NCBI RefSeq assembly: GCF_002028545.1
Contig: NZ_MWPQ01000055.1
Coordinates: 1 to 64,000 of the forward strand
Length of the DNA: 64,000 bases
Reading direction: 5' to 3'
Source: Nitrobacter vulgaris
GTDB lineage: Bacteria > Pseudomonadota > Alphaproteobacteria > Rhizobiales > Xanthobacteraceae
In this document: one piece after another, positions 1 to 64,000 of the stretch
Numbering within the stretch: position 1 is the stretch's first letter
Layout: every line of letters begins with the position of its first letter
Translations under genes and position numbers: made by a program
Notes under the pieces: generated by a model
The model's database searches: none
Told to the model about the DNA's origin: nothing
Seen by the model: only the letters and a program-made list of their open reading frames with translations

Positions 1-1
1 C

Positions 2-1384
2 CGGGCTGAGCGGCTCGATGACGAGCAGTTGCAACTCGGCTTCGAAGACCTCAACGCCGATCTTGCGCGCGTCGAAACTAGCCTTCCGCCTCCGCCAGCC
101 GAGAGCCGTCCCCCGAGGACCCAAAGCGAGCGCCCGAGCCTGCCGGTGCACTTGCCCCGCGAGGATGTCAGGCTCGATGTTGAGCATCAAACCTGCCCCT
201 GTTGCGGCGGCATACTGCACTTGATCGGCGAAACGACGAGCGAGATGCTCGACCATGTGCCGGCGCGACTGCGGGTCATCCGCATCGGCCGGCCGCGCTA
301 TGGCTGTCGGGCCTGCGGGACTATCCATCAAGCGCCAGCACCAGAGCGGCCGATCGCCAAGGGGCTGGCCTCCCCGGCTCTGCTCGCCCATGTTCTGGTC
401 TCCAAATACTGCGATCACCTCCCGCTCTACAGGCAGAGCCAGATCTTCGCCCGGCAGGGCGTCACGTTGGACCGCTCGACCTTGGCGAACTGGATCGGCG
501 GCGCCTGCTGGTGGCTGGAGCCCCTTCAATCCAAGCTCGCTGAACACATCTTTGCATCGCAGAAACTGTTCGCCGACGACACGCCGATCCCGGTACTCGA
601 TCCCGGCCGCGGCCGCACCAAAACTGGCCGGTTGTGGGTGTACGCCCGCGATGACCGGCCTTGGAACGGACCGGATCCGCCAGCCGCGGTCTATCTCTAC
701 ACTCCGGATCGCAAGGCTGAGCGTCCCGCTGCTCATCTGGCCAACTTCAGCGGCATCGTTCAGGTCGACGGTTATCCCGGGTTCGATCGGCTTCGCGACG
801 GCGGTACCATCCAGCTCGCAGCTTGTTGGGCTCACGCCAGGCGGAAGTTCTACGAGGTGCAGCAGGCGACCGCCTCGCCTGTCGCGACCGAAGCGCTGCG
901 ACGCATCGCCGAGCTTTACGTGATCGAGGCCGCCATCCGCGGCCAGACCGCGGAAGCACGGCAAAGCATGCGTCGATCAAAGTCGTTGCCTCTGGTCACG
1001 GCGATGAAAGCATGGCTCGAAATGCAACTCGCCCAAATCCCGCCGCGCGGCGGGCTCGCCAATGCCACTCGCTATGCCCTGAGCCGCTGGGATGCTCTTT
1101 GCTGCTTCCTCAATGACGGCCGCATCGAGCTCGACACTAACACCGTCGAACGCGCCATTCGTCCGGTCACGCTCGGACGAAAGAACCACCTGTTCGCCGG
1201 ATCAGATGGCGGGGCTCAGCGCTGGGCCACAGTCTGCTCCCTCATCACCACGGCAAAGCTAAATGACGTCGAGCCCTTCACCTATCTCAAGGACATCCTT
1301 GAACGCATGTCGGCCGGTCATCCCATGAGCCGGCTCGATCAGCTCTTGCCATGGAACTGGCGCCCGGCAACTATCCTCAACTAA
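2..1384 (+). CDS. tnpC: IS66 transposase TnpC, 5' end outside window
   Basis: This is the DDE transposase of the IS66 element. The reading frame is open to the window edge (residues ERLDDEQLQLGFEDL match the usual IS66 N-terminal region), so the gene starts upstream. In order it shows the IS66 zinc-binding region with two CxxC pairs (CPCC and CRAC, positions about 195-320), the central domain with DDTPIPVL (about 577) and VQVDGYPGF (about 762) carrying the two catalytic Asp, the NTVERAIRP segment with the catalytic Glu (about 1140), and the conserved C-terminal tail ending LLPWNW. No frameshift is seen in the visible 460 codons, so the transposase may be intact. Internal TTG or ATG codons are not the true start. 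Confidence 0.9.
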   Translation, partial: RAERLDDEQLQLGFEDLNADLARVETSLPPPPAESRPPRTQSERPSLPVHLPREDVRLDVEHQTCPCCGGILHLIGETTSEMLDHVPARLRVIRIGRPRYGCRACGTIHQAPAPERPIAKGLASPALLAHVLVSKYCDHLPLYRQSQIFARQGVTLDRSTLANWIGGACWWLEPLQSKLAEHIFASQKLFADDTPIPVLDPGRGRTKTGRLWVYARDDRPWNGPDPPAAVYLYTPDRKAERPAAHLANFSGIVQVDGYPGFDRLRDGGTIQLAACWAHARRKFYEVQQATASPVATEALRRIAELYVIEAAIRGQTAEARQSMRRSKSLPLVTAMKAWLEMQLAQIPPRGGLANATRYALSRWDALCCFLNDGRIELDTNTVERAIRPVTLGRKNHLFAGSDGGAQRWATVCSLITTAKLNDVEPFTYLKDILERMSAGHPMSRLDQLLPWNWRPATILN

Positions 1385-1387
1385 GAT

Positions 1388-1411
1388 AACGTGTCAGGAA
1401 TAGACGCTTAC
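1388..1411. repeat. Right terminal inverted repeat of the IS66 element
   Basis: Read from the outer end inward (minus strand) this begins GTAAGCGTCTATTCC. It lies directly after the tnpC stop codon and its first base is also the third base of the stop codon of the interrupted neighbouring gene. The inner limit is approximate because the left copy is not available for alignment. Confidence 0.6.
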
Positions 1412-1668
1412 TATTTCGCCATGTCGAAAGTGCGGAGCATGCCAATCAGGACCAGAAGCACCGCGCATGGCCACAGCAGATGGTTGCCGGTCTTCAATGC
1501 GGTCATGACCGCCGCAATCGCAGCGCAGACCGCGCCAGCCAACATCGGCGCCGGATTCTGGAATAGCGAACCCACAAGCGCCGCATATATCGCTGGCGAC
1601 ATCGTATCGGTATCGCGATGGTGGTCGGCCAACTGCATCGACTGCGCGCGCATCCTTTCCGCGCGCAC
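1411..1668 (-). pseudogene. 5' fragment of a membrane protein gene cut by the IS66 element
   Basis: An 85-codon reading frame encodes a short charged N-terminus with MQLADHHRDTDTMSP, then two hydrophobic segments (about residues 25-55 and 62-78, NHLLWPCAVLLVLIGMLRTF). It ends exactly at the IS66 boundary: the stop codon TAG is made of TA from the gene and G, the first base of the IS. The gene is therefore truncated by the insertion. The two-helix N-terminus resembles the membrane part of alphaproteobacterial GGDEF diguanylate cyclases, but the catalytic part is not in the window, so that identity is only a guess. It lies 154 bp downstream of tolB on the same strand. Confidence 0.5.
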
Positions 1669-1822
1669 AGTGTTACCGGCCGCTAGTGAAGCCTTTCTGA
1701 GCGAACATCGTTAGCGAGACGTTTGAACCAGTCACCTGAAGGCCGAATTTACCCTGTAAAACAGAATGTTATAGGATCAAGGTCCAACCGACGCCGATCC
1801 GGTTTCGGCTCGGGGATCCGGC

Positions 1823-3175
1823 TTATGAGAGCAAGGGCGACCATGCCGGATCGGACGCAAAACCAGGCGTGGGAACTTTCAGTTCGTTGCGGCCGGAGAC
1901 GTCGATCGTATAAAGCGATGGTCCAGCGTTGCCGCCGGGGTCGCGGAAGAACATCAGGACCCGCCCGTTAGGCGCGAAGGTCGGACCCTCGTTGTGAAAT
2001 CCCGACGTCAGAATTCGTTCGCCGGAACCGTCCGGCTTGATAATGCCGATGGAAAACTGACCACCGCCTTGCTTCGTGAAGGCGATGTAGTCACCGCGGG
2101 GTGACCATACCGGAGTCGAGTAGGAGCCTTCCCCGAACGAGATGCGTTGGGCCCCGCCGCCGGTCGCTCCCATCACATAAATTTGCGGTTTGCCGCCGCG
2201 ATCCGACTCAAAACAGATGCGGGCGCCGTCCGGCGAATACGAGGGCGACGTGTCGATCGCCGGCGTGTCCGTCAGACGTGTCGTCGACTTCGAGCGAATG
2301 TCCATCACGAACAGGTTCGAGTTTCCACCCTGCTGCAGGCTCATGATGATGCGTTGGCCATCCGGCGCGAACCGCGGCGCGAACGACATACCGGGGAAGT
2401 TGCCGACGATTTCGCGCTGGCCGGTTTCGATGTTGAACAGATAGACCCGGGGATCGCCCTGCCCGAATTCCATATAGGTGATTTCCTGGGTCGACGGCGA
2501 AAAGCGCGGGGTGATCACGAGGTCAGCTCCGCGCGTGAGGTAGCGCACGTTGGCGCCGTCCTGATCCATCAGGGCCAGCCGCTTGACGCGGTGCTGCGCT
2601 GTTCCGGACTCATCGACGAACACCACGCGGCTGTCGAAATAGCCTTTCTCGCCGGTCAAACGCTCGTAAATCTGATCCGAGATGATGTGCGCGATCCGCC
2701 GCCAATATTCCGGCGATGTAAAATATTGCTGGCCTGCAAGCTGCTGGCCGGTCGCGACATCCCACAAACGAAACTCGGCCTTGAGCCGCCCGTCGCCCTG
2801 ACGCGTCATACGTCCGGTCACCAGCGCCTGTGCGTTGATGGTCTTCCAGTCGGCGAACTGCGGCGGCACGTCGATATTGGTTATCTTCTGGATATACGCG
2901 GCCTGGTCGATTGGCGCGAACAACCCGCTGCGCTTGAGATTGTTGGTGATGACCTTGGCGACGCCGGCACCGACCTCGCTATCCGACGGCGAACCGGCAA
3001 TGAAATTCGGAATGGCGATCGGGAGCGGCGCGACGTTGCCCTCGGTGATCTGGACCCGCGCCTGGGGGAAGGCTTGCCGGCCGCCCAGCAACACGGCAGC
3101 CGATGCCATCCCGGAAATCATGTGTCGGCGGTTCAGACGGAACGGCATTCTCTGCAATCCATTTCTCTCGATCAT
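1823..3175 (-). CDS. tolB: Tol-Pal system periplasmic protein TolB
   Basis: TolB is the periplasmic beta-propeller that links TolA in the inner membrane to Pal in the outer membrane, keeping the envelope layers together during division. The 450 residues show an N-terminal signal region with paired Arg (LNRRHMISG, then a hydrophobic stretch) that could be a Tat or Sec signal, the TolB N-terminal domain to about residue 170, then repeated propeller blades with motifs such as [16 protein letters not shown] and [16 protein letters not shown]. It is the fourth gene of tolQ-tolR-tolA-tolB, 32 bp after tolA. A downstream ATG at residue 11 is an alternative start. The usual next gene, pal, is absent. 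Confidence 0.95.
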
Positions 3176-3207
3176 CGGTCAGACTTTTCATCCGCAACGT
3201 TCGTTGC

Positions 3208-4239
3208 TTACGACTTTCGTTCTGTGAATACGGGCTCGAAAAACTTCCATTCGTCGAAATATGCCGCAGGCAGATTGTACGGCTGGCATTCAATGATCGC
3301 GCGCAGCGCGCTTTCCTGATAAACGCGGAAGTAGGGTGTCGACGGGTTGCTGATCGCGGTCGGCGTGGTCTCCAGTGTGCCGTCGCGTTTCAGCTTGATG
3401 CTGAACACCGCTTCGGTCATCTGAGCTTCGAGCCCGCCATAGGGCTTTTTCCAGCAGCGCTCGACCTGGGACTTGAACATCGACCCCCAGGTCGCGGAAT
3501 TGTCCGCGGCCTTGCCATGAGCGAGGCCGAGCGCGGCATTCGGATTCAGCGTGTCTCCGGTGACCGAGCGGCGGGTGGGCTCGCGCTTGTCAAGCAGCGC
3601 CGCAATCTTTGATTGGTCGAACACGCGCTCAGCCTTCTTCGCCTCTGCCTGGGCTTTCGCCTCGGCTTCTGCCTTGGCCTTTGCCTCGGCTTTGGCTTTG
3701 GCTTCCGCTTTCGCTTTCGCCTCGGCTTTTGCTTTCGCCTGCGCTTCGGCCTTCGCCTTGGCCTTGGCTTGAGCCTCCGCCTTTGCCTCAGCTAAGGCTT
3801 CCGCCTCGGCCTTCGCGGCCTCTGCTTTGGCTTTCGCATCCGCCTTGGCCTTTGCGTCGGCTGCTTTGGCTGCCGCCTCGGCCTTCGCTGCTGCTGCGGC
3901 AGCCTCGGCAGCGGCCTTGTCATCTGGTTTTGGTTGTTCTTTGGGTGCCACGTCGGTCATGACCGGCGGCTTCTTGTCGTCGATCTTGCCGACAGTGTCC
4001 TCCGGCGGAGGTGTGGCCTCGGCGACCTTCTCGACCAGGGGTTTCGGTTTTTCCTTCTTGCCGGTCTTCATTCCCGCCGTGACGTGGGCAAGTTGATCGG
4101 CGGAGATGATGTCGACCGGCAAAGATTCCTCTGGCACCGATTCGAAAGCCTTCGACGAAAACGACACCAACCCCCACCCGATCACAAGGACGTGCAGGGC
4201 AACCGATGCTGCCAATGTCTTATCGACCTTGATCTTCAA
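3208..4239 (-). CDS. tolA: Cell envelope protein TolA (TonB/TolA C-terminal domain)
   Basis: TolA is the inner-membrane protein energised by TolQ-TolR that spans the periplasm to TolB and Pal. The 343 residues show one N-terminal membrane anchor (about 10-30), a Pro/Lys-rich stretch (60-105), a long Ala/Lys/Glu helix of AKAEA-type repeats (about 108-205), and a C-terminal TolA/TonB-like domain (about 250-335) with WGSMFKSQVERCW. The repetitive helix gives a strongly biased DNA segment at about 3630-3920, which also produces false open frames on the other strand. It starts 2 bp after the tolR stop codon, so translational coupling is likely. Confidence 0.9.
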   Translation of the reverse strand: MKIKVDKTLAASVALHVLVIGWGLVSFSSKAFESVPEESLPVDIISADQLAHVTAGMKTGKKEKPKPLVEKVAEATPPPEDTVGKIDDKKPPVMTDVAPKEQPKPDDKAAAEAAAAAAKAEAAAKAADAKAKADAKAKAEAAKAEAEALAEAKAEAQAKAKAKAEAQAKAKAEAKAKAEAKAKAEAKAKAEAEAKAQAEAKKAERVFDQSKIAALLDKREPTRRSVTGDTLNPNAALGLAHGKAADNSATWGSMFKSQVERCWKKPYGGLEAQMTEAVFSIKLKRDGTLETTPTAISNPSTPYFRVYQESALRAIIECQPYNLPAAYFDEWKFFEPVFTERKS

Positions 4240-4241
4240 CC

Positions 4242-4697
4242 TTAAGATCCCTGCTCCACTTCGGTGACCAGCGCCAGACGCTTGAACCCGGCGCCCGACA
4301 GCCGACCCATCACTCGCGCCACCGTGCCGTAGTCGGCCTTCTTGTCGGCGCGCATGAAGATGCGCTCGTCAAGACCGCCGCGTGCATCGGTGATCGCCGT
4401 CAATTTCGGAACCAGCTCCTCCATCGTGACTTCGGTGTCGTTGATGAAAATCCGTCCCTGAGCATCAACCGACAACTGCAAGGGCGTCTTGTCCTGCTCG
4501 AGGCTTTTGGCCTGGGTCTGCGGCAAATCGAGCGGAACGCCCACGGTCAAAAGCGGTGCCGACACCATGAAGATGATGAGAAGCACCAGCATGACGTCGA
4601 CCATGGGCGTGACGTTGATCTCGGCCATCGGCTGTGACCGCCGCCGTCCTCTTCGTCCACCACCGCTGGAGGAAGCCGCTGCCGGATTCATTGCCAT
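4242..4697 (-). CDS. tolR: Tol-Pal system protein TolR (ExbD family)
   Basis: TolR is the proton-channel partner of TolQ. The start chosen is MAMNPAAASSSGG (151 residues), which lies just after tolQ; a longer frame would overlap tolQ and is unlikely. After a Gly/Arg-rich cytoplasmic start it has MAEINVTPMVDVMLVLLIIFMV, where the Asp in the single membrane helix (about residue 36) is the conserved proton-binding residue, then the small periplasmic domain ending in MRADKKADYGTVARVMGRL. It sits 31 bp after tolQ and 2 bp before tolA in one operon. Confidence 0.92.
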   Translation of the reverse strand: MAMNPAAASSSGGGRRGRRRSQPMAEINVTPMVDVMLVLLIIFMVSAPLLTVGVPLDLPQTQAKSLEQDKTPLQLSVDAQGRIFINDTEVTMEELVPKLTAITDARGGLDERIFMRADKKADYGTVARVMGRLSGAGFKRLALVTEVEQGS

Positions 4698-4728
4698 GAT
4701 GGACCGCCCGTTTCCATGCCGCTTGACC

Positions 4729-5442
4729 TCACGCCCGCTCGTCGATCTGACGTGAGAGGATCGCGGAAAACTCGTCGGCAAAACCCTCAAGGCGCTGGGC
4801 CTGACGATTCACTTCCGCAGTGAACTTATTGTAAAAAATAGTCGCGGGGATGGCGGCGATAAGGCCGATTGCCGTTGCAAACAGCGCCTCGGCAATGCCC
4901 GGCGCCACCACCGCGAGCGAGGTATTCTTCGATGCGGCGATCGACTGGAAGCTCGACATAATGCCCCACACGGTCCCAAACAGGCCAACGAAAGGACCGG
5001 CAGAGCCTACGGTCGCTAACACCAGCAACCGCCGTTCCAGCCGCTCGATCTCCCGCGCGATGGAAACGTTCATCACTTTCTCGATCCGCATCTGAAGCCC
5101 GGCAATCGAGCGCGCCTGACTTTCGAAAGAACGTTTCCACTCGCGCATCGCTGCAACGAAACAGGCCGCCATCGATTGTGTCGGCTTGGCCGACAACGCC
5201 CGGTACAGGTCCTCAATCGACTCCCCTGACCAGAAGGCTTGCTCGAAACGGTCCATCGCGCGCTTGGTGCGGGCGTAGAGAAAGATCTTGTCGATCGCGA
5301 TCGCCCACACCCACACCGAGCAGGCTAACAGGCCCAACATGACTGCTTTCACGATCCAGTGAGCGTGAAAAAAAAGCGTAATCAGCGACACGTCGGCCGA
5401 AGCTAGGGGCAAGGCTGACTGCGCCACGTCGGCCGGATTCAT
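4729..5442 (-). CDS. tolQ: Tol-Pal system protein TolQ (MotA/ExbB family channel)
   Basis: TolQ forms the proton channel with TolR that powers TolA. The start MNPADVAQSALPL (237 residues) is chosen because a GAGAGGAAA ribosome site lies directly upstream and family members begin close to the first membrane helix; the reading frame itself stays open for another 54 codons. Three membrane segments are visible (about 28-48, 135-160, 170-195), with the conserved GLFGTVWGIM and FATAIGLIAAIPATIFYN motifs. It is the first gene of the tol operon. ybgC, which commonly precedes tolQ, is about 7 kb upstream behind an accessory block. Confidence 0.93.
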   Translation of the reverse strand: MNPADVAQSALPLASADVSLITLFFHAHWIVKAVMLGLLACSVWVWAIAIDKIFLYARTKRAMDRFEQAFWSGESIEDLYRALSAKPTQSMAACFVAAMREWKRSFESQARSIAGLQMRIEKVMNVSIAREIERLERRLLVLATVGSAGPFVGLFGTVWGIMSSFQSIAASKNTSLAVVAPGIAEALFATAIGLIAAIPATIFYNKFTAEVNRQAQRLEGFADEFSAILSRQIDERA

Positions 5443-5868
5443 GAGCAGTTTCCTCTCAACGCAAGATATCCCTTCGACGCGAGGCGCGACCTCAAGCCGC
5501 CAGTTTCGCGGCCACGAACTCACGCGGCGTAAAAGCGCCACGTAACAAGCCGGTTGAGTCACTTGGGGGGTCTGTCCAATGCCGGAGCCTGCATCCCCTG
5601 CCAACGTGTCAAAACGAGGGCTAACGGCGCGCCTTTACGGCTGTAACCAAACGCTAATCATGGTTAAGACCAGGTTACCAAAGAGGATTGAGGCTCTGAA
5701 ATCCGCCTTAATATTCCAACCCTTGCTCACCGTGAGCCGTGCCCGGCGGAGAGCGGGTGGAGGTGGCCGACCGTCGATTATTCCCCAGGACGGGAGTTCC
5801 GGCTCAATGGGCGTGTGGCGATGATCCGACGCCTGAATCGAGAGAGGCTTCAGACCCGCAGATGAGAA
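5443..5868. other. Non-coding region upstream of tolQ
   Basis: No convincing gene is seen in either strand. The stretch must hold the promoter of the tol operon. It contains TTAA-N7-TTAC at 5664-5678, one base off the TTAA-N7-TTAA form of a CtrA box, about 220 bp upstream of tolQ. A single imperfect box is weak evidence. The right end is bounded by a terminator for the DUF2852 gene. Confidence 0.4.
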
Positions 5869-5898
5869 AAAGCCCGCCTGTCGGGACAGGCGGGCTTT
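5869..5898 (-). terminator. Rho-independent terminator downstream of the DUF2852 gene
   Basis: A perfect 14-bp inverted repeat (arms AAAGCCCGCCTGTC at 5869-5882 and its complement at 5885-5898) is GC-rich and, on the minus strand, leads into a run of T. It lies 65 bp after the DUF2852 stop codon and separates that gene from the tol promoter region. It could also work weakly in the other direction. Confidence 0.8.
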
Positions 5899-5962
5899 CC
5901 TATCGGTTGGTGGAAGCCGGGCAGCGTCAAAACCAGCGCCGGTCGCAGCGTCCGATTAGTGA

Positions 5963-6463
5963 CTACTGGTCTTGCGGCCTATCGTTCGGCGGCGTCGGCT
6001 GGGTGCGATGCTGGGCCATGAAGGCATCGAACTCTTCCTTGTCCTTGGCGTGACGAAGCCGTTCGAGAAAGTCCTTGAACTCCTTCTGCTCGTCCTCGAG
6101 CCGCCGCAGCGTCTCCATGCGATACTCGTCGAAGGCGCGGTTACCGCTGGACGGCGCGCCAAAACCGCGGAAGCCAAAACCGCGGCGCTCCATATGGTCC
6201 CGCATCCGGTCCATCTTGTACTGCATCCGTTGCATTTTGCTCTCAAACCGGTCGTTGCTCCAGCAGCCCATTTTCCTGCTCCCTAGAGTGAAAAAGAGAA
6301 TCGCGAGACCGATCGGCCACCACACCATGAAGCCCAGCACGATCAGGACAATCCGGAACGGATGCCAGGGCGCGTCCGTGAAACAGTGGGAATACGGGGG
6401 CTGACCTTGGCCCCGCGCATTGTTGGGGCCATTCCAGCGATCGTAGTCAGCGGTGTGGGCCAT
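5963..6463 (-). CDS. DUF2852 family protein
   Basis: A 166-residue protein of unknown function with the DUF2852 layout. It has a short polar N-terminus (MAHTADYDRWNG), one strong membrane segment rich in Trp (about residues 35-60, FRIVLIVLGFMVWWPIGLAI), and then a long charged helical region (about 70-150) with many Arg, Glu and Met that is likely coiled coil and cytoplasmic, for example ETLRRLEDEQKEFKDFLERL. The Pro-rich tail is short. It is alone in its transcription unit, with a terminator downstream and a 19-bp palindrome 35 bp upstream of the start that matches one at the TetR gene behind it. A link to that regulator is inferred. Confidence 0.8.
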   Translation of the reverse strand: MAHTADYDRWNGPNNARGQGQPPYSHCFTDAPWHPFRIVLIVLGFMVWWPIGLAILFFTLGSRKMGCWSNDRFESKMQRMQYKMDRMRDHMERRGFGFRGFGAPSSGNRAFDEYRMETLRRLEDEQKEFKDFLERLRHAKDKEEFDAFMAQHRTQPTPPNDRPQDQ

Positions 6464-6497
6464 AGGCCTTCTCCATGAACGGCGTCATGCCACGTGA

Positions 6498-6516
6498 ATG
6501 TAAATAACATTTACAT
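6498..6516. promoter_or_regulatory. Perfect palindrome upstream of DUF2852, likely TetR operator
   Basis: ATGTAAATAACATTTACAT is a perfect 8-bp inverted repeat with a 3-bp centre, 35-53 bp upstream of the DUF2852 start codon, where a promoter would be. It shares 14 of 19 positions, including the outer ATGTAAA/ACAT pattern, with the palindrome at the TetR start (7445-7463). Length and symmetry are as expected for a TetR dimer site. Confidence 0.6.
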
Positions 6517-6732
6517 AGGTAGCCCACTAAAGGCTTTTGTCAAGCGTGACTTTGACTGGAAATGCGGGGTTTTGGCGGTGCTACGGTTTCCCGCCGTTGT
6601 AAGGTCTCGTCACATTGAAAGCGGCAAATACTGGCGAGCAGATCGGAAAGCCTATCCATAAGAAGCTCTTGGCCGATTGCCGCGACCGCACGATAAAACC
6701 CAGTCCCGGTATACGCGCAGCTGAACGGTTGG

Positions 6733-7446
6733 TCAGGTCGCGGACTTTTGATCCCACGGCCCTCGCGGCGGCTTGGCCGGGGCGTTCGGGTCTTCAGGCG
6801 ACCTGCGTTCGGTCGGAAAGCCGAGCCCTCGCAGATAAATCAGCACGCCGGCTTCGAGCAGATCTTCGGCGGACATCGGCAGCTTGCGTCGCGCCGCGTC
6901 GCCGCGGCCGAACAGGGAGGCTATGCCGTGCGCCAACGACCAGATATGCAGCGCCATCATCAAAGCCGGTGGTCGCGCGACGCCCGGCGGTGTCAGTGCT
7001 GCAAGCCGTTCCGCCGCGGCGCGAATGATGCTGAAGGCGCGCTCGCTCGCGGCTGACAGCATCGGATTGACATCGGTCGGCAGCCCGGATTCGAACATCG
7101 CCGAGTAATAAGCCGGTTCGTTGCGGGCGAAGGCGAGATAAGCGCGGCCGACGCGCTCGAACGCGCTGACGGTATCCGGGCGTCCGTCATCCCATGCCTT
7201 GGTCAACACCGCCTCGAACTGCTCGAAGCCGCGTTGCGCGATGCTCGCCAGCAGTTCATCGCGATCACGGAAGTGCCGGTACGGCGCCGCCGGACTGACG
7301 CCTGCGGAACGCGCCGCATCGGCGAAGGTGAAACCCGCCGCGCCTTTCTCGGCGATCAGGCCGAGTGCCGCCTCCAGCAGGGCCTCCTTCAGATTGCCGT
7401 GATGGTAGCCCCGCTCCGGGCGGCGATGGTCCTTGCGCCAACTCAT
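6733..7446 (-). CDS. TetR/AcrR family transcriptional regulator
   Basis: A 237-residue one-component repressor. The start MSWRKDHRRPERGYHHG is chosen because the N-terminal TetR helix-turn-helix follows directly; the open frame extends 42 codons further without homologous content. The DNA-binding region is at about residues 15-65 (ALLEAALGLIAEKGAAGF, then SAGVSPAAPYRHFRDRDELL). The C-terminal ligand-binding part (about 80-215) contains FARNEPAYYSAMFESGLP and ALHIWSLAHGIASLFG, as in the WHG-type TetR C-terminal domain. A palindrome overlapping its start codon suggests self-repression, and a matching one precedes the DUF2852 gene. The ligand is unknown. Confidence 0.88.
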   Translation of the reverse strand: MSWRKDHRRPERGYHHGNLKEALLEAALGLIAEKGAAGFTFADAARSAGVSPAAPYRHFRDRDELLASIAQRGFEQFEAVLTKAWDDGRPDTVSAFERVGRAYLAFARNEPAYYSAMFESGLPTDVNPMLSAASERAFSIIRAAAERLAALTPPGVARPPALMMALHIWSLAHGIASLFGRGDAARRKLPMSAEDLLEAGVLIYLRGLGFPTERRSPEDPNAPAKPPRGPWDQKSAT

Positions 7447-7466
7447 GTGAAGAGTTTTTACATGAG
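7442..7466. promoter_or_regulatory. Palindrome at the TetR start, likely autoregulatory operator
   Basis: Arms CTCATGT (7442-7448) and ACATGAG (7460-7466) form a perfect 7-bp inverted repeat with an 11-bp spacer. Its 19-bp core, read on the coding strand as ATGTAAAAACTCTTCACAT, aligns with the perfect palindrome upstream of DUF2852. The site overlaps the TetR start codon, so bound protein would block transcription or translation start. Confidence 0.6.
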
Positions 7467-7626
7467 CACGCGGGAAACACCACTCGTTTCGTCCTGCTTT
7501 CATTCGAGAAGCAGGGCGAAATCCAGCATGAAGAACCGCAACCCGTCGCGGCGAACCCCGACCTCCGGTCAAACGAGGCCGGTTCGCCGGAAGTCGGCCA
7601 ATGGCTGTGGCGGCCTGATGCGGAGC

Positions 7627-8043
7627 CTATCGGCGCGCGACCTCTGCGCGCAACCGTTCTTCCTGCTCGCGCAGTTCCGGCGTGAACGCCTCGCCGAAAT
7701 CCTCCGCGTCGAACACCTGACGCAGTTCGAGTTCATCTCCGGGTGCGAAAGGCGCGCGTTTCATCCACTGGATCGCCTCGTCTTTTGAACCGACCTCGAT
7801 CAGCCAGAATCCGCAGACGAGATCACTGGTCACCGGGAATGGGCCCTCTGTCACCACAGGTGCAGCGCCTGAATATTTGATGCGCGCGCCTTTCGAGGTC
7901 GGATGCAACCCCTCGCCCGCCTGCATCACACCGGCCTTCACCATCTCTTCGTTGAACCGACCCATCGCGGTCAGCATTTCGGTGCTCGGCATCTCGCCCG
8001 CTTCGGTTTCCTTCGTCGCCTTCACAATCACCATGAAACGCAT
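7627..8043 (-). CDS. YCII/DGPF-domain protein 1
   Basis: A 138-residue protein of the YCII (DGPF) family, small dimeric alpha/beta-barrel proteins with mostly unknown roles. The start MRFMVIVKATKETEAG is placed 7 bp after an AAGGAG ribosome site; upstream in-frame codons have no family similarity. The signature DGPF appears here as EGPF (VTEGPFPVTSDLVCGFWLIEV, about residues 70-90). The C-terminal 35 residues are a charged extension (EAFTPELREQEERLRAE). It is monocistronic and has TGTCGG-N17-CGTC about 60-80 bp upstream, the same as three other units here, so it is probably controlled by the ECF sigma factor at 9994-11262. Confidence 0.88.
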   Translation of the reverse strand: MRFMVIVKATKETEAGEMPSTEMLTAMGRFNEEMVKAGVMQAGEGLHPTSKGARIKYSGAAPVVTEGPFPVTSDLVCGFWLIEVGSKDEAIQWMKRAPFAPGDELELRQVFDAEDFGEAFTPELREQEERLRAEVARR

Positions 8044-8099
8044 CGCGATTCTCCTTCGATCCAGTGATCCAGGCCGTTTCTTGGCGGCCCCGCAATGAA

Positions 8100-8126
8100 G
8101 ACGGGCGGACTGCGGCCTCTCCGACA
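8100..8126 (-). promoter_or_regulatory. ECF-type promoter upstream of YCII-1
   Basis: On the minus strand: TGTCGG (8126-8121), a 17-bp spacer, CGTC (8103-8100). The same two boxes with the same spacing stand upstream of the SRPBCC gene and the YCII-2/sigma operon. From memory, ECF42 sigma factors use TGTCGA at -35 and CG(A/T)C at -10. The -10 box is 57 bp before the start codon. Confidence 0.6.
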
Positions 8127-8163
8127 TGTCCGGTAGAAATTTTTAGGCGTGTGCGCTGATCCC

Positions 8164-8817
8164 TCAGTCGCCCTGCGGAAACATGTGGAAATACGGCTCG
8201 GCGTCCTTCAGCACGCGGGCATAGGACGGTCGCGCCTTGAGACGTTCCAGATAGGCGGCAAGATGTGGATGGCTGTCAGCATATGGCAGCACCCTGGCGG
8301 CATAGAACAACGCCGGCGCGGCTGCGCAATCCGCCATCGAGAAATCGTCGCCGGCTGCCCAGCTGCGCGATGCCATCTCGCGCTCGGCGATGTCATAAGC
8401 CGCGCGCATCCGCGTTTTCGCATCCTCAACGCCGTGCGGGTCCTTGCTACCGGCTGGCCGTAGCCGGTCGCCGACCACCTTTTGCATATGGTTGTGAATG
8501 TGCAGATCGTAAAAGCGGTCCTTCAGCCGCACCTCGCGCTCCGCGTCGCGATCTTGCGGGATGAACCGCGTCCCGCCCGGATAATACCTGTCGATATACT
8601 CAATGATGATGCTGGATTCCGGCACCACCTCGCCGCGGGCGGCATCCTGCAACACCGGAAATTTGCCGACACCCCACAGCTTCAGCAGCACCGCGCGCTC
8701 GTCCGGATCGCCGAGATCGACCGACATAGCCGTGAACGGCGTCGCGTTCTCATGGAACGCGATTAGTGCCTTGTGGCAATAGGACGACAGCGGATGCATG
8801 TACAGCGTCAGCGGCAT
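8164..8817 (-). CDS. Glutathione S-transferase family protein
   Basis: A 217-residue two-domain GST. The thioredoxin-like N-terminal domain spans about 1-85 (YMHPLSSYCHKALIAFHEN at the start, VPESSIIIEYIDRYYPG at the glutathione gamma-glutamyl site), with Ser/Cys near position 11-13 in the place of the catalytic residue. The all-helical C-terminal domain follows, with the DFSMADCAAAPALFYA motif (N-capping box). The start is set by a GGGAGAA ribosome site 5-11 bp upstream of MPLTLYMH. The substrate cannot be told. It stands alone between YCII-1 and a small membrane protein; its upstream region lacks the TGTCGG/CGTC boxes of its neighbours. Confidence 0.88.
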   Translation of the reverse strand: MPLTLYMHPLSSYCHKALIAFHENATPFTAMSVDLGDPDERAVLLKLWGVGKFPVLQDAARGEVVPESSIIIEYIDRYYPGGTRFIPQDRDAEREVRLKDRFYDLHIHNHMQKVVGDRLRPAGSKDPHGVEDAKTRMRAAYDIAEREMASRSWAAGDDFSMADCAAAPALFYAARVLPYADSHPHLAAYLERLKARPSYARVLKDAEPYFHMFPQGD

Positions 8818-9110
8818 GATGTTCTCCCGATAAGCGAGCGCTTTGCAGCACTGCATGTGATGACGCAAGACGAAACCATCACGCGTCGTCAAGCGCACAT
8901 GAGCGCGTATCGCGCGTTTTCCATCGCAACAAATTCCCGCCGCATTGCTTGATCACGCTTGCATCATTGCTTCGGCCGCGGGGACAAGATGCGGGCGCAG
9001 CAATTCCAAGGGGCGTTCCGCGTAAACATCGATTCAATTTTGGCTCGCGCGCAAGCCGTGATGAGTCATGCCCGAACCACACTGGCCAAAACCAAATGGG
9101 GGAGGACACC

Positions 9111-9224
9111 ATGACCGATGCCACAAAGCGGACGGCTTCCGGCACGCTCGCCGATATGTTCGCGCATATCATGGCGGTAACGGCGCTGCTGGTGATCGCA
9201 GCCTGCGTCTTCTACGTGAAATAG
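9111..9224 (+). CDS. Small single-helix membrane protein, 37 residues
   Basis: A short frame MTDATKRTASGTLADMFAHI followed by a hydrophobic helix (about residues 16-34, MAVTALLVIAACVFYV) and a final Lys. It is preceded by GGGGGAGGACACC, a strong ribosome site at good spacing, which is the main support for it being real. No family is recognised. It is on the opposite strand to its neighbours, between the GST and SRPBCC genes. A longer in-frame start exists upstream but lacks such a ribosome site. An 8-bp inverted repeat (9262-9269/9285-9292) lies 40 bp downstream and may end the transcript. Confidence 0.55.
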   Translation: MTDATKRTASGTLADMFAHIMAVTALLVIAACVFYVK

Positions 9225-9356
9225 CTCTTCGGCCGCCGTCACGGCATCGCGAACACGACTGCGCGAGAGGAAAAATAAGCGAATCTCTCGCGTGTGTCCT
9301 CGAAGGGGACATGGGAATTGATTTTCATCCTGCTCCCCCAAGTATGAGCGGTTAAT

Positions 9357-9893
9357 TCAGCTTTCCACTGCCTTGCGCAGATTGGCGAGACCAGCCTCGA
9401 AATCAGTACCGACCATGCGATCCATGTTGATGAACACGTGCATGATCTTGCCGATGAACGGCGTCGGCCCCTGCATCGTCCATGTGACACGGGTGCCATC
9501 GCCCTGAGGCTGCAATGTGAATTCGGCGGTGTTGTGCGCCTCGAAGGGTTTCAGGAAATCGAGCTTGATGACGACATTCTGGGAAGCGGGCGCATCGAGG
9601 ATTTCCATGTGGCCCGTGCCGATATTGCTGTCGCCTTCCCAGGCGTAGGTCGCACCTTTGCCGCGTTCGGCGCCGCCGTAGGTCCGCTTCATCGCGGGAT
9701 CGCGGGTCTCATAAGGCGACCACCGTCCCCACTGATGGAAGTCGGCAATCAGCGGGAAGATATTCTCCGGCGACGCCTTGATGACGGCCGACCGCTCAAC
9801 GCGGAACGTATCGGGCTTGGTCGAAGCCAGTATTAGAACAACGGCGAGAGCAATGACGATGATGGCAATGACGGCGGCAAGGACTTTCAACAT
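9357..9893 (-). CDS. SRPBCC (polyketide cyclase/START-like) membrane-anchored protein
   Basis: A 178-residue protein with an N-terminal hydrophobic helix (residues 1-25, LAAVIAIIVIALAVVLILAS) and a START-like SRPBCC fold after it: VERSAVIKASPENIFPLIAD (helix-grip start), WSPYETRDPAMKRTYGG, and the long C-terminal helix ending LANLRKAVES. Such proteins bind hydrophobic ligands; no substrate can be assigned. The anchor would place the domain on the outer face of the inner membrane or in the periplasm. TGTCGG-N17-CGTC lies 39-65 bp upstream, between this gene and the sigma gene, so it appears to have its own sigma-dependent promoter even though it follows the sigma gene on the same strand. Confidence 0.85.
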   Translation of the reverse strand: MLKVLAAVIAIIVIALAVVLILASTKPDTFRVERSAVIKASPENIFPLIADFHQWGRWSPYETRDPAMKRTYGGAERGKGATYAWEGDSNIGTGHMEILDAPASQNVVIKLDFLKPFEAHNTAEFTLQPQGDGTRVTWTMQGPTPFIGKIMHVFINMDRMVGTDFEAGLANLRKAVES

Positions 9894-9931
9894 GGCAATC
9901 CCTCAAGTCTGGATAAACAGGACAGCCCAAG

Positions 9932-9958
9932 GACGAACGGCGAGGCGACATCCCGACA
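9932..9958 (-). promoter_or_regulatory. ECF-type promoter upstream of the SRPBCC gene
   Basis: On the minus strand: TGTCGG (9958-9953), 17-bp spacer, CGTC (9935-9932), 38 bp before the SRPBCC start codon. Sequence and spacing are identical in form to the sites at 8100-8126 and 11653-11679. Confidence 0.6.
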
Positions 9959-9993
9959 GGGCCGGACACTTTTTTGAATCAGCCCCCAGAACC

Positions 9994-11262
9994 CTACTCC
10001 GCCGCCCTGGTGCGAGGCGCGCCGTCTTTCATCAGCCGATCCAGATGCATGCGGATATGCGCCGCCTCCGCCGAGGTATTGGCGAGCGCGATGGCGCGGT
10101 CGAATGCAACGCGGGCTTCCTCGTCGCGGCCGAGTTGCATCAGGTATGCGCCCTTCGCGCCGAAGAAGTGAAAATAGCCTGACAGGCGCTGCTCCAGCGG
10201 CGAGATCAGCGCGAGCGCCGCTTCCGGCCCCTTCACCTTGGAGAGAGCCACGCTGCGATTGAGCGTCACCACCGGCGACGGCTGCAATTGCTCCAGCGTC
10301 GCGTAAAGAAGATCGATCTGGCGCCAGTCGGTATCCTCCGGCTTTGGCGCGCTCGCATGAAGCGCCGCGATTGCCGCCTGCACCTGATAGGGGCCGGCGC
10401 GACGATGGCGCATCGCCTTGTCGATCAGCGCCGTGCCTTCCGTGATCATCTTTCTGTTCCACAGACTGCGGTCCTGATCCTCGAGCAGGATCACTTCGCC
10501 GTCGGAATCAAAGCGTGCGGCAGCGCGGGCATGCTGCAATAGCAACAGTGCCGTCAGCCCCATGATCTCCGGCTCGTTCTGAAACAGCCGAAGCAGCAGC
10601 CGCGCCAGGCGAATCGCCTCCTCACATAGCGGCGCCCGGACCTCGGAGGTGCCGCCGTTCGCCGAATAACCTTCGTTGAAGACGAGGTAGATCATGGCGG
10701 CAACGACGCCGAGCCGCTCGCTGCGCTCGACCGCGCCAGGCGTCTCGAACGCGACGCCGGCTTTCGCAACCGCCGCCTTGGCACGGGTGATGCGCTGCTC
10801 CATCGCAGCTTCGCTGACGAGAAATGCACGCGCGATCTGCTTCACCGTCAGACCCGAGACGATACGCAGCGCCAGCGCGATCTGCTGCGTCGCAGGCAGA
10901 TCAGGATGGCAGCAGATGAACAGCAAACGCAAAATATCGTCGCGGTAGTGCGAGCCGTCGAGCCGCTCGGCGATTTCACTCTCGGCGTCGCCGAGGTCGG
11001 AGATCACATCGTCGTCCGGTAATTCCTGCTGCTTGCTCCGCCGCCGCACCTCGTCAAGCGCGGCGTTGCGCCCGACCATGATCAGCCACGCCGCCGGATC
11101 GCGCGGCGGCCCGTTTTCCGGCCAGTTCCTCAAGGCCCGCAAGCAGGCGTTCTGGTACGCCTCCTCGGCTGTGTCGAGATTGCGGAAATAGCGCAAGAGC
11201 GCGCCGAGCGCCTGGGGTCGCGCCGCCGTCAGGGCCGCATCGATCCAGGCGACGTCGGTCAT
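9994..11262 (-). CDS. ECF RNA polymerase sigma factor, ECF42/DGPF-associated type
   Basis: A 422-residue sigma-70 family factor, over twice the length of a usual ECF sigma. Region 2 is at about residues 10-80 (LGALLRYFRNLDTAEEAYQNA and DPAAWLIMVGRNAALDEVRRR) and region 4 at about 108-165 (LRIVSGLTVKQIARAFLVSE helix-turn-helix). A C-terminal extension of about 240 residues contains FNEGYSANGG and TPR-like helices. This architecture, with a DGPF protein gene directly upstream and overlapping by 4 bp (ATGA), is that of the ECF42 group, which lacks a classical anti-sigma factor and is thought to be controlled by its own extension. It probably recognises the four TGTCGR/CGTC promoters found nearby, including its own. 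The signal is unknown. Confidence 0.88.
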   Translation of the reverse strand: MTDVAWIDAALTAARPQALGALLRYFRNLDTAEEAYQNACLRALRNWPENGPPRDPAAWLIMVGRNAALDEVRRRSKQQELPDDDVISDLGDAESEIAERLDGSHYRDDILRLLFICCHPDLPATQQIALALRIVSGLTVKQIARAFLVSEAAMEQRITRAKAAVAKAGVAFETPGAVERSERLGVVAAMIYLVFNEGYSANGGTSEVRAPLCEEAIRLARLLLRLFQNEPEIMGLTALLLLQHARAAARFDSDGEVILLEDQDRSLWNRKMITEGTALIDKAMRHRRAGPYQVQAAIAALHASAPKPEDTDWRQIDLLYATLEQLQPSPVVTLNRSVALSKVKGPEAALALISPLEQRLSGYFHFFGAKGAYLMQLGRDEEARVAFDRAIALANTSAEAAHIRMHLDRLMKDGAPRTRAAE

Positions 11263-11627
11263 GTCAGACCCCCTCCGGAATCGAACAGGCCGACGGGACG
11301 GATTTCATAGGAGCCACCCGGATTCGCCTCGCCGAGTTCCTGCGCCGCCTCCAGCGCCTCCTCAAGGTTCTTGCAGTCGATCAGGTAGAACCCGAGCAAC
11401 TGCTCCTTGGTTTCTGCGAACGGACCATCGACGATCAACGGCGGGTTTTCCTTGCGCAAAGTGGTCGCCGCGGTGGTCGGCAGCAGCCGTGCCACCGGTC
11501 CAAGCCGGCCCTGCTTCTTCAACTTGTCCTGCACGACCGCGAGCTTTTGCATGACGGCAGCGTCCTGCTCCTTGCTCCAGGAACAGACGACATCCTCGTT
11601 ATGGTAGCAAAGTAGGGCATAGAGCAT
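11259..11627 (-). CDS. YCII/DGPF-domain protein 2, sigma-factor partner
   Basis: A 122-residue YCII-family protein with the exact DGPF signature (VDGPFAETKEQLLGFYLIDC, about residues 66-85). The start MLYALLCYHNEDV is an ATG two codons inside a TTG-started frame, preceded by an AAGGA ribosome site. Its stop codon overlaps the sigma-factor start (ATGA), which implies translational coupling. DGPF proteins next to ECF42 sigma factors are a known pairing; whether the protein is a target, an enzyme or a modulator is not known. The operon promoter is TGTCGG-N17-CGTC at 11653-11679, so the operon would be self-activating. Confidence 0.88.
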   Translation of the reverse strand: MLYALLCYHNEDVVCSWSKEQDAAVMQKLAVVQDKLKKQGRLGPVARLLPTTAATTLRKENPPLIVDGPFAETKEQLLGFYLIDCKNLEEALEAAQELGEANPGGSYEIRPVGLFDSGGGLT

Positions 11628-11652
11628 GCGCAATGGTCCTTCTTCCTCTCAG

Positions 11653-11679
11653 GACGAACCAGTATGCCGATAGCCGACA
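11653..11679 (-). promoter_or_regulatory. ECF-type promoter of the YCII-2/sigma operon
   Basis: On the minus strand: TGTCGG (11679-11674), 17-bp spacer, CGTC (11656-11653), 26 bp before the YCII-2 start codon. It implies positive autoregulation of the sigma factor. Confidence 0.6.
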
Positions 11680-11838
11680 CATGACCCAACAAAATTTCCG
11701 GGGGGATTTTTTGGGCGACAGCACGCGCAAGGTCCAAACGCCCTTGGATAGCCGACGCGACCATTGAGTTATGGAAACGCGCCTTTTGACTTCCCGGCCC
11801 CCAACCAGGATAACGGGTTCGGGTTTGAGAAAAAGAAG

Positions 11839-12312
11839 CTAACCGTTCGCCGCCGCCTCGATATCGGCAATGACGATCTTCTTCATCTTCAACATCGCCT
11901 TCATGGCACGACCGGCTTTGGCTCGATCCGGATCCTGCAACAGGCGCGGCATCATATCGGGTACCACCTGCCACGACACGCCAAACCTGTCCTTGAGCCA
12001 CCCACACTTAAGGGGCCCGCCGCCATCGGCGGTGAGCTTGTTCCAGTAGTAGTCAACCTCGTCCTGCGACTTACAGTCGATGCTGAACGAGACAGCTTCA
12101 CTGAACTGGAAATGCGGGCCGCCGTTCAACGCGATGAACCGCCTTCCCTCGAGATCAAAGGCGACGGTCAGCACCGTTCCGGGCGGCTTAGAGCCGCCTT
12201 CGCCATAATAGGTCGTTTCGACGATCTTCGAATTGCTGAACACGGTGGTGTAAAATTTCACTGCTTCCTCGGCCTGCGTATCGAACTAAAGGAACGGGGT
12301 GATGTTGGGCAT
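11839..12312 (-). pseudogene. VOC/PhnB-like glyoxalase-fold protein with nonsense codon 9
   Basis: Conceptual translation from the ATG at 12312 gives MPNITPFL, then TAG (12288-12286), then FDTQAEEAVKFYTTVFSNSK and a full PhnB/VOC-type domain (former 3-demethylubiquinone methyltransferase-like family) to AAANG. Family members have FLWFD at this place, so the TAG replaces a TGG Trp codon by one base. The rest of the frame is undamaged for 150 codons, including GGPHFQFSEAVSF and GWLKDRFGVSWQVVP, which suggests a recent mutation. A GTG at 12261 could restart translation, giving 140 residues lacking the first beta strand; no ribosome site was seen there. A sequencing error cannot be excluded. Its TGTCGA/CGTC promoter is intact. 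Confidence 0.75.
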
Positions 12313-12394
12313 CGTGGGCTCCATGATTGCGCGCCCCGGTTGATGCGAGGCACCCCGCCAGCAACCGTCGGGTTCCGCAAGGACGTGGCCAAAG

Positions 12395-12420
12395 GACGAC
12401 CGGCCCCGCCGCGATCGACA
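12395..12420 (-). promoter_or_regulatory. ECF-type promoter upstream of the broken VOC gene
   Basis: On the minus strand: TGTCGA (12420-12415), 16-bp spacer, CGTC (12398-12395). The -35 box is the exact consensus I recall for ECF42; the spacer is one base shorter than in the other three copies. It lies 83 bp before the start codon. Confidence 0.5.
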
Positions 12421-12583
12421 TCACTAAGGGATTTTTATATCAGACATTTTTCCGCCTGGATTCGGCGACGTCCCGCCATTGTCGGCCATGCAAATCATCG
12501 TGACCGTCGGGGCATGGTGGTCCGGAATATCGGCGTGAGGCGCGCTCAAATCTTAAGAGGGATCTTCGTGTGATCCCCGGTGA

Positions 12584-13045
12584 TCAGACCTGATCGGCCT
12601 TCATCGCGACACGAAGCGCCTTGGGTATCGGCTTCGCCCGCCCTTCGGATATGAACGCCACCTTCACCCTCGCGTCCAGCAGCAGCACGTCGCCACACCG
12701 CACCTCCTGATGCAAGGTGATCGAGGCGCCCCGGACTTCCAGTGGCCGCGTCACGATGTCGAGTACGTCGTCCATCCGCGCGGGCTTCAGAAACTCGAGC
12801 TGCATCGCGCGCACCACGAAGGCAAAACTGGGCGCCTCGCTTTCGGCCTCCGCGAACAGCGCGCGCTGGTCGGCGCCGAGCAGCCGCAGATAGTTGCTAC
12901 GTCCACGCTCCATGAAGCGCAGATAATTAGCGTGATAGACGAGGCCGGTAAAATCCGTGTCCTCATAATAGACGCGGACTTGCATGTGATGCCTGCCGTC
13001 GCGAATCTCGCCGTCGAGATGGCGGGTCTGCGGCGACGCATTCAT
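12584..13045 (-). CDS. ybgC: Acyl-CoA thioesterase YbgC (hotdog fold)
   Basis: A 153-residue hotdog-fold thioesterase of the Tol-Pal-associated YbgC family. The active-site motif is [21 protein letters not shown] (about residues 24-44), with the catalytic Asp in DTDFTG and the conserved [15 protein letters not shown] follows. YbgC hydrolyses short acyl-CoA and is linked to phospholipid metabolism. Its start overlaps the ruvB stop by 4 bp (ATGA). It is the last gene of ruvC-ruvA-ruvB-ybgC; the tol genes, which often follow directly, begin 7 kb further on. Confidence 0.92.
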
Positions 13046-14088
13046 TGATCTTCGTCCTGCCCGAACAATCCGAACTGCGCGGGATCGCGCGAGGGCTCAG
13101 TCAGGCCGAGATGACGGAACGCGTGTGACGTGAGCAGCCGTCCGCGCGGCGTGCGCTGCAGGTAGCCGCACTGGATCAAAAACGGCTCGATGATGTCCTC
13201 GATGGCGTCGCGCGGCTCCGACAGCGCCGCCGCCATGGTCTCTACCCCCACAGGTCCGCCACCATAGTTCAGCGCAATGGTCGTGAGGTAGCGGCGGTCC
13301 ATCGCATCGAGACCGGCCGCATCGACTTCGAGCGCGCCGAGCGCGTGGTCGGCGATTTTCCGGTCGATCGACGCCGCATCGGCGGCGGACGCGAAATCGC
13401 GCACCCGGCGCAGCAGGCGGCCGGCGATGCGCGGGGTGCCGCGGGCGCGGCGGGCGATCTCGTTGGCGCCGTCCGCCGTCATGCCGACATTGAGAACACG
13501 GGCGCCACGGCTGACGATCCTCTCCAGCTCATCGACGGTGTAAAAATTCAATCGCACCGGAATCCCGAAGCGGTCGCGCAGCGGATTGGTCAAAAGCCCC
13601 GCGCGCGTGGTGGCGCCGACCAGGGTGAACTTCGCAAGCTCGATCTTGACCGAGCGGGCCGCCGGCCCCTCGCCGATGATGAGATCGAGTTGAAAATCCT
13701 CCATCGCCGGATAGAGCACCTCCTCCACCGCCGGCGAGAGGCGATGAATTTCATCAATGAACAACACGTCGCGCTCTTCGAGGTTAGTCAGAAGCGCTGC
13801 GAGATCGCCGGCCTTGGCGATCACGGGACCGGAGGTGGCGCGAAAGCCGACGCCGAGTTCGCGCGCGACGATTTGCGCCAGCGTGGTCTTGCCAAGGCCC
13901 GGAGGGCCGACGAACAGCACGTGGTCGAGCGCCTCTTTTCGTTTACGGGCAGCATCGATGAAGATCTGCAGGTTAGCGCGGGCCTGCGCCTGGCCGACGA
14001 ACTCGGCCAGCTTCTGCGGCCGCAGCGCGGTGTCGCCGACATCGTCGGCGCGGCGCTCGGGCGTGACGATGCGGGATGGCGTGGTCAC
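13042..14088 (-). CDS. ruvB: Holliday junction branch-migration helicase RuvB
   Basis: RuvB is the AAA+ motor that drives branch migration of Holliday junctions with RuvA. The 348 residues show Walker A (GPPGLGKTT, about 61-69), Walker B (DEIHRL, about 113), the sensor/arginine-finger region GATTRAGLL, and the C-terminal winged helix with YLQRTPRGR. Length is normal. Both ends overlap neighbours by 4 bp (ruvA stop, ybgC start), so translation is coupled along the operon. Confidence 0.97.
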
Positions 14089-14702
14089 TTCGACAGCTCC
14101 TTCAAGCCGAGCCGGATCAGTTGCGCGGTCTCCGCATTTTCGCCAGCGCCGCGCGAGGCGGCCGCGATCGCTGCGGTCGCCTGCGGTTGACCGTAACCGA
14201 GATTAACCAGTGCGGAGATCGCATCTCGCACCGGGCGCGGCGCATGCTGGTCATCGACGGCGCCTGCGAGATGCACCACCGCCGGATCGACATTGGCGAA
14301 GGACGGCGCCTTGTCCTTCAGTTCGGTGACGATGCGTTCGGCCACCTTCGGTCCGACCCCCGGCGTGCGCGCCACCGCAGCCTTGTCGCGGAGCGCAATG
14401 GCGTTAGCCAGATCGGCCGGCGACAGCGTGCCCAGCACCGCGAGTGCCACCCTCGCACCGACGCCCTGCACCGTCTGCAACAGACGGAACCACTCGCGCT
14501 CGTGGTCGGTGCGGAAACCGAACAGCTTGATCTGGTCCTCGCGCACATACGTCTCGATCGACAGCACCGCCGCCTCGCCCGGCGACGGCAGCGTCTGCAG
14601 CGTGCGCGAGGCGCAATGCACCTGATAGCCGACGCCGCCGACATCGAGGATCACGTAGTCCTCGCCGTAGGAGTCGATGATGCCTTTCAGTTTACCGATC
14701 AT
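14085..14702 (-). CDS. ruvA: Holliday junction DNA-binding subunit RuvA
   Basis: RuvA tetramers hold the four-way junction and recruit RuvB. The 205 residues show the OB-fold domain I ([20 protein letters not shown]), two helix-hairpin-helix motifs (about 70-130, [13 protein letters not shown] and [13 protein letters not shown]), and domain III that contacts RuvB ([12 protein letters not shown]). It overlaps ruvC and ruvB by 4 bp each. Confidence 0.96.
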
Positions 14703-15214
14703 GCGCCCGCCACCTTCATCCGCAGCGCCGCAGCGCCCCGGTGATGCGCGTGGGTAATGGCAATAGCGAGCGCGTCGGCGGCGTCCGCGCTCTTCGGATC
14801 GGCTTTCGGCAGCAGGATTTTCAGCATCGCCTGGATCTGGGTCTTGTCGGCGTGTCCCGCGCCAACCACGGTCTTCTTTACTTGGTTGGGCGCGTATTCC
14901 GCCACCGCGATGCCGAACATCGCCGGCGCCAGCATCGCAACGCCGCGCGCCTGTCCGAGCTTCAGCGTCGCCACGCCATCCTTGTTGACGAAGGTCTGCT
15001 CGATCGCAGCCTCGGCGGGACGGAATCGGTCAAGCACCGCGCCGAGCCCGGCATGGATCGCCAGCAGCCGGCTCGCCAGCGCCATATGTTCGCGCGTCTC
15101 GACCGAGCCGCAGCCGACGAAGATCAGCCGGTTGCCCTCGATGTCGAGCACGCCCCAGCCGGTGCGGCGCAGGCCCGGATCAATGCCCAGAATGCGAATC
15201 GGTGCGGAGGTCAT
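14699..15214 (-). CDS. ruvC: Holliday junction resolvase RuvC
   Basis: RuvC cuts Holliday junctions. The start [14 protein letters not shown] (171 residues) is chosen because the RNase H-like fold begins there; the open frame runs a further 97 codons upstream with no family content. Catalytic acids are visible: Asp in [13 protein letters not shown] (about residue 11), Glu in AAIEQTFVN (about 71), and the Asp pair in [12 protein letters not shown] (about 143-146). It is the first gene of the ruv-ybgC operon and overlaps ruvA by 4 bp. Confidence 0.96.
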
Positions 15215-15510
15215 GGCCCATGTTAGCGCAAAGCATCCCGCTGCGTCCCCCAAGCGGGCTCCGGCTCTATTCGTTTCAACGCAATCGCACGGCCAGGACA
15301 GTCTCCCGAGGCGGGGCCATGATAAGCAACGTTGCGGCGAATCCTGGTTTGTCGAACCTTGCCCGTTCCGGTAACGACAAAACCGTATCCGCCATCCGAC
15401 CGATCGATCCATGTTCGGCTGAACATGGTCCGCTCGGAGACGGGATGGCCACGTCATAAGCGACGGCAGATCCGTCTCCGAGACAGGACCGAAGAGGAAT
15501 CTCAAGCGTC

Positions 15511-16116
15511 ATGCGGACAGCAGTTGCCGTTTTCTTCATGATGACGATCGTCAGCACCGCTGTTTCGGCCGATTCGCCAACCGCCGCGCAAAGCCGGTTC
15601 ACGTCCATTGCCAACAAGGACTGCACTTTCGCTCCGATCGGCGACGAGCCGGGCGACGAGGAAGACCAACTCAAGACATGTCCTGGCGTCGGTGGCGCGC
15701 AGGTGCTGGTCAACGCCCTGGGAACTCGTCTGCGGATAGGCTTCCGCTGGCCGAAGGGAGCTCACCCGCAAAAGATCATCTGGGCGGTGGAAGCATGGTC
15801 CGCCGGATCAGCCGTCGACTGGCGCGGGTCTGGCAAGGGCAAGGAGTTCGAGCCTTATGCCGCGATCGTCAGGATGAAACTCCAGAAACAGGATTTGCCG
15901 GTTTCGGGCGACCAGGTACTCGCCGTGATCCGGGTCGCACAGGATACCGCCTGCGTCATGGGGGCTGTTGACACCGGAGCGAACCCGAATGCCAATGAAG
16001 CTGCGCATGCACTCGCCGATGCAGCGGCATCGTTCGCATGTGGCAAGGACAAGCCAACGATCGGCGGAATGAGAACCAAGGCCGCAGAAGAGATTGTGCA
16101 AGGCATCGCCGAATGA
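15511..16116 (+). CDS. Secreted protein of unknown function (201 residues)
   Basis: A signal peptide is clear (MRTAVAVFFMMTIVSTAVSA, likely cut before DS). The mature part of about 180 residues contains four Cys (about 38, 57, 149, 177) that could form disulfides and a central segment LNKIIW-like beta region (IGFRWPKGAHPQKIIWAVEA). I recognise no family. It is transcribed away from ruvC, with about 300 bp between the two genes, and is followed on the same strand by another small secreted protein 150 bp downstream. Confidence 0.7.
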   Translation: MRTAVAVFFMMTIVSTAVSADSPTAAQSRFTSIANKDCTFAPIGDEPGDEEDQLKTCPGVGGAQVLVNALGTRLRIGFRWPKGAHPQKIIWAVEAWSAGSAVDWRGSGKGKEFEPYAAIVRMKLQKQDLPVSGDQVLAVIRVAQDTACVMGAVDTGANPNANEAAHALADAAASFACGKDKPTIGGMRTKAAEEIVQGIAE

Positions 16117-16269
16117 TGAACCGGCAGATCAAGCCAACAGGCCGGCAAGCGTAAGCCGCCGGTGCTGGAGCACGGACGGAAAGAGTATTCGCCAAGAGAA
16201 TTGAGGCGGCCAGTCAGGTCGCGCGTCGAGCTAACCCTTCAACCGCATTCTGCCGGGGTTTTCACCACG

Positions 16270-16683
16270 ATGAGCATACTGTTCAGAATCGTCCTTGCGT
16301 CCGTCCTCACGAGCCCTGCGCTTGCACTCGCGCAAACGCCGAAAAAACCCGCCGCGTCTCCTGCCTTGGAGGCGGAATTCAATGCCTTTATCGTCAAGTT
16401 CCGAGCGGCTTTGAAAGCGAACGATCCGGCTGCCGTCGCCAGCATGACCAAGCTGCCTTTCATGGGTGACAAGGCGTACGCGGATGCCGCACAGTTTCGG
16501 GCGAAGGCTTATCCGGAACTGTTCCCCGCGAAAGATCGTGCGTGCATCCAGCGGAAGAAAGCGGAATACGGTCGAGATGGCGAGAACAACGACAACTACT
16601 TTGTCATCTGCGGCGAGAGCATTTTTACCTTCACCAGGACGCCAGCCGGATTCCTTCTGACGGAGGTTGGCGTAAATGATTAG
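16270..16683 (+). CDS. Small secreted protein of unknown function (137 residues)
   Basis: The start MSILFRIVLASVLTSPALALA gives a good signal peptide with cleavage near AQT; an upstream open frame has no signal and is not preferred. The mature part is about 115 residues with EAEFNAFIVKFRAALKANDP, a helical start resembling NTF2-like or DUF4440-type small domains, and two Cys (in DRACIQRK and FVICGES). The family is not identified with confidence. It lies behind the other secreted orphan and converges on mgtE, with a piece of an interspersed repeat in the 43-bp gap. Confidence 0.65.
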   Translation: MSILFRIVLASVLTSPALALAQTPKKPAASPALEAEFNAFIVKFRAALKANDPAAVASMTKLPFMGDKAYADAAQFRAKAYPELFPAKDRACIQRKKAEYGRDGENNDNYFVICGESIFTFTRTPAGFLLTEVGVND

Positions 16684-16694
16684 GCATGCGCCAT

Positions 16695-16715
16695 GGCGTT
16701 TTCGAGCAAAGTGGA
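16695..16715. repeat. Partial copy of interspersed repeat A
   Basis: GGCGTTTTCGAGCAAAGTGG matches the first part of the longer repeats at 21165 and 61547 (AGCGTTTTCGAGC...). It lies between two convergent genes. Confidence 0.45.
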
Positions 16716-16726
16716 GCGGAAATGCT

Positions 16727-18097
16727 CTACAGCAGCGTCCCGCTCAGGATCAGCACCGCCACGCTGAAGTAGATCATCAGCCCGGTGACGTCGACCAACG
16801 TCGCCACCAGCGGCGCCGAAGCGCTCGCGGGATCGAAGCCGGCGCGTTGCAGCATAAACGGAAGCATCGATCCGGACACCGAGCCGAAAACAACAACGCC
16901 GATCAGCGCAGCCGCGACGGTCAGCCCGATCAGCATCCAGTGCTCGCCATAGTCGTAAATGCCGAGCTTCTGCCAGGCCACCACGCGGACCAGTCCGATG
17001 ACGCCCAGCATGGCGCCGAGGATCAATCCCGTCGGCAGTTCGCGCAGGGCCACGCGCCACCAGTCGCCGAGCTTGACCTCGCGCAGCGCCAGCGCGCGGA
17101 TCAGGAGCGAGGTCGCCTGCGAGCCGGAGTTGCCGCCCGAACTCATGATCAGCGGGATGAACAGCGTCAGCACGATGGCCTTTTCCAGCTCGCCCTCGAA
17201 GTGCTGCATGGCGCTCGCGGTCAATAGCTCGCCGATAAACAGCACGCACAGCCAACCGCCGCGCTTGCGGATCATACCCGGCAGCCCAACCTGCAGATAC
17301 GGTTCGTCAGTCGCCGCCATGCCGCCGAATTTCTGGGCGTCCTCGGTGTTTTCTTCGATGATGGCGTCGATGATGTCGTCGACCGTGACGATGCCGAGGA
17401 CATGCCCGGCCTTGTCCACGACAGGCACCGCCAGCATGTCGTGCCGCGAGATCAGCCGCGCGACCTCTTCGCGATCCGTTAGCGGGGAGGTGGTGATCGG
17501 GGCGCGCGCCAGATCGGCGATCTGGGCCGAAGGCTCACCGGCGATCAGCCGCCGCAACGACACCGCGCCCACCAGCCTTCGCGTGAAGGCGTCCAGTACA
17601 TAGATCGCATAGACCGTCTCGCGGGTCCGTTCGACCTGGCGGATATGCTGTAGGGTCTGCTCCACTGTCCAGGTCGCGGTGACGCTGACGAATTCGGTTG
17701 TCATCATCGCGCCCGCGGTGTTTTCCGGGTAAGTGAGCAGATTCTCGATAGTGGCCCGCGTGTTTCGGTCGAGCCCCTGCATCAGTTCGCTGCGCGCCGG
17801 CTCATCGAGCTGCTGGACGATATCGGCGGCGACGTCCGCCGACATTTCAGTCAATAAGATGATGGCGGTGCGCCGGGGCAGCGAGGCGATGACCTCCGCG
17901 CCGTGATATAGTTCCGGCTTGTCGAGAATCTCGACCGAAGTATCGACCGGCAGAAGCACCAGCACCGCCGCGGCGTCCTGCGGTTCGAGCTGGTTGAGAA
18001 TTTCGACGTTATCGGCGACATGGCCGCCGCTCAGGCGCGAGGCCAGCGCGTACACATCGAGGTCGCCGTCCGTTGTGGCGGTGTGGATATCCGTCAT
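16727..18097 (-). CDS. mgtE: Magnesium transporter MgtE
   Basis: A 456-residue MgtE-type Mg2+ channel of the inner membrane. It has the acidic N-terminal superhelical domain (about 20-130), two CBS domains (about 138-255, with TTEFVSVTATWTVEQ and MLAVPVVDKAGHVLGIVTVDD) that sense cytoplasmic Mg2+, a plug helix, and five membrane segments (about 285-455) with the conserved SSGGNSGSQATSLLIR pore motif. An AAGGTGAG ribosome site precedes the start. A small hairpin (arms CTGCCG, 18114-18129) lies 17 bp upstream; no known Mg riboswitch was recognised. Confidence 0.93.
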   Translation of the reverse strand: MTDIHTATTDGDLDVYALASRLSGGHVADNVEILNQLEPQDAAAVLVLLPVDTSVEILDKPELYHGAEVIASLPRRTAIILLTEMSADVAADIVQQLDEPARSELMQGLDRNTRATIENLLTYPENTAGAMMTTEFVSVTATWTVEQTLQHIRQVERTRETVYAIYVLDAFTRRLVGAVSLRRLIAGEPSAQIADLARAPITTSPLTDREEVARLISRHDMLAVPVVDKAGHVLGIVTVDDIIDAIIEENTEDAQKFGGMAATDEPYLQVGLPGMIRKRGGWLCVLFIGELLTASAMQHFEGELEKAIVLTLFIPLIMSSGGNSGSQATSLLIRALALREVKLGDWWRVALRELPTGLILGAMLGVIGLVRVVAWQKLGIYDYGEHWMLIGLTVAAALIGVVVFGSVSGSMLPFMLQRAGFDPASASAPLVATLVDVTGLMIYFSVAVLILSGTLL

Positions 18098-18364
18098 AGC
18101 TCACCTTCGTGGTCTGCCGGCAACGGCAGGCCTGGCGAGCCCATCAAGCTCTCAGACCGGCGCCGCTGTCGGCGAGGTACCTGGCAAAGTACCTGGACTG
18201 TCGCTTGGCATAATGTCGTGGTTTCCAGTGATGGGCGTGCGACCGAGGCCGCAAGCATCCCGCTTGGCTGACATGATCCTTCAGCCGGACGGCGTCAAGA
18301 AAAAAGCGCGATCACTCAGGTTCGGAAATTTGATGTGACCCTGCGCGACGGCAAGGCGCGCGCC

Positions 18365-18835
18365 TCAAGAAGCCGCCGTCGCAAGCATGTCCAGAATATC
18401 CTCCGGGAAGACCTGTTCGGTAGGCCTCGCGAGTTCGGCGCGCGACCACCAGCGATATTCCGCCATCACCTCGCGTTCAAGCTCGGTCCACGCCCCGCTG
18501 GACACGGCATGATAGCCGGTTCTCACCAGAAAGAACCGCTCGTCGGCCATTACACGCTCGCCGCCGATGAGTTCGAGAACGAATTGGCGCTGCGCGATTT
18601 CCGATCCGACGCTGGCGACACACAGGCCGGTCTCCTCCCATAACTCCCTGATCGCTGCCTGTTCGAAGGTTTCGCCATCGTCGACAGCGCCCCCCGGGGT
18701 CGCCCAAAAGCTTCTGTCCGCCGACGCGCTGTCCTTATGGGCGAAACGAAACAGCAGCAAGCGCTCGTCGGGGCCGAGCAACAGCAGCCGCGCCGCGGGG
18801 CGCAGACGCAGGGAGCCATGCGAGACCGCGCTCAC
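18365..18835 (-). CDS. NUDIX hydrolase
   Basis: A 156-residue NUDIX protein. The box is complete: G in GGAVDDGE, then REL.EETGL ([11 protein letters not shown], about residues 47-75), which binds Mg2+ and cleaves nucleoside-diphosphate-linked substrates. The substrate is not predictable. Translation starts at GTG (18835), which overlaps the yebC stop codon (GTGA), so the two are co-translated. Confidence 0.88.
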
Positions 18836-19578
18836 CCCCCCAGCTTCGCCATCAGAGCGTCCGACACCTCAAAGTTGGCATAGACGTTCTGCACGTCGTC
18901 GTGCTCGTTCAGGAGGTCGATCAGCTTGAGCAATTTCTCACCGGTGTCGTCATCGACGGCAACGGTGTTCTGCGGCTTCCAGATCAAGGCGACCTTGCGC
19001 GCCTCGCCGAACCTGGCTTCCAGCGCCTTGGCGGCCTCGCGGAAGGTGTCCTGCGAGGCATAGATTTCGTGGCCGCCCTCGCCCGACACCACGTCGTCGG
19101 CGCCGGCTTCAATGGCAGCTTCCAGCATGTCGTCGGCCGAGGCCTTGCCCGCGTCGTATTCAATAACGCCAAGCCGGTCGAACATAAACGACACCGAGCC
19201 GGTTTCACCGAGATTGCCGCCGGCCTTCGTGAAATACGAACGGATGTCGGAGGCGGCGCGGTTGCGATTGTCTGTCAGCACTTCCATGATAACCGCCACG
19301 CCGCCGGGGCCGTAGCCTTCGTAACGCAGTTCGTCATAGCTCTCGGCATCGTTGCCGCTGGCCTTCTTGATGGCGCGCTCGATGTTGTCCTTGGGCATAT
19401 TTTCTGCCCGCGCCGCGATCATGGCAGCGCGCAGCCGTGCATTCATCGCCGGATCGGGCGCCCCCAGTTTGGCCGCCACCGTGATTTCGCGCGCGAGCTT
19501 GCTGAACAGTTTCGACTTTTGGGCATCCTGCCTGCCCTTTCGGTGCATGATGTTCTTGAATTGGGAATGTCCGGCCAT
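18832..19578 (-). CDS. yebC: YebC/PmpR family protein
   Basis: A 248-residue YebC-family protein (DNA-binding regulator or translation factor for proline-rich stretches, depending on the member). The start [20 protein letters not shown] is the family's N-terminus; an upstream in-frame ATG adds 20 unrelated residues. Conserved parts include [19 protein letters not shown], the acidic middle domain [14 protein letters not shown] and DEVQNVY-like end ([13 protein letters not shown]). It precedes the ruv genes at some distance, as in related genomes, with NUDIX and mgtE between. Confidence 0.93.
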
Positions 19579-19742
19579 CGGCAGGGTCTCTCTCAAATCC
19601 GGGGCAGGCCCGGCGGCGGCACCGGGCGGCCTCTGCAAAGGTGGAAGCGGCGCGGCGTTATAAGACGGGTTCGCGCCGAATCAAAGACCCGCTCGGCAAT
19701 GTGCGGTGCGGCCATGTCATCGAATCAGAATCCTTCAGCGGA

Positions 19743-20564
19743 TCACGTCCAGAACGACGGCTCTGCCTGCTCGAGCCGTCCGCCGAGCCGCACCGGCGCG
19801 ATTCTGAGCGCGAGCCCCGTCGCGTCGTCGGTCTCGACCGCGACGCCGCTCAAGGTGGCGACGCCGCCCGCCGGCTCGAACCGGGCGCTCGAAATGCCGG
19901 TGGTGAAGCGGCGCAGCGGCTCCTCCCTCTGCATCCCGATCACGGAGTCATAATCGCCGGTCATGCCGGCATCGCTCATATAGGCGGTGCCGCCGGAAAG
20001 GATGCGATGATCCGCCGTTGGCACATGGGTATGCGTTCCCACCACGAGGCTGACACGGCCGTCGCAGAAGAAACCCATGCTTTGCTTTTCGCTGGTCGCT
20101 TCGCCGTGGAAATCCACGACGATCGCGTCCACCGCCTCGCGCAGCGGACAGGCATCTAACTCACGATCGATAGCACGGAAGGGATCGTTGAACGGCTCCA
20201 TGAAGATGCGCGCCATGGCATTGATGACAAGCGCGCGGCGGCCATCCTTGGTGTCGATCAGCATTGCGCCGCGTCCTGGCGTATGACGCGGGAAATTCAG
20301 CGGACGAATGAGCCGCGGCGCCCGCTCGATGAATACCAGCGCCTCTTTCTGATTCCATGCGTGATTGCCGAGGGTGACAGCGTCGGCACCGGCGTCGAGA
20401 AATTCCTGGTAGATCGTCTCCGTGATACCGAAACCGCCGGCCGCATTCTCGCCGTTGACGACGACAAGATCGAGCTTCCATGCGGCAATGATCACCGGCA
20501 GGTGTTCGTTGACCGCGGTGCGCCCGGTCTTGCCGACGACGTCGCCGATAAAAAGAATCCGCAA
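19743..20564 (-). CDS. YmdB-family metallophosphoesterase
   Basis: A 273-residue calcineurin-like phosphoesterase of the TIGR00282/YmdB type, which hydrolyses 2',3'-cyclic nucleotides. Metal-binding motifs are visible in order: GDVVGKTGR (about 7), NGENAAGGFG (about 39), GNHAWNQKE (about 66), DFHGEATSEK (about 150), and GTHTHVPTAD (about 176). The start is 2 bp after the stop of the upstream fau gene, so the two form an operon. Confidence 0.88.
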   Translation of the reverse strand: MRILFIGDVVGKTGRTAVNEHLPVIIAAWKLDLVVVNGENAAGGFGITETIYQEFLDAGADAVTLGNHAWNQKEALVFIERAPRLIRPLNFPRHTPGRGAMLIDTKDGRRALVINAMARIFMEPFNDPFRAIDRELDACPLREAVDAIVVDFHGEATSEKQSMGFFCDGRVSLVVGTHTHVPTADHRILSGGTAYMSDAGMTGDYDSVIGMQREEPLRRFTTGISSARFEPAGGVATLSGVAVETDDATGLALRIAPVRLGGRLEQAEPSFWT

Positions 20565-20566
20565 CC

Positions 20567-21154
20567 TTATAAACTCCGGAAATCGAACAGATCGGTTTCG
20601 GTTAGCACATAATCGAGCCGGACGTCGTGGGGCAGTGCCGGCACCTGCGGTATCTCCTGCACCGTAAAAGCAAGACCGATCGCGACAAGGGTCTTATGTC
20701 GCCGCAGAGCCTCAAGCGTGCGGTCGTAATAGCCGGCGCCATAGCCGATACGATGGCCGGCGCGGTCGAACGCGACGAGCGGAACCAGCACGATATCCGG
20801 GACGACCTCGGCCGCAGTGGCGGACGGCTCGGAAATCCCGAACGCGCCGGGCACCAGCGCCGCGCCTTGCTTCCACGCGCGGAACGCCAGCGCGGCGTCA
20901 GGCCGTGAGATTGCCGGCATCGCAAGCGCCGCGCCCTGCCTGGCGAGGCTCTGCATCAGCGGCACGGGATCAATCTCGCTGCGGATCGGCGCGTAGCCGG
21001 CGACGACTGTTGATGACGTTATATCGAGGGGCGGCATCCGTGCCGCCATCGCGACCGCCGCACCGGCGCGCTGCTGTGGATCCAACGCATCGCGACGAGC
21101 CAGTGCGGCGGCGCGCAATTCGTTCTTGGGTGGAGCGTCAGAGGAAATCGACAT
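20567..21154 (-). CDS. fau: 5-formyltetrahydrofolate cyclo-ligase
   Basis: A 195-residue enzyme that converts 5-formyl-THF to 5,10-methenyl-THF with ATP. It shows the N-terminal LRAAALARRDAL helix, the GYAPIRSEIDP segment and the GYGAGYYDRTLE motif (about 140-151). The gene order zapA - 6S RNA - fau on one strand is conserved in many proteobacteria. Its 5' region carries an interspersed repeat starting 10 bp before the start codon. Confidence 0.92.
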   Translation of the reverse strand: MSISSDAPPKNELRAAALARRDALDPQQRAGAAVAMAARMPPLDITSSTVVAGYAPIRSEIDPVPLMQSLARQGAALAMPAISRPDAALAFRAWKQGAALVPGAFGISEPSATAAEVVPDIVLVPLVAFDRAGHRIGYGAGYYDRTLEALRRHKTLVAIGLAFTVQEIPQVPALPHDVRLDYVLTETDLFDFRSL

Positions 21155-21164
21155 GCAGAATGTT

Positions 21165-21265
21165 TATAGCGTTTTTTAGCAAAGGGGCCCGGTTCGTTCG
21201 ACGAAAGCGTCAAGACAAAAATCACGGAGCCTAGCTTCTGGTCCCGTCAGAAGCAGAGCCGCTAA
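21165..21265. repeat. Interspersed repeat A, copy in the fau-6S gap
   Basis: Begins TATAGCGTTTT and ends with a hairpin (arms GCTTCTG 21234-21240 and CAGAAGC 21248-21254) followed by GCCGCTAA. The order of blocks matches the copy at 61547-61645, with substitutions. Confidence 0.6.
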
Positions 21266-21340
21266 CAGTTCAAAGCGAGCGACATGAAACTAGAAACCCG
21301 GCAATGCGGACAAATTTACAAAGTCTGCGACTGCTATGGC

Positions 21341-21498
21341 GGGCATAACAATCGAATAGCGCAAAGGGAAGCGCGAAGCCGCAATCGCCGTTGGAGCGCT
21401 CGATCCCGGAGTTCCCTACGAAAGTAGGTGGGCACCATATGTCCGGGTCCACGGACCCGGCCAGGGACAGTTCCCTTAAGGATCGATAAGGCCCCGGG
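21341..21498 (-). ncRNA. ssrS: 6S RNA (SsrS)
   Basis: The minus strand here shows the 6S RNA pattern and sits at the usual place between zapA and fau. The 5' side (GGGGCCTTATCGATCC, about 21493-21478) pairs with the 3' side (GGGATCGAGCGCTCC, about 21407-21393) to make the closing stem. Inside, the apical part holds a perfect hairpin with arms CCGGGTCC/GGACCCGG (21443-21460). The sequence around CCTTAAGGGAACTGTCCC is what I recall from Bradyrhizobium 6S RNA, which is about 158 nt. 6S RNA traps housekeeping RNA polymerase in stationary phase. Both ends are approximate. Confidence 0.8.
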
Positions 21499-21499
21499 G

Positions 21500-21786
21500 A
21501 TGTATGGCTCCTGACGCGCGACGCAGCCTCGCATTGCGGAATGTATCTACGATGAGCAGCGAGCGCCAGTGCGACACGCTATCAGGCACGAACTTTCATG
21601 GTTGCTGTAAAAGATCTAGAAACGCGCACACCTCGACCAGATCAGTGTTGAAGCGAGATACTTCCAATATCGCAAACCGATCCAGATTCAGGATAACTCA
21701 GGCTCTGCCCACTGCATATGTGCGTGCGCGTTCCATTGGGCAGGCATCTCATAATTGCGATCAATCAAAGCCTGTCATTCGAATAC
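21500..21786. other. Non-coding region between 6S RNA and zapA
   Basis: No supported gene. It probably holds the 6S promoter (minus strand) and the zapA 3' region. An open frame on the plus strand here has unnatural composition and runs antisense into zapA, so it is not accepted. Confidence 0.4.
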
Positions 21787-22170
21787 TTACCCGATGGCGA
21801 TGCCGCCGCCGACGGTGCGGTTTAACATCTGCGTGGTCTTCTCGATGCGGTGGGCCGCCATGTTCAGCGCGGCGACAACCGCTGTCTGCGTAGCGCGTGC
21901 GCGCTCGGCGGCCGCAGCGCGCACATCGCGCAATGCCTTGAGCTCTTCCTCCAGCGCCCGGATGCGCTGTTGCGCATCCAGCAGTTCGTCGGAGGTTACC
22001 AGCGCTGCCATGACCTCGAGCCGCTGGTCGCCGATCTCGCCGAACTTGCCGCGCAATTGGCCGATACGGCTTTCCAGATCGCCTGCAAGCTTCAGCAACC
22101 GGTCTTCCTGGCCATCCTCGCAGGCCATCCGGTACTGGCGGCTATTGATCGTCACGTTGACGTGGCTCAT
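21787..22170 (-). CDS. zapA: Cell division protein ZapA
   Basis: ZapA binds FtsZ and promotes bundling of protofilaments at the division site. The 127 residues begin VNVTINSRQYRMACEDGQEDRL (the globular head) and continue into a coiled coil (about 65-105, DELLDAQQRIRALEEELKAL). The start overlaps the stop of the upstream DUF4164 gene by 4 bp (ATGA). 6S RNA follows about 290 bp downstream. Confidence 0.9.
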   Translation of the reverse strand: MSHVNVTINSRQYRMACEDGQEDRLLKLAGDLESRIGQLRGKFGEIGDQRLEVMAALVTSDELLDAQQRIRALEEELKALRDVRAAAAERARATQTAVVAALNMAAHRIEKTTQMLNRTVGGGIAIG

Positions 22171-22499
22171 GGCTTCTCTCCCGCCGCCTCGAGCACGGAC
22201 TTGATAGTGCCGATCGCCGCGTCGAGCTTTTCGGCGATCTCGCGATTGGTGCGCTCGAGCTTGCGGGTGCGCACCAGCGATCCGTCGAGCTCATCCGCAA
22301 GGCGCGAACGATCCGCACCCAAAGCCTGAATACGGCTCGCTAGCTCGTCCTCATTGCGGTCGGCATCGCGCCGTCGCTCCACCGCTCTCTCCAGCGCATC
22401 AAGCGCGGCCGTCAGTCGCCGGGTTGCAGCGTCGATATCGGTTCCGCCACTATTGGCCGGTTCAGCACTGCCGGAACGATTGGCCGGTTGGTCGTTCAT
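22167..22499 (-). CDS. DUF4164 family coiled-coil protein
   Basis: A 110-residue, largely helical protein beginning MNDQPANRSGSAEPANSGG and then a heptad-rich region (about 25-95, RLTAALDALERAVERRRDA and RTRKLERTNREIAEKLDAA). DUF4164 proteins are commonly found next to zapA in Rhizobiales. Overlap with zapA implies co-expression; a role as a ZapB-like partner is plausible but only inferred from the coiled coil and position. Confidence 0.8.
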   Translation of the reverse strand: MNDQPANRSGSAEPANSGGTDIDAATRRLTAALDALERAVERRRDADRNEDELASRIQALGADRSRLADELDGSLVRTRKLERTNREIAEKLDAAIGTIKSVLEAAGEKP

Positions 22500-22780
22500 G
22501 TTCGTCCTGCGCGCCTTTGGGCCAACTGCCGGCCAGACTACAAAGGTGCGGCTCGGCAAGCCCTTAGGGACCGAAATTTACGTGGCGGACGAGGCCAACG
22601 CAACGCCGCTGCAAAACTATGCACCGCAAAACATTCTCGCCCTAAGGAGGGCCTCCCGCCCCTTGGACTCCGCCGACGCAGGTGCTATGCCCCCGGCAAG
22701 CTAGTTTTTACCCCCTTGGACACCATCGGATTCCCATGCAAACCGTCAGCCCTCCTCCCTATCAGGATCGGATATCTCCC

Positions 22781-24766
22781 ATGCCGACCGTCGATTCCTC
22801 CCGTATGGCAAATGCAATCCGCGCGCTCGCGATGGATGGTGTAGAAAAAGCAAAATCGGGCCATCCCGGCCTGCCGATGGGCATGGCCGACGTCGCCACG
22901 GTGCTGTTCACCAAGTTCCTGAAATACGACGCCGCCGATCCGCACTGGCCGGACCGCGACCGCTTCATCCTCTCCGCCGGCCACGGTTCGATGCTGCTTT
23001 ATGCGTTGTTGTACCTGACGGGCAACAAGGACATGACGCTCGATCAGCTCAAGAATTTCCGGCAGCTCAACTCCAAGACGCCGGGCCATCCCGAGAACTT
23101 CATCACCGACGGCGTCGAAACCACCACCGGCCCGCTCGGCCAGGGCGTCGCCACCTCGGTCGGCTTTGCGCTGGCGGAGCGCCTGCTGGCCGCGGAGTTC
23201 AGCAGTGAAGTGGTCGACCACTACACCTATGTGCTGTGCTCCGACGGCGATCTGATGGAAGGCATCAGCCATGAGGCGATCGCGCTGGCTGGTCACCTCA
23301 AGCTCAACAAGCTGATCTTCCTTTACGATGATAACGGCATCACCATTGACGGCCCGATCTCGCTGGCCGACGACGTCGATCAGGTGGCGCGTTTCAAGGC
23401 GTGCGGCTGGGACGCAAAACGGATCGACGGCCACGATCAGAAGGCGATCGCCGCCGCAATCCGCCGGGCGCAAAAATCCGACAAACCGTCGCTGATCGCC
23501 TGCAAGACCATTATCGGTTTCGGCGCCCCCACCAGGGCCGGCACGTCCAAGGCGCACGGCGAAGCGCTCGGCGCGGAAGAACTCGCAGGCGCGAAGAAAG
23601 CCCTCGGCTGGGATTACGGCCCCTTCGAAATTCCCGACGATGTCCTCAAGGTCTGGCGAAGCGCTGGACGCAAGGGCAAGCGGCACAACAAGGAGTGGCG
23701 CGCGCGATTCGCAGCCCGGCCAGAGGCGGAGCGAGACGAATTCAAGCGCCGCGTCATTGACCGCAAGCCGTCTCAAAACCTCGCCGAGGTGATCCGCAAG
23801 CTCAAGGACAAACTGGTCGCCGAGCCGCCGACGGTCGCCACCCGCAAAGCCAGCGAATTGGCGCTCGAGGTGCTGGTTCCGGCGGTGCCGGAACTGCTGC
23901 TCGGCTCCGCCGACCTCACGCCGTCCAACAACACCCGCACCAAGGGTCTAAAAGAAGTGCAGCCTGGCCACTACGATGGCCGCTACATCCACTACGGCAT
24001 CCGCGAACTCGGCATGGCCGCGGCCATGAATGGCATCGCCCTGCATGGCGGATATGCCCCGGCCGGCGGCACCTTCATGTGCTTCGCCGACTATGCCCGC
24101 CCGGCGATGCGCATTTCGGCGCTGGCGCATATTCCCACGATCTACATCATGACGCACGACTCGATCGGACTTGGCGAGGATGGCCCGACCCATCAGCCGG
24201 TCGAGCATCTGGCAAGCTTGCGCGCGATGCCAAACATGCGCGTGTTCCGCCCCGCCGATGCGGTCGAGACCGCCGAGTGTTGGCAGCTCGCTCTGGAGCG
24301 GCCAAAGGGACCGACGGTTCTGGCGCTGTCCCGCCAGAACCTCACGCCGGTGCGTAAGACCGCGCATGCGGACAATCGCTGCGCGCACGGTGCCTATGAG
24401 CTGGTCGCGGCCAATGGCGAGGCGAAGGTGTCGATTTTCGCGACCGGATCCGAAGTTGAGATCGCCGTCGCCGCACAACAGCAACTGTCCCAGCGCGGCA
24501 TCGCGTCGCGGGTGGTTTCGGTACCCTCGCTCGAGCTATTGCTCGAGCAGCCCGAGGATCGCCGGCAGGCGATTATTGGCAAGGCGCCTGTCAAGATCGC
24601 CGTGGAAGCGGCTGTGCGCTTCGGGTGGGATGCTGTGATCGGGGCGGACGGACTTTTCGTCGGCATGCACAGTTTCGGTCACAGCGCTCCTGCCAAGGAC
24701 CTCTACAAGCATTTCGGCATTACCGCCGAAGCCGTGGTCAAAGCGGTGGAGACGCGCCTTGGTTGA
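22781..24766 (+). CDS. tkt: Transketolase
   Basis: A 661-residue thiamine-diphosphate enzyme that moves two-carbon units in the pentose phosphate or Calvin cycle. The start [20 protein letters not shown] follows family practice; the frame is open 33 codons more. Motifs: [13 protein letters not shown] (about 25), the ThDP motif [13 protein letters not shown] (about 155) ending in DDNGITIDG, and [15 protein letters not shown] (about 460) in the pyrimidine-binding half. It leads a plus-strand run tkt-gap-pgk-fba. No cbb genes such as Rubisco are in the window, so autotrophy cannot be judged. Confidence 0.95.
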
Positions 24767-24919
24767 GGTTGAGATTGCCTCAATATCAAAAAGGCGCTAG
24801 CTAAAAACCGTGGAATGGATTTGGCCATTCGCTGCTCGGCCAATCATGGGCCCTGGATGCGAATGGAGAATCCAAAATTCCGCTGGCAACTTACATTTGC
24901 TGGCGGTCTCTGTGATTTC

Positions 24920-24977
24920 AACATTCGGGAAGATGCTCGCTGAAATGGGCATTCGAATGTTAAAATCGGACCGCTAG
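24920..24977. repeat. Interspersed repeat B, copy 1
   Basis: Starts AACATTCG and has the inverted CGAATGTT at 24954-24961, then ATCGGACCGCTAG. The copy at 52116-52172 has the same order: AACATTCG, CGCTGAAA, GCGAATGT, ATCGGGCCACTAG. The ends can fold on themselves. Confidence 0.6.
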
Positions 24978-25027
24978 ACATTACCAATGGTCACGGCCTG
25001 GCAGAACCGGGCGAAAAGGCGTTGACG

Positions 25028-25056
25028 CTGCGCGCGCAAAATGTGGTTGCGCGCAG
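25028..25056 (+). promoter_or_regulatory. Hairpin in the gap 5' leader
   Basis: Arms CTGCGCGC (25028-25035) and GCGCGCAG (25049-25056) with a 13-base loop, 32 bp upstream of the gap start and just before its ribosome site. It may stabilise or control the mRNA; function is inferred. Confidence 0.4.
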
Positions 25057-25088
25057 GGAACGTCACCCATTTGAAGGAGAATGAAGAT

Positions 25089-26096
25089 ATGGCAGTCCGG
25101 GTCGCAATCAACGGGTTTGGCCGCATTGGCCGCAATGTTTTGCGCGCCGTTTACGAGGCCGGCCGCGACGAAATCGAGATCGTCGCCATCAACGATCTCG
25201 GCCCGGTGGAAACCAACGCGCACCTGTTGCGCTTCGACTCGGTGCACGGCCGCTTCCCTTTCGAGGTGAAGGTCGAAGGCGACAGCATCGTGATCGGCAA
25301 GAAAAAGATCAAGGTGATCGCCGAGCGTGATCCATCGAAACTGCCCTGGAAGGAACTCGGCATCGACATCGCGATGGAGTGCACAGGCCTCTTCACCGCG
25401 AAAGAAAAAGCCTCCGCACATCTCACCGCCGGCGCCAAGCGCGTGCTGGTATCGGCTCCGGCCGAAGGCGCCGACATGACCGTGGTCTACGGCGTCAACC
25501 ACGACAAGCTGACGAAGGACCATCTGGTCGTTTCGAACGGTTCCTGCACCACCAACTGTCTCGCTCCGGTGGCGAAGGTCCTCAACGATCTGGTCGGCAT
25601 CGAAACCGGGTTCATGACCACGATCCACGCCTATACCGGCGACCAGCCGACGCTCGACACCATGCACAAGGATCTCTATCGCGGCCGCGCCGCGGCTCTC
25701 TCGATGGTCCCGACCTCGACCGGCGCCGCGAGGGCGATCGGCCTGGTGTTGCCCGAGTTGAAGGGCAAGCTTGACGGCGTCGCGATCCGCGTACCGACGC
25801 CGAACGTCTCGGTGGTCGATCTCAAGGTGATCGCCAAGAAGGAGACCACCACCAACGAAATCAACGAGGCGATGAAGCGGGCTGCATCACAGGAGCTGAA
25901 GGGCATCCTCGGCACCACGGACCAGCCCAATGTCTCGAGCGACTTCAACCACGATTCGCACTCCTCGACGCTCCACATCGACCAGACCAAAGTGCAGAAC
26001 GGCACGCTGGTGCGCGTGTTGTCGTGGTACGATAATGAATGGGGCTTCTCCAACCGCATGACTGACACCGCCGTAGCAATGGCGAAGCTGATCTGA
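25089..26096 (+). CDS. gap: Glyceraldehyde-3-phosphate dehydrogenase
   Basis: A 335-residue type I GAPDH. The start [20 protein letters not shown] carries the NAD-binding GFGRIGR motif and is preceded by GAAGGAGA. The catalytic Cys is in [12 protein letters not shown] (about 152) and the catalytic His in IHAYTGDQ (about 178); [13 protein letters not shown] is near the C-terminus. It interconverts glyceraldehyde-3-phosphate and 1,3-bisphosphoglycerate. It is followed by pgk after a strong hairpin. Confidence 0.96.
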
Positions 26097-26111
26097 GACC
26101 ACGTGTCCGGG

Positions 26112-26139
26112 CGCATCGCGGCGCACGCGCCGCGATGCG
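26112..26139 (+). promoter_or_regulatory. Strong hairpin between gap and pgk
   Basis: A perfect 13-bp inverted repeat, arms CGCATCGCGGCGC (26112-26124) and its complement (26127-26139), with a 2-base centre. There is no T run, so it is more likely an RNA-stability or processing element, or a partial terminator setting the gap:pgk ratio. Confidence 0.5.
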
Positions 26140-26233
26140 GAACCGGCGCCATTCATACCGCAACTTTTCCTGCGTGGCGGTCCCGGTTTGCGGCGCACCG
26201 TTGACGCGGCACCATGTTCGGGACATCCAGACC

Positions 26234-27430
26234 ATGACAAAATCCTTCCGCACCCTCGATGACGTTGACGTTAGAGGAAAGCGCGTCCTGCTGCGCGTCG
26301 ACCTCAACGTCCCCATGGAGCAGGGGCGCGTTACCGACGCCACGCGGTTGGAACGGGTGGCGCCGACGATCACGGAAATAGCGGACAAGGGTGGCAAAGC
26401 GATCCTGCTGGCGCATTTCGGCCGGCCCAAGGGTCCCGATCCCAAAAACTCGTTGCGGCCGGTCGCGGCGGAACTTGCCAAAGTACTCGGCAAACCGGTC
26501 GCGTTCGCCGACGACTGCGTCGGCGAACCGGCACAACAGGCGATCGCCGCGATGAAGGATGGCGACATCCTGTGCCTGGAAAATACCCGCTTCCACAAGG
26601 AAGAGGAAAAGAACGATCCGGAGTTCGTCGCCGAACTCGCCAAGCTCGGCGATATCTGGGTCAACGACGCCTTCTCAGCCGCGCATCGCGCCCACGTCTC
26701 GACCGAAGGTCTCGGCCACAAGCTGCCGGGTTATGCCGGACGCACCATGCAGGCCGAGCTTGAAGCGCTCAACAAAGCGCTCGAAGCACCGACCAAACCC
26801 GTCATCGCCGTGATCGGCGGCGCAAAGGTCTCGACCAAAATCGACCTCCTGGAAAACCTCGTCAGCAAGGTCGATGCGCTGGTGATCGGCGGCGGCATGG
26901 CCAACACCTTCCTGCACGCGCAGGGCATCAACATCGGCAAATCGCTGGCGGAAAAAGATCTCGCGGCGACCGCGCTACGCATTATGGAAAAAGCCGAGGC
27001 CGCCAACTGCGCCATCATCCTGCCGGTGGATGCGACCGTGGCATTCCATTTCGCTGCCAACGCGCCGTCCCAAGCCTACGGGCTCGACGCTATTCCTGCG
27101 GAGGGGATGATTCTCGATGTTGGACCGCAGTCGGTGGAGCGCGTTCATTCGGCCATCGACGACGCCGCAACGCTGGTCTGGAACGGCCCGCTCGGCGCGT
27201 TCGAACTGACCCCTTTCGATCATGGCACCGTCGTCGCGGCAAAACACGCGGCAGCCCGCACCAAGACTGGAAAGCTGGTGTCGGTCGCAGGCGGCGGCGA
27301 TACAGTCGCGGCGTTGAACCAGGCTGGCGTAGCCGGTGACTTCACCTATGTTTCAACGGCCGGCGGCGCGTTCCTGGAGTGGATGGAAGGCAAGCCGCTG
27401 CCCGGCGTTGAGGTGCTAAGGGCAAAATGA
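26234..27430 (+). CDS. pgk: Phosphoglycerate kinase
   Basis: A 398-residue kinase with the family markers RVDLNVPM (about 20), [10 protein letters not shown] (about 62), the substrate Arg region NTRFHKEE, and the nucleotide-site [11 protein letters not shown] (about 355). The start [16 protein letters not shown] is chosen over an open frame 33 codons longer that would run through the intergenic hairpin region. It acts after GAPDH in glycolysis, or before it in carbon fixation. Confidence 0.95.
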
Positions 27431-27451
27431 CGCTGCTCCTCGCGGCAAAAT

Positions 27452-27479
27452 GAGTTGCGGTGTCAGAAAACCGCAACTC
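27452..27479 (+). promoter_or_regulatory. Hairpin between pgk and fba
   Basis: Arms GAGTTGCGGT (27452-27461) and ACCGCAACTC (27470-27479) with an 8-base loop, 22 bp after the pgk stop. No T run follows. It resembles the element in the gap-pgk gap in place and type. Confidence 0.45.
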
Positions 27480-27548
27480 TCATGCCTGCATGATCCTCAA
27501 GTTCCGACCTTATCGGAAGTCGGATGAGGTATGCAGGAGGAGCCGCTG

Positions 27549-28580
27549 ATGAATCTCGCTGACCTCAACGAAGTGGCGCAGGCCATGGTCGCGCCGGGCA
27601 AGGGCATTCTTGCCGCCGACGAATCGTCTCCCACCATCACCAAACGGTTCAACGCCATCGGCGTGACATCCACCGATGAAAGCCGGCGCGACTATCGCGA
27701 GATGATGTTCCGCGCCGCCGACGCCATGACGAAATACATCTCCGGCGTTATCCTTTATGACGAAACGATCTGGCAGAACGCGAAGGACGGCACGCCGCTG
27801 ATCAAACTGATCGAGCAGGCCGGCGCCATTCCCGGCATCAAGGTCGATGAAGGAACGCAACCCTTACCCGCATGTCCCGGCGAACTCGTGACCGTTGGAC
27901 TGGACCGGCTCGCGGAGCGGCTGAAAAAATACTACGCTCAGGGTGCACGCTTCGCGAAATGGCGCGCGGTGATCGACATCAACACGGCGGGTCGTATCCC
28001 GAGCATGACGGCGATCGGCGTCAATGCTCATGCCCTGGGGCGCTACGCCGCGCTGTGCCAGGCTGCCCAAATCGTACCTATCGTCGAACCGGAAGTGTTG
28101 ATGGACGGCGATCACGACATCGATCGCTGCTTTGAGGTCACGACGCGCGTGCTCAACGTGACGTTCCAGGAATTGCGCAAGCAGCGCGTCGCGCTGGAAG
28201 GTATGATTTTGAAGCCAAATATGGCGGTCCCGGGCAAAAAGAGCGGGAAAAATGCATCGGTCGAAGAGGTCGCGGAAAGGACGGTGCGCATGCTGAAGGC
28301 CTGCGTGCCGGCCGCCGTCCCCGGTATCGCGTTTCTGTCCGGCGGACAGTCCGACGAGGAGGCCACAGCCCATCTCGATGCCATGAATCGGATAGACAAC
28401 CTGCCGTGGAGGCTCACCTTCTCCTACGGCCGCGCGTTACAGGCGGCGCCGCAGAAGGCGTGGTCCGGCAAGTCCGAGAACGTCGCAGCCGGGCAACGGG
28501 CTCTCATCCACCGGGCGCGGATGAATTCGCTCGCAAGCAAAGGAGAGTGGAGAGCCGACCTCGAGGAGAAAGCTGCGTGA
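27549..28580 (+). CDS. fba: Class I fructose-bisphosphate aldolase
   Basis: A 343-residue class I (Schiff-base) aldolase. The start MNLADLNEVAQAMVAPGKG is set by AGGAGG 8-13 bp upstream. Features are ILAADESSPTITKRF (about 25), the Schiff-base Lys in GMILKPNMAVPG (about 222), and FLSGGQSDEEAT (about 262). It splits or forms fructose-1,6-bisphosphate (or sedoheptulose-1,7-bisphosphate). A probable terminator follows. Confidence 0.93.
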   Translation: MNLADLNEVAQAMVAPGKGILAADESSPTITKRFNAIGVTSTDESRRDYREMMFRAADAMTKYISGVILYDETIWQNAKDGTPLIKLIEQAGAIPGIKVDEGTQPLPACPGELVTVGLDRLAERLKKYYAQGARFAKWRAVIDINTAGRIPSMTAIGVNAHALGRYAALCQAAQIVPIVEPEVLMDGDHDIDRCFEVTTRVLNVTFQELRKQRVALEGMILKPNMAVPGKKSGKNASVEEVAERTVRMLKACVPAAVPGIAFLSGGQSDEEATAHLDAMNRIDNLPWRLTFSYGRALQAAPQKAWSGKSENVAAGQRALIHRARMNSLASKGEWRADLEEKAA

Positions 28581-28616
28581 GGGATTACCGCCCAAGCGCC
28601 TGTCCATGATTTGCCC

Positions 28617-28643
28617 TTGCGGTACGACGCCGCAACTGTTTTT
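28617..28643 (+). terminator. Probable terminator after fba
   Basis: Stem TTGCGG (28617-28622) / CCGCAA (28630-28635), loop of 7, then CTGTTTTT. The stem is short, so strength is uncertain. It lies 37 bp after the fba stop. Confidence 0.45.
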
Positions 28644-28853
28644 GAGGGTCGATGCCTGAATCACGGGCGCGGAGAAGGTGCTGCGCCCTGATATCGCGAT
28701 GATTTTGGATCAGATCGATCCGAATGATGAACGTGATCTACCAGCAGGTCGAACGCCGCTAAAACTTTCCCCTGCTGCTCACGCTAAATTCGACGAAAAT
28801 GTCCTGACATTGAGCCGCTCACTTTCACCTGTCCGGCTACCTGAGGCCCTCCG

Positions 28854-29549
28854 ATGCTCGCGAAATCAGCCCCCCTCCGGCCCGCGCCGCGTCTTTATCT
28901 GGCGACGCCGGAGATTGACGATCCGGCAAGGATCATGACGCCACTGGCCGACGCGCTGGCGTCCGCGGATGTCGCCGCAGTGCTGATGCGGCTCGCGCCC
29001 TCCGATCCACGCACAATGATGTCGCGCATCAAGGTTCTCGCGCCGTTGATCCAGAATAGCGGCGCTGCGCTTTTGCTCGATGGTCACGCCGATCTGGTCG
29101 CGCGGTCCGGCGCCGACGGCGCACATTTTACCGGTATCGAGGCGCTGCAGGAGGCAATGCCGCCACTAAAACCCGACCGCATCGTCGGCGTTGGCGGCTT
29201 GTCGACACGCCATGACGCCATGGTCGCTGGCGAGACCGGCGCCGACTACGTGCTGTTCGGCGAGCCGGATAAGACCGGTGATCGGCCGTCCGCGGAAGCG
29301 ATTGCTGATCGGTTGACATGGTGGGCCGAACTGTTCGAGCCGCCCTGCGTCGCCCACGCCGCGAACCTCAATGAAGCACAGGTTTTCGCAGCATCGGGTG
29401 CGGATTTCGTGCTGGTCGACGACATCGTCTGGAACGACCCCCGCGGCGCGGCGCTGGCGCTCACGGATGTCGCAACCGCAATCTGCCAAGGTTTCGGATC
29501 GCAAGGAAGCGCGCAACGTGCGGACCATCCTAATGGGGACGCCGGATGA
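28854..29549 (+). CDS. ThiE-like thiamine phosphate synthase family protein
   Basis: A 231-residue TIM-barrel protein of the ThiE/TenI type: PRLYLATPEIDDP at the first strand, LLLDGHADLVARSGADGAHF (about 70-95, in place of the canonical GADGVHLG), and VGGLSTRHDAMVAGETGADYV (about 113-135). The last 30 residues look unstructured. It overlaps the next gene by 4 bp (ATGA). No other thiamine genes are near. A true thiamine phosphate synthase role is possible but a divergent paralogue is equally likely. Confidence 0.75.
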   Translation: MLAKSAPLRPAPRLYLATPEIDDPARIMTPLADALASADVAAVLMRLAPSDPRTMMSRIKVLAPLIQNSGAALLLDGHADLVARSGADGAHFTGIEALQEAMPPLKPDRIVGVGGLSTRHDAMVAGETGADYVLFGEPDKTGDRPSAEAIADRLTWWAELFEPPCVAHAANLNEAQVFAASGADFVLVDDIVWNDPRGAALALTDVATAICQGFGSQGSAQRADHPNGDAG

Positions 29550-30586
29550 CCTTCCTGCGTCCTGTTGTCATCGTCGCCAGCATTCTCATGCTCGGGGAAA
29601 GCGCCCTGGCGCAGCTCCAGTCAGCGCCGACGGCCGCCCCCCCATCCGCCAGCAAGAACGTGAAGACGAAGACCATCAAGTCGGTCCCGCCAACGCCACC
29701 AGCCAGGCCCGAACCGGACAACAAGGCGAGCGCACAAGCCCCTGACGACCCGAATGCGGATCTGGTCTACGGCGCCTATCAGCGCGGTCTCTACAAGACC
29801 GCGTTTGATCTCGCATTGAAACAGGCACAGGAAAACAAGGCTCCCGCCGCCATGACCATGCTCGGCGAGCTCTACGCCAATGGGCTCGGGGTCAAGCGCG
29901 ACTACGGCAAGGCAATCGAGTGGCACCAGCGTGCGGCCGATCTGGGGGATCGCGAAGCAATGTTCGCACTCGCGATGCTTCGCATCAGCGGACGCGGCGG
30001 ACCGCCCGACAGGGCGAGCGCTGTAAAATGGCTGGCTTCGTCCGCCAAGCTAGGCCAGCCCAAAGCCGCCTACAACCTGGCCCTTCTCTACATGGACGGG
30101 CAAACGCTGCCGCAGGACTTCAAGCGCGCCGCCGAACTGCTGCGATCCGCAGCCGACGCCGGCACCCCGGAGGCGCAATATGCGCTGGCGACCTTCTACA
30201 AGGAGGGCAACGGCCTCGAAAAGAATCTCTACAAGTCAGTGCGGCTGTTGCAGGCGGCCTCGCTCGCCGGCAACGTCGATGCCGAAGTCGAGTATGCGAT
30301 CGCGCTGTTCAACGGCAGCGGCACCGAGAAGAACGAGGCCGCCGCGGTATCGCTGCTGCGCAAAGCCGCCAGGCAAAACAGCGCGATCGCTCAAAATCGC
30401 CTCGCCCGGGTTCTCGTCACGGACATGGGCGTGCCAACAAACAAGATCGAAGGCCTGAAATGGCACATCGTGGCGAAGACCGCCGGCAAGGGCGATCTGA
30501 TGCTCGACGAAGCGATGGCGCAGGCAACGCCCGAAGAACGCGCCAAGGCGGAGAGCGCCGCCCGTAAATGGCTTGGAATCCAATGA
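29546..30586 (+). CDS. Exported Sel1-repeat (TPR-like) protein
   Basis: A 346-residue protein with a signal peptide (MTFLRPVVIVASILMLGESALA), a Pro/Lys-rich linker (about 30-70), then a series of about six Sel1-like repeats (about 75-320), for example MTMLGELYANGLGVKRDYGKA, MFALAMLRISGRGGPPDRAS and AQYALATFYKEGNGLEKNLY. These form a solenoid for protein binding, likely in the periplasm. It is translationally coupled to the ThiE-like gene and its end lies 61 bp before the phosphatase start. Confidence 0.85.
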   Translation: MTFLRPVVIVASILMLGESALAQLQSAPTAAPPSASKNVKTKTIKSVPPTPPARPEPDNKASAQAPDDPNADLVYGAYQRGLYKTAFDLALKQAQENKAPAAMTMLGELYANGLGVKRDYGKAIEWHQRAADLGDREAMFALAMLRISGRGGPPDRASAVKWLASSAKLGQPKAAYNLALLYMDGQTLPQDFKRAAELLRSAADAGTPEAQYALATFYKEGNGLEKNLYKSVRLLQAASLAGNVDAEVEYAIALFNGSGTEKNEAAAVSLLRKAARQNSAIAQNRLARVLVTDMGVPTNKIEGLKWHIVAKTAGKGDLMLDEAMAQATPEERAKAESAARKWLGIQ

Positions 30587-30647
30587 ACCGCTTGACGGGA
30601 ACCTTCCCGCAGGGCACCCAGACCTCATCATCCACCTGAGCTCAATC

Positions 30648-31439
30648 ATGCTGCAATCCGCTCTCATGAACGTCATGGTCAAGGCTGCGCGCCGCGCCGG
30701 CCGGAGCCTGAAACGCGATCTCGGCGAGATCGAGAATCTTCAGGTGTCACTGAAGGGACCTGCGAACTTCGTGAGTCTCGCGGACAAGCGGGCGGAGGAC
30801 ATCCTGTATGAGGAGCTCAGCAAGGCACGTCCCGGCTACGGCTTTTTCGGCGAAGAAGGCGGCAACCGCGAGGGCACGGACAAGAGCCACACCTGGATCG
30901 TCGATCCGCTCGACGGCACCACCAACTTCCTGCACGGCATTCCGCATTTCGGAGTCTCGATCGGCCTGCAGCGTGACGGCGTGCTGATTGCCGGCCTCGT
31001 TTACAATCCCGCCAATGACGAGCTCTACACCGCGGAGCGCGGCAAGGGTGCCTTTCTCAACGATCAGCGGCTGCGCGTGTCGGGGCGCCGCCAGATGAAC
31101 GACTGCGTTATCGCCTGCGGCCTGCCGCATATCGGACGCGGTGACCATGAATTGTCGCGACGGGAGATGGCCGCCCTGCAGCCGAAGGTGGCGGGCCTGC
31201 GGCGTTTCGGCGCGGCCTCGCTCGATCTCGTCTTTGTCGCGGCGGGACGCATCGACGGCTACTGGGAGCGCAACCTGCAGCCGTGGGATATTGCGGGCGG
31301 ACAGATCATCGTGCGCGAGGCCGGCGGCATCGTCAGCGGCATCCAGGGCGATGACGATCCGCTCGCGACCGGTGATGTGATCTGCGGCAACGAGTTCGTC
31401 CACGCCGAACTCGTAAAAATCCTCAAGCCGCTGGGATAA
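30648..31439 (+). CDS. suhB: Inositol monophosphatase family protein (SuhB-like)
   Basis: A 263-residue Mg2+-dependent phosphatase. The start MLQSALMNVMVKAARRAG is typical for the family; the longer frame would overlap the Sel1 gene. Metal-site motifs are GFFGEEGGNREG (Glu, about 67), WIVDPLDGTTNFLHG (Asp pair, about 84-88) and WERNLQPWDIAGGQII (Asp, about 212). It may act on inositol phosphate or similar sugar phosphates; SuhB proteins can also bind Nus factors. Confidence 0.9.
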   Translation: MLQSALMNVMVKAARRAGRSLKRDLGEIENLQVSLKGPANFVSLADKRAEDILYEELSKARPGYGFFGEEGGNREGTDKSHTWIVDPLDGTTNFLHGIPHFGVSIGLQRDGVLIAGLVYNPANDELYTAERGKGAFLNDQRLRVSGRRQMNDCVIACGLPHIGRGDHELSRREMAALQPKVAGLRRFGAASLDLVFVAAGRIDGYWERNLQPWDIAGGQIIVREAGGIVSGIQGDDDPLATGDVICGNEFVHAELVKILKPLG

Positions 31440-31632
31440 TGGCCCAGGCCAATGAAGGCGTTTGCTCGACGCAAAGCGGTTCTGACGCCTGCGCTACAAA
31501 AACTGAGTCAGCGAGGACAATGGTCATGGCTGACGATTGTTAGCGCGACGATGGAAATATCTCACGCATACCGCACCCGCTGGAAGCTTCAGAGTCTTTC
31601 ACCGCTGTCGTGACGCACGGAAACTCCGCTGG

Positions 31633-34600
31633 TTATTCCGCTGGATGCAGCGGTGCCGGCGGCCCGTGGATTTCCGGCTCGCCCACCGGCTCCAATCCGC
31701 TCTTGTCGCGCCCGAGTATGCGCATCACGACGACGAAAAACACCGGCACCATCAAGAGCGCCAGCACCACCACCGCGATCATGCCGCCCATCACGCTGGT
31801 GCCGAGCGCCTGCTGGCTCGCTCCGCCTGCACCGCTTGCAACGACCATCGGCAGCACGCCGGAGACGAATGCAAGGCCGGTCATCAAAATCGGGCGGAAG
31901 CGCAGCGCGCACGCCTCCATCGTGGCTTCGATGAGCGGCTTGCCCTGCGCGCGCAAATCCTTGGCGAATTCGACGATAAGGATAGCGTCCTTGGCCGCTA
32001 GGCCGATGATGGTGACGAGTCCGACGGTGAAATAGACGTCGTTGGCAAGCCCGCGCGTTGTCGCCGCCAGCACCGCGCCGCAGATCCCGAGCGGCACCGT
32101 CAGCAACACTGCGAGCGGAATGGTCCAGCTTTCATAAAGCGCAGCCAGGCAGAGGAACACCACTAGCGCCGAGAGCGCGAGCAGGAACGGCGCCTGTGAT
32201 CCCGACAACTTTTCCTGCAACGACTGACCGGTCCATTCATAGCCAAAGCCGCGCGGAAGACGATCAGCCAGCCGTTCCATCTCGGCGATCGCATCGCCGG
32301 AGGTGAAGCCCGCCCGCGCCTCTCCGGTGATGCGCATTGACGGATAGTAGTTGAAGCCGACGACCTGTGTCGGCCCCTTCGACCATTCGATGGAGGAGAA
32401 GGAGGAGAACGGAACCAGCCCCCCACTGCTGTTCTTGACGTTGTAGTTGAGGATGTCTTGCGCCGTGGTGCGGCCGTCGCGATCCGATTGCACGATCACG
32501 CGCTGCATCCGCCCGCGGTTGGGGAAGTCGTTGACATAGGTCGAGCCGAGATTGGTCGACATGGTATCGTTGATATCCTCGAACGTAACTCCCAGGGCGC
32601 TGGCCTTCTCGCGATCGATCGTGAGATTGACCTGCCCCGCCGACGGCAAACCCTCGACATAGACATTCTGCAGGATCGGACTGGCATTGGCCTCGGCGAT
32701 CAGCTGAGCGGTCGCCTGCAACAACGCCGGGTAGCCTTTTTGGCCGCGATCCTGCAAACGGAAGCTAAAACCCGAAGAATTGCCGAGGTTGTCGATCGGC
32801 GGCGGCTGCAGCGCGGTGATCTTGGCGTCGCGTAGCGACAACAGATCGCGATTGGCATCAGCGACGATATTGGCGGCTGAATCTTTCTCAGGCCGCTCCG
32901 ACCAGTCCTTCAGGGTAATAAACGCCTGCGCCGTGTTCATGCCCTGCCCCGAATAGGCAAAACCGGTCAGAAAAGTGACATCCTGAATCCCCGGCCGTTT
33001 GGCCAGGTATTTTTCGACCGCCTCCACAGCCGTTTCGGTGCGCCCGTGGGACGAATCCGCCGGCGTCTGCACGTCGGTCGTGATGAAGCCCTGATCGTCC
33101 ACCGGCAGAAAGCCGGCGGGCAATCGAACGAAAGCCCAGACCAGAGCACCGACCAGAACGGCGTAAATCAGCATCAGGCGTCCGGTTCGCCTCAGCGACC
33201 AGCCGACCGTCGAGACATAGCGGCCACGCACGCTCTCCAGCGCGCGATTGAACCAGCCGAACAAGCCTCTGCGGGCGTGGGCGTGTCCGGCCTCTACGGG
33301 CTTGAGCAGCGTGGCGCACAGCGCCGGCGACAGCGACAGCGCCATCAGAGCAGAGAAGGCGATCGCGGAAACCACTGTGACGGAGAACTGCCTGTAGATG
33401 ATGCCGACAGAGCCCGGAAAGAACGCCATCGGCACGAACACCGCCATCAGCACCAGCGTGATGCCGATGATGGCGCTCGTGATCTGCGACATCGCCTTAC
33501 GCGCCGCTTCCTTGGGCGGCAGTCCCTCCTCCGCCATGATGCGCTCGACATTCTCCACCACGACGATGGCGTCGTCGACCAGAATGCCGATCGCCAGCAC
33601 CATGCCGAACATTGTCAGCATGTTGATGGAATAGCCGGCGATTAGCAGCACCGAACAGGTGCCGAGCAGCGCTACCGGCACCACGATGATCGGGATGATC
33701 GTGTAACGGATGTTCTGCAGGAACAGAAACATCACGAGAAACACCAGCACCACCGCCTCGATCAGCGTATGCACGACCTTTTCGATCGAGGCTTCCACCA
33801 CGGGCGTGATGTTGTAAGGGATACCGTAGGCGATATTCGCCGGAAAGAACTTCGAAAGTTCCTTCATCTTGGCTTCCACCGCGCTCGCGGTGGCAAGCGC
33901 GTTGGCGCCCGGCGCGAGCAGCACCGAAAGACCCGCGGTCGGCTTGCCGTTGAGGCGAGTGGTGAATCGGTAATCCATGCCGCCAACCTCGACCCGCGCC
34001 ACGTCGCGCAGGCGTACGGCGGAGCCGTCGCGGTTGGCGCGCAGCAAAATGGAGCCGAATTCCTCGGGCGTGGTGAGTTGCCCCTTGACCAATACCAGCG
34101 CCGCAGTTTTCTGCCCGTCCCGGCTCGGCGGTCCACCGACGCTGCCCGAAGCCACCTGCGCGTTCTGCGCCGCAATCGCCTTGGTAACGTCTTCCGACGT
34201 CAGATCGTAGCCAACGAGCTTTTCTGGATCGAGCCAGACTCGCAACGAGCGTTCGGTGGAGAACAGTGTGGCCCGGCCGACGCCAGGGATACGCCGGATT
34301 TCCCCGATGATGTTACGGGTCATAAAATCGCCGAGGCCGACCTCATCCAGACTGCCGTCTGTCGAACGCAGCGTGATGATCTGCAACACCGCGCTCGAGG
34401 CTTCCTGGACCAGGATGCCTTCCTTCAGCACGGCCGCGGGCAAGCGAGCCTCGATGCGCTTGATGCGATTCTGCACGTCCACCGACGCGAGAGCCGTGGA
34501 GGTGCCGGGAACAAAGAACGCGGTGATCTCAACCTGCCCCAGAGAATCACTGGTGGATTCGAAATTGAGGATGCCCGTCGCGCCGTTGAGCTGTTCCTCG

Positions 34601-34794
34601 ATCAGGCGCGTGACGCTGTTATAAAGGTTCTCCGGCGAGGCGCCGGGATACACGGTCGCGACCGAGATCGAAGGCGGCGCGATGATCGGATACTGCGCGA
34701 TGCCCAGGAATGGAATCGAAATCGTGCCGATCAAACAGATGAACAGCGCGACGACCCACGCGAAGATCGGCCGGTCGATGAAGAAAGCCGGCAT
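31633..34794 (-). CDS. RND multidrug efflux permease (HAE1 family, AcrB-like)
   Basis: A 1053-residue inner-membrane proton-driven pump. It begins MPAFFIDRPIFAWVVALFICL as in AcrB/MexB, with twelve membrane helices in two halves (first helix, 330-550, 870-1030) and two large periplasmic loops. The proton-relay Asp pair is in GILVDDAIVVVENVERIM (about 405) and the Lys/Thr helix in GLAAKDAILIVEFAKD (about 935). It follows the adaptor gene by 3 bp in one operon. No outer-membrane channel (TolC-like) gene is adjacent. Confidence 0.95.
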   Translation of the reverse strand: MPAFFIDRPIFAWVVALFICLIGTISIPFLGIAQYPIIAPPSISVATVYPGASPENLYNSVTRLIEEQLNGATGILNFESTSDSLGQVEITAFFVPGTSTALASVDVQNRIKRIEARLPAAVLKEGILVQEASSAVLQIITLRSTDGSLDEVGLGDFMTRNIIGEIRRIPGVGRATLFSTERSLRVWLDPEKLVGYDLTSEDVTKAIAAQNAQVASGSVGGPPSRDGQKTAALVLVKGQLTTPEEFGSILLRANRDGSAVRLRDVARVEVGGMDYRFTTRLNGKPTAGLSVLLAPGANALATASAVEAKMKELSKFFPANIAYGIPYNITPVVEASIEKVVHTLIEAVVLVFLVMFLFLQNIRYTIIPIIVVPVALLGTCSVLLIAGYSINMLTMFGMVLAIGILVDDAIVVVENVERIMAEEGLPPKEAARKAMSQITSAIIGITLVLMAVFVPMAFFPGSVGIIYRQFSVTVVSAIAFSALMALSLSPALCATLLKPVEAGHAHARRGLFGWFNRALESVRGRYVSTVGWSLRRTGRLMLIYAVLVGALVWAFVRLPAGFLPVDDQGFITTDVQTPADSSHGRTETAVEAVEKYLAKRPGIQDVTFLTGFAYSGQGMNTAQAFITLKDWSERPEKDSAANIVADANRDLLSLRDAKITALQPPPIDNLGNSSGFSFRLQDRGQKGYPALLQATAQLIAEANASPILQNVYVEGLPSAGQVNLTIDREKASALGVTFEDINDTMSTNLGSTYVNDFPNRGRMQRVIVQSDRDGRTTAQDILNYNVKNSSGGLVPFSSFSSIEWSKGPTQVVGFNYYPSMRITGEARAGFTSGDAIAEMERLADRLPRGFGYEWTGQSLQEKLSGSQAPFLLALSALVVFLCLAALYESWTIPLAVLLTVPLGICGAVLAATTRGLANDVYFTVGLVTIIGLAAKDAILIVEFAKDLRAQGKPLIEATMEACALRFRPILMTGLAFVSGVLPMVVASGAGGASQQALGTSVMGGMIAVVVLALLMVPVFFVVVMRILGRDKSGLEPVGEPEIHGPPAPLHPAE

Positions 34795-34797
34795 GCG

Positions 34798-36006
34798 TTA
34801 CCGCCGCGCGGACGCTGTCTCGCCCGCCAGCGCTCCGGTCTCCCGCGAAGCATCGGCTTCCGTCCACATCACGGCGCTGACCTTGTCGCCCGCCGTGAAC
34901 TTCTGGAAGCCTTCCACCACAACACGGTCGCCCGCCTTCAGCCCGTGGCTCACCATGGAGTGACCGTGTTGGACGGCAGCCGTCCGGATCGGACGCACGA
35001 TGACGCGACCGTCGTCTCTGACGACATAGACCTCGCTGCCGCCGCTGGCGTCGCGTTGCACCGCCTGTTGCGGAACGGCGATGGCATCGCTGTCGACGCC
35101 CTGCTCCAGCAGCACGCGAACGTACATGCCTGGCAGCAACTCGCGCTTCGGATTCGTAAATTCGCCGCGCAGCGTCACCTGACCGGTCGAGGCATCGACC
35201 TTAGCTTCAGAAAACAGGAACTTTCCGGGCACCGGGTAGAGCGTTCCATCGTCGAGCACGAGGCGGACCTTTGCAGCGCCCGGTGCGATGCGCTCCAGTT
35301 CGCCGGTCTCGAATGCACGACGCAGATTATTTAGCTCCGACACTGACTGGGTGAAGTCGGCATAAATCGTGTCGAGTTGCTGCACGGTCGCGAGGCTTGC
35401 CGCATCGTTCTGAATAACAAGCGCACCCTCCGTCACCTGAGCCGCGCCGACCACGCCGTCGATCGGCGCACGAATGGTGGTGTAATCAAGATGGAGCCGT
35501 GCTCGCGCCAAGTCCGCCTTGCGGCCAGCGACATCCGCCGCTGCCTGACGCATGTTAGCGATCGCCCTCTCGTTTTCGGCCTCTGAGGTGGCATGGCGGG
35601 CGGTCAGTTTCTCGATACGCCTCGCATGATGCGATGCCTGCTCGAATACGGCATTAGCCTTTGCCAGCGACGCCTCCGCGGCCTGCACTTCGACCGCGAA
35701 CGGCTCCGGATCGATCTGATACAGCGAGGCGCCCGCCTTCACTTCGCTGCCCTGCTGAAACAGCCGCTTGGTAATAATGCCGGAAACCCGTGGGCGTACT
35801 TCTGCAACCCGTAACGGCGAGATGCGGCCCGGCAGTTCGCGAACGATCGCATGCGGTTTCGGAACCACCGTGACGACGCTGACTTCGGGGATAACCGCTT
35901 TCACCGAAGCTTCGGCCGTAGCGGGCTCATCACAGCCGCCAAGGAGCGGCGACAGTCCGGCGAGCAAAATAGCCACCAACGTCAGACGTGAATTGAATCT
36001 TGGCAT
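34798..36006 (-). CDS. RND efflux periplasmic adaptor (MFP) lipoprotein
   Basis: A 402-residue membrane-fusion protein. The start MPRFNSRLTLVAILLAG gives a lipoprotein signal with lipobox LLGGC; a TTG start nine codons earlier is less likely. It has the barrel-sandwich/hairpin region (about 60-200, with RVSGIITKRLFQQGSEVKAGASLYQ), a beta-barrel domain and the membrane-proximal domain. It bridges the pump to an outer-membrane channel. A 24-bp inverted repeat lies 16-39 bp upstream of the start. Confidence 0.92.
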   Translation of the reverse strand: MPRFNSRLTLVAILLAGLSPLLGGCDEPATAEASVKAVIPEVSVVTVVPKPHAIVRELPGRISPLRVAEVRPRVSGIITKRLFQQGSEVKAGASLYQIDPEPFAVEVQAAEASLAKANAVFEQASHHARRIEKLTARHATSEAENERAIANMRQAAADVAGRKADLARARLHLDYTTIRAPIDGVVGAAQVTEGALVIQNDAASLATVQQLDTIYADFTQSVSELNNLRRAFETGELERIAPGAAKVRLVLDDGTLYPVPGKFLFSEAKVDASTGQVTLRGEFTNPKRELLPGMYVRVLLEQGVDSDAIAVPQQAVQRDASGGSEVYVVRDDGRVIVRPIRTAAVQHGHSMVSHGLKAGDRVVVEGFQKFTAGDKVSAVMWTEADASRETGALAGETASARR

Positions 36007-36021
36007 TGGAACTTGGAAACC

Positions 36022-36045
36022 TCGTATTCGCAAAGTGAAATACGA
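36022..36045. promoter_or_regulatory. Inverted repeat upstream of the efflux operon, likely operator
   Basis: Arms TCGTATT (36022-36028) and AATACGA (36039-36045) with a 10-bp spacer, total 24 bp, just upstream of the adaptor gene. The size suits a TetR/AcrR-type repressor, but no such gene is adjacent. A second perfect hairpin, GCGAAGC-N5-GCTTCGC, is at 36057-36075. Confidence 0.45.
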
Positions 36046-36602
36046 ATCCGCCGCCCGCGAAGCGCTATGCTTCGCAGCCTGATGCGCGAATCCGTATCAA
36101 TATCCCCTGAAGCAGGTTAGACGAGAACGACTGCGACGCAATAAGATTCGTTGGCGGCGCAATGTCACATGACACTATCGGTTTGAGATCACTCCGATTT
36201 CTCGGATTCAAACAGTCGTGATCAGGTTCCATTCGAATTGAAAGAAAATGGTAACGCGCGTGCGTTCCGAGCGTGTCGTTTGATCGCCACGAGGCGAAGC
36301 ACAAAGATTGACCAGAGCAGCAATGTCTTTCGGCACGAGACAGACGAGCCGCGAGATAACGAAGGCTATCTCATCGAGTCGGGTCGGTCCGCACAGTTGA
36401 AACCGCGACGCGCGTCTAAGCCTCACAGTAGTCTGCACGACGTCTTCGACACAAAAGAAACGCAACGATTGAAAGCTCTTGGTGCTGCAAAACAGCGACG
36501 ACAAAATAGTTGGAAGAGCTATTTTTTGCCGGCGACACCGTGCCATAATGCGGCTTGTCTCGACTTCCTCGCCTCTCCTTGATGGGTTAAGCAAGTTCGC
36601 TC
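36046..36602. other. Non-coding region between efflux operon and MotA-like gene
   Basis: About 550 bp without a supported gene. Frames of 114 and 128 codons exist on opposite strands at about 36208-36594, but both have unusual composition, overlap each other and match nothing I know. The region must hold the efflux promoter (minus) and the promoter of the MotA-like gene (plus). Confidence 0.4.
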
Positions 36603-37676
36603 ATGGCGCAAGGCACCGCTCCCCGCTCCGCACCGGAGATCGAACCGACCAAGCTAGCGCCGCCCCGGATATTTCTGGTGCGCATGGTCGTGTTCATTGT
36701 GCTGTGCGCGCTGGTACTGATCGTTCTTTACAAGCAGACCGTTTCCGCCTTCTTCGCCAACCCCAGTCTCAACGCGCTGATCGTAGGCGTGCTGACGATC
36801 GGAATCGTTTTTGCATTCCGGCAGGTGATCCGACTCTATCCGGAAGTCGCATGGGTCAACAATTTCCGCGTCGCCAATCCGGGCCGGGCCACTGACCGGA
36901 GGCCGCGACTGCTGGCTCCGATGGCCGCGATTCTCGGCGGCGAACGCACCGGGCGGATGTCGATCTCCCAGCAGACGATGCGGCATCTGCTCGATTCCAT
37001 CGCCACCCGGCTCGACGAAGCCCGCGACATCTCCCGCTACATGATGGGTCTGTTGGTCTTCCTGGGCCTGCTCGGCACGTTCTGGGGCTTGATCGAAACT
37101 GTCGGCTCCGTCGGCAAGGTGATAGACGGCCTGAAGATCGGCGGCGACACCGGGTCCATGTTCGAGACGCTGAAAGAAGGTCTCGCTGCGCCGCTCGGCG
37201 GCATGGGCATTTCGTTTTCGTCGTCGCTGTTCGGCCTCGCCGGATCGCTGATTCTCGGCTTTCTCGATCTGCAATCCAGTCAAGCGCAGAACCGCTTCTA
37301 TACCGACCTTGAGGACTGGCTCGCTACCACCGTTCGCGAATATAGCGGCGAGGCCCGGGCTGATCCGGCCGCCGAAATAAAAGCTGCGATTGAACGGCTT
37401 CGCGTCACCGTCGAGAAGACGGGATCCGGCCATGAGACCACCTCCGCAATGGCGAGTCTTGCAGAAGCCATTCAGGGGCTCGTCAGCCATATGCGGACCG
37501 AACAGCAGTTGGTTCGCGAATGGGCGGACGAACAGGGCGAGCAAAACCGCGAGATCAAAAAGCTGCTTCAGTACCTCGCACAGCCGCCGGATGACGACCA
37601 ACTGACCGTCCCGTTTACCCCGACCGCTGCTTCGCGGCCGGCGCCTTCCTCCGCGGAGGGAGGGGCACAATCTTAA
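36603..37676 (+). CDS. MotA/TolQ/ExbB-like proton channel family protein
   Basis: A 357-residue inner-membrane protein. Two helices lie near the N-terminus (about 25-48 and 58-78), then a cytoplasmic segment, then two helices (about 140-165 FLGLLGTFWGLIETVGSV and 195-220 GMGISFSSSLFGLAGSLIL) with the MotA/TolQ signature, and a charged, partly coiled C-terminal tail (about 255-320). It forms a pair with the OmpA-domain protein 10 bp downstream, so the two probably make an ion-driven stator-like complex acting on the envelope. No flagellar genes are near, so annotation as a flagellar motor protein would be misleading. Confidence 0.82.
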   Translation: MAQGTAPRSAPEIEPTKLAPPRIFLVRMVVFIVLCALVLIVLYKQTVSAFFANPSLNALIVGVLTIGIVFAFRQVIRLYPEVAWVNNFRVANPGRATDRRPRLLAPMAAILGGERTGRMSISQQTMRHLLDSIATRLDEARDISRYMMGLLVFLGLLGTFWGLIETVGSVGKVIDGLKIGGDTGSMFETLKEGLAAPLGGMGISFSSSLFGLAGSLILGFLDLQSSQAQNRFYTDLEDWLATTVREYSGEARADPAAEIKAAIERLRVTVEKTGSGHETTSAMASLAEAIQGLVSHMRTEQQLVREWADEQGEQNREIKKLLQYLAQPPDDDQLTVPFTPTAASRPAPSSAEGGAQS

Positions 37677-37686
37677 GAGAAACATC

Positions 37687-38715
37687 ATGGCCCTAGCACG
37701 CGGGCGCCGGAACGAGAGCGGATTCAACTACTGGCCAGGATTCGTTGATGCCCTCTCGACGCTGGTGCTCGCGATCGTTTTCCTGCTGTCTGTGTTTCTG
37801 GTGGTGCAGTTCTTCCTGTCGCAGGAAGTCTCGGGCAAGGACAAGGCACTGGAGCAACTCAATGCCAGGATCGCTCAATTGACCGATCTGCTGTCGCTGG
37901 AAAAGCTCGGCAAGGTCAGCCTCGGCGACGAGGTCAGCCAGTTGCGTGCGGGTCTCGTATCGGCCGAAGCCGAGCGCGATCGGATCAAGGGACTTTATGA
38001 GGGCCTCGCCGGCGCGGGTAACGATGCCGCGGGCCGCAACAGCCAATTGAACAAGGCGCTGGATTCCGAAAAGCAGCTTTCGGCTCGCGCGCTGGCGCAG
38101 GTCGAGGTGCTGACACAACAGATCAGCGCGCTGCGCCGACAACTGGCGGCGCTGGAGAACGCACTCGACGTCTCCGAGAAAAAAGACAAAGAGTCGCAGA
38201 ACCGCATCGCTGATCTCGGCCAACGGCTGAACGTCGCACTGGCAAAGCGAGTGCAGGAGCTGTCTCGCTACCGCTCGGAATTTTTTGGACGCTTGCGCGC
38301 CATTCTCGGTAACCGGCCTGATATTCGAATTGTCGGCGACCGTTTTGTTTTCCAGTCAGAGGTCTTTTTCGATACTGCGCAGGCGACGCTTCTGCCGGAA
38401 GGAAAATCCGAACTCGATAAGGTTGCCGGCGCGCTGACCGATCTCGACAAACAGATCCCAAGCGAGATCGCCTGGGTGCTGCGCGTGGACGGCCACACCG
38501 ACGTCAGGCCCATCAATAGCCCGGTCTTCAAGTCGAACTGGGACTTGTCGGCGGCGCGCGCGATCTCGGTGGTGCAGTATCTGGTATCGCTCGGCGTGCC
38601 GCCGCAACGCCTGGTCGCTGCGGGCTTCGGCGAGTTCCAGCCGCTCGATCCCGGCGCGACGGAAGACGCCTTCAAGCGCAACCGCCGTATCGAACTGAAG
38701 CTCACCGAGCGGTAA
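37687..38715 (+). CDS. MotB-like OmpA-domain peptidoglycan-binding protein
   Basis: A 342-residue protein with one N-terminal membrane helix (about 18-42, FVDALSTLVLAIVFLLSVFL) carrying an Asp in the MotB-like position, a long coiled coil (about 45-185), and a C-terminal OmpA peptidoglycan-binding domain (about 215-340) with VDGHTDVRPI, WDLSAARAISVVQYL and KRNRRIELKL. It lies 10 bp after the MotA-like gene. Together they resemble MotA/MotB or TolQ/TolR arranged for anchoring to the cell wall, with an unusually long coiled-coil stalk. Confidence 0.85.
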   Translation: MALARGRRNESGFNYWPGFVDALSTLVLAIVFLLSVFLVVQFFLSQEVSGKDKALEQLNARIAQLTDLLSLEKLGKVSLGDEVSQLRAGLVSAEAERDRIKGLYEGLAGAGNDAAGRNSQLNKALDSEKQLSARALAQVEVLTQQISALRRQLAALENALDVSEKKDKESQNRIADLGQRLNVALAKRVQELSRYRSEFFGRLRAILGNRPDIRIVGDRFVFQSEVFFDTAQATLLPEGKSELDKVAGALTDLDKQIPSEIAWVLRVDGHTDVRPINSPVFKSNWDLSAARAISVVQYLVSLGVPPQRLVAAGFGEFQPLDPGATEDAFKRNRRIELKLTER

Positions 38716-38716
38716 G

Positions 38717-38765
38717 AGTATGATCCCGAAAGGTGGAACTCCGGTTGTCGGGGAAATCATGCCCA
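38717..38765. repeat. Interspersed repeat C overlapping the GNAT start
   Basis: The block with ATGATCCCGAAAGGTGG and GGGGAAATCATGC is an imperfect inverted repeat (ATGATCCC against GGGAAATCAT) of the type common between genes in this bacterial group. It supplies the first ATG at 38720 as well as the preferred one at 38759. Confidence 0.5.
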
Positions 38766-39220
38766 AACAAGAAACCGAGTCGTTCAAACTCAGACCCTAC
38801 GCGCCAGCCGACGAAGACGCCACGATCGCTTTGTGGCAGGCGACGTGGCAACAAACCTACCCCGCGATCGATTTCGCGGCACGCGTGCCGTGGTGGCGCG
38901 AACGCTGGCGCAACGAGCTTGTACCCAACGCCGAAATCATTGTTGCCGAACAATCCGGAGAGCTGGCAGGTTTCATCACCATCGATGCGGCGGGCTATCT
39001 CGACCAGCTCGTGGTCGCACCCGAGCACTGGGGCGGCGATATTGCAAACGCCCTGATGGACGAGACGAAACGGCTATCGCCGGCGGGAATTACGTTGCTG
39101 GTCAACTCCGACAACGGCCGCGCCATCCGCTTCTACGCGCGCAACGGATTCGTCCACGCGGGCGACGATGTCAATCCAACGTCGGGACGGCTGGTCAACC
39201 GTATGGAATGGAAACCGTGA
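38759..39220 (+). CDS. GNAT family N-acetyltransferase
   Basis: A 153-residue acetyltransferase. FKLRPYAPADEDATIALWQAT is the N-terminal strand-helix, YLDQLVVAPEHWGGDIANALM the acetyl-CoA motif A (a divergent R/Q-x-x-G-x-G/A, here HWGGDI), and NGRAIRFYARNGFVHAG motif B. Substrate unknown. An in-frame ATG at 38720 would add 13 residues encoded by an interspersed repeat; the ATG at 38759, also at the repeat's edge, is preferred. It follows the OmpA gene by 43 bp. Confidence 0.8.
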   Translation: MPKQETESFKLRPYAPADEDATIALWQATWQQTYPAIDFAARVPWWRERWRNELVPNAEIIVAEQSGELAGFITIDAAGYLDQLVVAPEHWGGDIANALMDETKRLSPAGITLLVNSDNGRAIRFYARNGFVHAGDDVNPTSGRLVNRMEWKP

Positions 39221-39265
39221 CGCCCGTATTTGAGTCGCCGTGGCCGGGCATGACGCAGCATTGCG

Positions 39266-41152
39266 TCACACACCCTCGAACTGCAGCCGCGCCAGGCGCG
39301 CATACAGTCCATTGGCGGCGACCAGCGAGGCGTGCGTGCCCTGCTCCACGATCCGTCCCTGATCCATGACCATGATCCGGTCGCATGACAGCACGGTAGC
39401 GAGACGATGCGCGATCACCAGCGTGGTGCGGTGCTTCATCAGTTCTTCCAGCGCGGTCTGCACCAAAGTCTCCGATTCGGCGTCGAGCGACGACGTCGCC
39501 TCATCCAGCAGCAAGAGAGGCGCGTCGCGCAGGATTGCGCGGGCGATGGCGATACGCTGGCGTTGTCCGCCGGACAGCGTCACGCCGCGTTCGCCGAGCA
39601 GCGCCTCGAAGCCACCGGGCAACCGGCAGATGAACTCCGTGGCATGGGCCAGCTCGGCGGCACGCTCGACCTCGGCATCGGACGCATCCGGCCGACCGAA
39701 GCGGATATTCTCGCGGGCGGACGCGGCAAAGATCACCGATTCCTGCGGCACCAGCGCGATGCGGGCACGAACCTCGCGTGGATCGGCGGTGCGCAGCGGA
39801 ACGCCATCGAACGAGATGGTGCCGGCGGCGGGATCGTAGAACCGCAGCAGCAGGTGAAATATTGTACTTTTTCCTGCGCCTGACGGGCCGACGATGGCAA
39901 CCTTCTCACCGGCCTTCACGGCCAGCGAGACACCGTCCAGCACCTTGACCTGCGGGCGCGACGGATATGCGAAGCTGACGTTGTCCAGCGTGACATCGCC
40001 GCGCGCCGGCGCCGGCAGAGCGCGCGGTGATGGCGGCGCCGCGATCACTGGCTTGACGCGAAGCAACTCGAAGAGGCGCTCGGCCGCACCGGAGGCGGCG
40101 GCAACCTCGCCCCAGACTTCACTGAGCTGGCCGAGACCGGTCGCGGCGAACGCGGCATACAGCACAAACTGGCCGAGACGGCCCGGCGTCATGTCGCCAC
40201 TCAGCACGTCGCGCGAACCGATCCAGAGGATCAGGACCACGCTGGTGAAAACGATGAAGATGATGATCGCGGTCAGCACGGCACGGGCGCGCGCCGAATT
40301 GCGCGCCGCCAGATAGGCCTGCTCGACTTCGCCGCCGAAACGGACATCGGCGAGCCGCTCGTTGGTATAGGCCTGCACCGTCCTGATTCCGCCGACCAGT
40401 TCGGAGGCATAGGCCGTGGCTTCCGCGAGATTATCCTGCGCGCTCCGCGACAGGCGGCGCACCCAGCGTCCGAATGCGACCAGCGGCAGGACGATCAGCG
40501 GGATAGCCGCCAGCACCAGGCCGGACAGGCGCGGGCTGGTGATCACCATCATCGAGGCCGCGCCGAGGAACAGCACGACGTTGCGTAACGCGACCGATAT
40601 CGAGGAACCGACCGCGGACTTGATCTGGGTTGTATCGGCCGTCAGCCGCGAGACCAGTTCGCCGCTGCGGGCGGTGTCGAAAAACACCGGCGACAGCGAG
40701 ATCAGGTGGGCGAACACGTCGCGCCTCAGATCGGAGACGATGCGCTCGCCGGTGGTGGTCACCAAAAAATAACGCGCCGCGCTGGCGCCGGCGAGGACGG
40801 CGACAACACCGATCATCATGGTGAAGTAGCTGTTGATCATCGCGACGCCTTCGGACGTGAAGCCGAAGTCGATGATCCGGCGCACTGCGAGCGGCACGAC
40901 CAGCGTCGTCAGCGCGGCGACGACCAAGGCGACAAGCGCAAGCAGCGCCCGACCGCGGTAGCGGGCGATATAAGGCAAGAGCGCGAGAAGCGGGCGCAAC
41001 CGAGTGCCGCCGCGTGCGCCGGCGTCCGGCGGCGAGGCCTGATCCGCCATGACAGGTGCGACCGGCTCGGGTCCGGCCTTTGAGGGACCGTCGAGCGGCA
41101 GAGTGACGGCCGCGGATTTCGAGGTATTTTCACGCACTTCTACCGGACTCAT
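39266..41152 (-). CDS. ABC exporter, fused permease and ATPase (MsbA/LmrA-like)
   Basis: A 628-residue half-transporter. After a 45-residue polar start come six membrane helices (about 55-335) and a nucleotide-binding domain (about 375-628): Walker [13 protein letters not shown] signature [15 protein letters not shown], Walker [13 protein letters not shown] and the H-loop in VIAHRL. It dimerises and exports lipids or drugs; the exact substrate is unknown. In related genomes this gene stands beside rpmE, as it does here, divergently. Confidence 0.92.
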
Positions 41153-41300
41153 CGCCTGACCACGCTATTGCTGATAAGGCAACCTAATATGCCCCCCCGC
41201 GCACGCTGGCAAATGCACAGGCGCGCTTGTCCGTCAAACCTTGGTGCGATATAGAGCGGACCAAATCCGCCCAAAACCATCCGCCCTGCAAGGACACGTC

Positions 41301-41528
41301 ATGAAAGCCGAAATTCACCCGGATTATCATACAATTAAGGTCGTGATGACCGACGGAACAGAGTACCTGACCCGTTCCACCTGGGGCAAGGACGGCGATA
41401 CGCTGAACCTCGACATCGATTCCAAGTCGCATCCAGCATGGACCGGCGGTTCCCAACAGATTCTCGACCGCGGCGGCCGCGTCTCCCGGTTCCAGAAAAA
41501 ATTCTCGGGCTTCCTCAAGAAGGACTGA
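41301..41528 (+). CDS. rpmE: 50S ribosomal protein L31
   Basis: A 75-residue L31: [20 protein letters not shown], then [21 protein letters not shown] and a basic end. It has no Cys, so it is the zinc-free form. The start is the ATG closest to the family N-terminus; a 20-codon upstream extension is rejected. A terminator follows 70 bp downstream. Confidence 0.93.
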
Positions 41529-41598
41529 GTTTAAAACTCAATCCGAGATCGCGTCATTGCGAGGCGCATCATGCCGGAACAATCCGGACGTTCTGAGG

Positions 41599-41620
41599 AG
41601 ACCCGCTTAGCGGGTCTTTT
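41599..41620 (+). terminator. Rho-independent terminator after rpmE
   Basis: Stem AGACCCGC (41599-41606) / GCGGGTCT (41610-41617), loop TTA, then TTTT. Confidence 0.8.
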
Positions 41621-41763
41621 ATCGGTTGGCCGGCCCGCCGGCTCGCATGACATCGGAAATGATCGCGTTCCATCAAGAGGTGAAGCGCTCTCGTCGCGCT
41701 ACGCCTTCAAAAAACATGCGGCACGACGGCCGAGACCATCCCGTTGCGACTTTCTCGGTAGGG

Positions 41764-42285
41764 TTAGCCGGTCTGGCGCTCGAATGCTTCCCTGAGACGG
41801 TCGAGTTGCGACACCAGCGGATTACCGGCCGTCCCATGCTCTACAGGCGGCGCATGGATGGTGGTATCGAGGCGCCGTACCCGCGCCTGCAAATTCATCG
41901 ACCGCTCGATCAGATCCTGCAACTGCCACGGCAATTTTGCGATCATGTCCTGCGCACCGGGATCCGCCGCCGACAGCTTGACCCTGGTCTTTTCGCGATT
42001 GGCCTGTGCCAGCGTCATCTCGCCTTCCTTCACGGCGCGATGCAGCAAGAGCCACGAAGCGAGTTGCATCAACCGAGTGGTCAGCCTCATGCTTTCGGTG
42101 GCGTAGGTCAGGCTGACTGAACGTTCGAGCGATTTCGCCTCGGTGCGGCCATCACCATCGAGATAGGCAGCGGTTTCCTCGACCAGATCCATGCCTTCCC
42201 GGAACAAGGCGGTGAATACGGAAGAGCCGGCGAGATGTTCGCTGAACTGGACAAGACCGCTGTCGCCTGCCGATGGATCGAACAT
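41764..42285 (-). CDS. DUF1465 family protein
   Basis: A 173-residue helical protein of the alphaproteobacterial DUF1465 family. It has VQFSEHLAGSSVFTALFREG near the start, then LTYATESMRLTTRLMQLASWLLLHRAV (about 75-100), a repeat of helices with KLPWQLQDLIERSMNLQARV, and a short tail. No catalytic motif is seen. It is probably cytoplasmic. Function is not known to me. Its place between rpmE and DUF1192 is common in this group. Confidence 0.85.
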   Translation of the reverse strand: MFDPSAGDSGLVQFSEHLAGSSVFTALFREGMDLVEETAAYLDGDGRTEAKSLERSVSLTYATESMRLTTRLMQLASWLLLHRAVKEGEMTLAQANREKTRVKLSAADPGAQDMIAKLPWQLQDLIERSMNLQARVRRLDTTIHAPPVEHGTAGNPLVSQLDRLREAFERQTG

Positions 42286-42571
42286 GGTTCACGCCTCACG
42301 CAGTGTCCGCAAGTGAAATCCGGTTACCGTAAGAAAATTCATTAAATCAATAACTTACGTACACCCTGATCGCGACGGCCGGTATCCATTTTTCGAATAC
42401 ACCTTTGGCCGCCTGCCGGCTTCTTCGCGCCGACTTATGATGAACAAATCATTGCGCGCCGCGGAGCGGGAGTCCAGCGCCAGATATCGGCAAGGATTAA
42501 TAAGGGTTAATATTCAAGGCGACATTGCGAGGATAACGCCAAGCAAAATGACGCAGTAAGATGACGCAGGC
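42286..42571. other. Non-coding region upstream of DUF1465
   Basis: No gene. An AT-richer stretch (42330-42360) probably holds the DUF1465 promoter. TTAA-N6-TTAA at about 42497 has the wrong spacing for a CtrA box. Confidence 0.4.
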
Positions 42572-42598
42572 AAAAAAAGAGCCGCCGTTTCCGGCGGC
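42572..42598 (-). terminator. Rho-independent terminator on the minus strand
   Basis: Stem GCCGCCG (42581-42587) / CGGCGGC (42592-42598), loop of 4. On the minus strand it leads into seven T (42578-42572). It is about 210 bp downstream of DUF1192, the nearest minus-strand gene. No gene is seen in that 210-bp gap. Confidence 0.7.
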
Positions 42599-42806
42599 CT
42601 GAAGTTGATAACAGGGAGGCGTCAAACAGAGTGGACAGGAAGCCACTCGGTGTCCAATGAAGGACATTTCAGTCATAGTCGGGAAAGCTTAATTAATCGT
42701 AAACGAACGAATTTCTTCAGCTTTTGTTTGCAGTTTGGGCAGGGCTCTCCCCGGTCATGCAGGCACCGGGGGAACCGGTCGGACCAATCCGGACCGAATA
42801 CATCTC

Positions 42807-42995
42807 TCAAGACTTGAAAAAACGGTCAGCCGCATCCTTCGAGGCGCGCTTCTTCACTTCAGCCGCCCGCAGGCGCTGGATCTCGGCCGTCAGCAACGCG
42901 ATACGGTCCTCGAGTTCGTTCACCGAAAGCAGCGAGAGATCCTGCCCGATGTCATGCGTGATCTTTTTCCTGGGTTCGTCGTCATCGATGGTCAT
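42807..42995 (-). CDS. DUF1192 family small protein
   Basis: A 62-residue protein: MTIDDDEPRKKITHDIGQDL, then a conserved helical part LSLLSVNELEDRIALLTAEIQRLRAA that is likely coiled coil, and a basic end DRFFKS. The DUF1192 family is typical of Alphaproteobacteria, usually next to DUF1465. Function unknown. Confidence 0.85.
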   Translation of the reverse strand: MTIDDDEPRKKITHDIGQDLSLLSVNELEDRIALLTAEIQRLRAAEVKKRASKDAADRFFKS

Positions 42996-43148
42996 GCGTC
43001 CGTCCCGCTGCGGCTCAAGAGCCCGTCGTCACAGGTTTTTCCAGTTCGCGGCCGGCTGTCCAGAGCTTATTCGCTTCTCATGCAATCCGAGGCCCGACCG
43101 TGACGAGTTTGTCGGTGACGGGCTTCTCACACGAATTGGTACGCACGT

Positions 43149-43167
43149 CGCTTGAAAACGCTATAGT
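43149..43167. repeat. Fragment of interspersed repeat A, inverted
   Basis: CGCTTGAAAACGCTATAG is the inverse of the opening of repeat A (CTATAGCGTTTTCGAGCG). It lies upstream of the quinone oxidoreductase gene. Confidence 0.45.
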
Positions 43168-43210
43168 CAGCATCGGACCGTCTTTCCCGCGCTTTCCCCG
43201 GTGACGACCC

Positions 43211-44209
43211 ATGGATAAGCCACCAGTGCAAATGACCGCCATCGGCATCAGCAAGCCCGGTGGCCCGGAGGTTCTTGTGCCGGAGATTCGTCCGGTTCCC
43301 TCACCCGGCACAAACGAAATCCTGATCAAGGTCGCGGTGGCCGGCGTCAACCGGCCGGATATCCTACAGCGCTCCGGCAGCTATCCCCCACCACCCGGCA
43401 CCAGCGATCTGCCCGGCCTGGAAGTCGCTGGCGAGATAGCTGCGCTTGGCGAAGGCGCGAGCAAGTATCAACTCGGCGACAAAGTGATGTCGCTGGTCTC
43501 GGGCGGCGGATACGCACAATACTGCGTCGCGCATGAGTCGATCGCGATGCCGATCCCTCTCGGGTTCTCCATGATTGAAGCCGGCGCTACACCGGAAACC
43601 CTGATGACGGTGTGGCACAATGTGTTCGAACGCGGCGCATTGAAAGCAGGCGAGACGTTGCTAATACACGGCGGTTCATCGGGCATCGGCACTATGGCGA
43701 TTCAACTCGCCAAGGCGTTCGGTGCAAGGACGATCGTGACCGTCGGATCAAAGGAGAAGGCAGACGCCTGTCTTAGCCTTGGTGCCGATCACGCCATCAA
43801 CTACAAACTCCAGGATTTCGTCGCGGAGGTGAAGGCGATGACGGCCGGCGCAGGCGCCAATCTCATCCTCGATATGGTCGGCGGCGACTACATCGAGAAG
43901 AACTATGATGCCGCCGCGCTCGAGGGCCGCATCGTGCAGATCGCATTTCTCAATGGTGCGAAGGCAACCGTTAATTTCGCCAGGCTGATGATGAAGCGGC
44001 TGCACCATACCGGTTCGACGCTGCGGCCGCGGTCGGTTGCAGACAAGGCCTTGATGGTCGGCGCCATCGAAGCCAAAGTGCTGCCCTTGATGCACGACGG
44101 ACGAATCAAGCCGCTGATCGACAGCAGCTTCCCGCTCGACAAGGCAGCGGAAGCTCATCGGCGGATGGAAACCAGCGCGCATGTGGGCAAAATTGTGTTG
44201 ACAGTTTAG
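43211..44209 (+). CDS. NAD(P)H-quinone oxidoreductase, PIG3-like zinc-free MDR family
   Basis: A 332-residue medium-chain dehydrogenase/reductase without zinc ligands. ITVAGVNRPDILQRSG-like N-terminal part (VAGVNRPDILQRSGSYPPPPG, about 50-70), a Rossmann domain with LLIHGGSSGIGTMAIQLAKAFGA (about 145-168), and FPLDKAAEAHRRMETSAHVGKIVL at the end match the PIG3/QorA type. It reduces quinones or enones with NADPH. It is divergent from DUF1192. Confidence 0.9.
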   Translation: MDKPPVQMTAIGISKPGGPEVLVPEIRPVPSPGTNEILIKVAVAGVNRPDILQRSGSYPPPPGTSDLPGLEVAGEIAALGEGASKYQLGDKVMSLVSGGGYAQYCVAHESIAMPIPLGFSMIEAGATPETLMTVWHNVFERGALKAGETLLIHGGSSGIGTMAIQLAKAFGARTIVTVGSKEKADACLSLGADHAINYKLQDFVAEVKAMTAGAGANLILDMVGGDYIEKNYDAAALEGRIVQIAFLNGAKATVNFARLMMKRLHHTGSTLRPRSVADKALMVGAIEAKVLPLMHDGRIKPLIDSSFPLDKAAEAHRRMETSAHVGKIVLTV

Positions 44210-44421
44210 ATTCCTGCGAACCTGCGGGAGCCTATAATTCCTTTTGAAATTATGTCATCTATCTCGCGCGGTCGGCTGGTTCGGCGAGAGCAGGTGGCGG
44301 GTTTGCACGGGTTCGCTTTCATTTCTGTGACGTCCAGGTCTGTGACATCCAGGATCGTCTCCGCGCGGGTCTCGATCTCCTCCCGCGCAAAAAGGCGGGA
44401 CTGTATGTTGAACATGAGGAA

Positions 44422-47304
44422 ATGACATTGCGTGCGATCAGGTGGCTTGCGTGTCTTTCGCTGGCCCTCATGATTTTCGTCGTGGCATCGCCGGCACGCG
44501 CAGTCGACGCCGTCAGCGTCCGCAGCGACGCGCCCGCCATCGACCTCACCGCCATCCTCGATCATCAGCACAGCGACTCAGACCGCATTCAAGTCTCGAC
44601 CGCGCCCGGCACCGACGGTATCATTCGCCGCATCGAGGTGCGCGCGCGGGAAGGCGGCCAGCACTGGGTCGTTTTCGCGCTTGCCAACAACACCGACGAT
44701 CAACTGGATCGTTTGATCGTCGCACCGCATTACCGCCTCGTGTCTTCGGGACTGCTCTGGCCGGATCTCGGACAATCGCGCATCGCGACCATCACGCCAT
44801 CGACCGGTGATCGTCCGGAGCGGCAGGAGAGCGCCACCGCCGACGTCTTCCGCATCACGCTCGATCCGGGCGCAGTCATTACTTTCGTCATGGAACTGCG
44901 CACCGACAAGCTGCCGCAGCTTTATCTCTGGGAGCCCGACGCCTACAAGGACAAGGTCAATTCCTTCACCTTGTATCAGGGCATCGTCATCGGCATCTCC
45001 GGGTTGCTGGCGCTGGTGCTGACCATCCTGTTCGTGGTCAAGGGAAGCATCATGTTTCCTGCAGCCGCAGCGCTTGCCTGGGCGGTGCTGGTTTATATCG
45101 GCGTCGATTTCGGCTTCTGGGGCAAGGTGCTGGACATGTCGGCCGGTGCTGAACGGGTCTGGCGCGCCTCGGGCGAGGCGATTCTCGCGGCAACGCTGCT
45201 CGTATTCCTATTCGCCTATCTCAACCTCAATCGCTGGCACGTCCGCTATTCGCATATCACCCTTGGCTGGCTGGCTTTCCTCGGCTCTCTGGTGGCGCTT
45301 GCCCTGTTCGATCCGGCGGTGGCCTCCGGTATCGCGCGGATGTCGCTCGCCCTGATCGCCATATTCGGCTTCGGACTGATCGTCTATCTCGCGGTTCACG
45401 GCTTTGATCGCGCCGTATTGCTGATCCCGACCTGGTTCCTGTTGGTGGTTTGGGTCAGCGCCGCCGGAATGGCGATCGAAGGCAAAGTCATCAACGACAT
45501 CGTCGGCCCCGCCCTGCTCGGCGGCCTCGTGCTGATCGTGATGCTGATCGGATTCACGGTAATGCAGCATGCTTTCGCTGGCGGAGGCAGCACCTCGGGC
45601 GTCGTATCCGACGTCGAGCGCCGCGCTCTCGCGTTGACCGGCGCGGGTGATCTGGTTTGGGACTGGGACGTCTCCGCCGACAAGGTCTTCACCAGTCCCG
45701 AGACCGAAAGCCTGCTCGGCCTGAAACGCGGAGCGCTCGAGGGTCCGGCGGCGACCTGGCTGGAGGTACTGCATCCGCTCGATCAGGACCGGTTCCGCGC
45801 GGCGCTAGACAGCGTACTCGAACAGCGTCGGGGACGGCTAGTGCAGGACTTCCGGCTGCGCATGTCCGACGGCCACTTCATGTGGTTCGCACTGAAAGCG
45901 CGCCCGGTGGTCGGGTCCGACGGCGAGGTTTCACGGGTGGTCGGAACTCTCACCGATGTCACCGAGACCAGGAAAGCCGAGGAGCGGATGCTCCACGATT
46001 CGGTGCACGACAACCTGACCGGCCTTCCAAATCGCAAGCTTTTCATCGACCGTCTCAACGCGGTCGCGACCTTCGCCAAGACCATGCCGAGCCTGCGGCC
46101 GACCCTGATGGTAATCGACCTCGACCGTTTCAAGCAGGTCAACGATTCCGTCGGTATCGCGGTCGGGGATTCGATCCTGCTGACGCTGGCACGGCGGTTG
46201 ACGCGCATCCTCAAGCCACAGGATACGCTGGCGCGACTTTCCGGCGACCAGTTCGGCCTCATCGTGTTGTCGGAGCAGGACCCGCCCCGCATCACCGCGT
46301 TCGCCGAAACCATCCGCAAGACCATCCGCGCTCCGATCACCTTCAATGACCGCGAGATCTTCCTGACCGCGTCAATCGGTCTCGCGCTGAGCGACCCTCA
46401 GACGCAATTGACGGAGGAGATCATCAAGGACGCTGAACTTGCGATGTACCATTCCAAACGGATCGGCGGCGATCGGATCGACGTTTACAAACCTGCGATG
46501 CGCGCCCGGAAAAACGATCGGCTATCGCTCGAGTCGGAGTTGCGGCGCGCCATCGAACGGCGTGAGATCGCCATCCTGTACCAGCCTATCGTCCGGCTGG
46601 AGGACCGCTCGATCGCGGGTTTCGAAGCGCTGGCACGGTGGGATCACCCCAAGCTTGGGCGGATGGCGCCGGACGAATTCATCACTATCGCCGAGGAAGC
46701 CGGCCTGATTGTCGATCTCGGGACGTTCGTGATGGACCAGACCACGCGCCAACTCGCGGTCTGGCAGCGCACTATCCGGTCGCAACCACCGATTTTCGCC
46801 AGCGTCAACGTCTCTTCGCGCCAATTGCTGCGGCATGATCTGATCCACGACATCCGCTCTGTGCTGTCGCGCTCATCAATCGCGCGCGGCACACTGAAGC
46901 TTGAACTGACAGAATCGCTGGTCATGGAAAATCCCGAACATGCAGCTCAGATGCTGCAACGAATTCGCGAACTTGGCGTCGGGCTCTCGCTTGACGATTT
47001 CGGTACGGGCTATTCCTCGCTATCGTACCTGCAGCGTTTCCCGCTCGACACTATCAAGATCGACCAATCGTTCGTGCGCACCACAACGCGGGGCACGCGG
47101 CCTGTCATTCTCAAGTCGATCATCGCAATGGCGCACGATCTCAGCATGGACGTTGTCGCCGAAGGCGCTGAAACCGACTCTGATGCGGTAGAACTCTATC
47201 AGATGGGCTGCGAATACGCGCAAGGCTTCGCATTCGGCGAGCCGATGGACGCCGATGCGACGATGCGGCTCCTGGCCCAGGAGCGGCTTGAGGCGGCAAG
47301 CTGA
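44422..47304 (+). CDS. Membrane PAS-GGDEF-EAL protein, probable c-di-GMP phosphodiesterase
   Basis: A 960-residue signalling protein. A signal peptide (to about residue 27), a periplasmic 7TMR-DISM-like domain (about 30-180), seven membrane helices (about 190-395), a PAS domain (about 405-515), GGDEF (about 525-685) and EAL (about 700-955) are visible. The GGDEF site is degenerate (LSGDQFGL), lacking the first Gly and the catalytic Glu, so cyclase activity is unlikely. The EAL part has FEALARW, LTESLVMENP and LDDFGTGYSSLSYL, as in active phosphodiesterases. It starts behind a GAGGAA ribosome site. It likely lowers c-di-GMP in response to an outside signal. Confidence 0.92.
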   Translation: MTLRAIRWLACLSLALMIFVVASPARAVDAVSVRSDAPAIDLTAILDHQHSDSDRIQVSTAPGTDGIIRRIEVRAREGGQHWVVFALANNTDDQLDRLIVAPHYRLVSSGLLWPDLGQSRIATITPSTGDRPERQESATADVFRITLDPGAVITFVMELRTDKLPQLYLWEPDAYKDKVNSFTLYQGIVIGISGLLALVLTILFVVKGSIMFPAAAALAWAVLVYIGVDFGFWGKVLDMSAGAERVWRASGEAILAATLLVFLFAYLNLNRWHVRYSHITLGWLAFLGSLVALALFDPAVASGIARMSLALIAIFGFGLIVYLAVHGFDRAVLLIPTWFLLVVWVSAAGMAIEGKVINDIVGPALLGGLVLIVMLIGFTVMQHAFAGGGSTSGVVSDVERRALALTGAGDLVWDWDVSADKVFTSPETESLLGLKRGALEGPAATWLEVLHPLDQDRFRAALDSVLEQRRGRLVQDFRLRMSDGHFMWFALKARPVVGSDGEVSRVVGTLTDVTETRKAEERMLHDSVHDNLTGLPNRKLFIDRLNAVATFAKTMPSLRPTLMVIDLDRFKQVNDSVGIAVGDSILLTLARRLTRILKPQDTLARLSGDQFGLIVLSEQDPPRITAFAETIRKTIRAPITFNDREIFLTASIGLALSDPQTQLTEEIIKDAELAMYHSKRIGGDRIDVYKPAMRARKNDRLSLESELRRAIERREIAILYQPIVRLEDRSIAGFEALARWDHPKLGRMAPDEFITIAEEAGLIVDLGTFVMDQTTRQLAVWQRTIRSQPPIFASVNVSSRQLLRHDLIHDIRSVLSRSSIARGTLKLELTESLVMENPEHAAQMLQRIRELGVGLSLDDFGTGYSSLSYLQRFPLDTIKIDQSFVRTTTRGTRPVILKSIIAMAHDLSMDVVAEGAETDSDAVELYQMGCEYAQGFAFGEPMDADATMRLLAQERLEAAS

Positions 47305-47348
47305 GATCGGCCAATGCGCAACACCCGAAAGGCAAAACCTCGGCTCGC

Positions 47349-48056
<708 letters not shown>

Positions 48057-48138
48057 TCAACCATCCCGCCACGGCTAAACAGCACATCACAAGCAATTCA
48101 ATAGTTTGGCTTCGGAGCAACCTGTAAAAAGACGCTGC

Positions 48139-48981
48139 ATGATCATCAAAGTTCCTCTTTACGCGGTGCCCTGCGTTGCGGTCGCATTGCTGGGTTGTGC
48201 GCTTTCAATTCCTGCGACGGCCCAAGATTCCTCGCCATGGCAGCAAGGCAGCCACGCCGCCGTCCGCCTGCTCGCGGGCTCGCGCAGCGGAGCGGTACTG
48301 CTCGGTGGCATCGCGTTTCAGCTCGAGCCGGGTTGGAAAACCTTCTGGCGGACACCGGGCGACTCGGGCGTGCCGCCGCGGTTTGACTTCTCAAGGTCGG
48401 ACAACGTCGATGCTGTGACTGTGCTGTGGCCCGCGCCATCGAAATTTCCCGACGGCGCGGGCGGTCATGCGCTCGGCTACAAGGAGCAGATCGTGCTGCC
48501 GTTGCGGATCGCAGCTACCAATGCCGAGAAACCGATCACGCTGCGCGCAACCGTCAATTTCGCGGTATGCGCCAAGCTGTGCATTCCCGCCGAAGCCACT
48601 ATGGAGCTTGCTTTCGCCAGCGTCGCCAGCGCAGAGGACAGCGCGCTTGCCGCGGCGCTCGATATGGTGCCAAAGCCGGCCCGGATCGGGGACCCTAATC
48701 CCTTGACGATTCGCGACGTCAGGCGCGACGAGAAATCCACGGTGATCGTCGATGTCGCAACCTCAAATCCCAGGGACGAGGTCAACCTGTTCGTCGAAGG
48801 CCCGACGCCGGACTGGTCGCTGCCGATCCCGACCCGGCACGAGCACGCGCCGCGCGGGGTGAAACGATTTTCATTCAAGCTCGACGGCCTACCGGCGAAC
48901 GCGAATGCTGAAGGCGCCGCGTTGAAGCTGACTCTGGTCGGCGACAAGAGCGCCTATGAATTCAATATCAATCTGAATTGA
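48139..48981 (+). CDS. Secreted DsbD N-terminal-like domain protein
   Basis: A 280-residue exported protein with a signal peptide (MIIKVPLYAVPCVAVALLG...TAQD). The mature part matches the N-terminal domain family of DsbD-like reductases, with ITLRATVNFAVCAKLCIPAEA (CxxxC, about 148-152) in place of the redox pair. The membrane and thioredoxin parts of DsbD are absent. It may pass electrons or bind copper in the periplasm, but this is inference. A TTG start 11 codons earlier is unlikely. Confidence 0.8.
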   Translation: MIIKVPLYAVPCVAVALLGCALSIPATAQDSSPWQQGSHAAVRLLAGSRSGAVLLGGIAFQLEPGWKTFWRTPGDSGVPPRFDFSRSDNVDAVTVLWPAPSKFPDGAGGHALGYKEQIVLPLRIAATNAEKPITLRATVNFAVCAKLCIPAEATMELAFASVASAEDSALAAALDMVPKPARIGDPNPLTIRDVRRDEKSTVIVDVATSNPRDEVNLFVEGPTPDWSLPIPTRHEHAPRGVKRFSFKLDGLPANANAEGAALKLTLVGDKSAYEFNINLN

Positions 48982-49097
48982 TGGCGAACCGTCAGAGGCG
49001 ATGCAAGCCTATCTGTTTCACCCAACAGAATCTTAAGGAATCGTTGCTTAAGTCCGGATCATGGCGCGCTTCCCGCGCCGAGGATTTCGCCGTGGCC

Positions 49098-50471
49098 ATG
49101 ACGGACACCCAACCCGCCCCTGCGAAGCGATCGCCCTTACTGACCGGACGATTGCGCGCAATAATGGGAGGTTCGAACGAGGCTTCGCTGACCAAGCGGC
49201 TCGCCGGCACGATCTTCATCATCCGGGTCATAAGCGCCGGCCTTGCATACGTGGCGCAAATCCTTCTCGCGCGGTGGATGGGCGGTTCCGACTACGGCGT
49301 CTATGTGTATGTCTGGACCTGGGTTCTGCTGCTCGGCAGCATGATGGATTTCGGCATCTCGGCCTCGGCGCAGAAGATCATTCCGGAATATCGCGCGAGC
49401 GGCGACGATGCACGGCTGCGCGGATTCCTGAGCGGCAGCCGCTGGATGACATTCATCGTTGCCTCGCTGGTCTCGATATCGCTCGCGGCCCTGGTCAGAG
49501 TACTGTCGCCGTGGATCGATGCGGCGACGGTCGTGCCGCTTTATGTCGGCTGCCTGACGCTACCGGCATTCGTGGTCGCCAACACCCAGGACGGCATCGC
49601 GCGTTCCCACGATTGGATGCGGCTCGGACTGATGCCCCAGTTCATCGTGCGGCAATCGCTGATTATCGGCTTCACCGCCGGCGCTTTCGCGCTGGGATTT
49701 CACCTCAGCGCCACCGTCGCCATGCTGGCCAGCGTAGCGGCGGTCTGGATTGCCATGATCGGCCAGATGATCGTACTCAATCGCAGATTGGGCACGATCG
49801 TAGCGTCCGGGCCGAAGGTCCACGATTTTCGCGGCTGGCTCTCGGTCTCGTTGCCGATTTTGCTGGTCGAGAGCTTTTATCTCCTGTTGTCCTACACCGA
49901 TGTACTCGTGCTGCAGCAGTTTCGCTCGTCGGAGGAGGTCGGCGTTTACTTTGCCGTCGTTAAAACCTTGGCGCTGGTGTCGTTCATTCACTACGCTATG
50001 TCGGCGACAACGGCGCACCGCTTCACTGAATATCATGCCGCAGGCGACCGCGAGCGGTTGGCGGCCTACCTCGCCCATGCGATCAAATGGACGTTCTGGC
50101 CCTCGCTTGCGGCAACGTTGCTGCTGCTCGCACTCGGCAAACCGATGCTGTGGCTATTCGGTCCGCAATTCGTCACCGGCTACAGCATCATGTTCGTAGC
50201 CGCGATCGGGCTCGTGGTCCGTTCCGCCATCGGCCCGGTCGAGCGGCTGCTCAACATGCTTGGCCATCAGCACGCCTGTGCATCCGCTTATGCGCTGGCC
50301 TTCGGCATGAACGTCGCGCTGTGCTTCGCGCTCGTCCCGCGCTACGGCGGCCATGGCGCCGCCGCCGCCACTTCAATCTCGCTCGCGTTCGAAACGGTCC
50401 TGCTGTTCTGGATCGTCCGCCGAAGACTCGGATTGCATGTGCTGGCGTTTGGAAAGCGGGCCTCTGTATAA
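49098..50471 (+). CDS. Polysaccharide flippase-like membrane protein (MATE/MOP superfamily)
   Basis: A 457-residue protein with about twelve to fourteen hydrophobic helices, beginning TKRLAGTIFIIRVISAGLAYVAQILLARWMG, as in Wzx/RfbX-type oligosaccharide flippases (LLARWMGGSDYGVYVYVWT is typical). It probably moves lipid-linked sugars across the inner membrane. No glycosyltransferase is adjacent, so the substrate is unknown. The ATG at 49098 is preferred over an open frame 40 codons longer that overlaps the DsbD-N gene. Confidence 0.85.
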   Translation: MTDTQPAPAKRSPLLTGRLRAIMGGSNEASLTKRLAGTIFIIRVISAGLAYVAQILLARWMGGSDYGVYVYVWTWVLLLGSMMDFGISASAQKIIPEYRASGDDARLRGFLSGSRWMTFIVASLVSISLAALVRVLSPWIDAATVVPLYVGCLTLPAFVVANTQDGIARSHDWMRLGLMPQFIVRQSLIIGFTAGAFALGFHLSATVAMLASVAAVWIAMIGQMIVLNRRLGTIVASGPKVHDFRGWLSVSLPILLVESFYLLLSYTDVLVLQQFRSSEEVGVYFAVVKTLALVSFIHYAMSATTAHRFTEYHAAGDRERLAAYLAHAIKWTFWPSLAATLLLLALGKPMLWLFGPQFVTGYSIMFVAAIGLVVRSAIGPVERLLNMLGHQHACASAYALAFGMNVALCFALVPRYGGHGAAAATSISLAFETVLLFWIVRRRLGLHVLAFGKRASV

Positions 50472-50547
50472 AAACGTCACCCCGTCGTGGCCGGATTTAT
50501 TCCGGGGTATGGACGAAACAAATCCATCGTTCAGCGGAGAAGATTGC

Positions 50548-51336
50548 CTACGCTGCCGTCCAGCCGCCATCGATCGACAGGTTGCTTCCGGTGATCTGAG
50601 CGGCATCGTCGCCGCAGAGATAGAGCGCCAGCGCGGCGACTTGCTCCACGGTGACGAACTGCTTGGTCGGTTGCGCCGCGAGCAGCACGTCGTCCAGAAC
50701 CTGCTCCCTGGTCAGGTTGCGCGCCTTCATGGTGTCGGGAATTTGTTTCTCGACCAGCGGCGTCCAGACATAGCCGGGGCTAATACAGTTGCAGGTGACT
50801 CTGTGCGGCGCGAGCTCAAGCGCCACCGTCTTGGTAAGGCCAGCAATTCCATGCTTGGCGGTCACATAGGCCGACTTGAAGGGCGAGGCCACCAACGAAT
50901 GCGCCGATGCGGTATTGATGATGCGACCCCAACCGCGTTTCTTCATGCCAGGCACGGCGGCGCGGATGGCATGGAAGGCCGACGACAGATTGATGGCGAT
51001 GATCGCGTCCCACTTCTCGATGGGAAAGTCCTCGATCGGCGCAACGAACTGGATGCCCGCGTTGTTAACGAGGATATCGACCGAGCCAAAGGTTGTTTCG
51101 CCCAGTTCGATCATGCCCGCAATTTCGGCGGGCTTAGTCATGTCGGCAGGCGAGTAGACCGCCTTGACCTTGAACTCCGCCTCGATGCCGGAGCGTTCCT
51201 TGTCGATTTCTGCCGCAGTGCCAAGCCCATTGATCACGACATTAGCGCCGGCGCCGGCGAAGGCGCGGGCATAGGCCAGCCCTATGCCGCTGGTTGATCC
51301 GGTCACGACCGCGGTCTTGCCTTTCAAGTTCGTCAT
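50548..51336 (-). CDS. bdhA: D-3-hydroxybutyrate dehydrogenase (SDR family)
   Basis: A 262-residue short-chain dehydrogenase. The cofactor motif is TGSTSGIGLAYA (about 11-22), NNAG is at about 90, and the catalytic Ser-Tyr-Lys in TASAHSL, SAYVTAKHG (about 140-160). Overall it matches the bacterial 3-hydroxybutyrate dehydrogenase type (GIQFVAPIEDFP, LVEKQIPDTMKARNL), which links PHB breakdown to acetoacetate. It ends IDGGWTAA. Confidence 0.9.
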   Translation of the reverse strand: MTNLKGKTAVVTGSTSGIGLAYARAFAGAGANVVINGLGTAAEIDKERSGIEAEFKVKAVYSPADMTKPAEIAGMIELGETTFGSVDILVNNAGIQFVAPIEDFPIEKWDAIIAINLSSAFHAIRAAVPGMKKRGWGRIINTASAHSLVASPFKSAYVTAKHGIAGLTKTVALELAPHRVTCNCISPGYVWTPLVEKQIPDTMKARNLTREQVLDDVLLAAQPTKQFVTVEQVAALALYLCGDDAAQITGSNLSIDGGWTAA

Positions 51337-51508
51337 CGCCTTCTCCTGTCGGAACAGCGGATCATCGACGGCGGTGCTTCTATCAAATCACGGGCTCACA
51401 GTATCACCGCTCAAGCCGGCCCGCGGCGCCTCCACGCTAATGCGCCTGAGGCGGCACCGTGACGTCGGTTCGCGCTCGGGTCGCAGGCGACACCGCTCCA
51501 CGCAGTCG

Positions 51509-52018
51509 TTATCGCTCGTCGGTGGACGCCAATACCAGCGTCCAGAACACCTTGTATTTGGTATCCGGAGCATAGGTCGCTGCGATGCCCAATTTCGTGA
51601 CGCCGTTCTTGAGCATGTTGGCCCGATGCGGGGGCGAATCGCGCCAGCCCGAGAATGCCTCGGCGAGGGTATGGTAACCGGCACCGATATTCTCGACCGC
51701 CAGCGTTGCCGGATAGTTGGCCGCCGCCAGCCGCTTGGGCAGCGTGCCGGCAATGTCGTGATCCATTTTATTGCGTTTGGCCATCACCATCGATTGGGTT
51801 TCGGCGACCTTCATGAGTTCGGGATCGACCGTCACAGGACCCAGGCTGTTATTAGCGCGATAGCCCGAAATCATGGAGGCCGCCACCGCGGCATCCAGCT
51901 TGGCTCCGCCATGGGCCATGTCGAGATAGAACGCCGGCTGCTCGTCAGACGGCGGTTTATCCGTAACGCATCCGGCCACGGTCAGCAGGCCAAGAAGCAT
52001 GGCAAAGGTGCGGATCAT
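51509..52018 (-). CDS. CAP/SCP-domain lipoprotein
   Basis: A 169-residue protein with a lipoprotein signal (MIRTFAMLLGLLTVAGC) and a CAP (SCP/PR-1-like) domain: SMISGYRANNSLGPVTVDPEL, QSMVMAKRNKMDHDI (conserved His), NIGAGYHTLAEAFSGWRDSP and HRANMLKNGVTKLGIA (second His). Such proteins are extracellular or outer-membrane and their role in bacteria is poorly known. A long hairpin is encoded 10 bp upstream of the start codon. Confidence 0.88.
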   Translation of the reverse strand: MIRTFAMLLGLLTVAGCVTDKPPSDEQPAFYLDMAHGGAKLDAAVAASMISGYRANNSLGPVTVDPELMKVAETQSMVMAKRNKMDHDIAGTLPKRLAAANYPATLAVENIGAGYHTLAEAFSGWRDSPPHRANMLKNGVTKLGIAATYAPDTKYKVFWTLVLASTDER

Positions 52019-52028
52019 CCTCGTATCC

Positions 52029-52071
52029 CGAATCCGAAGTTCTGCACTGCGCCCTTCGAACTTCGGATTCG
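52029..52071. repeat. Long inverted repeat upstream of the CAP gene
   Basis: A perfect 14-bp inverted repeat, arms CGAATCCGAAGTTC (52029-52042) and GAACTTCGGATTCG (52058-52071), loop of 15. It begins 10 bp upstream of the CAP-protein start codon, so the hairpin would lie over or next to the ribosome site. It may belong to an interspersed repeat. Confidence 0.55.
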
Positions 52072-52115
52072 AAAGGACGCGAGCAGCTTATACTTGCTAG
52101 AGGTCCATCGATCTT

Positions 52116-52172
52116 AACATTCGCCAAAGACGCGCTGAAAACAGCATGCGAATGTCGGAATCGGGCCACTAG
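52116..52172. repeat. Interspersed repeat B, copy 2
   Basis: Aligns block by block with 24920-24977 (AACATTCG ... CGCTGAAA ... GCGAATGT ... ATCGGGCCACTAG). The rest of the gap to cysA (52173-52375) shows no gene or clear element. Confidence 0.6.
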
Positions 52173-52375
52173 TCCCCAATCAGTTGCAGGTGTTGCACAT
52201 CAATGGTGGCTGAAAGGTGAATGAAGCCTTAGCGTACCGACACTGGCTTTCGCCTGTCTTGCGGCAATCTTTGATATGAACGCCGGATCAAAGGGACATA
52301 AGCGGCCGCACGATTCCAGATTTTGGTTCGCTTGATGGACTCACTGAGACAATGAAGGTCTGAACCAAAACCACG

Positions 52376-53425
52376 CTAGGCCGGATCCGCGAAAATACGA
52401 TAACGCCGGGGCCGCAATCCGACGACCTCGCCATCCCGAAGCTCGCGATCACGCGGCGCATCGATCTCGATGATGGTTTCGCCCTGGCCGTCGGACAATG
52501 CGACGTCGGCGCGCTGGATCGGACCGAAGGTCCGCACCCGCCGCACGGTGCCCTCGAGGCCACCCCAGCCGGGCGGACTGATCTGCATATCGTGGCGGCG
52601 AACGAACAGCTTCGACGGCCCGGATACACCGCACTCCGCTGCGATATTCAGCGGTGTGCCGCCAAGCCGAATCACACCGTCCTGAACATCGACGGGCAAG
52701 ACAATCGATTCGCCGATAAAGCCATGGACGAAGGCGGTCGCCGGGCTGTCATAAACCTCACCCGGCCTGCCGATCTGCTCGATCCTGCCCTTGTCCATCA
52801 CCACGACGCGGTTTGCGACTTCGAGCGCTTCCTCCTGATCGTGAGTCACGAACACCGAAGTGACATGAATCTCCTCGTGCAACGAGCGCAGCCAGCGGCG
52901 CAACTCCTTCCGCACCTTGGCATCGAGCGCACCGAACGGCTCGTCCAGCAGTAGGATGCGGGGCTGGGTGGCCAGCGCTCGGGCAAGTGCGATGCGTTGA
53001 CGCTGGCCGCCGGAGAGTTGACTCGGGTAGCGGTCAGCGAGCCAGTCGAGCTGCACCAGATCGAGCAATTCCCTGACTCGCGCGCGGATGCTGGCTTCGT
53101 CCTTGCGAACGGCGCGCGGCTGCACCCGCAGCCCGAACGCGACGTTTTCGAATACCGTCATATGGCGGAACAAAGCGTAGTGTTGAAATACGAAGCCCAC
53201 CTGCCGCTCACCCGCCCCGCGCGCCAGGGCGTTCTCGCCGTCGAATGACACCGAGCCACCGTCCGGCCAGTCGAGCCCGGCGATAATTCGCAGCAGCGTC
53301 GTCTTGCCCGAACCCGACGGGCCAAGCAGCGCCAGTAATTCCCCATCCGCGATCGTCAGGTCGACACCACCAAGCGCGGAAAATGCGCCAAATCTCTTGA
53401 CGATATTTTTTAGCTCAATGCTCAC
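52376..53425 (-). CDS. cysA: Sulfate/thiosulfate ABC transporter ATPase CysA
   Basis: A 349-residue ATPase: Walker [10 protein letters not shown] (about 36), signature [15 protein letters not shown], Walker [13 protein letters not shown]-loop VTHDQEEA, and a C-terminal TOBE domain. The start is GTG ([13 protein letters not shown]), 11 bp inside the cysW 3' end; the longer frame adds no family residues. It ends the sbp-cysT-cysW-cysA operon. Confidence 0.93.
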
Positions 53426-54293
53426 GCGCCTGCCGTCCCTCGTCGAGTTGCCCTTCGAGAATCGTTTTGGCAACCAGCGTGATCAATGCGAGCAACGCCA
53501 ATAACGATGCTACCGCGAACGCCGCCACGAATTGATACTCGTTATACAGGATTTCAACCAGCAGCGGCATCGTATTGGTTTCACCCCGGATGTGACCGGA
53601 AACCACCGAGACCGCACCGAACTCGCCCATGGCGCGCGCGTTGCAGAGCAACACGCCATAGAGCAAGCCCCATTTGATATTCGGAAGCGTAACGCGAAAG
53701 AAAGTCTGCAGTCCGGAGGCGCCGAGCGATAGCGCGGCTTCTTCTTCCGCCGTTCCCTGCTCCTGCATCAACGGAATTAGCGCCCGCGACACGAACGGAA
53801 AAGTCACGAACGTTGTCGCCAATGCGATGCCAGGCAACGAAAACAGAATCTCGATGTTGTTATCTTGTAGCCAAGGTCCGAGAAAACCCTGTCCGCCGAA
53901 CAACAGCACGAACACCAGACCGGAAACGACCGGGCTGACCGAGAACGGCAGATCGATCAAAGTGATGAGCAGCGTCTTTCCGGGAAACTCGAACTTGGCG
54001 ACGGCCCATGCGGCAATCAATCCGAACACCAGATTGAGACCCACCGAGATCGCCGCAACCGTCAACGTCAACCTGATCGCCGATAACGCTTCAGGCTCGA
54101 CAAGCGCCGCGAGATACACCCGCCCGCCCCTGGATAACGCTTCGACGAACACGATCGTCAGCGGCAACACGATGAACAGCGTGAGAAACAGGATACAAAG
54201 GCCGATCAACAGTCCACGCACCCAGCGCGGCTCGGAGCGGGCATCGGTCTGGTCAAGCGGAATCGCGATCGCGGCTTCAGACATCAACGCCAC
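53415..54293 (-). CDS. cysW: Sulfate ABC transporter permease CysW
   Basis: A 292-residue inner-membrane permease with six helices, and the ABC-contact motif around [20 protein letters not shown] (EAA loop, about 190-215). The pair with CysT forms the sulfate channel. It lies 2 bp after cysT and overlaps cysA. Confidence 0.93.
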
Positions 54294-54295
54294 CT

Positions 54296-55132
54296 CTAGT
54301 ACGCCTGCTCTTGCGACCGAGCCCAGCGCTGCAAGCGATTGATGACGAAGATCACCAGGAAAGACACCACCAACATGACCACGGCGATCGCGGTCGCGTC
54401 GGCGTAGCGGAATTCCGACAGGCGGATCACGATCAGAAGCGGCGCGATTTCCGACACGTTCGGCAGGTTACCGGCGATGAAAATCACTGAGCCGTATTCA
54501 CCGACCGCGCGTGCGAATGCGAGCGCAAACCCCGTGAGCAGTGCCGGCACAAGGCTTGGAAGAACAACCCGCCACACTGTCTGCCATCGACTGGCGCCAA
54601 GACTGGCAGCGGCTTCCTCGATCTCAGGATCGAGATCGATCAGTACCGGCTGCACGGTGCGCACCACGAAAGGAATCCCGATAAACACCATCGCAACAAA
54701 AATACCGAGGGGTGTAAACGACACTTCGACGCCCAGCTCGGCCAGCGGTGCACCGAGCCAGCCATTCTGCGCGAACAGCGTCGTCAGCGCAATGCCGGCC
54801 ACCGCGGTCGGCAACGCAAAGGGAATGTCGACGATCGCATCGAGAATGCGGCGACCCGGAAACCGGTAGCGTACCAGCGCCCAGACGATGACGCTGCCCA
54901 TCACCAGATTGACCAGCGCGGCAAGGAACGCGAGTCCGAATGAAATCTTGAGCGCGTTCAATGTTCGCCGGCTGGTGATGATATCGAGAAACTGGGCAAA
55001 GTTCAGTTCAAATGACTTTAGAAACAATCCCGCAAGAGGGATCAGAACGATGATCGAAAGCCAGGTCAATGTCAGCCCCATGGTGAGGCCGAATCCCGGC
55101 AGCGTCCGACGTCGTCCCAATCCTCCTTTCAC
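54296..55132 (-). CDS. cysT: Sulfate ABC transporter permease CysT
   Basis: A 278-residue permease: KGGLGRRRTLPGFGLTMGLT, six helices, EAA loop AASLGASRWQTVWRVVLPSLVPALL (about 175-200), and VGEYGSVIFIAGN. The start is GTG at 55132. It follows the binding-protein gene by 24 bp. Confidence 0.93.
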   Translation of the reverse strand: MKGGLGRRRTLPGFGLTMGLTLTWLSIIVLIPLAGLFLKSFELNFAQFLDIITSRRTLNALKISFGLAFLAALVNLVMGSVIVWALVRYRFPGRRILDAIVDIPFALPTAVAGIALTTLFAQNGWLGAPLAELGVEVSFTPLGIFVAMVFIGIPFVVRTVQPVLIDLDPEIEEAAASLGASRWQTVWRVVLPSLVPALLTGFALAFARAVGEYGSVIFIAGNLPNVSEIAPLLIVIRLSEFRYADATAIAVVMLVVSFLVIFVINRLQRWARSQEQAY

Positions 55133-55156
55133 GTCGTCCCGCTCCGCCCCGTTGAA

Positions 55157-56146
55157 TCAGTCCTGGTAGATCTGATCGAAGATGCCGCCTTCGCTGAAGT
55201 GCACCTTCTGCGCCTTGGCCCAACCGCCGAACACGTCGTCGATCTTGAACAGTTCAACCTTGGGGAATGCATCGGCATATTTCTGGATTATTTCCGGGTC
55301 AGTCGGACGGTAGTAGTTTCGCCCAGCGATATCCTGGGCGTCCTTCGTATACCAATATTTCAGATACGCCTCGGCAACGGCGCGTGTACCCTTCTTGTCT
55401 ACCACTTTATCCACGACAGCAACCGGCGGTTCCGCCAGAATGGAGATCGACGGCACCACGATCTCGAATTTATCTTTTCCGAACTCCTTCAGCGCGAGAA
55501 AGGCTTCGTTCTCCCATGCCAGCAGCACGTCGCCGACGCCGCGCTCGACGAAGGTGACGGTAGAGCCGCGCGCGCCGGTATCGAGCACCGGAACGTGTTT
55601 GTAAATGTCGGCCACAAACTGTTTAGCCTTGTCTTCGCCGCCCAGCTTTTTCAGCGCAAAACCCCATGCTGCGAGATAATTCCAGCGCGCGCCGCCGGAG
55701 GTTTTGGGATTCGGCGTAATGACTTTGACACCGGGCTTGATCAGATCGCCCCAATCCTTGATAGCTTTGGGATTGCCGGTACGCACCAGAAAAACGATCG
55801 TTGACGTATAGGGAGATGAGTTCTCCGGCAACCGCTTCTGCCAGTCCTTAGCCAACAGACCGTGCTCCGCCGCCGCATCGATGTCATAGGCGAGCGCAAG
55901 GGTCACCACATCGGCCTGCAAACCATCGATCACTCCGCGCGCCTGCTTTCCGGAGCCGCCATGAGACTGCTTGATCTCGACGCTCTTGCCGGTTTCCTTT
56001 TGATAATGCGCCGCAAACGCCTTGTTGAAATCAGCATAAAGCTCTCGAGTCGGATCGTATGAGACATTCAGCAACGACACGTCGGCCGCGTAGGCAGAAC
56101 CAGCCCATATCAATCCAGCCAAAACCATAAAGATTCGACGAAGCAT
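55157..56146 (-). CDS. sbp: Sulfate-binding periplasmic protein
   Basis: A 329-residue solute-binding protein: signal peptide [19 protein letters not shown], then [36 protein letters not shown] (sulfate site), and WEAFLAL-like region ([21 protein letters not shown]). The third ATG (56146) is preferred because GGAG lies 6 bp upstream; ATGs at 56152 and 56158 are in frame. First gene of the uptake operon, upstream region 56159-56274. Confidence 0.92.
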
Positions 56147-56274
56147 TCCCATCTCCATAAGGCCCGCTCACGCGACGACCATTAGCGCCAGAACCCATGA
56201 AGAAACTCGTCAAAGGGCAGCTTCAAGTCAACGAAACGACATTTCAATGTTTGCGGCGGTGCAGAGTTATTCCT

Positions 56275-57039
56275 CTACGAAGTCTTCATCGTGTGGATGC
56301 CGCATTCCGTCTTGGCTCTGCCGCGCCAGCGGCCGGCGCGTGCGTCTTCATTCGCGGTCGCGCGCGAGGTGCATGGCATGCAGCCGACGGAGAGGAATCC
56401 CGACGCGATAAGCGGGTGCGGCGGCAGTTTCGCCGATGCATAGATCGCCTCGATGTCGGCGCGCGAGGCGTTCGCGAACGGATTGAACTTGAGCCGCGCG
56501 CCGTCGTCTTCCACGAATGGAATGTCGGCGCGAAGGCCACCCTGAAACCGCTTGCGACCGTTGATCCAGGCGTCGAACGGCTGAAGTGCGCGCGCAAGCG
56601 GCTCCACTTTCCGAATCCGGCAGCAGGCATCCGGATCTGAGTGCCATAACTCGCGATCAGGGTCCTCGCCTTTCAACGCATCCTCTGACGGCGGAATGGA
56701 GCGAACATCTGTCAGGCCGAGCGCCGCGATCAATGTGTCACGATAGGTCAGCGTCTCTTCAAACAGCCATCCGGTATCGAGAAAGATGACCGGAATGGCA
56801 GGATCGACGTCAGCCATCACCTTGAGCAGCGCAGCGGACTCGGTGCCGAACGACGAGACCAGCGCCAGCCTGTCTCGACCAACCGTGCGAAGCGCCACAC
56901 TGATCACATCCGCGGGGGAAGCGCTGCGCAAAGACTCGTTTAGCGCGGCCGCAGCAGGCAATGCGGGGATCTCTGCCGCTGGAGCAGATTGCGCTGTCGC
57001 ACCCGTCGCGGCGCTCTTTCGTTCAAGCAGAGAAGTCAT
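56275..57039 (-). CDS. cysH: Assimilatory APS/PAPS reductase CysH, iron-sulfur type
   Basis: A 254-residue reductase giving sulfite from adenylyl sulfate with thioredoxin. The PP-loop-type N-terminus has LALVSSFGTESAALLKVM, and the two Cys pairs of the [4Fe-4S] form are present: DACCRIRK (about 152) and GCMPCTS (about 231), with the catalytic Cys in KTECGIH at the end. This pattern marks APS as the likely substrate. The start MTSLLERKSAA overlaps the cysG stop by 4 bp (ATGA). Confidence 0.93.
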   Translation of the reverse strand: MTSLLERKSAATGATAQSAPAAEIPALPAAAALNESLRSASPADVISVALRTVGRDRLALVSSFGTESAALLKVMADVDPAIPVIFLDTGWLFEETLTYRDTLIAALGLTDVRSIPPSEDALKGEDPDRELWHSDPDACCRIRKVEPLARALQPFDAWINGRKRFQGGLRADIPFVEDDGARLKFNPFANASRADIEAIYASAKLPPHPLIASGFLSVGCMPCTSRATANEDARAGRWRGRAKTECGIHTMKTS

Positions 57040-58472
57040 TCTGCGGCCATCTGAAATGTCTGGAGGGAGGAATTCTGGCTCGCATTGCGCCACGGCGCGG
57101 AGTGCGAAACGACGTCACCGATCACAAGGATAGCGGGGCCACCCTCGACATCGCGAACCAGCGCCGGAAGGTGATCCAGTATACCGATGACGGATTTGGC
57201 ATCGGGACGGGTGGCGCGGGCGAACACGCCGACCGGCGTTTCGGGCGAACGCCCGGCCTCCAGCAGCCCGCTGCGGATCGCCGCCGCCGCCGTGATTCCC
57301 ATATAGACCACGACGGTCATCTTGCGGTCGGTCAGTGCCGACCAGTCGACGTTCGAAGCGTCGTGAGCCTTATGCGCGGTAAGAAAGGTGATGCGCAGCG
57401 CCTCTCGGCGGTAGGTGAGCGGCACTTCGAATTCCGCAGCCGCGCCGAGCCCGGCCGTAATTCCAGGTATAACCGAACAGGCGACACCGGCCTCTCGTAG
57501 CGCCTCTACCTCTTCGCCGCCGCGGCCGAAAATGAAGGGATCGCCGCCCTTGAGGCGGACGGCCCGCTGACCGGATTTGGCGGCATCGATCAGCAGCCGG
57601 TTGATGGCGTCTTGCCCGATGCCGGGTTTGCCGATGCGGCGACCCACCGGCACACGCACCGCGTCGCGGCGCGCGCGATCGAGAATCTCTGGCGTGACCA
57701 ATTCGTCGTAAAATACGATGTCGGCATCCTGCAGCGCCCGCAGCGCCTTGATGGTGAGCAGATCCGGATCGCCCGGCCCCGCGCCGACCAGCGTGACGCG
57801 CCCTTCGATCTCGCCCGGAACAGATGCACCCGCATAAATAGACGGATCGACAATCGCCTTCAGTGAGCCTTCGGCCTCATCGGAACGGCCGGCAAGAATC
57901 GCCTCGCCGATCGGGCCGTCGATCACGCGCTCCCAAAAGCGACGACGCAACGGGAGGTCGGGAATGTGGTCATGAATTGACCTGCGCCAGCGCCCAATCA
58001 TAGCCGCCAGGTCGCCTATACGCGCCGGCAAGGCTGCTTCGATACGTTCGCGCACACGCCGCGCCACCACGGGTGATGCGCCGCCGGTGCCGATCGCCGC
58101 CACCACGTCGCCGCGATCCACGATCGCAGGAACGATGAAACTCGAATGCGCAGGATCGTCCATCACATTGACGGGCACACCGGCCGACCGCGCACGCGCA
58201 GCGACGTGCTCGCCGATCTCCCCGGCGCTCGCGCAGAACACCGCGACGATGCCGCTAAGATCAACCGTGCGCGGATCGACTTCCCCTCTCTCGATCCGCG
58301 AAGCGGCAGCCGCGTCAAGACCGGGAACCGCGAAGTCACCGTCGGTGGCGTGCCAGCGCACATGCGCTCCCGCCGCAAGCAACAGGCGCAACCTGGCCCG
58401 AACCAGGTCGCCCGCTCCGACCAAAAGGATCGGACCGGCACTGGGATCGAGAAAGATCGGGAGGAACTTCAT
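57036..58472 (-). CDS. cysG: Siroheme synthase CysG (dehydrogenase/ferrochelatase and methyltransferase)
   Basis: A 478-residue trifunctional enzyme making siroheme, the cofactor of sulfite reductase. The N-terminal part (about 1-200) is the precorrin-2 dehydrogenase/ferrochelatase with ILLVGAGDLVRARLRLLL (NAD site) and GGASPVVARRVRE; the C-terminal part (about 215-465) is the SAM uroporphyrinogen-III methyltransferase with VTLVGAGPGDPDLLTIKALR, YDELV and RLKGGDPFIFGRGGEE. It is the first gene of a two-gene operon with cysH, divergent from cysD. Confidence 0.94.
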   Translation of the reverse strand: MKFLPIFLDPSAGPILLVGAGDLVRARLRLLLAAGAHVRWHATDGDFAVPGLDAAAASRIERGEVDPRTVDLSGIVAVFCASAGEIGEHVAARARSAGVPVNVMDDPAHSSFIVPAIVDRGDVVAAIGTGGASPVVARRVRERIEAALPARIGDLAAMIGRWRRSIHDHIPDLPLRRRFWERVIDGPIGEAILAGRSDEAEGSLKAIVDPSIYAGASVPGEIEGRVTLVGAGPGDPDLLTIKALRALQDADIVFYDELVTPEILDRARRDAVRVPVGRRIGKPGIGQDAINRLLIDAAKSGQRAVRLKGGDPFIFGRGGEEVEALREAGVACSVIPGITAGLGAAAEFEVPLTYRREALRITFLTAHKAHDASNVDWSALTDRKMTVVVYMGITAAAAIRSGLLEAGRSPETPVGVFARATRPDAKSVIGILDHLPALVRDVEGGPAILVIGDVVSHSAPWRNASQNSSLQTFQMAAE

Positions 58473-58505
58473 CTGGTGTTCTCTACTCCCTGGATAGGGT
58501 TGACT

Positions 58506-58559
58506 GAAATTATTTTCTATTTATGTATCTGACAAGATCACAAAACAGAAAATTATTTC
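58506..58559. promoter_or_regulatory. AT-rich inverted repeat in the cysG-cysD divergent gap
   Basis: GAAATTATTTTCT (58506-58518) and AGAAAATTATTTC (58547-58559) are inverted copies with 12 of 13 positions matching, in a strikingly AT-rich stretch between divergent cysG and cysD. It is a candidate binding region for a sulfur regulator controlling both operons. No regulator gene is in the window. Confidence 0.5.
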
Positions 58560-58725
58560 TTCTATGCGAAGACCTAAGTATAGAATTTCCTACTTCAAAA
58601 CACCACCCGGGCGAGATGCATCTTCTCAGCGTCCGGAATCCGCAATTCTGGCGACCGCTGACTTTGACGATCAGCGGCACAGCCGTCGACTGTGAACGAC
58701 GAAAAAAGAAGCTAAGGAGCAGGCC

Positions 58726-59532
58726 ATGCAGCCTGGAATGGACCATCTTGATGCGCTTGAAGCGCAGAGTATCTACATTTTCCGGGAAGCGTTTGCCCGG
58801 CTGAAAAAGCTCGCGCTGCTGTGGTCGCTGGGCAAGGATTCCAACGTGATGATCTGGCTGGCGCGCAAGGCCTTCTTCGGCCGGGTGCCGTTCCCGGCGT
58901 TGCACGTGGACACCGAGAAGAAATTCCCCGAAATGTACGCATTTCGTGATCGCTACTCGAAGGAGTGGGACCTCGACCTCAAGGTTGATTACTGCCCGCC
59001 GGTCGAAGCGATCGATCCGACCTTGCCGCCTGCCGCTCGCTCCGCGGCGCGCAAGACCGAGGGGCTGAAACTCGCGCTCAACAAATATGGCTTCGACGGA
59101 CTGATCGCCGGCATCCGCCGCGATGAGGAAGCGACCCGCGCCAAGGAACGGGTGTTTTCGCCACGCGGCACCGAAGGCGGATGGGATGTACGCGACCAAC
59201 CGCCCGAATTCTGGGATCAGTTCAATGCCTCGCCGCCTCCCGGCGCGCATTTGCGGATCCATCCGATCCTGCACTGGACCGAGGCGGATATTTGGGCCTA
59301 CACCAAACGCGAGAACATCCCGATCATTCCGCTCTATCTGGCGAAGGAGGGCAAACGCTATCGTTCGCTCGGCGACGCCGACATCACCTTTCCCGTCCCT
59401 TCGACCGCATCGAGCATCGACGAGATTCTGATCGAACTCGAGGGCACCAAGATTCCCGAACGCGCCGGGCGCGCGCTTGACCACGAGACCGAAGACGCTT
59501 TCGAACGGCTTCGTGTCGCCGGCTATCTCTGA
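58726..59532 (+). CDS. cysD: Sulfate adenylyltransferase subunit 2 (CysD)
   Basis: A 268-residue PP-loop ATPase that makes APS from sulfate and ATP. HLDALEAQSIYIFREAFARL, then the PP-loop LLWSLGKDSNVMIWLARKAF (about 32-50), HVDTEKKFPEMY and IAGIRRDEEATRAKERVFSP. The start is behind AAGGAG. It pairs with the CysNC protein 26 bp downstream. Confidence 0.94.
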   Translation: MQPGMDHLDALEAQSIYIFREAFARLKKLALLWSLGKDSNVMIWLARKAFFGRVPFPALHVDTEKKFPEMYAFRDRYSKEWDLDLKVDYCPPVEAIDPTLPPAARSAARKTEGLKLALNKYGFDGLIAGIRRDEEATRAKERVFSPRGTEGGWDVRDQPPEFWDQFNASPPPGAHLRIHPILHWTEADIWAYTKRENIPIIPLYLAKEGKRYRSLGDADITFPVPSTASSIDEILIELEGTKIPERAGRALDHETEDAFERLRVAGYL

Positions 59533-59558
59533 TCTGAATCGAATCGAGCGCTTTTCCA

Positions 59559-61484
59559 ATGAACATGATCGCACCTAACCTCGCGTCGAACGCTGCCCTC
59601 TCGACGCCCAACGGCACGACCCGCCCCCAGGTCCGCATCGTCATTGTCGGCCACGTCGATCACGGCAAGTCAACGCTGGTCGGGCGGTTGCTGCACGAGA
59701 CCGGCAGCCTGCCCGATGGCAAACTTGAGATGCTGAAAGCGGTCAGCACCCGACGCGGTATGCCGTTCGAATGGTCGTTCCTGCTGGACGCCCTGCAAAC
59801 CGAGCGGGATCAGGGCATCACCATCGATACCACGCAGATCCGTTTCCGTACGCGCTCGCGCGACGTGGTGCTGATCGACGCTCCCGGCCATGCCGAATTT
59901 TTGCGTAACATGATCACCGGCGCGGCACAGGCCGACGGCGCAGTGCTCATCATCGACGCGCTGGAAGGCGTGCGCGACCAAACGCGGCGGCACGGCTATT
60001 TGCTGCATCTGCTCGGCGTCAAACAGGTCGCTGTCGTCGTCAATAAGATGGACCGAGTCGATTTCAGCACGGAACGCTTTGGCGCCATTCGAGACGAAAT
60101 TTCGGCACACCTGACCGGCCTCGGCCTCGCGCCGACGGCCGTGATTCCAATATCGGCCCGCGACGGCGACGGCGTGTCCGAGCGGACTGCGAAGATCGGC
60201 TGGTACAGCGGTCCCACCGTGGTCGAGGCCATCGATGCACTGCACCCGGCGCGACCGCTCGATGAACTGGCGCTGCGCTTCCCCGTTCAGGCGATCTACA
60301 AATTCGATGATCGCCGCATCGTGGCCGGGCGTATCGAGTCGGGCGGCCTGACCGCGGGCGACGAGATCGTGATCATGCCGGCCGGAAAGATCGCAAAGAT
60401 CCGCAGCGTTGAAGGCTGGCCCTCGAGTCCGAAAAGTGCGCAGGGGGCCGGCCGCTCGGTCGGCATCACGCTCGACCGCGAATTGTTCGTCGAGCGCGGG
60501 GATGTCATTGCCCATGTTGGGTCGGCCCCGCGCGATACCCGAAGGATACGGGCACGCATCTTCTGGCTGCACGAGCAACCGCTCGCAGCTGGCGCATCCA
60601 TTCTGCTGCGGCTCGGCAACAAGGAAACGCGCGCCGTCGTCGTGGCCATCGAGAAAGCCGTCGATCCCGGCGAACTCTCGAGCGCCGAAACCAAGGCGAT
60701 CGCGCGCAATCATGTCGGTGAAATCGACATTTCGCTATCGCAGCCTCTCGCCGCCGACCCGTATGTCGACAACCCCCGCACCGGCCGCCTCGTGATCGAG
60801 GTCAACGGCCGCATCGCCGGCGGCGGGCTGGTGCTCAGCGTCGACGCAGGACAGCGCGCGGCTCCGGTCGACATCGTACCGGTGGAATCCGCGCTGCGGC
60901 CCGACGAGCGCTCCGCCCGCTATCGTCACAACGGCGCCGTCGTCTGGCTGACGGGATTGCCGGGCTCCGGTAAATCCACGCTGGCCCGCGCGCTGGAGCG
61001 AAAGTTGTTCAGCGACGGCGGCTCGCCGATCCTGCTCGACGGCGACACGCTGCGCGCCGGACTGAACGGCGACCTCGGTTTCTCGCCGCAGGATCGCACT
61101 GAGAACATCCGCCGGCTCGCCGAAGTCGCCACGCATCTCGCGCGCAATGGTCACCTCGCGATCGTCGCTGCGGTCTCCCCATCGCGCGAGGATCGCGCCG
61201 CGGCGCGGCGCATCGCCGACAGCACCTTCCGCGAAGTCTATGTCGCAACGCCGGCTGACGTTTGCGAGCGCCGCGATCCCAAGGGGCACTATGCGAAGGC
61301 GCGCGCGGGTGTGCTGCATGGCTTCACCGGCATCGGAAACGACTATCAGCCCCCGGAGACGGTGGAACTGACGATCGATACCTCGTCCCGCACGGTAAGT
61401 GATGCCGCCGATGAGATCGAGCAGATGTTGATCAGAACCGGCGTTCTGTTCGACGAACTGACCGACGTCGCCGCCAACATCTGA
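59559..61484 (+). CDS. cysNC: Sulfate adenylyltransferase subunit 1 / APS kinase fusion (CysNC)
   Basis: A 641-residue fusion. The N-terminal GTPase (about 20-440) has [13 protein letters not shown] (G1), [12 protein letters not shown] (G3) and NKMD (G4), and drives sulfate adenylation with CysD. The C-terminal APS kinase (about 455-625) has [17 protein letters not shown] (P-loop, about 463), [16 protein letters not shown] and [10 protein letters not shown], and makes PAPS. This is the NodQ-like arrangement. A 10-bp hairpin follows the stop codon. Confidence 0.94.
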
Positions 61485-61501
61485 GGCTGCGAATACTGGG
61501 C

Positions 61502-61528
61502 CATAGCCGCGGACCCTGCGCGGCTATG
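61502..61528 (+). terminator. Hairpin downstream of cysNC, possible terminator
   Basis: Perfect 10-bp stem, arms CATAGCCGCG (61502-61511) and CGCGGCTATG (61519-61528), loop of 7, starting 18 bp after the stop codon. There is no T run, so it may act in RNA stability or as a weak terminator. Confidence 0.5.
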
Positions 61529-61546
61529 TATCGGCTTGTCTCGGTC

Positions 61547-61645
61547 TATAGCGTTTTCGAGCGATACCAGTTCGCGTGAAGAAAATGTGTCAGATCAAAA
61601 TCGTAGAGTTCCGCTTCTGGCTCCATCAGAAGCGGAAAGGCCCTA
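61547..61645. repeat. Interspersed repeat A, fullest copy
   Basis: Starts TATAGCGTTTTCGAGCGATA, continues CCAGTTCGCGTGAAG and ATCAAAATCGTAGAG, and ends with an 11-bp stem (TTCCGCTTCTG 61609-61619 / CAGAAGCGGAA 61627-61637). The block order is shared with 21165-21265. Confidence 0.65.
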
Positions 61646-61776
61646 AGACTATTCAACTCGTGTGAAGGGCTTCTCACGGCGCCGGCTTTGGCGCTAAATA
61701 ACGGTCCAGCGCCCGTAATTGGGCGACGACCCGGCCTTGAAACAGCGCAGCCGTTTCTCGCGAGAAGTCCGTCGAC

Positions 61777-63963
61777 ATGACCAGAATTGACGCCCACGGA
61801 CTGAAGATCGCGCCTGTCCTGTTCGATTTTGTCGCCGAGGAAGCGACGCCGCGGACCGGCGTTACGCCCGATGCGTTCTGGGCCGGACTTGCCGCCATCG
61901 TCCGCGATCTCGGACCGAGAAACCGCGAGTTGCTCGCGGTGCGCGATTCACTACAGGCGAAGATCGACGGATGGCATCGCGCCAGTAAAGGCACGCCGTT
62001 CGACATGGGCGCCTATACGGCGTTCCTGACGGAGATCGGCTATCTGCAACCAGAGCCGGAGACGCGGCGGGTCGAGACCGCCAATGTCGATGACGAGATC
62101 GGAAAAATCTGCGGCCCGCAACTGGTGGTGCCGCTGACCAATGCGCGCTACGCGCTAAACGCCGCAAATGCGCGCTGGGGCAGCCTCTACGATGCGCTGT
62201 ATGGCACCGACGCCATTGCGCACGAGGCCGACGAGGCCAAAGGCTATGACAGGGCGCGCGGCAGCAAGGTGATTGCGAAGGCAAAGGCTTTCCTCGATTC
62301 GGCAGCACCGCTTTCGAATGGCGCTCATGCTGACGTCGCAGGCTACAGCGTGTTCAACGGACAGCTGTCGGTCAAACTCAAAAACGGCGACACGACCGGT
62401 CTGATGAGGGAGTCGCAGTTTGCGGGCTACCAGGGCGATGCGCGTACTCCATCCGCGATCCTGCTCGTTAATCACGGTCTGCACATCGATATCCAGGTCG
62501 ACCGCGTCCACCCCATCGGCAAGGATGATCCCGCCGGCGTCGCCGACGTGATCATCGAGGCTGCCATCAGCACCATTCTCGACATGGAGGATAGCGTCGC
62601 CACTGTCGATGCCGACGACAAGGTTCTGGTGTATCGCAACACGCTCGGCCTGATGAACGGCACCCTCACCGACACTTTTGAAAAGGGTCGCAAGACCGTC
62701 ACCCGCGCCCTCAACGCCGACCGCGTCTACACCGCGCCGGACGGCGGGCAACTCACGCTGCACGGGCGCAGCCTGCTTTTGATCCGCAACGTCGGTCACC
62801 ACATGTTCACCGACGCGGTGCTCGACCAGAGCGGCGCAGAGATTCCGGAAGGCCTGCTTGACGCAGCGGTGTCAGGGCTGCTCGCAATTCATGATCTCAA
62901 TGGAGTTTCGAAGACGCGGAACACCCGTAGCGGCTCGGTCTACCTGGTCAAGCCGAAGATGCACGGCCCCGACGAGGTAGCGCTGACCTGCGAATTGTTC
63001 GCCCGCGTCGAGACGATGCTCGGATTGCGGGAGAACACGCTCAAGATCGGCATTATGGACGAGGAACGCCGCACCACGGTCAACCTCAAAGCCTGCATCC
63101 AGGCCGCATCGAAACGCATCTGCTTCATCAATACAGGTTTTCTCGACCGCACCGGGGACGAGATTCACACCTCGATGGAAGCGGGCCCGGTGATCCGCAA
63201 AGGCGAGATGAAGGCGCAGCCATGGATCAAGGCCTATGAGGACTGGAATGTCGACATCGGCCTGATCGATGGCCTGCCCGGCCATGCTCAGATCGGCAAG
63301 GGCATGTGGGCAGCGCCCGACAGGATGGCGGACATGCTGGTGCAGAAAATCAGTCACCCGCAAGCGGGCGCCACCACCGCATGGGTACCGTCGCCGACCG
63401 CGGCGACGCTGCACGCCTTGCACTACCATCAGATTGACGTGCCAAGGCGCCAGCAGGAACTGGAGGCAAGCGGGCGGCGCGCCAGGCTATCCGATCTCCT
63501 CACTATCCCGGTATCTCATTCGAACTGGGCGCCCGAAGACGTGAAGCAGGAAATCGACAATAACTGTCAGGGCATTCTCGGCTATGTGGTGCGCTGGATC
63601 GATCAGGGCGTGGGCTGCTCGAAGGTACCGGACATCCACGACGTCGGCCTGATGGAAGATCGCGCCACGCTGCGGATTTCCAGTCAGCATTTGGCGAACT
63701 GGCTGCATCATGGCGTCGTCACCAGCGATCAGGTGATGGACTCGCTCAAGCGCATGGCCGTCATCGTTGACGAACAAAACGCAGGCGATCCTCTCTACAA
63801 GCCAATGGCTCCGAATTTCGACAGCGTGGCTTTCAAGGCGGCCTGCGATCTGGTGTTCAAGGGCCGCGAGCAGCCAAACGGATATACCGAATACATCCTG
63901 ACCGAACGGCGGCGCGAGGCCAAGATGGAGCGCGTTGGATTGACTGTACGATCCTGCGAATGA
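61777..63963 (+). CDS. glcB: Malate synthase G
   Basis: A 728-residue enzyme condensing glyoxylate with acetyl-CoA to malate. [19 protein letters not shown] at the start, [17 protein letters not shown] (about 329), the glyoxylate/Mg site [13 protein letters not shown] (about 427), and the catalytic Asp in [16 protein letters not shown] (about 630) are present. The length matches the G form. Isocitrate lyase is not in the window, so the glyoxylate source is not shown. No known regulator is adjacent. Confidence 0.95.
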
Positions 63964-64000
63964 CCTGGCGGGTCTCCCGGGGCAGCTCACTGGTCGCGTC

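Follow-up and report, generated by a model that had tools for sequence, protein, structure and literature searches.

A predicted ECF42 sigma factor regulon in Nitrobacter vulgaris, with conserved TGTCGG-N17-CGTC promoters and a VOC member that is probably eroding

The consensus TGTCGA/CG(A/T)C has been attributed to the promoters of the ECF42 group of sigma factors. In Streptomyces venezuelae (Sven_0747, Sven_4377 and Sven_7131) and Pseudomonas putida (ECF-10), the TPR-rich tail of these proteins is essential for activity, according to a review (PMC8999054). For Sinorhizobium meliloti, a 2018 report describes that RpoE10 raises the expression of a hydrophobic-ligand-binding gene and of glyoxalase-like genes, with the same boxes as those considered below. 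The three promoters printed there all read TGTCGG-N17-CGTC, and its wording suggests that SMc01149 is an SRPBCC protein (PMC6180224). A search for literature joining ECF sigma factors, AHSA1 and glyoxalase, with most subscription papers outside its reach, retrieved nothing. No title among the Nitrobacter and ECF sigma literature had a Nitrobacter ECF42 as its subject, which is not a claim of absence from print.

The window analyzed here is a stretch of 64,000 nucleotides of N. vulgaris (contig NZ_MWPQ01000055.1). It encodes, on the minus strand, a 422-residue sigma factor (9994..11262) with sigma2, sigma4 and DUF6596 domains and a TPR-like C-terminal tail. Pfam matched PF04542, PF08281 and PF20239 (DUF6596, 122 bits) in this protein and found sigma2 and sigma4, but no sigma3. 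TPR models remained below their curated cut-off in the window protein, and TPR_2 was detected at E ≤ 0.1 in 26 of 27 aligned sigma proteins. In a structure model, C-terminal helices run from residue 177 to 413; Foldseek matched the tail to TPR proteins (three at E ≤ 0.001), with poor global superposition. The model (mean pLDDT 71.3) is weak across residues 70–180, which include sigma4. The gene directly upstream, YCII-2 (11259..11633, minus strand; PF03795, 73.6 bits), is the first gene of the sigma operon; its stop codon and the start codon of the sigma gene share the sequence ATGA. It is of the DGPF type, D-G-P being invariant in 16 of 16 aligned proteins and F nearly so. A YCII gene occupies this position in 79 of 80 relatives. 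Pfam and NCBIfam scans of the sigma factor and eight neighbouring proteins (5963–13045) detected no anti-sigma family. The absence of sigma3, the TPR-like extension of about 200 residues, the adjoining YCII/DGPF gene, the lack of a nearby anti-sigma factor and the characteristic boxes together bear out the initial assignment of this protein to ECF42. We infer that DUF6596 marks the group; a paper on this domain does not name ECF42. The regulon is of the alphaproteobacterial ECF42 type, a kind already known.

Four boxes had been reported in the cluster, and all were confirmed as exact matches on the minus strand. The predicted promoters of the YCII-2/sigma operon (11653..11679), of an SRPBCC gene (9932..9958) and of YCII-1 (8100..8126) all read TGTCGG-N17-CGTC, and the box before a VOC gene (12395..12420) reads TGTCGA-N16-CGTC. 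Between the -10 box and the start codon lie 56 nt for YCII-1, 38 nt for SRPBCC, 82 nt for the VOC ATG and, for YCII-2, 19 nt to a TTG or 25 nt to the next ATG. Comparison with controls, as the initial annotation had proposed, revealed an excess. A loose pattern with spacers of 15–18 matched the window 12 times, compared with 4.79 ± 2.53 times in 100 shuffles, two of which reached 12. Genome-wide, TGTCGR-N16/17-CGTC matched 99 times and the reversed pattern 34 times. Yet clustering of four of the 99 matches within 4.3 kb was equalled in 398 of 20,000 random placements, so that the bare pattern is itself only moderately unusual.

What makes the boxes convincing is their conservation across relatives, the clustering being only weakly significant on its own. 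Of 79 relatives, 63 have TGTCGG-N17-CGTC ahead of the YCII-sigma operon; at any other spacing from 10 to 24 it was found in at most two relatives, and on the opposite strand in one. TGTCGA at N17 was found before this operon in none of the 79. Among the 16 relatives without the exact box, the sequence of one (L066) covers 27 nt only and seven others have, by eye, a version with one mismatch. Of the 80 relatives, a phylogenetically uneven set with many Neorhizobium, 35 have the TGTCGG-N17-CGTC box in the 300 nt that follow the sigma gene. Two further elements had been missed initially: an A/T-rich block that lies some 10–18 nt ahead of the -35 element, and a T as the second of the bases following CGTC, seen in 97% of the 63 relatives. 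Both are visible by eye at all four window sites. The TGTCGA/CG(A/T)C consensus given in the initial annotation is replaced, in this lineage, by TGTCGG-N17-CGTC[CT]T with rare exceptions, such as an MFS ortholog (L266) with TGTCGA-N17. Together with the A/T block, this provides a lineage-specific description of the ECF42 promoter.

Sites were also scored with a matrix that covered the box and its flanks, 20 nt on the upstream and 4 nt on the downstream side. Its training set came from the neighbourhood of related sigma genes, with the four nearest relatives left out, and its core is circular because only exact boxes went into the training. The four boxes ranked first to fourth in the 64-kb window, with scores of 38.5 (SRPBCC), 36.1 (YCII-2/sigma), 35.0 (YCII-1) and 18.8 (VOC, including a 2-bit penalty for N16); the reversed window reached 6.3. 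Seven of the 99 genomic matches scored above 15, four of these being the window boxes, and the 92 at or below 15 were treated as background. Another box (C2:46632, 27.4) was set aside as a target; two adjoining long frames lie there on the other strand.

Box frequency was then compared with sigma factor presence. TGTCGG-N17-CGTC[CT]T matched 167 times in 49 genomes with PF20239 (0.67/Mb, with the sigma-locus boxes counted in) and 56 times in 52 genomes without it (0.29/Mb; 32 of these were classed negative by exclusion). The reversed control gave 0.23/Mb and 0.20/Mb, respectively. The Mann-Whitney test, which ignores phylogeny, gave p = 0.0004 for box density and p = 0.45 for the control. In a spacing control, N17 before TTCGTCCT (spacer 19) was found in seven of 101 genomes, with one match each (three when reversed). 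Could the boxes have arisen by chance, or belong to a different ECF sigma factor? The abundance of the bare pattern (99 genomic matches) and a clustering that is by itself about 2% unlikely would allow it. Against this stand the sharp spacing preference, the conservation of the box next to this sigma gene (63 of 79 relatives), the near-background frequency in genomes without PF20239 and the agreement with published ECF42 promoters. A chance origin was rejected on spacing, conservation and matrix ranking, and we regard this explanation as a whole as highly improbable.

The genes behind the boxes were next considered. The high scores of the YCII-2/sigma and YCII-1 sites agree with their initial listing as box-bearing genes. 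YCII-1 (7627..8043, minus strand; 138 aa; PF03795, 50.3 bits) has EGPF instead of DGPF, and in relatives five YCII genes outside the sigma operon are preceded by a box (including those of L031 and L032). The SRPBCC gene (9357..9893, minus strand; Polyketide_cyc2, PF10604, 68 bits), also proposed as a member, has the top-scoring box of the window; judged by eye from its sequence, its hydrophobic N-terminal stretch is a probable membrane anchor. A box precedes the same SRPBCC type in three relatives (L033, L039 and L095) and lies further upstream in L034, the 300 nt ahead of the match there having yielded none; no box was found before it in L035, L036, L058, L098 and L101. A GST gene lies between SRPBCC and YCII-1 (8164..8817, minus strand; PF13417/PF13410). 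No box was found upstream of it (best score -13.4), as noted initially. Its status as a defined non-member is not supported, since two of the five relatives with a nearby GST gene have it boxed (L039 and L041); L033 and L050 do not.

Near the 80 relatives, 84 further boxes scored above 15, excluding 64 YCII-sigma operon boxes and four of 88 others that scored below 15. They precede 40 VOC, 21 AHSA1-type SRPBCC, six DoxX-like, five YCII, three Polyketide_cyc2 SRPBCC, three SnoaL-like and two GST genes, and four genes without assigned family. Because cross-similarity decided which reading frame was assigned to a box, these last four may have wrong frames. Pfam counts over the 84 were Glyoxalase 36, AHSA1 23, DoxX_2 6, YCII 5, SnoaL_3 3, GST 2 and DUF899 1. 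Across the 80 loci, VOC and SRPBCC genes are thus the most frequent boxed neighbours of this type of sigma gene.

The proposal of a gene set closed within 5 kb was not supported, since high-scoring and partly conserved boxes occur elsewhere in the genome. Judging from these boxes, the regulon probably reaches an AHSA1-type SRPBCC gene on C15 and, at C23:124.8 kb, an MFS transporter, which names distal candidate targets in a nitrifier. Boxes scoring above 15 were found upstream of eight of 15 AHSA1 orthologs (L227–L241, at least 54% identity, own genome included; similarity matches at or below 37% were left out of box scoring) and of five of 12 MFS orthologs (L257–L268, own genome included; loci at 50% identity or more among the matches listed). 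The other seven of each family had none above this score, including the MFS ortholog of Nitrobacter G002, though the sigma gene is present there. Seven of ten AHSA1 orthologs were boxed in genomes with PF20239, versus one of five without.

The VOC gene (3-dmu-9_3-mt type; 11839..12312, minus strand) was initially taken to be a functioning member. An in-frame stop at codon 9 breaks its frame, leaving 11839–12261 open, and its box is off-consensus, so that this member looks eroded; the box itself is probably an eroded ECF42 promoter, to judge from its sequence. All four genes could instead be intact and active, with VOC starting at an internal GTG (12261) or the stop being a sequencing error. 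The site does retain the A/T block as well as CGTCCT, its score is the fourth highest of the window, and the remaining frame is open with 134.5 bits for PF06983, which indicates a recent break or an assembly error. However, the stop stands where L031, L032, L033, L034 and L100 have Trp (Leu in the G006 homolog), and an internal start would presumably drop the first strand of the fold. The promoter, moreover, departs from consensus both at base six and in its spacer, whereas the counterparts score 32.7 (L031), 36.9 (L033), 34.1 (L034) and 35.6 (L100). We therefore consider an intact VOC gene unlikely and retain erosion as the preferred reading. In L032 the VOC frame is intact without a box, indicating that promoter loss also occurs alone.

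These findings make us highly confident of an ECF42 regulon in which the sigma factor, made from the YCII-sigma operon, would direct RNA polymerase to A/T block-TGTCGG-N17-CGTC[CT]T promoters. Promoter activity, autoregulation, signal and physiology are put forward here as predictions. Local targets would be its own operon, YCII-1 and the probably membrane-anchored SRPBCC gene, and distant ones the AHSA1-type SRPBCC gene and the MFS transporter; the VOC gene next door would be a former member that is being lost. Self-activation, proposed initially, is a supposition, and results from S. meliloti argue against it. There, RpoE10 overexpression left the YCII gene of its own operon unraised (SMc01151 unchanged), and the motif overlaps the mapped start site according to the authors (PMC6180224). 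The sigma factor might act on its other targets and spare its own operon, with the box of the latter used weakly or by another route. A box kept in 63 of 79 relatives would be hard to explain if unused, and we give the absence of self-control a low probability.

As the scanned neighbours included no anti-sigma family, sigma activity is most likely gated by binding of the DUF6596/TPR tail to another protein, perhaps the co-encoded YCII. Because the targets have folds that bind or modify small molecules, the regulon most likely serves to deal with small organic compounds that are reactive or toxic. More tentatively, the regulon may be undergoing stepwise dismantling in Nitrobacter, with YCII sensing the signal and gating the TPR tail; we hold this combination possible but doubtful. 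The sigma gene is kept in five of nine Nitrobacter genomes. Stepwise loss rests on the decayed promoter and frame of the window VOC gene and on G006, a Nitrobacter genome without the sigma gene that has an exact box before VOC (37.0). Boxes in PF20239-negative genomes, which also include one before AHSA1 in G014 (26.8), count against the main reading. At the two distal members, the boxes persist and recur at orthologs from other genera. With so few genes involved, both the natural signal and what the YCII proteins do can be put to the test.

As to known systems, the consensus attributed to the S. venezuelae and P. putida group, TGTCGA/CG(A/T)C, differs from the TGTCGG/CGTC of Nitrobacter. The S. 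venezuelae ECF42s and P. putida ECF-10 are alike in architecture, with a TPR-rich tail and a nearby YCII-related gene (PMC8999054). S. meliloti RpoE10 (SMc01150, ECF42) likewise has a YCII gene directly upstream of the sigma gene, and one of its target operons appears, from SMb gene names, to lie on another replicon. Unlike the RpoE10 system as described in the 2018 report, Nitrobacter has a boxed second YCII gene, a boxed Polyketide_cyc2 SRPBCC gene, a distal MFS candidate and an interrupted local VOC gene (PMC6180224).

All four boxes proposed in the initial annotation lie on the minus strand exactly where they had been placed, namely upstream of YCII-1 (8100-8126), SRPBCC (9932-9958), the YCII-2/sigma operon (11653-11679) and the VOC gene (12395-12420). 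The bare pattern is not rare by itself: a scan of the 3.9-Mb genome gave 99 matches versus 34 for the reversed pattern, and four matches within 4.3 kb were reached in 398 of 20,000 random placements. Stronger evidence is supplied by relatives.

We compared 80 loci encoding this sigma factor, which are interdependent and over-represent Neorhizobium; a YCII gene lies directly upstream of the sigma gene in 79 of them. TGTCGG-N17-CGTC was present within 150 nt upstream of the YCII-sigma operon in 63 of these 79 loci. At the same place, each other spacer from 10 to 24 was found in 0 to 2 loci, the box on the opposite strand in 1, and TGTCGA at N17 in none of the 79. Of the 16 loci without an exact box, 7 retain a one-mismatch version (judged by eye) and 1 has only 27 nt of upstream sequence. 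Aligning the 63 boxes brought out two further features: an A/T-rich block roughly 10 to 18 nt ahead of the -35 box and, in 97%, a T two positions downstream of CGTC.

A matrix was built from 124 distinct plus-strand boxes of 76 loci, the four nearest relatives being left out; as all training boxes were exact, its core is circular, while its spacer and flanks are not. It scored the window sites at 38.5 (SRPBCC), 36.1 (YCII-2), 35.0 (YCII-1) and 18.8 (VOC). Shifted readings of these sites aside, no other site on either strand of the 64 kb exceeded 6, and the reversed window reached 6.3 at best. Only 7 of the 99 genomic matches scored above 15, the additional three preceding an AHSA1-type SRPBCC gene (contig C15, 31.1) and an MFS transporter gene (C23 near 124.8 kb, 32.1), or lying between two minus-strand frames with no evident gene on its own strand (C2:46632, L176, 27.4).

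Counting the window genome, boxes scoring above 15 precede 8 of 15 AHSA1 orthologs (7/10 in genomes with the DUF6596 domain PF20239, 1/5 without) and 5 of 12 MFS orthologs, one of them (L266) with TGTCGA-N17. Among 101 genomes, in a comparison that ignores kinship and includes boxes at sigma loci themselves, TGTCGG-N17-CGTC[CT]T occurred at 0.67 per Mb in the 49 with PF20239 versus 0.29 in the 52 without (reversed control, 0.23 and 0.20). As exceptions, two PF20239-negative genomes retain strong boxes, G014 upstream of an AHSA1 gene and G006 upstream of a VOC gene. That of G006, a Nitrobacter-genus genome, lies on the plus strand (L221, score 37.0) and is perhaps an orphan promoter left after sigma loss. 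Two other Nitrobacter-genus genomes (L185 in G004, L186 in G005) encode a second sigma of this type, 48% identical, with a PF20239 match.

Near the 80 relatives, 84 boxes scored above 15, YCII-sigma operon boxes excluded. They precede genes for VOC (40), AHSA1-type SRPBCC (21), DoxX-like (6), YCII (5), window-type SRPBCC (3), SnoaL-like (3) and GST (2) proteins, 4 being unassigned; Pfam assigned Glyoxalase to 36, AHSA1 to 23, DoxX_2 to 6, YCII to 5, SnoaL_3 to 3, GST to 2 and DUF899 to 1. By these counts, SRPBCC and VOC genes, the suggested direct members, are frequently boxed in the lineage. The window VOC gene is interrupted: its frame reads MPNITPFL and then meets a stop codon, at a position occupied by Trp in L031, L032, L033, L034 and L100 and by Leu in the G006 homolog. 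An assembly error could conceivably account for the stop. In the window VOC box, position six is A and the spacer is 16 bases long; its counterparts at L031, L033, L034 and L100 score 32.7 to 36.9, and matrix scoring found none upstream of the L032 gene. Judged from sequence, promoter and reading frame appear to have decayed together. The reported lack of a box at GST applies to the window, L033 and L050, but not to L039 and L041, where GST is boxed.

The minus-strand gene order is YbgC thioesterase, interrupted VOC gene, YCII-2, sigma, SRPBCC, GST, YCII-1 and TetR. The TetR-type regulator (6733-7446, minus strand) has similar genes close to YCII-1-like genes in L031, L032, L044, L047 and L104. 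By sequence reading, the 539-bp SRPBCC-GST gap holds a plus-strand frame of 37 codons (9111-9224) that includes a hydrophobic stretch.

The sigma protein (9994-11262, minus strand), whose closest named relatives are from Nitrobacter (93% and 91% identity), has clear sigma2, sigma4 and DUF6596 domains. TPR models matched it weakly; at E<=0.1, TPR_2 matched 26 of the 27 proteins in the alignment. Its tail is predicted to be helical; the structure model (mean pLDDT 71.3) is mostly above 85 across residues 231-390 and poor across 70-180, and the best Foldseek matches were for the most part TPR proteins, which superposed poorly overall, together with ECF sigma factors. This architecture agrees with ECF42 as described in PMC8999054, which also suggests involvement of YCII proteins in regulation. 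YCII-2 (11259-11633, minus strand) carries the DGPF motif, conserved among the aligned proteins.

From fold types alone, we infer a role in handling reactive small compounds. According to PMC6180224, deletion of these sigma factors in S. meliloti had no major effect on free-living growth. Overexpression of its ECF42 factor RpoE10 is reported there to raise glyoxalase-like genes and one gene predicted to encode a hydrophobic-ligand-binding domain, but not the YCII gene of its own sigma operon, which argues against the simple form of the self-activation initially proposed. The three RpoE10 promoters printed there all read TGTCGG-N17-CGTC, as in the window lineage. Since these targets and promoters have been reported, the window regulon is a well-supported further example of an already known ECF42 regulon type.
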